Assembly: GCA_014382295.1 (NCBI GenBank)
Contig: JACNJZ010000171.1
Location: 1 to 37,026 of the forward strand
Reading direction: 5' to 3'
Source: Candidatus Desulfobia pelagia
GTDB lineage: Bacteria > Desulfobacterota > Desulfobulbia > Desulfobulbales > SURF-16
Length of the DNA: 37,026 bases
Shown: in pieces, positions 1 through 37,026 of the stretch
Layout: each line of letters begins with the position of its first letter
Position numbering within the stretch: position 1 is the first letter of the stretch
Translations under genes and position numbers: made by a program
The notes under the pieces: generated by a model
Seen by the model: the letters and a program-made list of their open reading frames with translations, nothing else
The model's database searches: none
Told to the model about the DNA's origin: nothing

Positions 1-1
1 A

Positions 2-121
2 AAAATTGACTTTTTGCTCGCTAGCGGTGTCATTGCCAAAATGAAAAGTGCTCACATACCTCGGTATGCTGCGCTTTTTAATTTTGTCATTCCTTGCTAT
101 CAAACAAAAATCCTAATTTTT
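2..121. repeat. Long imperfect inverted repeat (about 58-nt arms) with a strong central hairpin; possible repeat element and/or terminator downstream of thiS
   Basis: CATACC-tc-GGTATG core (55-68) flanked by AAAAGTGC / GCGCTTTTT. Outer segments also pair imperfectly: AAAATT, TTTTTG, TAGC and AAAAT motifs recur in the reverse complement of the right arm. May be truncated at the window edge. Confidence 0.55.
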
Positions 122-148
122 CAAGACACCTTTCATGTAAAAAACAAA

Positions 149-349
149 TCAGCCGCCGCCGACGAAACGGATCAGTTCCAGTTTCTCCCCATCGACCAGA
201 ATATGGCTTTCATACTTCTTGCGGGCTATAACCTCGCCATCACATTCCACGACAACCGTATCAGGATCAAGATTGAGGCTTTTCAGGAAATCAACAAGGC
301 ACATCCCTGCTTTCACCTCTTTTACGGCTCCGTTACATTGTATTTCCAT
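149..349 (-). CDS. thiS: Sulfur carrier protein ThiS
   Basis: 66 aa ubiquitin-like protein ending in the diagnostic C-terminal GlyGly (RFVGGG); adjacent to a ThiF-family gene. Confidence 0.85.
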   Translation of the reverse strand: MEIQCNGAVKEVKAGMCLVDFLKSLNLDPDTVVVECDGEVIARKKYESHILVDGEKLELIRFVGGG

Positions 350-360
350 AATTCCTTATC

Positions 361-1041
361 TCACTCATCAACGCCAAGCAAAATCCTCACTGCCTGATTC
401 GCCTGCTGATGGGCTGCTATTCCAACCCTTGGAGCCATCAGGCTTATACCATCTTCAGCCGCCGATTCAAAATCACCTACCAGAAAGACATGATCCTTCA
501 TTTTTCGGGTATGAATAGTATTATTATCACCATACCCCGCCATACCTGAAGCCCCGACATATCCGACTCCGGGAAGCGCAGTAAGGGCCGCTCGAAGCCC
601 AGCAGCCTTCATAACCGGATCATCAAAACATTCCATCAGAACATCCACCTGCCCAAACAGTTCAGGTATCATCTCCTCAGAAAGTCGATGAACGACGAGA
701 TCAATGGAAATATAGGGATTAATTCTTACCAGATTCTGCTTAAGAGCCTCTGTTTTCAGCATTCCAACCTGATCAAAAAAATAATATTGACGATTCAGGT
801 TGCTGAGATCCACCACATCATAATCTGCCAGCACCAACTTGCCAACACCTATTCGGGCAAGAGCAACCGCAACCGACGAGCCCAATCCTCCAAGCCCCAT
901 AACAGCGACACTTGCCTGTTGCAGTTTTGAATGGATTTCCTCCGAATGCCGTTCAATAAGAGCAGCATTAATTTCCTCTTGACTGGGGATTGGCGACACA
1001 TTACCTCTTTTCGTATCTTCCGTCGTACCGGCTATTACCAT
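361..1041 (-). CDS. thiF: ThiF-family adenylyltransferase (E1-like, thiamine biosynthesis)
   Basis: GLGGLGSSVAVALARIGVGKLVLADYDVVDLSNLNRQ nucleotide-binding/E1-like motif; upstream of thiS on the same strand. Confidence 0.85.
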   Translation of the reverse strand: MVIAGTTEDTKRGNVSPIPSQEEINAALIERHSEEIHSKLQQASVAVMGLGGLGSSVAVALARIGVGKLVLADYDVVDLSNLNRQYYFFDQVGMLKTEALKQNLVRINPYISIDLVVHRLSEEMIPELFGQVDVLMECFDDPVMKAAGLRAALTALPGVGYVGASGMAGYGDNNTIHTRKMKDHVFLVGDFESAAEDGISLMAPRVGIAAHQQANQAVRILLGVDE

Positions 1042-1512
1042 TTTTTTGCTGTTGCACTAATAATTTTTTCCCGGGTTTTCCTCTGGCGAAAAAATGTATT
1101 TACCCTAAAAAATGCCCATCATGCAAATGCCCCTAAAACACAAAAACTGAGGAGGAAAAGCGGCAATACTTCCCACATTCGACCCAAAAAAAACAAACTC
1201 CATTGACATTTTACAGCAAGCGAACAAATCTCTAGCGACAATGGGTGTTCGATTCTACTTCAGCTTTCACTATGAGGGTATCTTTTTTTGTATTTCCCTC
1301 TCGCCGTTCGTATTGAACTTCCCCTGAATACATGGTATGAAAATTCCAGCTTTTTTCTATAAAAACTGGCTGTTGCGTCTTTCTGTTACTCTTTGACAGC
1401 AAGGCACAACGGGAAACACTTTCATCCCACACATTACCCTTAAAATAAATATGTTACCGACGAGCATCTTCATAGCATATTATTTCACACCACAACACAC
1501 AAGGAGCACGAT

Positions 1513-3324
1513 GTGACTCAGTCCAATTCAAAAACAACGCTATGGCTTTCAGGAAATGAAGCTATTGCCAGGGGTGCCTGGCAGGCTGGAGTAACAGTAG
1601 CTTCGGGCTATCCGGGGACACCGTCCACTGAAATCCTGGAAAATCTGGTTACATATAATGATGTCTACTGCGAATGGGCACCAAATGAAAAAGTAGGACT
1701 GGAAACAGCTCTTGGCGCTTCTTTTGCCGGAGCACGAGTCCTTGCCACCATGAAGCACGTTGGGCTCAATGTTGCCGCAGATCCTTTATTTACGGCCTCA
1801 TACACAGGAGTCCGCGGAGGTCTTGTCATCATTAATGCCGATGACCCGGAAATGCATAGCTCGCAAAATGAGCAGGACAACCGGAATTATGCCTTCGCAG
1901 CCAAACTGCCGATGATGGAACCATCTGACCCGGCAGAAGCCATAGACATGCTGAAAGATGCCTTCGAACTCAGCGAGAAATATGACACTCCTGTTCTCTT
2001 CAGAACCACCACCCGTATTGCCCACGTAAAGGGCATTGTTCCTGTTGGTGACCGGCAAATAGGTCCAGTGAAAGTAGGTATCGAAAAGATGCCCGCCAAA
2101 TTCGTCATGCTCCCGGCCAATGCCAGGGCCCGCAGGCTGGAAATCGCCAAACGTCAGGAAAACCTGAAGGACTTTGTTGAAACCTACAGTGGAAATCGTA
2201 TTGAATGGGGCGACAAAAAACGCGGATTTATCACCGGCGGCATTTCCTATCTCTATACCAAGGAAGCCTTCCCCGAAGCCTCTGTATTAAAACTCGGGAT
2301 GGCCTACCCTCTTCCGGAAAAAATGATAGCTGAATTTGTCAGAGAAGTGGATGAAGTAATCATCATTGAGGAACTCGATCCTTTCCTGGAAATCCACATC
2401 AAGGCAATGGGCATACCTTGCATAGGCAAGGAAAAAATACCGGCCATCGGTGAGCTGAATTCCTTTATCCTGAAAAAATCTCTTGGCGTTGCCACAGGAG
2501 ATGTCTTTCCACCGGCAGAGGTACCTCCCCGACCACCAAACATGTGCCCCGGTTGTCCACACAGGGGAATTTTTTACAACCTCGGCAAAATGGATGTCTT
2601 CGTTTCCGGGGATATCGGCTGCTACACCCTTGGCTATCTTCCACCCCTCTCAGCCATGGACTCCTGCGTCTGCATGGGAGCCAGTATTGGTGTAGCCCAT
2701 GGAATGGATAAGGCCCTGGGCAAAGAAGGGGAAGGCAAGACAGTGGCTGTCATCGGCGACTCTACATTCATGCATTCCGGGATTACCGGCCTCATTAATA
2801 TGGCGTATAACAAGAGTGCCTCTACTGTTATCATCCTTGACAATCGCATTACTGCAATGACCGGCCATCAGCCCAATCCTGCGTCAGGAAACACCCTCTC
2901 AGGTGACCCGGCTTTTGCCATTGATATTGAAGCTCTCTGCAGAACCATCGGGGTCAAACACGTTACTGTTGTCAATCCACATGATATCCCGGCCTGTAAA
3001 AAGATCCTCAAGGAAGAAATTGCCAGGCCGGAAACTTCTGTTGTCATTGCCAAGGCTCCCTGTGTCCTGATTCCAGAGGAACGCAAACGGGTCAAGAAAC
3101 CACTTTCCTCGCTTATTGACAAATGCACAGGCTGTCGCGCCTGTGTCAACCTGGGTTGCCCGGCAATCAGCTGGACTTCCCTTACTCCTGCAGAAGCCAA
3201 AAAACTCGGCAAAAAAGAAAAACAGAAAGGATATGCCCGAATTACCGAAGACATGTGCAATGGCTGCGGCCAGTGTCTGTCTGTCTGTAAATTCGAGGCC
3301 ATTGCAGTCGCGGAGGAAAAATAA
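1513..3324 (+). CDS. iorA: Indolepyruvate ferredoxin oxidoreductase alpha subunit
   Basis: 603 aa; TPP-enzyme fold, MCPGCPHRGIFY motif and C-terminal 4Fe-4S ferredoxin motifs (CTGCRACVNLGCP, CNGCGQCLSVCK). GTG start 6 nt after AAGGAG. Confidence 0.93.
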   Translation: MTQSNSKTTLWLSGNEAIARGAWQAGVTVASGYPGTPSTEILENLVTYNDVYCEWAPNEKVGLETALGASFAGARVLATMKHVGLNVAADPLFTASYTGVRGGLVIINADDPEMHSSQNEQDNRNYAFAAKLPMMEPSDPAEAIDMLKDAFELSEKYDTPVLFRTTTRIAHVKGIVPVGDRQIGPVKVGIEKMPAKFVMLPANARARRLEIAKRQENLKDFVETYSGNRIEWGDKKRGFITGGISYLYTKEAFPEASVLKLGMAYPLPEKMIAEFVREVDEVIIIEELDPFLEIHIKAMGIPCIGKEKIPAIGELNSFILKKSLGVATGDVFPPAEVPPRPPNMCPGCPHRGIFYNLGKMDVFVSGDIGCYTLGYLPPLSAMDSCVCMGASIGVAHGMDKALGKEGEGKTVAVIGDSTFMHSGITGLINMAYNKSASTVIILDNRITAMTGHQPNPASGNTLSGDPAFAIDIEALCRTIGVKHVTVVNPHDIPACKKILKEEIARPETSVVIAKAPCVLIPEERKRVKKPLSSLIDKCTGCRACVNLGCPAISWTSLTPAEAKKLGKKEKQKGYARITEDMCNGCGQCLSVCKFEAIAVAEEK

Positions 3325-3911
3325 TGGAAACAAGTGGAAATATTCTCTTTAGTGGTGTTGGCGGTCAGGGTATTCTTCTGGCCAGCGAAATAACTGTATA
3401 CGCTCTTCTAGAATGCGGTTATGACGCAAAAAAAAGTGAAGTACACGGCATGGCTCAGCGAGGAGGGTCTGTTGTGGCTCATCTGCGCTTTGGGAAAAAA
3501 GTATACTCACCGCTCATAGATCCGGGTCAGGCAGATATCACCATTGCCTTTGAAATGATGGAAGCGGTGCGCTATCTTCCCTTCTATAAAAAGGACTGCA
3601 AGGTTATCGTCAACACCCACCATATCGACCCTCCAATGGTTGCCACCGGCAAAATTCCATACCCCAGCGGTCTCCTTGAAGAACTGGAAAAACGTAACAT
3701 TGCCACCTTTCCCATGGACGGTTTTGCCATAGCAAAAAGTGTCGGAGAAATAAGAAGCGCCAACCTTGCATTGGTTGGAGCCTTATCCTCTTTTTTACCT
3801 GTTGAGGAAAAAGTCTTTCTCGACGTGATCAAAAAAAGAGTTCCGAGAAAACTGGACGAAAACATCCAGGCCTTTTTGGCTGGCAGAAAAATTACAAGCA
3901 AGGAGAGCTGA
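3324..3911 (+). CDS. iorB: Indolepyruvate ferredoxin oxidoreductase beta subunit
   Basis: [13 protein letters not shown] motif of 2-oxoacid:ferredoxin oxidoreductase gamma/beta subunits; TAATG overlap with iorA. Confidence 0.92.
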
Positions 3912-3913
3912 TA

Positions 3914-5215
3914 ATGATCTGGGATGAAGAACATGAAACCATGCCCCGAGAGGCATTGGAGCCATTGCAGCTCCGGCGGCTTCAAGATCAGGTTGCACGA
4001 ATATACGCCACGGTTCCTTATTACCGGGCAAAGATGGATGAGGTCAATGTCTCCCCGGGAGATATAAAAACTCTGGCCGACATCAACAAACTGCCATTTA
4101 CAACCAAGGAAGATCTCCGAAAAAACTATCCCTTTGGCCTGTTTACCGTTCCCCTCGAGCGGGTTGTCCGTATTCATGCCTCCTCCGGAACCACCGGGAA
4201 GCCTACTGTTGTCGGCTATACGAAACGGGACATTACACTCTGGGCCAACCTAATGAGCCGTACCCTTGCTGCCGCAGGGGCAACAAGCAAGGACGTAATT
4301 CATAATTCGTACGGCTATGGTTTATTCACTGGCGGCATGGGGGCCCATTACGGTGCCGAAAACCTTGGCGCCACCGTGGTGCCTGCTTCCGGCGGCAACA
4401 GCAAACGCCAGATTACTATCATGCGTGATTTCCAGGCAACTGTCCTGCTTTCAACCCCTTCCTATGCTCTCAATCTGGCTGACACCATGGCAGACATGGG
4501 TGTTACGCCGTCTGACCTGGCCCTCCGGGTCGGGGTCTTCGGTGCGGAGCCATGGAGCGAAAGCATGCGGGAAGAAATTGAAAAGAAACTTTCCATCAAG
4601 GCAATCGACATTTACGGCCTCAGTGAAATCATCGGCCCGGGAGTGGCTGCGGAATGCCATGAAAGACAGAGTGGGCTGCATATCATGGAAGACCATTTCC
4701 TGCCGGAGATTGTTGACCCTGAGACCTTTGATCCACTGCCTCTGGGAGCCAAAGGAGAGCTCGTCTTCACCACTCTCACCAAGGAAGCGTTCCCTGTGAT
4801 CCGCTACCGCACCAAGGATTTTTCCAGGCTGCTGACTGATCCGTGCATCTGCGGCCGCACCTTTTATCGTATGGAGAAAGTAACCGGCCGCTCCGACGAT
4901 ATGCTCATTATACGCGGCGTTAATGTTTTCCCGTCACAGATCGAGCATGTCCTTGTCAGTATCGAAGGTGTCGAACCCCACTACCAGATCATTGTAGACC
5001 GAAAAGGCAACATGGACACAATGGAGGTCCATGTCGAGGTAAGTGAAGCTGTTTTTTCCGATGAGATTAAAAAACTGGAAGCGTTGTCAAAAAAAATCCA
5101 GTATGACATCAAAGACCTGCTGGGAGTCTCCTGTCAAATCAAACTCGTTGAACCAAAATCCATTCAACGCAGTGAAGGCAAGGCTCAGCGTGTTATAGAT
5201 AAACGTAAAATTTAA
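3914..5215 (+). CDS. paaK: Phenylacetate-CoA ligase (copy 1)
   Basis: 433 aa; [17 protein letters not shown]-binding motif and [25 protein letters not shown] upstream. Confidence 0.93.
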
Positions 5216-5237
5216 TCCATCCTGTTGAAAGGAAACC

Positions 5238-5669
5238 ATGAAAGTAGAACAGATTGCAATATTTTTAGAAAACAAATCCGGGCGTCTTGCTGAAATCACT
5301 GCCATTCTCGCCCAGAAAGGTATCAATATCAGAGCCATGTCGCTGGCCGACACTGCAGATTTCGGAATTCTTCGGCTCATAGTAAACGATACAGAGAGTG
5401 CCTGCCAGGCCCTTCGCAATAAAGGGTTTACCGTAGGCAAAACCGATGTTGTCGTCATCGAAGTTTCCGATAAGCCCGGAGGACTTGCCAGCGTCCTCGA
5501 AAAAATAAGGGAAGGCGGCCTTAATATTGAGTACATGTATGCCTTCACTCAAAAAAGTGGGGAGACCGGCCTTATTATCTTTCGTTTTGATGATATTGAT
5601 GCTGCACTTAAAACCCTTAAAAACGCCAGGGTAAGAATTCTCTCAGGAGAAGAAGTCTACGCTATTTGA
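5238..5669 (+). CDS. Tandem ACT-domain protein
   Basis: 143 aa with two ACT-like repeats (VEQIAIFLENKSGRLAEITAIL and VVVIEVSDKPGGLASVLEKI). Confidence 0.85.
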   Translation: MKVEQIAIFLENKSGRLAEITAILAQKGINIRAMSLADTADFGILRLIVNDTESACQALRNKGFTVGKTDVVVIEVSDKPGGLASVLEKIREGGLNIEYMYAFTQKSGETGLIIFRFDDIDAALKTLKNARVRILSGEEVYAI

Positions 5670-5674
5670 GAGGC

Positions 5675-5712
5675 AATTAGAAATTACGAATGAGGAATTA
5701 CGAATTGATGAT
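5675..5712. repeat. Short intergenic tandem repeat, 14-bp period (AATTACGAAT)
   Basis: AATTACGAAT at 5682-5691 and again at 5696-5705, with related flanking AATTAGAA. Confidence 0.5.
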
Positions 5713-5796
5713 CTTTTTCTTATCAGGAAACAAGTTCGTTTGTTCGTATATTTTATCTTGTCACTAAAACATATATAAGAAAGGGGGAAGATTTAC

Positions 5797-6957
5797 ATGA
5801 AAAAACTATTTGCTTTAAGCCTGTCTGTATTAACTTTATGGGCCGTATCATTATTTTTCGTTGCTCCTGACGATGCCCAAGCCGATGAAATTAAAATAGG
5901 CGCCATTATTGCCGAGACCGGTGGCGCCGCATTTCTGGGTATTCCCGAAGCACGCACTCTGCGCATGCTCACCGATGAAGTCAACGCCAGAGGCGGTGTT
6001 GCAGGTAACACCATCAAGCTGATCATCAAAGATTCAGGCGGCGACCCTGCTAAAGCGGTCTCCTTTGCCAAGCAACTCATAGAGGAAGAAAAGGTATTCG
6101 CCATTATAGGCCCGTCCACCAGCGGCGAAACTATGGCCATCAAAGATATCTGCGACAAAAACAAAACCCTCTTGGTATCCTGCGCCTCAACCAAGGCCAT
6201 CGTCGATCCGGTTGCCAAGCATGTATTCAAAACCCCCCAGAACGACAGTCTCGCCGTTGAGATGATTTATCTTGAGATGCAGAAAAAAGGCATTTCCAAG
6301 ATCGCAGTTGCAGTAGGTGGAACCGGTTTCGGCAAGATGGGTGGTAAATTCCTCAATGAGATGGCTCCGCAATTCGGCATCACCGTACTTGAGAACGAGG
6401 TCTATGACCCCAAATCAACAGATCTCAGCAGCCTGGTCACCAAATTCATGGCCAATAAAGAAGTGGAAGCAGTAGTCAACTGGTCCATCGTTCCAGCTCA
6501 GGCTATCCTCGCTAAAAATATGCGCCAGGCCGGTTGGGATGTACCTCTCTTCCTGAGCCATGGTTTTGGTAACATTAAATACGTCGAACTCGGCGGAGCC
6601 GCCCTTGAGGGTGTCTTCTTCCCTGCCGGTCGCCTCCTTGTCGCCGACAGCCTTCCCGAAAGCCACCCGCAGAAAGCGGTACTTGTCAAATATACCACCG
6701 ACTATCAGGCTATGTTCAATAACGAGCCGGTCAGCACCTTTGGCGGCCATGCCTATGATGCCTTCAAAATTCTGTGCAAGGGTATTGAAACCGTTGGCAA
6801 AGCTGACACTGCCATGGTAATCGATGCCATTGAAAATATGACATTTGTCGGCACTGGCGGCATATTCACTTTGACCCCCACCGATCATAGCGGCCTCAAA
6901 CTTGAAGCCTTTGAGATGCTCACCGTGAAAGACGGCAAATTCGCCTTAGCCAACTAA
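5797..6957 (+). CDS. livK: Branched-chain/hydrophobic amino-acid ABC transporter substrate-binding protein
   Basis: N-terminal signal peptide (MKKLFALSLSVLTLWAVSLFFVAPDDAQA) then IKIGAIIAETGGAAFLG...IGPSTSGETMAI periplasmic binding protein pattern; upstream of livHMGF. Confidence 0.9.
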   Translation: MKKLFALSLSVLTLWAVSLFFVAPDDAQADEIKIGAIIAETGGAAFLGIPEARTLRMLTDEVNARGGVAGNTIKLIIKDSGGDPAKAVSFAKQLIEEEKVFAIIGPSTSGETMAIKDICDKNKTLLVSCASTKAIVDPVAKHVFKTPQNDSLAVEMIYLEMQKKGISKIAVAVGGTGFGKMGGKFLNEMAPQFGITVLENEVYDPKSTDLSSLVTKFMANKEVEAVVNWSIVPAQAILAKNMRQAGWDVPLFLSHGFGNIKYVELGGAALEGVFFPAGRLLVADSLPESHPQKAVLVKYTTDYQAMFNNEPVSTFGGHAYDAFKILCKGIETVGKADTAMVIDAIENMTFVGTGGIFTLTPTDHSGLKLEAFEMLTVKDGKFALAN

Positions 6958-6975
6958 TCGAAACAAGGAAGAACC

Positions 6976-7020
6976 GCAGGCAAACAGATGAGAAAATCCA
7001 TCCGTTTGCCTGCTTTTTTT
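6976..7020 (+). terminator. Intrinsic terminator/attenuator between livK and livH
   Basis: GCAGGCAAACAGATG-agaaaatc-CATCCGTTTGCCTGC (15-position stem, one A.C mismatch) followed by TTTTTTT. Confidence 0.85.
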
Positions 7021-7027
7021 GGCTGCC

Positions 7028-7918
7028 ATGAATCCTGATCTTTTTTTTCAATACATGCTGGCCGGTATCACGTATGGTTTTCTTTATGCCATTGTGGCCA
7101 TCGGCTTTAACATTATTTACAACACCACCGGCATCATCAACTTTGCCCAGGGCGAGTTTGTCATGCTCGGAGGCATGTTTGCCATTACGCTGAACAATAT
7201 CCTGCCACTTCCCCTGGCTATAGCTGCGGCAGTAGTGATCACCATGCTCATCGGCGCCCTTCTGGAGATACTATTTATCCGCTGGCTTGATAATCCATCA
7301 GTCCTCAGAATGATCATTATCACCATAGGCCTCTCCATACTCATCCGTGAACTGGCTCTGCATTTTTGGGGAGAAACCGTCTTCAGTCTCCCTTACTTTA
7401 CCGGTAACGAGTTGAGCACCGTTTCCATTTTGGGGGCTAAAGTCTCACCTCAAGTACTTTGGGTGATCGGTGTCAGCATTATCATGGTGACGGCCTTGAG
7501 CCTTTTTTTCAAATTCACGTTCACAGGCCAGCAAATGCGTGCCTGTGCTGCCAACCGACTTGCAGCCCGGCTTTGCGGCATCAACGCCAAGAATATGGTG
7601 ACTTTTTCCTTTATGCTTTCTGCAGGAATAGGCGCCGTGGCAGGGAGCGTCATCAGCCCTATTACTTATACCCAGTATGATATCGGCCCGGGTCTTGCCA
7701 TCAAGGGTTTTACCGTAGCAATTCTTGGCGGCCTGGGGAACAGTGTAGCTGCCGTCATTGCCGGTCTGCTTCTCGGACTTATCGAATCATTCAGTATTAT
7801 CGTTATCCCCCTGGCCTTCCAGGAGGCGGTTTCTATTAGCATCCTGCTCATTATTCTTTTTGTCCGACCCCATGGATTATTCGGACGCAGTGATACTGCT
7901 AGCCTCAAGGAGTTTTAG
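7028..7918 (+). CDS. livH: Branched-chain amino-acid ABC transporter permease LivH
   Basis: Hydrophobic permease with GFNIIYNTTGIINFAQGEFVMLGGM motif. ORF track opens at TTG 7019; ATG 7028 is the likelier start. Confidence 0.9.
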   Translation: MNPDLFFQYMLAGITYGFLYAIVAIGFNIIYNTTGIINFAQGEFVMLGGMFAITLNNILPLPLAIAAAVVITMLIGALLEILFIRWLDNPSVLRMIIITIGLSILIRELALHFWGETVFSLPYFTGNELSTVSILGAKVSPQVLWVIGVSIIMVTALSLFFKFTFTGQQMRACAANRLAARLCGINAKNMVTFSFMLSAGIGAVAGSVISPITYTQYDIGPGLAIKGFTVAILGGLGNSVAAVIAGLLLGLIESFSIIVIPLAFQEAVSISILLIILFVRPHGLFGRSDTASLKEF

Positions 7919-7920
7919 CC

Positions 7921-8985
7921 ATGCGGCAGTATTTCCCTTTATGTATTTTTCTTGCCCTGGTGGTCCTGATACAGCTTGTCACCCAGATAACAGAAACCGC
8001 CTTTTACTTGACGCAGCTAACCATGAGCGCTTATTACTCCCTGCTCATTATCGGCCTGTGCACCATCATGGGGTACGCCGGCCAGATCTCTCTTGGCCAT
8101 GCCGGTTTTTTCGCCATCGGAGGTTATCTTTCAGCCGGCCTCACCACCCATAACCTTCAGCCTTTTGCCGACACCGGAATAACTTCCCTGCTCGACAAGG
8201 CCGGGTTGCTGGTTTCCAGTAAGGATCTGTACGGCGACACCCTGCTTACCGTACATCCATGGATTGCCTGCATTGTCGCAATCTCCACAGCTGTCATTAT
8301 CGCCCTTGTTCTGGGCGGACCAGTTCTTAAACTTAAAGGGCATTACCTGGCAATGGCCACTCTTGGATTTGGCATCATCATCTTCCGCATTGCCATGGCA
8401 ACCCCATATTTCGGTGAGGCAGACGGCCTATCAGGTGTTCCCTCTTTTACACTCCTGCCCGGGATCACGGTAAGCGGTGATTTCGGAGCACGCATCATCA
8501 ACTATTACATTGCCTGGGGCACGGTACTCATCGGCATGCTCCTCCTGATCAATCTCGTCAATTCCCGAATGGGCCGTGCTCTCAGCGCCCTCCATGGCTC
8601 CGAGGAAGCAGCCCAGGCAATGGGCGTTAATACTGCACGGGCCAAACTGCTGACCTTTGTCCTAAGCGCAGCATACGCCGCCCTTGCCGGTGTTCTTCTG
8701 ACACACTACAACGGTAGCATCGGCCCCGGCGAGGCTGGTGTCATGAAATCAGTACGATATGTAGCCATCGTTGCCATCGGCGGCATGGCCCATCTCTGGG
8801 GAGCACTTATCATTGGTACTCTCCTGAACTTCATGTCCATGCGCGGTCTTTTCGGGTCCTATGATGATGCTGTTTTCGGCATTATTCTTATTCTTATTAT
8901 GCTCTTTGCGCCCCAAGGATTATTACGCCTTCATATTTGGAAGCATATTCAAAAGATAAAACCCAAAAAACATGGCACTGCTTGA
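7921..8985 (+). CDS. livM: Branched-chain amino-acid ABC transporter permease LivM
   Basis: 354 aa hydrophobic; MGYAGQISLGHAGFFAIGGYLSAG motif. Confidence 0.9.
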   Translation: MRQYFPLCIFLALVVLIQLVTQITETAFYLTQLTMSAYYSLLIIGLCTIMGYAGQISLGHAGFFAIGGYLSAGLTTHNLQPFADTGITSLLDKAGLLVSSKDLYGDTLLTVHPWIACIVAISTAVIIALVLGGPVLKLKGHYLAMATLGFGIIIFRIAMATPYFGEADGLSGVPSFTLLPGITVSGDFGARIINYYIAWGTVLIGMLLLINLVNSRMGRALSALHGSEEAAQAMGVNTARAKLLTFVLSAAYAALAGVLLTHYNGSIGPGEAGVMKSVRYVAIVAIGGMAHLWGALIIGTLLNFMSMRGLFGSYDDAVFGIILILIMLFAPQGLLRLHIWKHIQKIKPKKHGTA

Positions 8986-9736
8986 AGTACACAATATAAA
9001 CAAACGCTTTGGCGGCCTTCATGCTGTCAATGATGTCAGCTTTTCTGTTTCAGAAAACACTATTAAAGCTGTGATAGGCCCCAATGGTGCTGGAAAAACG
9101 ACGCTTTTCAACCTCATCTCCCGCAATATTGAGGCAAATGACGGCAAGGTTTTTTTTCAAAATAAACCTATCCATTCGCTACAACCTTATGAAATTGCCC
9201 AGCGCGGTATCAGCCGAACCTTTCAGAATATTAAACTTTTCCACGGCATGTCAGCCTTGGAAAACGTCATGGTTGGCTGCCACCCCAAAAGCAGGGCAGG
9301 TTTCCTCGCCGGAATCCTGAGACTTCCTTCATCATTGAGCGAGGAAAAAATGATTCGCGAGCGGGCCTATGAATTTCTTGATCTCCTCGGCATCGCAGAT
9401 CTGGCTCATCTGGAAGCCACGAGCCTGGCTTTTGGGCAACAGAGAGCCGTGGAATTTGCCCGCGCCCTTGCTTCAGAACCCTCTCTGCTCCTTCTCGATG
9501 AACCGGCAGCCGGTCTCAACATTTATGAAACAGCAAAAGTTGCCAAACTCATCACTAAAATACAACAAAGAGGTATAACTATCCTGCTCGTTGAACATGA
9601 CATGTCTCTTGTCATGGACATCTCCGATGAGATTGTCGTCCTGAGCTTTGGCAAGAAGATTGCGGAAGACCACCCGGCAGCCATCCAGCAAAATAAAGAA
9701 GTTATACAGATATACCTGGGGGAAGATGATGCTTAA
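8972..9736 (+). CDS. livG: Branched-chain amino-acid ABC transporter ATP-binding protein LivG
   Basis: GPNGAGKTTLFNLISR Walker A, LLLLDEPAAGLN Walker B; overlaps livM. Confidence 0.92.
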   Translation: MALLEVHNINKRFGGLHAVNDVSFSVSENTIKAVIGPNGAGKTTLFNLISRNIEANDGKVFFQNKPIHSLQPYEIAQRGISRTFQNIKLFHGMSALENVMVGCHPKSRAGFLAGILRLPSSLSEEKMIRERAYEFLDLLGIADLAHLEATSLAFGQQRAVEFARALASEPSLLLLDEPAAGLNIYETAKVAKLITKIQQRGITILLVEHDMSLVMDISDEIVVLSFGKKIAEDHPAAIQQNKEVIQIYLGEDDA

Positions 9737-10472
9737 AATTAAAAACCTGGAGGCAGGATATGGAAAACTCAGGGTTTTAAAACGCATCTCCATGCATATT
9801 GATACTGGCGAAATTGTAACAATCATTGGTGCAAACGGAGCTGGGAAAACAACCCTGTTGTACACCATAGCAGGAATGATAAAGGCTACCGCCGGTGAAA
9901 TTTCTTTATACAATCAGAATATCATCCGCACCAATCCTGAAAGTATAGTTGCAGCTGGCTGCTCTCTCGTCCCAGAAGGCCGCCAGATGTTTTCCACCCT
10001 GAGTGTTAAGGAGAACCTTGTCCTGGGCGGCTATGTTCAGAGAAAACAAAAAGTAGATCAGAAAGAAGAACTTCAAAAAATTTATGATATTTTCCCTGTC
10101 CTCAAGGAAAGAGAAGATCAACTCGCAGGCACCCTTTCTGGTGGAGAACAACAGATGCTTGCAATGGGACGAGCTTTAATGGCGCACCCGAAACTTATCA
10201 TGATGGATGAACCGTCGACAGGACTTGCGCCGCTTATCGTCAAAGATATCTTTGCAATCATCAACAGATTAAGAGACGCAGGAAATACGGTGTTACTTGT
10301 TGAACAAAATGCCAAAGCCGCTCTTGCAATTGCAGATCGCGGTTACGTTCTCGAAACAGGGAAAATAATTCTCCAGGGACCGGCAGAGGATCTCCTCAAC
10401 AATCAAGATGTACAACGTGCGTATCTGGGTCGTGATGTAAGTACTGAAGGTGCACAGTGTGAATTGGATTAA
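9726..10472 (+). CDS. livF: Branched-chain amino-acid ABC transporter ATP-binding protein LivF
   Basis: GANGAGKTTLLYTIAG Walker A, LSGGEQQMLAMGRALM signature, MMDEPSTGLAPL. Start at ATGATG (9726 or 9729), overlapping livG. Confidence 0.92.
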   Translation: MMLKIKNLEAGYGKLRVLKRISMHIDTGEIVTIIGANGAGKTTLLYTIAGMIKATAGEISLYNQNIIRTNPESIVAAGCSLVPEGRQMFSTLSVKENLVLGGYVQRKQKVDQKEELQKIYDIFPVLKEREDQLAGTLSGGEQQMLAMGRALMAHPKLIMMDEPSTGLAPLIVKDIFAIINRLRDAGNTVLLVEQNAKAALAIADRGYVLETGKIILQGPAEDLLNNQDVQRAYLGRDVSTEGAQCELD

Positions 10473-10532
10473 TTCCATTAAATTTACTTGAAAGACTCTT
10501 TTTCATCATGCAGAAAAACAGATTGGACTTCT

Positions 10533-10603
10533 TTCAGATTGCAGATGGCGGAAAACCATCAGATGCTCATATTCTGAAATCTGCAATCCGAAATCTACAA
10601 TCA
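10533..10603. repeat. Intergenic inverted repeat plus 14-bp-period tandem repeat upstream of paaK2
   Basis: TTCAGATTGCAGAT (10533-10546) pairs with ATCTGCAATCCGAA (10579-10592), 13/14. GAAATCTGCAATCC / GAAATCTACAATCA are tandem at 10576-10603. Confidence 0.6.
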
Positions 10604-10641
10604 AATTTAATGCTTTCTATAACAGAGTGGAGGCGATGACA

Positions 10642-11940
10642 ATGTATTGGGAAAAAGACAAAGAATGTATGGCCAGAGAAGACCTGGAACAACTCCAGCT
10701 CGAGAGACTTCAATCTACACTTTACCGTGTCGCAACCCACGTCCCATTTTATAGGAAAAAATTCAAGGAGCTCAATATTGACCCTGACGGATTTGGATTT
10801 CTTTCTGAATTAAAAACCCTTCCTTTTACCACCAAACAGGACCTGCGGAACAACTATCCATACGGCCTTTTTGCCGTACCTTTACGCGATGTTGTCAGGG
10901 TGCATGCTTCATCAGGAACGACCGGGCAGGCTACTGTTGTCGGCTATACACAAAATGACATAAAAACCTGGTCAAATCTTGTGGCAAGAGTGCTTACTGC
11001 AACAGGCGTCGGCAAGGATGATGTGGTACAGATTGCCTTCGGATATGGACTTTTCACGGGTGGTTTTGGTCTTCACTACGGATCGGAATGTATAGGAGCT
11101 TCAGTTATTCCTATTTCCAGCGGAAATACCAAGAGGCAGATCCAGATCATGCAGGATTTCAAAACGACAACGCTTATCTGCACTCCAAGCTACGCACTGC
11201 TCATGGCTGACATGATGATTGAAAATGATATTAATATCAACGCCCTGTCACTACGCTACGGCCTTTTCGGAGGAGAGCCGTGGTCCGAGCAAATGAGAGA
11301 GGAAATTAAAAAGAAACTAAATATCATTGCCACTGACAATTATGGCCTGAGTGAAGTCATGGGCCCTGGCGTTGCAGGAGAATGCCAGGAATGCAACGGC
11401 CTTCATATTAATGAAGATCACTTTCTGTTTGAAGTTATTAGCCCTGAGAGTCTGGAGCCGGTCGGCCCAGGAGAAGTGGGTGAACTTGTTATCACAACCC
11501 TGACCAAGGAAGCTTTTCCGGTTATTCGTTACCGGACAAGAGATCTGGCCCATATTATTGACGAACCATGCCCTTGCGGCAGAACATTCAAACGGATGTC
11601 CCGTGTAATCGGCAGGACAGATGATATGCTGATTATACGGGGAGTGAATGTCTATCCAACCCAAATAGAAAGCGTACTCTTTGACATTAAAGGTACAGAA
11701 CCCCATTACCAGATTGTCGTTGAGCGGGAAGGTCATCTTGACAAGGCGACTGTGATGGTCGAAGTCGTTGAATCAATCTTCTTTGATCAGATGAAAAAAC
11801 AGCGCCAGCTTGTTGATCACATCAAAAAAAGACTTGCAACGGAACTGGGTATCAGTGTGGATGTTAAACTTGTAGAAGAAAAAAGCCTGGAACGATTTGA
11901 AGGAAAGGCAACACGGGTTATTGATAAAAGAAAATTGTAA
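10642..11940 (+). CDS. paaK: Phenylacetate-CoA ligase (copy 2)
   Basis: About 432 aa paralogue of copy 1; [14 protein letters not shown] and [18 protein letters not shown] at 10642 chosen for GGAGG spacing; the ORF track opens at GTG 10627. Confidence 0.92.
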
Positions 11941-11955
11941 TCAAAAGAAAAAGAC

Positions 11956-11997
11956 AAAAAAAAAAGCTCCGATCCAATCAGGACGGAGCTTTTTTTT
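11956..11997. terminator. Bidirectional intrinsic terminator between convergent paaK2 and rplQ
   Basis: AAAAAAAAGCTCCG(A)TCC-aatca-GGACGGAGCTTTTTTTT, U-tract on both strands. Confidence 0.92.
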
Positions 11998-12017
11998 ATA
12001 TATACGAGCCAGATTAA

Positions 12018-12407
12018 CTAGGCATCACTGTCATCAGCGTCGGCATCTTCCTTGTAATTAACAAGTTCAAGAATGGCCATGGGTGCAGCATCACCAAGTC
12101 TGTTGCCGGTCTGAATGATACGTGTGTAGCCACCATTTCGGTCCATATACTGATCTTTCAGAGAATCAAAGAGTTTAGCAACAACATCTTTATCCTGCAT
12201 AAACGATAGAGCCAGTCTTCTGGCGTGGAGATCTCCACGTTTGGCAAGCGTCATCATTTTATCGGCATAACGACGAACTTCTTTAGCCTTTGGGGTGGTA
12301 GTAACAATACGCTCATGTAACATAAGAGATGTTACCATATTTCGTATCATTGCCTTGCGATGTGAAGAAGTGCGGCCAAGCCTTCTTCCTGCTTTTCTAT
12401 GCCTCAT
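12018..12407 (-). CDS. rplQ: 50S ribosomal protein L17
   Basis: [24 protein letters not shown]. Confidence 0.97.
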
Positions 12408-12419
12408 CGTTCAACCTCA

Positions 12420-13472
12420 TTATTGTTCATCTGAATCAGATGATGATTCAGGGGGGTTCCAATTGTCAAGCTTCATGCCAAGACTCAATTCCATCTCAGA
12501 AAGAAGCGCTTTGATTTCATTCAAAGACTTTCGACCAAAATTCTTAGTCTTCAACATTTCAGCTTCTGTCTTTTGAACAAGCTCACCAATGTGGTGTATG
12601 TTGGCATTGCGCAGACAATTTGCAGACCTTACCGAAAGTTCAAGGTCCTCAACACTTTTGTGAAGACCAGGGTTTGTTGGCTCAGTTTCAGCTTGTACTT
12701 CAACGGGGATGTCAGGTTCAACTTCATCCTCATTAAAATTAATAAAAACTGTCATCTGTTCTTTCAGAATCTTTGCCGCAAAAGCCAGTGCATCTTCAGG
12801 CCGAACACTGCCATCGGTAAATATTTCCATTGTCAGCTTGTCATAGTCAGTCTGTTGACCAACACGAGCCTGGCTCACAACCGATATTACCTTTTTAATT
12901 GGTGTGAAAATAGCATCAATCGGTATGACATCAACACTCTGCTCTTCTGTCTTGTTTTGTTCGGCAGGAGAATATCCTTTTCCCCATTGAACATTCAGTT
13001 CAGCAACAAACTGACCCTCGCCAGTAATAGTACAGATATGTTTATCAGGATTCATTATTTCCACATTATTACTGGAAACAATGTCACCGGCAGTTACAAC
13101 CCCGAGAGATGTTTTCTCAATACGGACAATTTGATCCACATCTGTATTTAATTTCAGCCGAACCTCTTTGAGGTTCAGAATGATTTCTGTAACATCTTCA
13201 AGAATTCCGGGAAGTGTAGAAAATTCATGCAATGCTCCATCAATTTTGACAGATGTAATTGCCGCACCCTGAATAGATGAAAGCAAAATCCTTCTGAGGC
13301 TGTTACCTATTGTAGTTGCAAAACCGCGTTCCAGAGGCTGGCATACAAATTTGCCGTAATTTTCTGTACGGCTGTCCTGATCGATTGTTACAGGATCGGG
13401 TGTGATCAGTTCTCGCCAGTTATAATAAAAGGGAACAGTCTCGTTTGTTAAAATTTCCTCGTTTGTCATCAT
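12420..13472 (-). CDS. rpoA: DNA-directed RNA polymerase subunit alpha
   Basis: 350 aa; [30 protein letters not shown] and C-terminal domain [14 protein letters not shown]. Confidence 0.97.
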
Positions 13473-13521
13473 ATATCTCTTTTAGAGTTGCAAAAATGTG
13501 ACTGAAAACTAAGGTCGCATA

Positions 13522-13559
13522 AGTTAAAAGAGCCTGTATATAAACCTTACAGACTCTTT
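13522..13559 (-). terminator. Attenuator/terminator-like hairpin in the rpsD-rpoA spacer
   Basis: Minus strand AAAGAGTCTGT-aaggtttatat-ACAGGCTCTTTT: 11-bp stem with one U.G wobble, short U tract. Confidence 0.6.
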
Positions 13560-13582
13560 AAAATTCCATATGTAAAATAAAA

Positions 13583-14212
13583 TTACTTGGAATACAATTC
13601 GACTATCAGCTGCTCCTGGATTGGCATTGTAATTTCCTGTCTGTCTGGCATGCTCTTGATCTTACCCTTGAAGTTGTCAGGGTCGAGTTCCAACCATGAA
13701 GGTACACCCCTACGGGCTACAGCTTCAAGGCTGTCAGCAATTGCCTCGATCTTTCTGCTTTTCTCTCGGATTGTTATCTCATCATTCACACTAACGAGGA
13801 ATGACGGGATATTAACCCTGCGCCCATTAACAAGGACATGATTATGTTTCACCATCTGACGCGCCTGACTACGAGAGTTGGCAAACCCAAGACGGAAAAT
13901 AGTATTATCAAGCCGACGTTCAAGAAGCATCAGGAGATTCTCTCCAGTGACGCCCTTGGCTCTGTCAGCCATTTTATAATATTTACGAAACTGCCCTTCG
14001 AGCATTGCATAAATACGACGGACTTTCTGCTTTTCACGAAGCTGAATTGAATAATCAGACTCTTTTCTCATGCGTGCCTGACCATGCTGTCCTGGGGGAA
14101 AGGACCGACGTTCAAAAGAACATTTGTCGGAGTAACATCTGTCCCCCTTCAAAAACAATTTTAATTTTTCTCTTCGGCACTGCCGACAGACAGCTCCTCT
14201 ATATCGTGCCAA
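13583..14212 (-). CDS. rpsD: 30S ribosomal protein S4
   Basis: [23 protein letters not shown]; zinc-type cysteines; S4 domain. Confidence 0.97.
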
Positions 14213-14287
14213 TTTAGACCTCCGTTAATCAGCTTGAATCAAATGTGTTTTACTGGAATATTTAGGTATTCCATAATATGCATAAGG

Positions 14288-14677
14288 TTATACACGTCGC
14301 CGTTTAGGCGGCTTGCATCCGTTATGAGGAACTGGTGTAACATCTTTAATGCGCGAAACTTGAAGACCAACAACCTGCAGACTTCTGAGTGCAGCATCCC
14401 TTCCTGGCCCTGGTCCTTTGACCATGACTTCAACTTTCCTCATGCCTTGCTCCTGAGCAGCTTTCGCGGCTTTCTCAACAGCATTCTGTGCAGCAAAAGG
14501 GGTACTTTTCCGAGAACCTTTAAACCCAAGCATACCGGCACTGCACCAGGATATAACGTTACCCTGCTTGTCTGCAAAAGTTACCAGCGTATTATTAAAT
14601 GTGGATTTAATATGAACAATACCCTCAGGTACGTTTTTCTTTTCTTTACGACGAATTCTTTTTTTCGGACTGGCCAT
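14288..14677 (-). CDS. rpsK: 30S ribosomal protein S11
   Basis: [27 protein letters not shown]. Confidence 0.97.
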
Positions 14678-14707
14678 TGAGTTCTCCTGTATACGTCCGT
14701 TTAATAA

Positions 14708-15076
14708 TTACTTTTTACGAGCACCTGGTGAACGGCGAGGACCTTTTCGTGTTCTTGCATTTGTCTTGGTACGCTGACCACGACAGGGCAAGTTGCGACG
14801 ATGCCTTATTCCTCTGTAACAGCTAAGGTCCATAAGGCGCTTGATATCCATTGCAACTTCGCGCCTTCTGTCTCCTTCTACTGCATATTTCTCTTCTAAA
14901 ATTTTCCTTATACGAGTGACATGCACATCAGTGATATCATCACTGTTCATGGTGTACTCTATTTCAGCTTCATCTAGAATCTTTTTAGAAGTTGTCCGTC
15001 CAATACCATAAATATAGGTCAAGGCAATTTCGATATGTTTGTTTTTCGGCAAATCAACGCCTGCGATGCGAGCCAA
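14708..15076 (-). CDS. rpsM: 30S ribosomal protein S13
   Basis: [26 protein letters not shown]. Confidence 0.97.
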
Positions 15077-15106
15077 GATCTTCCTCCTGATTACCTGTTA
15101 TCCCGG

Positions 15107-15220
15107 CTAACCTTGCCGTTGTTTGTGTTTTTTTGTTTTACAATCTACCCTGACTACGCCTTTGCGTTTAAAGACACGGCAGTCACTGCATATCTTTTTC
15201 ACTGATGCCCGAACTTTCAT
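15107..15220 (-). CDS. rpmJ: 50S ribosomal protein L36
   Basis: Hand-translated 37 aa: [37 protein letters not shown] (missing from the ORF track because of size). Confidence 0.95.
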
Positions 15221-15242
15221 AATTACTGTCTCAGCTAGAGTT

Positions 15243-15476
15243 TTACTTCCTTTTTTGGACTTTCGACCTGAATGTAACTCTTCCTCGAGTCAAATCATAA
15301 GGTGAAAGTTCCACTGTTACCCTGTCACCTGGTAAAATTTTGATAAAGTGCATTCTCATTTTACCGGAAATATGAGCAAGAACCTTGTGTCCATTATCAA
15401 GTTCAACTCGGAACATGGCATTCGGTAACGGCTCTATTATTGTACCTTCAACTTCTATAGCCTCTTCTTTAGGCAT
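15243..15476 (-). CDS. infA: Translation initiation factor IF-1
   Basis: [32 protein letters not shown]. Confidence 0.97.
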
Positions 15477-15665
15477 ATATATAAACCTTTTCTTTTGAGT
15501 ACCTCTGCAAGAACAACACCTGAATAGTTTTCATATCCAGTAAAGCCGTTCAATATACCCTAATATTTTTATTTTTCCTATTTTTTTTTCTCTTACTCGA
15601 AAAATAGATCTTTATTGCAGGTATACGCAATCAACTCCTGGGGGTTGATACAGTCTACAGTACCT

Positions 15666-16430
15666 TTAATCTTCGGTTCCACTACTCAGGACAAGAGGAC
15701 CGTTTTCAGTGACCGCTACCGAGTGTTCAAAATGGGCAGATGGTTTTTTATCCTGCGTAACGACTGTCCAGCCATCTTTCAATATACGTACATCGGCAGT
15801 ACCTGCATTCACCATAGGTTCTATTGCGAGTACCATACCGGGCATTAATTTTGGCGATCGTTCTTTCCTGACATAGTTTGGTATTTCAGGAGGTTCGTGG
15901 AGATTCTGACCAATGCCGTGCCCGACAAATTGCCTGACGACACTAAAACCGTTTTTTTCTACATATTCCTGAACTGCGGTAGATATATCGGTTACTTTGT
16001 TGCCACTTTGTACCTGCAGAATTGCTTTTTGAAGCGATTCCCGTGTTACAGCAATAAGTTTCTCCGTATCCTGATCTATCGTACCCACGGGGACGGTGAT
16101 GGCTGCATCACCATAATAACCTTTATATTTGACACCACAATCAATGCTGACAATGTCACCCTCTCTAAGTTTAACCTTTTTTGAGGGAATTCCGTGAACA
16201 ACCTGCTCGTTAATCGAAACACAAAGGCTACCAGGAAAACCCCTGTAACCCTTGAAAGCAGGAACTGCTTTTTGTTCACGTATAAATTTCTCTGCAAGTT
16301 TGTCTAACTGCAGTGTGCTGATACCTTGCACAATATTTTTTCTCACAAGGGCAAGCGCTTGAGCAACAATTTGATTTGCCTCCCGCATGATTTCAATTTC
16401 TTCGGGAGACTTAAGTAAAATTGCTGTCAT
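15666..16430 (-). CDS. map: Methionine aminopeptidase type I
   Basis: 254 aa; GFPGSLCVSINEQVVHGIPS and FVGHGIGQNLHEPPEIPN. Confidence 0.95.
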   Translation of the reverse strand: MTAILLKSPEEIEIMREANQIVAQALALVRKNIVQGISTLQLDKLAEKFIREQKAVPAFKGYRGFPGSLCVSINEQVVHGIPSKKVKLREGDIVSIDCGVKYKGYYGDAAITVPVGTIDQDTEKLIAVTRESLQKAILQVQSGNKVTDISTAVQEYVEKNGFSVVRQFVGHGIGQNLHEPPEIPNYVRKERSPKLMPGMVLAIEPMVNAGTADVRILKDGWTVVTQDKKPSAHFEHSVAVTENGPLVLSSGTED

Positions 16431-16440
16431 TGCGAATGAA

Positions 16441-17751
16441 TTATCGTCTGCTTTTTATTCTTCCAGTCTTTAAGAAACCGTCATAGTTTCGAGAGACGGA
16501 GTGAGACTCTATCTGGGATAGTGTATCAAGTCCTACACCAACAACAATCAACAAAGCAGTACCCCCAAAATAGAAAGGCACATTAATTTTTTGGATTAAA
16601 ATTGTTGGCAGAACACAAACAGCACTGACATAAATTGCACCTATGACCGTGAGTCGTGTAATTATTTTATCAATAAATTCCGCGGTCCTTTTCCCTGGTC
16701 GAATTCCTGGAACGAACCCTCCATTCTTCTTCAGATTCTCAGCAACATCAACAGGATTAAAGGTGACAGCTGTATAGAAAAAACAGAAGAAAACAATCAT
16801 ACCCACGAACAACAGTGTATGCAGCGGGCTTCCCCATGCGAGCTGTGCCGTGAGCTGCTGAACCCAGTCAATTTGAATAAATCCACCAATTGTTGCAGGA
16901 AACATCATGATGGATGAAGCAAAAATCGGCGGTATGACACCGGACATGTTAATTTTTAATGGCAGATGGGTGCGCTGGCCACCATACATTTGCCGGCCTA
17001 CAACTCTCTTTGCGTATTGAATAGGAATTCTTCGTTGAGCTGTTTCGAAAAATATTATGACACCTATAATTGCTGCCATGAAAACAAGAAGAATAGGCAG
17101 AAAAATAAGAGTCATTTCCCCTGTGCCAACCATCTTGAAGGTATTCACTATTGCGGCAGGCATCCTTGCGACGATACCGGCAAAGATTATAAGGGATATT
17201 CCATTCCCTATACCCCTCTCGGTCATCTGCTCACCGAGCCACATTATGAAAGCAGTACCAGTGGTAAGGGTAAGAATAGTCATCAGCCTGAAAGCCCATC
17301 CGGGAGTTATGACGATCATTTCATTGCCGACTGGTGCAGCCATTCCTTCAAGCCCGATACTAATCATCAAACCCTGAATGATACTTAAACCAACTGTGGC
17401 GTATCGGGTATATTGTGTAATCTTTCGACGACCAGACTCTCCTTCATTTTTCAAAGCCTCAAGGTGAGGAACAACAACTGTTAACAACTGAAAAATAATA
17501 GAGGCACTGATATATGGCATGATTCCCAAGGCGAAGATTGAAAAATTCTCAAGAGCGCCACCTGAAAACATATTAAACATGCCGAAAAGTGTACTGGCAT
17601 TTTTATCAAAAAAAGAGGCTAATGCTTCGCCATTTATTCCTGGTGTAGGTATTTGCACCCCAGCACGATAGACAGCAAGCATGAGAAGGGTAAATGTAAT
17701 GCGCTTCCGCAACTCCGGTATATTTGCTGCACTTGCCAGTCCGCCTGCCAT
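16441..17751 (-). CDS. secY: Preprotein translocase subunit SecY
   Basis: 436 aa membrane protein; GIMPYISASIIFQLL, GNGISLIIFAGI, RRIPIQYAKR. Confidence 0.97.
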   Translation of the reverse strand: MAGGLASAANIPELRKRITFTLLMLAVYRAGVQIPTPGINGEALASFFDKNASTLFGMFNMFSGGALENFSIFALGIMPYISASIIFQLLTVVVPHLEALKNEGESGRRKITQYTRYATVGLSIIQGLMISIGLEGMAAPVGNEMIVITPGWAFRLMTILTLTTGTAFIMWLGEQMTERGIGNGISLIIFAGIVARMPAAIVNTFKMVGTGEMTLIFLPILLVFMAAIIGVIIFFETAQRRIPIQYAKRVVGRQMYGGQRTHLPLKINMSGVIPPIFASSIMMFPATIGGFIQIDWVQQLTAQLAWGSPLHTLLFVGMIVFFCFFYTAVTFNPVDVAENLKKNGGFVPGIRPGKRTAEFIDKIITRLTVIGAIYVSAVCVLPTILIQKINVPFYFGGTALLIVVGVGLDTLSQIESHSVSRNYDGFLKTGRIKSRR

Positions 17752-17752
17752 C

Positions 17753-18202
17753 TTATGCCTCTTTAACCTCTACTGTGCCACCAGCGGTTTCAATCTTCAC
17801 TTTTGCGCCAGCACTGACCTTATCAACAGACACATTCAATGCTATTGAAATTTCACCATCGCCAAGAACTTTGACCATCTCATATTTTTTCTTCACCAGA
17901 CCAGCATCAATAAGCGCCTGTCGGTCAACTTTCATACCGGCCTCAAATTTCTCAAGATCGCGGACATTAACCACTCCGTACTCTTTTTTGAAAATATTCG
18001 TGAAACCTCTTTTTGGCAACCTTCTCTGAAGTGGCATCTGACCGCCTTCAAATCCTGGCTTGACACCACTACCGGATCGAGCTTTAAAACCTTTATGGCC
18101 GCGGCCTGAAGTTTTTCCGTGTCCTGTACCGGGACCTCGGCCCAACCTTTTACGGGGACGACGAGATCCTTCCTGGGGGGATAAATTACTCAAATTTAAC
18201 AT
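17753..18202 (-). CDS. rplO: 50S ribosomal protein L15
   Basis: LSNLSPQEGSRRPRKRLGRGPGTGHGKTSGRGHKG. Confidence 0.97.
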   Translation of the reverse strand: MLNLSNLSPQEGSRRPRKRLGRGPGTGHGKTSGRGHKGFKARSGSGVKPGFEGGQMPLQRRLPKRGFTNIFKKEYGVVNVRDLEKFEAGMKVDRQALIDAGLVKKKYEMVKVLGDGEISIALNVSVDKVSAGAKVKIETAGGTVEVKEA

Positions 18203-18384
18203 TATAATTCCTCCACCTCTATCAGATGCTGAATTTTATGCACCATACCTCTTAGCTCAGGGGTATCTTTGCGCATAATAGTTTTATTCATTTTAGTCAG
18301 ACCAAGACCAGTAGCAGTTGCTCTAATCTTTTTTGGACTGCCAATAACACTTTTTTTCAATGTAATTTTCAGATCAGTTGCCAT
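18202..18384 (-). CDS. rpmD: 50S ribosomal protein L30
   Basis: 60 aa; LKKSVIGSPKKIRATATGLGLTKMNKTI. Confidence 0.95.
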   Translation of the reverse strand: MATDLKITLKKSVIGSPKKIRATATGLGLTKMNKTIMRKDTPELRGMVHKIQHLIEVEEL

Positions 18385-18507
18385 TTCTATTCCCTAGTCA
18401 ATCTCTCCTGGTGCAACGATTTTTTTTGTTGCGCTGGACATACATAAACGAACCTGCAGTCTCTTCAGTCAAGATTCCTGAAATTTCACTTTTTAACGAA
18501 GGGCCTA

Positions 18508-19014
18508 TCAGGCCTGGATTTCCTCTACCGATTTATTCCTGCTAGCTGCAATCTCCTTAGCAGTTCGTAGATTCCTCAATCCATTTAAAGTTGCTTTAAC
18601 AAGATTATGCGGATTATGGGACCCGAGGCATTTAGTCAATATGTTGTGAACCCCGGCAGCTTCAAGAACTGCACGAACAGCACCTCCGGCAATTACACCT
18701 GTACCTGCTGAAGCCGGTTTCAACATAACCTTGCCAGCACCGTATCTTCCATTAATTTCATGTGGAATACTGATATCGGTTATTGAAACAAGTGCCATAT
18801 CTTTTCGTGCCTTCTCAACACCTTTGCGAATTGCTTCAGGAACCTGATTCGCCTTGCCAAGACCATATCCTACACTGCCATTCCCGTCTCCAACGACAAC
18901 AATGGCACTGAAACTGAAACGTCGACCACCCTTGACAACTTTTGCGACACGGTTGATAAAGACAATTTTTTCTATCAGCTGGTCTTCTGTCTTATCTTTT
19001 TTAAAATCAGCCAA
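18508..19014 (-). CDS. rpsE: 30S ribosomal protein S5
   Basis: [42 protein letters not shown]. Confidence 0.97.
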
Positions 19015-19118
19015 TGTGCTCTCCTGTTTTCATATGTTGTAAATCGTTAAGTCTGGTGCCCTGAGATTCAATTTTTTTTACAAAAAAGATCCCAGGTCAT
19101 ATTGAGAAATTATTTTAT

Positions 19119-19484
19119 TTAAAAATCAAGGCCACCTTCTCTGGCGCCTTCTGATAAAGCTTTGATTCGACCATGATAAATATAGCCGCCGCGATCAAAG
19201 ACTACTTTGGTAATCCCTTGGGCTTTGCCTTTCTCTGCCAAGAGTTCTCCAACCTTATGCGCCTTTGAGATTTTGCCGTCTTCAGTAACTGACGACAAGG
19301 ATTTATCCTGAGTTGACATAGAAACCAGGGTATGTCCTGCAACGTCATCGATTATTTGTGCATAAATATGCTTTGAGCTTTTAAACACACGAAGACGTGG
19401 TTTTTCAGGTGTTCCGGATATCGCTTTCCTAATCCTTTTTATCCTTTTTCTGCGAGCAACTGTTTTTGGATTCGTTTTAGCCAT
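19119..19484 (-). CDS. rplR: 50S ribosomal protein L18
   Basis: [28 protein letters not shown]. Confidence 0.97.
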
Positions 19485-19526
19485 TTTTCTTGCCTTCTTA
19501 TAAAAAACTAACAGTGGTTTATATTA

Positions 19527-20066
19527 TTATTTAGAAGCTGACTTACCAGCTTTTCTGACAATATGTTCATCCTGGTAACGAATACCTTTACCTTTATATG
19601 GTTCGGGTTTCCGGATGCTGCGTATTTGAGCAGCAGTCAAACCAAGGTTCTCTTTATCTATAGACTCGAGTGTAATCACGTTGGCTTTATCAACAGCACC
19701 CGACACATTATCAGGCAATTGGAATATCACTGGATTGGAATATCAAACATTAAGAGTGAGCACACTGCCCTCTATTGATGCTTTATAACCTACACCTTCA
19801 ATAACCAGTTTCTTTTGAAACATTGCTTCTGTACCAACAATCATATTGTTGACCAGTGTGCGGGTAAGGCCACTGAAAGCACGAGTTCGCTTACTGTTAT
19901 CAAGACATTTCACCTTGATAATTCCATCTGACTGCTCAAGATCAATTTCAGGGCGAATAACTCGTTCTAAAGTTCCTTTCGGCCCTGTTACCTTAACATG
20001 AGTGCCATTTATTTCGACCTTAACGGTAACTGGTACCGTTATTGGCTGATTGCCTATCCTGGACAT
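19527..20066 (-). CDS. rplF: 50S ribosomal protein L6, interrupted by one in-frame TGA (19743-19745)
   Basis: ORFs 20066-19743 ([13 protein letters not shown]...SVLTLNV*) and 19730-19527 ((V)IFQLPDNVS...[22 protein letters not shown]) are in the same frame; joined they give a full-length L6 of about 179 codons. Confidence 0.93.
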
Positions 20067-20129
20067 GTGTAATCTCCACTAGCTGACTGCTAATATCATT
20101 CTCGACGTTACGCTTCTATATGAAGCAAA

Positions 20130-20528
20130 CTACCAGACTTTACAGAGTATCTCTCCACCAACACCGAGTTTACGTGCCTCTATATCTGTCATTACACCTT
20201 GAGAGGTTGACAAAATGGAAACACCGAGTCCACTCATAACTTTGGGAATTTTATCGGTCTTTGTGTACATCCTTCGACCAGGTTTACTGGCTCGGCTTAT
20301 ACCAGTAATAACTGCTCTATCATTCTGATCATATTTCAAATCAAGACGCAAAACACCCTGGTGGCCTTCATCAATTTTGGCAAGATCACTGATGTATCCT
20401 TCCTGCTTGAGGATGGCTGCAACACCTTTTTTCAAATTAGAAAAAGGCATGTCAACACTTGGATAATGCGCCATAGAGGCATTTCTAATTCTGGTCAGCA
20501 TATCTGCCAGAGGATCGCTCATGGACAT
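20130..20528 (-). CDS. rpsH: 30S ribosomal protein S8
   Basis: MSMSDPLADMLTRIRNASMAHYPSVDMPFSNLK. Confidence 0.97.
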   Translation of the reverse strand: MSMSDPLADMLTRIRNASMAHYPSVDMPFSNLKKGVAAILKQEGYISDLAKIDEGHQGVLRLDLKYDQNDRAVITGISRASKPGRRMYTKTDKIPKVMSGLGVSILSTSQGVMTDIEARKLGVGGEILCKVW

Positions 20529-20618
20529 CTGACGGCTCCTTATTCTGCTATTGTCTATAAAAAAAATTCATCTTTGCACGTAATAGAACGCACAAACAAA
20601 AATCCGATATAAAGGAAA

Positions 20619-20804
20619 TTACCAACTTGATTTGGTAACTCCCGTGATTTCACCTTGTGAGGCAAGCTTGCGGAAACACAATCTGCATATTCCAAATTTG
20701 CGGATAAAAGCCCGTGGTCTTCCGCAAAGAGGACATCGATTATATTCTCTGACGTTAAACTTTGCTTTCCGCTGACTCTTTGCTATTAAAGATTTCTTAG
20801 CCAA
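20619..20804 (-). CDS. rpsN: 30S ribosomal protein S14, zinc-binding type
   Basis: 61 aa [51 protein letters not shown] start at 20804 preceded by AGGAGG; the ORF track start at 20846 lies inside rplE. Confidence 0.93.
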
Positions 20805-20823
20805 CCTGTTCCTCCTGGAATAA

Positions 20824-21363
20824 CTATTTTTTAAATGGCATACCAAGGGCTTTCAGAAGGAAACGTCCTTCATCATCACTATGCGCACTTGTCGTTATAG
20901 TGATATTAAAGCCTTTAATTTTATCTATTTTGTCGTAATCAATTTCAGGGAATATTATATGCTCTTTTATCCCCATAGAGAAATTACCATTCCCATCAAA
21001 ACCACGGGGGTTTATACCCCTGAAATCTCTTACCCTGGGAAGAACTAACTGTACAAGTTTTGTATAAAAATCATACATCCTTACATTGCGAAGGGTTACT
21101 CTGCAACCAATAGGCATTCCTTCCCTAAGTTTGAAAGTGGCTATTGATTTTTTCGCCTTTGTAACAACAGCTTTCTGACCAGCAATGGCTGTCAGCTCGG
21201 CAGCAGCTCCCTCAATAATTTTCGGATTCTGAACAGCCTCGCCGAGGCCCATATTCAAAACGATTTTACCGAGACGAGGGACCTCCATGATATTCTTATA
21301 TCCGAACTCTTTAATGAGAAGAGGTACACACTCTTTATGATAATATTCTTCTAATTTCGCCAT
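20824..21363 (-). CDS. rplE: 50S ribosomal protein L5
   Basis: [26 protein letters not shown]...[31 protein letters not shown]. Confidence 0.97.
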
Positions 21364-21388
21364 TATTGTCTCCAGAAAAGCTAGCAGG

Positions 21389-21724
21389 TCACGCGCTGGT
21401 TTCTATAGTTTCGTTACATTTTTTACAAACGCGGACTTTTGTGCCATCTTCCAATATTTCTTTTTTAATTCGAACTGTTTTGGTACATTTGGAACAGATC
21501 AGCATAAGATTTGACACGTCAATAGGTGCCTCCATCTCAATGATTCCGCCCTGCTGATTATGCGCACTTGGTTTTGTGTGGCGCTTAACCATGTTGATCT
21601 TTTCAACCTTAGCCTTGTTCAGTTTAGGATATACAGTGATAACCTTACCGACTCTGCCTTTATCTTTTCCGGCTATGACTTCAACTTTATCGTTAAGTTT
21701 AATATGCGTTGTTCCAGCTTTCAT
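21389..21724 (-). CDS. rplX: 50S ribosomal protein L24 with C-terminal CxxC...CxxC extension
   Basis: [41 protein letters not shown]...LICSKC...VRVCKKC. Confidence 0.96.
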
Positions 21725-21793
21725 TTCATTAACCTCTTGGAAAACTCACTGCTGTCTTTATTGTAATAGTAAAAGAAAGCTTGATGAATTGAG

Positions 21794-22162
21794 TTATAAT
21801 ACTTCGGGAGCAAGGGATACTATTTTCATATACCCTTTAGCTCGCAATTCGCGGGCAACTGGGCCGAAAATTCGTGTTCCCATCGGATCACCACTACCAG
21901 TCAGTAGAACCGCGGAATTTTCATCAAATTTAACCGCAGTATCATCCATGCGCTTTATTTCCTTTGCTGTCCTGACAATTACCGCCCGTAACACATCACC
22001 TTTCTTCACTTTAGAGTGAGGGATGGCTTCTTTTACAGTAACAACAATCACATCGCCGATACTGGCATACCTTCGCCTTGTTCCGCCTAATACCCTGATG
22101 CATAAAACTTTTTTTGCTCCAGAGTTGTCTGCCACATTCAGTACGGTTTCAGTTTGTATCAT
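21794..22162 (-). CDS. rplN: 50S ribosomal protein L14
   Basis: [27 protein letters not shown]. Confidence 0.97.
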
Positions 22163-22307
22163 CTTATCACCAACTTCCCAACCTGATGTTGAGTTGTCCT
22201 CATTAAATTATGGTCCTGTCAAAAAACAGCTTTCGCGCTTATTATTCGTCGCAAATCCTTGGTGACACGGTATTTCTGTTTGGATTTTGCAGGAATATTT
22301 TTATATA

Positions 22308-22568
22308 TCAAACTGCTTTTTCAATAACTTCAAGCAGACGCCAGCGTTTTTTGCGGCTCAGTGGTCGGCATTCTTCAATAAGAACACGATCACCAATTTT
22401 ACAAAGGCTTTCTGGATCGTCAGCCATATATTTGATGTGACGACGAATGAACTTGCCGTAGACTTTATGGCGTATCAGCCTCTCAGTCTGAACAACAATG
22501 CTTTTTTCCATTTTGTCGCTGATAACAACACCAACTTTTGTTTTCTTAATTGTTTTTTCGTTCTCCAT
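22308..22568 (-). CDS. rpsQ: 30S ribosomal protein S17
   Basis: KVGVVISDKMEKSIVVQTERLIRHKVYGKFIRR. Confidence 0.97.
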   Translation of the reverse strand: MENEKTIKKTKVGVVISDKMEKSIVVQTERLIRHKVYGKFIRRHIKYMADDPESLCKIGDRVLIEECRPLSRKKRWRLLEVIEKAV

Positions 22569-22644
22569 CTGTTTTCCTGACGGTCTCCAGCCTACTGTGC
22601 AATTTATAATAAATAATAGATTTGCTTAAATTCTTCCTACTGTT

Positions 22645-22839
22645 TTAGTTTGTTTTCTTTTTCTCACTAATAACAGTTTTAATCCTTGCAATATCTCTTT
22701 TTAATTCGGTTAACCTGGCGGTGTTTTCCAGAGGACGGATTCCATGCTGAAATCTGAGTTTACATAACTCTTCAGAAATATCTGAGGCAGTGCCCTGCAG
22801 GTCCTCAATACTTTTTTCACGTAATTCCTGAACTTTCAT
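22645..22839 (-). CDS. rpmC: 50S ribosomal protein L29
   Basis: [15 protein letters not shown]...[20 protein letters not shown]. Confidence 0.95.
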
Positions 22840-23252
22840 AACGTAGTTTCCTTAGTAATAACCTTTGTAGCAAAGGGCAGCTTATTGCCAGCCAAAGTTA
22901 ATGCTTTTTTTGCCAGATCTTCGTCAACCCCTGTCAACTCATATAGAATTTTTCCAGGTTTTACAGGAGCAATCCAACCCTCAGGACTTCCCTTTCCTTT
23001 ACCCATCCTGGTTTCTGCAGGTTTCTTGGTAAAAGGTTTATGAGGGAAAACCCGAATCCACATTTTGCCGCCACGTTTAATTGTCCTGTTAATGGCAATA
23101 CGTGCGGCCTCGATCTGCTGGGCTGTCATTCGCCCGCATTCTGTAGCCTTAAGGGCGAAATCGCCGAATTCTATAGAGGAACCTCTATAGGCAGCTCCTT
23201 TCATTCGACCCTTCATCTGTTTTCTATGTTTGACTTTCTTTGGACTAAGCAT
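22836..23252 (-). CDS. rplP: 50S ribosomal protein L16
   Basis: [40 protein letters not shown] overlap with rpmC. Confidence 0.97.
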
Positions 23253-23352
23253 TGTTTCTGACCTTATTTATAGTTACCAGAACCTGGTCCCTGCTGACAT
23301 TCATTTCCTATTGAACTAAAATCTTTTCAAACGGAGGGGAATGAATCACGTT

Positions 23353-24000
23353 TTACTCTGCGCCTACCTCGGAGTCAGATAAGACTTCACCTTTAAAAAT
23401 CCAGACTTTGACACCAATGATGCCATAAGTAGTTTTGGATTCGGCAAAACCATAGTCAATATCAGCACGGAGAGTATGCAGGGGTACGCGACCCTCTCTT
23501 GTCCATTCTCTTCGCGCCATCTCAGCACCACCAAGACGACCAGAACAAGATATCTTAATACCTTTTGCCCCGAACTTCAAGGCGATATTAACAGCTTTCT
23601 TCATGGCCCGTCGAAATGCGATGCGCCTTTCAAGCTGAAGTGCAACGTTTTCAGCCACGAGCTGGGCATCTGCCTCAGGTCTTCTTACTTCCTGAATATC
23701 AACGGCACACTGACGATTGGTTAATTTATCAAGTTCCTGCTTGAGAGCTTCAATCTCTGCACCCTTTTTACCTATGACAATTCCAGGTCTTGCGGTGTGA
23801 AGTTTCAGCTTTACCTTCTCGCCGGTGCGTGCAATATTGATTTTTGATATGCCAGCGTGATATAGCCTTTTTTTCAAAAATTTCTTAATCTTCTGATCTT
23901 CAATAAGAAATTTTGAATAATCGCGGTCTGCGTACCAGGTAGATTCCCACGTACGGACGATATTAAGCCGTAAACCTATTGGATTAACTTTCTGGCCCAA
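23353..24000 (-). CDS. rpsC: 30S ribosomal protein S3
   Basis: [32 protein letters not shown]. Confidence 0.97.
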
Positions 24001-24079
24001 AACCTTCCTCCATCATAGTTTATAAAAAGTTCAAAATTGAACAAAGTTCACTAAATATCCGAATTCACTTTAACAAACT

Positions 24080-24412
24080 TTATGCTTCATCAAGCACAAC
24101 AGTAATAATACTTGACCTTTTCAGAATTCTTGAAGCACGGCCCATGGCACGTGGTCGAATTCTTTTCAACATTGGACCACCATCAACGAAAACTGTTTTT
24201 ACGTATAATGTGTCAACGTCAATGGCCTCATTCTGATTGGCATTGGCTACCGCTGACTCTATAAGTTTTCGAATAATACGGGCCGCTTTTTTAGGCATGA
24301 ACCGCAATTTATTAATCGCAGATTCTACATCATTGCCCCTTACCAGATCCGCGACGAGGCGAGCCTTCTGTGGCGAAATCCGAATATTTTTTGCAATGGC
24401 CTTAGCTTCCAT
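24080..24412 (-). CDS. rplV: 50S ribosomal protein L22
   Basis: [26 protein letters not shown]; internal ATG chosen over the 125-aa ORF start. Confidence 0.95.
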
Positions 24413-24498
24413 AATTATATAACTCCAAACAGTTATTGTCCCAATATAGTCAGACATACCTCACTGTATGACTTCATCAGACAGTGAGTATCGAACGA

Positions 24499-24774
24499 CT
24501 ATCTTTTCCCTTTTCTGTCTCCGGCATGGCTATAAAATGTTCGTGTAGGTGAAAATTCACCTAATTTATGCCCAACCATATTTTCTGTAACAAAAACCGG
24601 GATAAACTTTCTTCCATTGTGTACGGCAAATGTAAGACCAACCATCTCTGGAAGAATATCTGAACGTCTAGACCAAGTTTTAATCACCTTTCTTGACCCC
24701 GTCTCTATTGATGCTTCTACCTTATTAAGTAGATGAGCATCTACAAAAGGCCCTTTTTTTATTGATCGCGCCAC
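24499..24774 (-). CDS. rpsS: 30S ribosomal protein S19
   Basis: [20 protein letters not shown]. Confidence 0.97.
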
Positions 24775-24790
24775 ACCGAATCTCCCTTGT

Positions 24791-25615
24791 TTATGAACGT
24801 CTTCTTACAATATCTTTATCGGAGGCTTTACGCTTCCTTGTCTTGAAGCCCTTAGTAGGAACACCCCAAGGAGTACAGGGATGGCGCCCTCCGGAACTTT
24901 TACCTTCACCACCGCCCATAGGATGATCATGCGGATTCATTGCAACGCCTCGCACTTTAGGTCGGTTGCCCTTCCAGCGATTACGGCCAGCTTTGCCGAG
25001 TTTTTCACTCTCATGATGGATATTCCCAATCTGGCCAATGCAGGCCCGGCATTTACGATGAAATTTTCGTACTTCGCCTGAGGGAAGCTTAACAAGAACG
25101 TGATCTCCCTCTTTAGCCATAAGCTGGGCTGAAGCCCCGGCACTCCTGACAAGCTGAGCACCCTTGCCGATACGCATTTCAATATTATGAATCACGCTGC
25201 CAAGTGGAATATTCATCATTGGCAGACAATTACCTAATTGAATGTCAACACTGGAACCGGCTTCGACCACATCACCAACCTTGATACCCTGAGGTGAGAT
25301 AATGTATCGCTTTTCACCATCGGCATAGAAAAGAAGCGCAATATTTGCTGTTCTGTTTGGATCGTATTCAATAGACGCTACTTTGCCCGGAATATTTTCC
25401 TTATCACGCTTAAAATCGATTACACGATATTTTCTTTTATGGCCTCCGCCTCTTCGTCTTACAGTAATACGACCGTAATTATTACGACCTCCGCTTTTAC
25501 TCAGCGGCGCGAGCAGACTCTTCAGCGGTCTATCTTTTGACAGTTCCGGATTCACTATAGAGACATAATTTCGTCTCCCCGGAGATGTCGGTTTATAGGT
25601 CTTCGTTGTTGCCAT
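24791..25615 (-). CDS. rplB: 50S ribosomal protein L2
   Basis: [30 protein letters not shown]...[21 protein letters not shown]. Confidence 0.97.
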
Positions 25616-25679
25616 TTCAAACCCCGATATTGTGATATTTTAGACAGTAACTCTTAAAAAATAATTAAGAAGAATTTAA

Positions 25680-25970
25680 TTAGATCTGCTCAAGGAAATC
25701 GATCTTATGCCCTTCCGAAAGAGTGACTATCGCTTTTTTCCAATCATTACATCGACCAGTTCGCATACCTACACGTTTCTGCTTGCCGTGCATATTAGCA
25801 GTGCGAACATTATCAACTTTGACATTAAACAATGTCTCAACAGCGGTCTTTATTTCAATCTTATTAGCTGATGGATTGACCTTAAGGACGACTTGATTAT
25901 TATTTTCCTGCAGCATCATACCCTTTTCTGTGAGGCATGGTTTTTTTATGACATCGAACAGATTTTTCAT
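25680..25970 (-). CDS. rplW: 50S ribosomal protein L23
   Basis: FDVIKKPCLTEKGMMLQENNNQVVLKVNPSANKIEIK. Confidence 0.96.
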   Translation of the reverse strand: MKNLFDVIKKPCLTEKGMMLQENNNQVVLKVNPSANKIEIKTAVETLFNVKVDNVRTANMHGKQKRVGMRTGRCNDWKKAIVTLSEGHKIDFLEQI

Positions 25971-26590
25971 GAAAGCAACCTCTCTTCGAGCTGGCCAATT
26001 GTTGACTGCAGTAAAATCACATTCTTGTGAAGCAAAATATCATATACGTTCAGTCCGGCGGAAGGCAGAACCTTAAAGCCCGGAACGTTGCGTGAAGATC
26101 TCTCCAGAACATCATCATGAGAAGGCACTACGATCAGTGCATTGTCAAGCTCCAGAGTCTTCATGATACCGATAAAATTTTTGGTTTTAATGGCATCCAG
26201 TTTAAACTCATCAAGTATGCAGAGTCTTTCCTCAGCCATGCGTGCACTTAAAGCCATTCGCAGGCCAAGTTTTCTGACCTTCTTTGGAAGTTTGTAAGCA
26301 TAACTTCTAGGCTTAGGACCAAATGTCGTACCGCCACCTCGCCACACAGGCGACCTGCGACTACCTGCACGAGCACGTCCAGTTCCTTTCTGACGATAAG
26401 GTTTAGCAGAACTCCCACGCACTTCTGCACGAGTTTTAGTACAGGCAGTCCCTGCCCGCCTATTTGCCATCTGCATTTTGACGATATCATGGAGGACATA
26501 GGGTCTTACTTCTACCCCGAAGAGAGAATCATTAAGATCCATCTCCCCCACTTTTTCATTTTTCATGTTTACTATGGTTGATACTGCCAT
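25967..26590 (-). CDS. rplD: 50S ribosomal protein L4
   Basis: MAVSTIVNMKNEKVGEMDLNDSLFG...GTGRARAGSRRSPVWRGGGTTFGPKPR; start trimmed from the 231-aa ORF, ATGA overlap with rplW. Confidence 0.95.
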   Translation of the reverse strand: MAVSTIVNMKNEKVGEMDLNDSLFGVEVRPYVLHDIVKMQMANRRAGTACTKTRAEVRGSSAKPYRQKGTGRARAGSRRSPVWRGGGTTFGPKPRSYAYKLPKKVRKLGLRMALSARMAEERLCILDEFKLDAIKTKNFIGIMKTLELDNALIVVPSHDDVLERSSRNVPGFKVLPSAGLNVYDILLHKNVILLQSTIGQLEERLLS

Positions 26591-26630
26591 ATCAAGGCAC
26601 CCCCGAAAACTACAAATACAATAACAGTCT

Positions 26631-27260
26631 TTATTTAGAATAAATCTGCAGTAAACCCTCAATAGAACCAGGAAGAGAACCTTTCAAAACCACAACATTG
26701 GCATCTTCTCTGATATCAAGAATCATTACATTTTTTTTCGTGACCAGTTTATTGCCCATCCGACCAGGCATTTTCTTTCCCTTAACAACCCTGCTGGGCC
26801 AGGCACTACATCCAATGGAACCTGGAGCACGGTGAAACATGGATCCGTGTGTTGCACGACCACCTTTAAATCCATGCCTTTTAATAACACCCTGGAAACC
26901 TCGTCCTTTAGTAATACCGGACACATCGACAATATCTCCAATTTTGAAAATATCGCTGATGTTGATCTCCTGGCCTATTTCATACTGTGAGGAATCATTT
27001 ACTCTGAATTCCTTAATATGATAAAATCCCCCTTTTCCTCCAGCAGCACAATGTCCTATAGCAGGTTTCGTCATTCTAGATTCTTTTTTTGAACCGAAAC
27101 CAACCTGGATTGCATTGTAGCCTTCCTTTGCAACACTTTTTGTCTGAAGAACAATACAGGGACCAGCCTCAACCACCGTTACCGGCAGGGCTGTACCCTC
27201 TGCCGAATAGACTCGCGTCATTCCGACTTTTTTTCCTAAAATACCTAATGTTTTCGGCAT
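26631..27260 (-). CDS. rplC: 50S ribosomal protein L3
   Basis: LGILGKKVGMTRVYSAEGTALPVTVVEAGPC...GFQGVIKRHGFKGG. Confidence 0.97.
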   Translation of the reverse strand: MPKTLGILGKKVGMTRVYSAEGTALPVTVVEAGPCIVLQTKSVAKEGYNAIQVGFGSKKESRMTKPAIGHCAAGGKGGFYHIKEFRVNDSSQYEIGQEINISDIFKIGDIVDVSGITKGRGFQGVIKRHGFKGGRATHGSMFHRAPGSIGCSAWPSRVVKGKKMPGRMGNKLVTKKNVMILDIREDANVVVLKGSLPGSIEGLLQIYSK

Positions 27261-27346
27261 GTTTCCTACCTGAAATTCTTAAGTAAGAAACCAGAAAATC
27301 TTTCTTTCCAGCTTCGTTTACGAGCAGAATTAAAGCTCAATTATTT

Positions 27347-27658
27347 TTATAATTTAATTTCTACATGAACACCGGCTGACAACTCAAGTTTCATCAATGC
27401 ATCGATGGTCTGCTGGGTTGGCTCGAGAATATCGAGCAATCTGCGATGTGTTCTCATTTCAAAATGTTCACGGGACTTTTTATCTACATGAGGAGAACGA
27501 AGTACGCAGTACTTGTTTATCGTAGTCGGTAAAGGAATCGGACCGGCAACAATGGCACCTGTCCGCTTTGCAGTATCAACTATTTCAATAGTAGACTGAT
27601 CTAACAGTTTATGATCATAGCCTTTCAGCCTGATACGAATTTTTTCTGTCTGTATCAT
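27347..27658 (-). CDS. rpsJ: 30S ribosomal protein S10
   Basis: [30 protein letters not shown]. Confidence 0.97.
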
Positions 27659-27668
27659 GCTTTATTCC

Positions 27669-28859
27669 TTATTCAATAATTTCGTTAACAACACCGGCAC
27701 CTACGGTACGACCACCTTCACGGATTGCAAACCGAAGTCCTGCTTCCATCGCGATGGGGGTAATCAGGTTGCCTTCAATGGTAACATTGTCACCTGGCAT
27801 TACCATCTCTACTCCCTCGGGAAGATTGACAATTCCGGTTACGTCCGTTGTTCTGAAGTAGAACTGGGGACGATAGCCATTAAAGAACGGGGTATGACGA
27901 CCACCCTCTTCTTTACTCAATATATAACACTCCGCCTTGAACTTCAGATGTGGAGTTATTGAACCCGGTTTGGCCAAGACCTGACCGCGCTCAATATCTT
28001 CCCTCTTGGTTCCGCGGAGAAGAATACCTACATTATCTCCGGCCTGACCCTGATCAAGAATCTTACGGAACATCTCTACGCCGGTTACGGTTGTCTTGAC
28101 TGTATCCTTGACACCTACGATTTCAATCTCGTCACCAACATTTACAATTCCGCGCTCGATTCGACCAGTGGCTACTGTTCCACGACCTGAAATGGAGAAT
28201 ACATCTTCTACCGGCATCAGGAAGGTCTTGTCAACATCACGCTCTGGCTCGGGAATAAATGCGTCAACAGCATCCATCAGCTCCCAGATGCATTTTGTTG
28301 CTGCTTCATCTGTTGGATTCTCCAGAGCTTTCAGGGCACTTCCCTGAATGATTGGTGTGTCATCTCCTGGAAATTCATATTTGTCCAGAAGCTCACGAAG
28401 CTCCATATCAACCAGCTCGATCAGCTCTTCATCATCAACCATGTCACATTTGTTCAAGAATACAACCATGGCAGGAACACCTACCTGGCGAGCCAGGAGG
28501 ATATGCTCACGGGTCTGGGGCATGGGGCCGTCATCGGCTCCTACAACCAAAATAGCACCATCCATCTGGGCTGCACCGGTAATCATATTCTTTATATAGT
28601 CAGCATGGCCCGGACAGTCAACATGGGCATAATGCCTGTTTGCTGTCTCGTATTCCACATGAGCTGTTGCGATTGTTATTCCACGCTCTTTTTCTTCAGG
28701 CGCTTTATCAATCTCACCGAATGCTGTGGACTGAGCCCAGCCTTTGGTGGCCAGAACAGTCGTTATTGCCGCGGTCAAAGTAGTCTTACCGTGATCAATG
28801 TGACCGATTGTTCCGATATTTACATGGGGTTTGGTCCTTTGAAACTTTTCCTTTGCCAT
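27669..28859 (-). CDS. tuf: Translation elongation factor Tu
   Basis: 396 aa; [47 protein letters not shown]. Confidence 0.98.
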
Positions 28860-28888
28860 CTCGTACTTCCTCTCTGTTTAGGTCGTTT

Positions 28889-30982
28889 TTAGAGTATACC
28901 TTTTACTTTTTGAATAATTTTTCGGGCAATATTTTGTGGCACAGTACCATAAGTGGCAAATTGCATCGTAAAATTAGCCCTGCCTTGGGTCACAGACCTT
29001 AAATCTGTTGAATACCCAAACATCTCTGATAAAGCAACCTGGGCAGTAATTACCTGGAAGCCATTTTCACGGCTATCCATTCCATTAATTTTTGCCCGCC
29101 TGCTGTTAAGATCGCCTATAACATCTCCAAGAAACTGTTCAGGCAATATTATTTCCACATCCATCAGCGGTTCTAGCAGAACAGGATTTGCTTTTTCAGC
29201 AGCTTTCCTAAACGCTATGGAGGTCGCTACACCAAAAGCCTGCTCGGTGGAGTCTTCCTCGTGGTATGAACCACCGGTTAGTGTCACCTGTATGTCAATA
29301 ACAGGAAAACCTAACAGTGGGCCTCCGTCTTTACATCCCTCTACACCTTTTTGAATAGCCGGGATAAAGGCCTGAGGAATCAATTCCTCGTCAATATCAC
29401 TCTTGAAGAGAAAACCTCCTCCCCTTTCCAAAGGAGACACTTCAAGTACGACATGACCATACTGCGATTTACCTGTTGCCTGCTGGACGAATTCACCTTC
29501 TGCGCTTCCGACGCCTGAAACCGTTTCTTTATAGGCGACCTGCGGAGTTCCAACATTTGCAGCTACTTTAAATTCACGAACGAGGCGATCAACAATAATA
29601 TCGAGATGCAGTTCGCCCATCCCGGAAATGATTGTCTGTCCGGTCTCCTCATTTATGCTAATCTTAAATGAAGGATCTTCGACAGCCAGTCTGTCCAGAG
29701 ACTCAAATAATTTCTCTTCGTCAGCCTTACTTTTTGGCTCTATTGCGACACTTATAACCGGTTCCGGGAAGATCATTGTTTCCAGGAGAATATCATCTCC
29801 TAATTCACAAAGCGTATCTCCTGTGGTTGTATAACGGAGTCCAATAACAGCCCCGATATCTCCAGGACCTAATTCACGGACTTCTTCACGCTTGTTGGAG
29901 TGCATTTTTACAATGCGGCTTATCTTCTCCTGCTTACCTTTCACAGGATTAAAGATTTTGTCGCCGACCTTGAGCATACCCGAGTACACCCGTATATAGG
30001 CCAGACTTCCAACAAAAGGATCCGTTGCCAGTTTAAATGCCAGAGCACACAGTTTTTCGCTGGCTCCGGTCTTTCTTGATACAGTCTCGCCTTGACTATT
30101 TACACCTTCAACAGGAGGAATATCTGTTGGTGAGGGCAGATACGCTATAACAGCATCAAGCAGCGGTTGCACCCCTTTATTCTTAAAGGCACTTCCACAC
30201 ATTACAGGGACGATGTCCAAAGCCAACGTAGCCTTCCGGACAGCCCGCTGCAGATCCTGTGCTGAGACAGGTTGCTCTTCCAGATATTTTTCCATGACCC
30301 CATCATCGAAGTCGGCCAGCTTCTCGATGAGCGTCAGTTGTGCAGCCGTGAATATTTCTCTAAGATCCTCAGGGATAGGTTGCTCGGTGATCTTCACCCC
30401 CCGGGTTTCTTCGTCAAAAAGCAGCATCGTTCCACTGATAAGATCAATGATGCCGCGAAAACTATCTTCTTTACCGACAGGAAGTTGCAATGCAACGGGG
30501 TTAGCCCCAAACCTGTCGGTAATCATATGGATGCAGCGCTCAAAATCAGCACCCGTACGATCCATTTTGTTAACAAAAGCAATACGGGGTATTGCATATT
30601 TGTCAGCCTGGTGCCATACCGTCTCTGACTGGGGCTCAACACCACCAACTGCGCAGAAGACAGCAACCACACCATCTAAAACCCGGAGACATCGTTCTAC
30701 CTCAATGGTAAAATCAACATGACCAGGCGTGTCAATTATATTTATCCGATGGTCCTTCCATTCACAGGTTGTTGCCGCAGATGTGATCGTGATACCGCGT
30801 TCCTGCTCCTGCTCCATCCAGTCCATAACAGCTGCGCCGTCATGAACTTCACCCATCTTATGGGTTCTACCGGTATAAAAAAGTATTCTTTCGGTAGTAG
30901 TAGTCTTGCCCGCATCTATGTGGGCCATAATTCCGATATTGCGCAATCGCGCCAAAGAGATGTTTTTTGCCACCTTTTCCAC
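28889..30982 (-). CDS. fusA: Translation elongation factor G
   Basis: 697 aa; [50 protein letters not shown]. Confidence 0.98.
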
Positions 30983-31096
30983 CTATAACCAACATCTCAG
31001 CTTTTCAGAATCCTTTACAACCTGTATCACCTGTCTGAAAAATCATGCGACTATAGTCAACAGATTTCAAATTGTCAAACAGAGATATGAAAATAT

Positions 31097-31570
31097 TTAC
31101 CACCTGTAATGAGCAAATGCCTTATTGGCCTCTGCCATACGATGGGTATCTTCACGCTTTTTCACCGCCGATCCACGATTCGAATAGGCATCCATCAGCT
31201 CGGCTGCCAGCTTCTCACCCATGGAACGTCCGCTTCTACTCTTTGAAAAATCAACGAGCCAACGGATTGCCAATGCATTGCGTCGTTCAGGCCTGACTTC
31301 GATGGGCACCTGATAGGTAGCACCACCAACACGCCGGGACTTCACTTCGACTTTTGGTCTGACATTATCCATTGCTTTCTCAAAGACGTCCATAGGGCTG
31401 TCTTCCGTGATCTTCGCTTCCATGATATCCATGGCATCGTAAAAGATTCTAAGCGCTACACTCTTCTTACCTTGAACCATAATTCCATTGATGAACTTAG
31501 TCACAAGAACACTATTATAGCGGGAATCAGGGATGATTTGCCTTTTGGCAACAACTCTACGTCTGGGCAT
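31097..31570 (-). CDS. rpsG: 30S ribosomal protein S7
   Basis: [37 protein letters not shown]. Confidence 0.97.
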
Positions 31571-31607
31571 TCTCTTTCAGCTCCTTAACACTGTGCTAAT
31601 ATGGCAC

Positions 31608-31979
31608 TTATTTCGGTCGTTTAGCACCGTATTTAGATCGACCTTGCCTTCGGTCAGATACCCCGAGGGTGTCGAGTGTTCCACGAATAACATGATACCG
31701 AACACCTGGAAGATCTTTCACCCTGCCACCCCTGATCAATACCACGGAATGCTCCTGAAGGTTATGACCTATTCCAGGAATATACGATGTCACTTCAATA
31801 CCGTTTGTCAACCTCACCCTTGCAACCTTTCTCAATGCCGAGTTAGGTTTCTTAGGAGTAGTGGTATATACTCTGACACACACTCCACGTCTTTGAGGGC
31901 AAGCCTGGAGAGCCGGTGTATTTGTTTTCTTTACCGACTTTTTCCTGCCGTGCCGTACCAGTTGGTTGATGGTGGGCAT
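31608..31979 (-). CDS. rpsL: 30S ribosomal protein S12
   Basis: [14 protein letters not shown]...[22 protein letters not shown]. Confidence 0.98.
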
Positions 31980-32020
31980 TGATTATTTCTCCTAAAAAAA
32001 CTTAATATTTATTTCAACAA

Positions 32021-32039
32021 ACTCTCGGTCACCCGGAGT
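32021..32039 (-). promoter_or_regulatory. Candidate leader hairpin of the str operon
   Basis: Minus strand ACUC-CGG-[GUGA]-CCG-A-GAGU: 7 bp, one bulged A, GNRA-type loop, between the predicted promoter and rpsL. Confidence 0.4.
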
Positions 32040-32064
32040 CATCTTAGAATTTGCAAAAGCCATT

Positions 32065-32093
32065 TATATACCCTGCAAAATACCATGTGTCAA
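32065..32093 (-). promoter_or_regulatory. Sigma70-type promoter upstream of rpsL
   Basis: Minus strand TTGACA-17 nt-TATATA (-35 at 32093-32088, -10 at 32070-32065). Confidence 0.7.
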
Positions 32094-32203
32094 GTAATAA
32101 TTGTTACACTATCGATCTTCACAAACTATTCACCAGCACATGCAGCTCTTGCTGCAGAATGAGTGTTCGCATTCAAAAAGAAGCAACTTTACAGGTGCGT
32201 TGA

Positions 32204-35200
32204 CTAATCCAGAGCATACCGATCAAGCCCAGTTCCGGCAGGAACCAGACGACCCATGATGACATTCTCTTTTAACCCTCTCAGGTAATCCACCTTTCCA
32301 CACATTGCAGCATTGGTCAGGACCTTTGTTGTTTCCTGGAATGATGCAGCGGAAATAAAGCTGTCTGTACTCAATGATGCCTTAGTGACACCGAGAAGTA
32401 TTGGTTCGGCAACAGCAGGCTTACTTCCCTTCTGAAGAAGTATTTCATTTTCTTCATTAAACTTCCACCATTCAACCTGCTCACCCATCATAAAAGTACT
32501 GTCACCAACACTGGTGATCTGGACTCGACGTAACATCTGGCGAACAATAACTTCGATATGCTTATCGTTTATCTTTACACCCTGAAGGCGATATACTTCC
32601 TGTATTTCGTTAACCAGGAACTTGGCCAGCTGCTTCACACCCATTACCCTCAGGATATCGTTTGGATCCTGCGATCCGTCCATTAGAGCTTCACCAGCTT
32701 TCACATAATCTCCCTCGTGGACACTGATGTGTTTACCCTTGGGGATCAGGTACTCTTTGGGCTCACCATATTCCGGAGTAATAACGACACGTTTTTTACC
32801 TTTCAGGTCTTTCCCGTAACTGACCCGCCCATCAATTTCAGTAATTACAGCGAGCTCTTTTGGTTTTCTAACTTCAAAAAGCTCTGCAACCCTGGGAAGA
32901 CCACCGGTAATATCCTTCGTTTTAGTTGTCTCACGCGGAATCTTACCCAGAACCATACCGGGCTTGACCTCCTGGCCCTCTTCTACGGAAATAATTGTTC
33001 CGACAGGCAAGGAATAACGGGCTGGCGTGCCAGTCTTCGGCAGCTTTAACGTTGTTTTCCCTTTATCAGACTTAAGGGAAATACGTGGATTAAGCGCCGA
33101 GACCTTTGACTGAATGACAACAGAACTTGACCTGCCGGTAATGGGGTCAACACGCTCCTGCATGGTGACACCTTCAACAATATCCCCAAATTTTGCAATA
33201 CCGCCAATTTCACTGACAATTGGTATCGTGTAAGGATCCCAGTTGGCAATCAGGCCGTTTGGTTCAACTTCACCACCATCATCAACATGAAGAACTGCAC
33301 CATAGGTCATGGAATATCGCTCGCGCTCCCGGCCCTTGGCTCCAAGAACACTGACCTCACCGTTACGATTCATAACAACCAACTTACCCTGGTCATTAGC
33401 AACACAATGCAGATCCTGATATTTTATTGTACCGCCATGCTGAGATCTGACTTCAGCCTGCTCGACGCTCCTGCTTGCCGTACCACCGATATGAAACGTT
33501 CTCATTGTCAGCTGGGTTCCAGGCTCACCAATGGACTGGGCAGCAATAATACCAACAGCTTCTCCAATATTTACCATGTGGCCGCGCCCGAGATCCCTTC
33601 CGTAACATTTAATACATACGCCACGTTTGGATCGGCAGGTCAACACGGAACGAATCTGCACCCGATCAATTCCAGCATCTTCAATAATTTTAACCTTATC
33701 TTCTGTTATCTCCTCGTTTGCCATGGTTATAACTTCGTCTGTAAACGGATCAACAACATCTTCAAGGGCAACCCTTCCGAGAATACGCTCACCAACTTTT
33801 GTGATAATCTCACCACCTTCAATAAGCGGCTCGGCGGTAATACCATCGATGGTACCACAATCTGGTTCAATAATGGTTGAATCCTGGGCAACATCCACAA
33901 GCCGACGGGTCAGATAACCAGAGTTTGCCGTCTTCAGAGCGGTATCAGCAAGACCCTTACGGGCACCGTGAGTAGAAATGAAATACTCCAGAACATTAAG
34001 GCCTTCCCTGAAATTTGCTTTAATGGGAGACTCGATAATTGCTCCCGATGGTTTTGCCATCAGTCCGCGCATACCTGCCAGCTGCCTGATCTGGTCCTTG
34101 CTACCCCTTGCACCGGAGTCAGCCATAATAAAGATCGCATTGAAACTGGGCGTCTCAATCATCTCATTTTTCTTGTTGCGGATGTATTGTACGCTCAATT
34201 CATTCATCATCTCCTGGGCAACATTATCAGTTGCCCGGGACCATATATCGACAACCTTGTTATATTTCTCACCCGAAGTAATCAATCCATGACTATACTG
34301 CTGCTCAACGTCCATGACTTCATTTTCGGATTTTGCCAGAATTTCTTCTTTTCGCACAGGAATGGCCATATCATTAATACATATGGAGATAGAAGCCTTT
34401 GTCGCAAATTCATACCCCATATCCTTCAGGCGATCAGCAAGAATAACCGTCTCCTTGGTGCCCGCATGACGATAGGTAAAATCAATCAACTGAGCGAGAG
34501 ATTTTTTGGTCATGACCTTATTGACAGCATCAAAAGGAATATCAGATGGCAGAAGTTCTCCAATCAGAACACGACCTACAGTAGTATCAACAAGTTTGCC
34601 GTCAATACGTACCCTGACTTTTGCCTGAAGGGAAACCTTATCGTAATCATAGGCAATGCGGGCTTCAGCAGGAGATGAAAAAATCTTGCCTTCACCCTTG
34701 GCGAGCAGACGCTCCCTGGTCATATAATACAGGCCAAGGACGATATCCTGACTTGGGATAATAACGGGCTCACCATTGGCAGGAGACAGAATATTGTTTG
34801 TAGACATCATCAATACTCTAGCTTCCACCTGCGCTTCCACAGTCAAAGGAAGATGAACCGCCATCTGGTCGCCATCAAAGTCAGCATTAAACGCTGAACA
34901 TACCAGCGGGTGGAGCTGAATAGCCTTTCCTTCAATAAGAACGGGTTCAAAAGCCTGCATACCGAGACGATGAAGGGTTGGGGCCCTGTTGAGAATAATG
35001 GGGTACTCCTTAACAACCTCTTCAAGAACGTCCCATACTTCTTTCACACCTTTCTCTACCATTTTCCGGGCGCTTTTGATGGTGGTAACATACCCATGCA
35101 TCTCGAGCTTATTGTAGATAAAAGGCTTAAAGAGCTCCAGGGCCATTTTCTTTGGAAGGCCACACTGATGCAGACGAAGGTGGGGACCAACGACAATAAC

Positions 35201-36265
35201 CGTCCTGCCTGAATAATCAACACGCTTACCAAGCAGGTTCTGGCGGAAACGCCCCTGCTTTCCTTTAAGCATATCACTGAGAGACTTCAGAGGTCTCCGG
35301 TTCGGCCCTGTAATAACTTTACCGCGCCGACCATTATCAAAAAGAACATCGACAGCTTCCTGAAGCATCCTTTTTTCATTACGGATAATGATTTCAGGGG
35401 CATCAAGTTCCAGAAGTCGCTTTAATCGATTGTTACGATTGATTACCCGACGATAGAGATCATTGAGATCTGAGGTGGCAAAACGTCCGCCTTCAAGGGG
35501 AACCAGGGGACGAAGGTCAGGTGGAAGAACGGGAATGACATCAAGAATCATCCACTCGGGCTTATTGCCGGAATCACGAAATCCTTCTACAACATTGAGC
35601 CTTTTGGCCAGTTTTTTCCTTTTGGCCTCTGACCCTGTTGTCCGCATTTCTTCACGCAATTCTTCGGAAAGCGGTGCCAAATCGAGATTTTTCAGGATAT
35701 TTTTAATTGCTGCGGCACCTATACCAACAGTGAACTTCCCGGGATATTCTTCCCTATTCTGGCGGTACTGCTCTTCATTCATCAAGGTGCCTGTCTTTGG
35801 CGCAGGCTCCTCTGAAGTAACAACCACATAGGAATCGAAATACAGAACCTTTTCCAGCTCCTTGAGGGTCATATCACAGAGATTGCCGATCTTGCTGGGC
35901 AGACTCTTCAAAAACCAGATATGAGCGACAGGGGAAGCGAGCTCAATATGGGCGAGACGCTCCCTTCTGACTTTGGATTGAATGACTTCAACGCCGCATT
36001 TTTCACAAATAACACCGCGATGCTTCATGCGCTTATATTTACCGCAGTTGCATTCGTAATCCTTAACCGGCCCGAAAATTTTGGCACAGAAAAGCCCATC
36101 ACGTTCAGGCTTAAAAGTCCGGTAATTAATAGTTTCCGGTTTCTTCACCTCACCGTGAGACCAGTCATGAATCTTGTCAGGTGAAGCAAGAGAGATTCGA
36201 ACCGATTCAAATTTAAGAGGATTTTTTTCTTTGGTGAAAAAGCTGAAGAGTTCTTCCACGGTCAC
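32204..36265 (-). CDS. rpoC: DNA-directed RNA polymerase subunit beta'
   Basis: 1353 aa; [15 protein letters not shown] and zinc-site [23 protein letters not shown]. Confidence 0.98.
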
Positions 36266-36322
36266 ACCTTTTTTTTAAATGATAATTTATATTGAATAAT
36301 TGATATTTTTTTCAATTATGTA

Positions 36323-37026
<704 letters not shown>

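Follow-up and report, generated by a model that had tools for sequence, protein, structure and literature searches.

The window analyzed here, a 37,026-nt stretch of a Candidatus Desulfobia draft genome, carries on its minus strand a frame for ribosomal protein L6 (rplF; 19527..20066) of 179 codons followed by TAA, which is interrupted once, by an in-frame TGA at codon 108 (19743..19745), as an earlier note based on the sequence had claimed. The 107 residues upstream of the TGA (19746..20066, minus strand) comprise the first L6 domain and the beginning of the second, and the 71 residues downstream of it (19530..19742, minus strand) comprise the conserved remainder of the second domain. Each part is matched separately by the Pfam Ribosomal_L6 model (PF00347), at 1.2e-15 and 1e-11, respectively. 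Read through the TGA, the frame scores 110 bits against the curated Pfam cut-off of 27, and 209 bits against the L6_bact equivalog cut-off of 168.6 (TIGR03654), and its product is a full-length bacterial L6. No interruption was seen in any of the 32 other frames that were checked in the window, which belong to genes for ribosomal proteins and translation factors and to rpo, map and secY; a seemingly truncated rpsM (ORF 15243-15476) turned out to be infA, with rpsM itself intact at 14708-15076. A scan of the window against Rfam gave no match at the gathering score, no second copy of its DNA was found in IMG/VR, and a search of phage records contributed nothing further.

The interruption coincides with an invariant residue. 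Codon 108 corresponds to glycine in 39/39 aligned L6 sequences from relatives (an alignment that two contigs enter twice), none of which has TGA at this codon, and among the columns in which relatives keep one residue at 95% or more, L6 of the window deviates at codon 108 only. In the sister species this codon is GGA, one base away from TGA. A single base therefore accounts for the stop, so that both the conserved glycine and the GGA to TGA substitution that had been proposed are borne out. The nearest relative among the matches listed is a Candidatus Desulfobia draft, with 87% identity in L6; NCBI taxonomy places the genus in the Desulfobulbales.

Codon differences from the sister species indicate how long the TGA could have been in place. 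In the 107 codons 5' of the TGA we counted 31 synonymous and 11 nonsynonymous codon differences, and in the 71 codons 3' of it 32 and 12, respectively. For rplF as a whole, dN was 0.084 and dS 1.22, the dS of the part past the TGA being saturated when taken alone. Purifying selection still seems to act on the two halves of the gene, with about equal constraint on either side, and the nonsense change therefore cannot be old. Since the region past the TGA was translated and selected until very recently, the TGA should be either brand new or missing from most of the living population.

The gene has no visible backup. The assembly (3.01 Mb in 224 contigs, 97.2% complete) was searched for a second rplF and none was found, so that the copy in the window is the sole one; this extends genome-wide what the earlier note could say of its own stretch. 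In the part of the genome surveyed for stop codons (1.46 Mb, read as 121 stretches), lone in-gene stops outside selenocysteine genes amounted to about 3 per ~400,000 codons: the L6 TGA, a TAG at 14800 in a Ysc84-domain gene (L112:14377-14979), and a TAA at 8434 within the receiver domain at the C-terminus of a large histidine kinase (L144:8273-11674). Both the Ysc84 gene and the kinase gene are dispensable. Lone stops also occur in related drafts. At least one relative among the matches listed, a Desulfobulbales draft (G104; L199), has a lone TGA in rplF, at codon 38, which encodes Arg in relatives, and another draft (G020; L202) has a lone TGA at codon 247 of rplB, where relatives have TGT for Cys (RHPCTPWG), with no SECIS-like hairpin following it. 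No lone stop was found in rpoC across 129 genomes. Searching the literature for stops of this kind in genome assemblies returned nothing. The lone stops hit unrelated codons and residues, as expected of sporadic errors in single bases or of variants that are not fixed, whereas a conserved recoding would instead recur at one site.

Elsewhere in the genome, UGA is a functional stop codon. TGA terminates 364/1171 (~31%) of the best-frame ORFs in the 1.46 Mb surveyed, including iorB and the ACT gene of the window, whose ordinary TGA stops, listed in the earlier note, we could confirm. The gene for RF2 (prfB) is present with the usual CTTTGA autoregulatory frameshift site; a TAA that appeared to disrupt it lies in the zero frame, past the +1 frameshift site, and prfB is normal. 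With RF2 retained and TGA this frequent as a terminator, a reassignment of UGA under an alternative code was rejected, in agreement with the initial judgment that a general code change is unlikely. About 33 tRNA genes, an incomplete set, were recovered, and among these the UCA anticodon was found on tRNA-Sec alone.

The genome carries SelB in addition to tRNA-Sec, and it does decode UGA as selenocysteine, in grdA, grdB, TsoA, ExtKL and rhodaneses. In-frame TGAs of this kind are found in TsoA (NF045695; L178:1997-2449), in the ExtKL cytochrome (NF040886; L113:14465-15748), in grdA and grdB (L179, near 10285 and 10904; named from sequence motifs), in a rhodanese (L103:9554-10888) and, close to the N-terminus, in a multihaem cytochrome-rhodanese fusion (L196:7552-9690). 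A TGA lies within 11/11 matches to TsoA across ten relatives, and in the five that were read it falls in the same LULA motif. A gene for a DnaJ-type chaperone (L171:11043-12032, minus strand) is a further candidate selenoprotein: its TGA, at 11573 in a Gly-rich linker, also occurs in the sister species (L208), and a strong bSECIS-like hairpin (-11.2 kcal/mol in G000) is folded in the same way by the sister. DnaJ is not mentioned in a review of selenoproteomes (PMC13188914). According to the bSECIS model given there, the hairpin lies 16-37 nt downstream and has a G within the first two positions of its loop. Using the genome's own selenocysteine sites as positive controls for the L6 UGA, we found a qualifying hairpin at 5/7 of these other sites, with one near (-5.9 kcal/mol) and one without, against a background rate of ~4% at GGA sites picked at random inside genes and 10% at ordinary TGA stops. 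No hairpin satisfying these rules was found 3' of the L6 UGA. The truly recoded UGAs of this genome thus provide a yardstick, with a SECIS-like hairpin at most of them and conservation in relatives where this was tested.

We consider it very probable that the rplF TGA stems either from an error in sequencing or assembly or from a rare nonsense allele that is not fixed, the two being taken jointly. A single-base difference (GGA to TGA, with the sister as reference) would have entered the draft consensus, either as an error or as a rare nonsense allele picked up by the assembler, two sources that the sequence leaves side by side. In living cells rplF would then be an ordinary gene with glycine at codon 108, and recoding would be unneeded; sequencing reads or a fresh isolate would be expected to show the codon intact. 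This favors the first option raised in the earlier note, an error, widened here to include a variant that is not fixed, on account of the one-base change, its recency and the sporadic stops elsewhere. Two observations pull the other way. The lone stops in ribosomal-protein genes are TGA in 3/3 cases and rpoC is clean, a spectrum that is not clearly random, tiny as the numbers are. In addition, the TGA opens the first of two copies of a 12-base direct repeat, TGATATTCCAAT, 16 bases apart (19718..19745, minus strand), and the T that creates the stop is the outermost base of the repeat, lengthening it from 11 bases to 12. Exact 12-base repeats no more than 30 bases apart occur at 0.5 per 10 kb, and this position could reflect a real replication-slippage mutation, against an error. 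The repeat is suggestive, being compatible with strand slippage either in vivo or in vitro; having been spotted post hoc, it is not decisive, and we rejected slippage as an established cause, since it would be equally compatible with a real mutation and with an error made in vitro.

A different reading is that the nonsense mutation is fixed and tolerated, with a near-cognate tRNA (e.g., tRNA-Trp) or an unseen suppressor supplying full-length L6. The single-copy status of rplF, the frame conserved on either side of the TGA and the lone TGAs in ribosomal-protein genes of two other related drafts are in line with this, as is the incompleteness of the recovered tRNA set, which leaves room for a suppressor. 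However, RF2 is intact and TGA is frequent as a stop, the UCA anticodon is confined to tRNA-Sec among the ~33 tRNAs, and TGA is not in excess among the non-selenocysteine in-gene stops of the genome. In E. coli, moreover, L6 has been described as an essential protein with a role in 50S assembly (PMC8313970), so that a nonsense mutation is unlikely to be fixed unless readthrough is strong. Suppression or readthrough, which had been listed as an option, accordingly stays on the list but gained no positive support from RF2, from a search for SECIS or from the recovered tRNAs, and we regard it as unlikely. If reads were to back the TGA, the surprising consequence would be an essential ribosomal protein whose synthesis relies on readthrough of UGA. 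A broader version, in which UGA is leaky in this selenocysteine-using lineage, such that nonsense codons in rplF (here and in G104) and in rplB (G020) are tolerated and read through, appears very improbable.

A split L6, consisting of the 107-residue fragment and a second fragment restarted downstream, has an even slimmer chance. An in-frame GTG 12 bases downstream of the TGA (19730-19728) does open a 67-residue ORF; as had been claimed, no Shine-Dalgarno sequence is visible before it. The break interrupts the second L6 domain, the two halves remain conserved as a single protein, and relatives have no split rplF among the matches listed, all of which upholds the earlier opinion that a split is unattractive. 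Decoding of the L6 UGA as selenocysteine by the SelB and tRNA-Sec of this genome, which does use UGA in its selenoprotein genes, can be practically dismissed, because the L6 site lacks the bSECIS hairpin present at most of the other sites, and because all aligned relatives have Gly rather than Cys at a codon where none shares the UGA, as opposed to the conserved UGA of TsoA and that of DnaJ in the sister.

Three known systems offer themselves for comparison. In the Gracilibacteria/SR1 code (NCBI table 25), UGA is reassigned to glycine, and the rplF UGA similarly sits at a glycine position. Unlike in that code, RF2 is present here, TGA ends ~31% of ORFs and there is one such site only; no Gly tRNA with a UCA anticodon occurs among the ~33 tRNAs of the incomplete set. 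Bacterial selenocysteine decoding is likewise approached in part, through an in-frame UGA in a genome with SelB, tRNA-Sec and several selenoprotein genes, but the L6 site differs in having no bSECIS-like hairpin, homologues with Gly instead of Cys, and a UGA found in no relative. The resemblance is closest to lone nonsense substitutions in draft consensus sequences, as a one-base change in a constrained gene, with no relative carrying TGA at codon 108; the comparable lone stops in drafts, those of G104 (rplF) and G020 (rplB), fall at unrelated codons. However striking it looks, an in-frame stop that a draft genome shows in an essential gene can thus be a plain one-base flaw.
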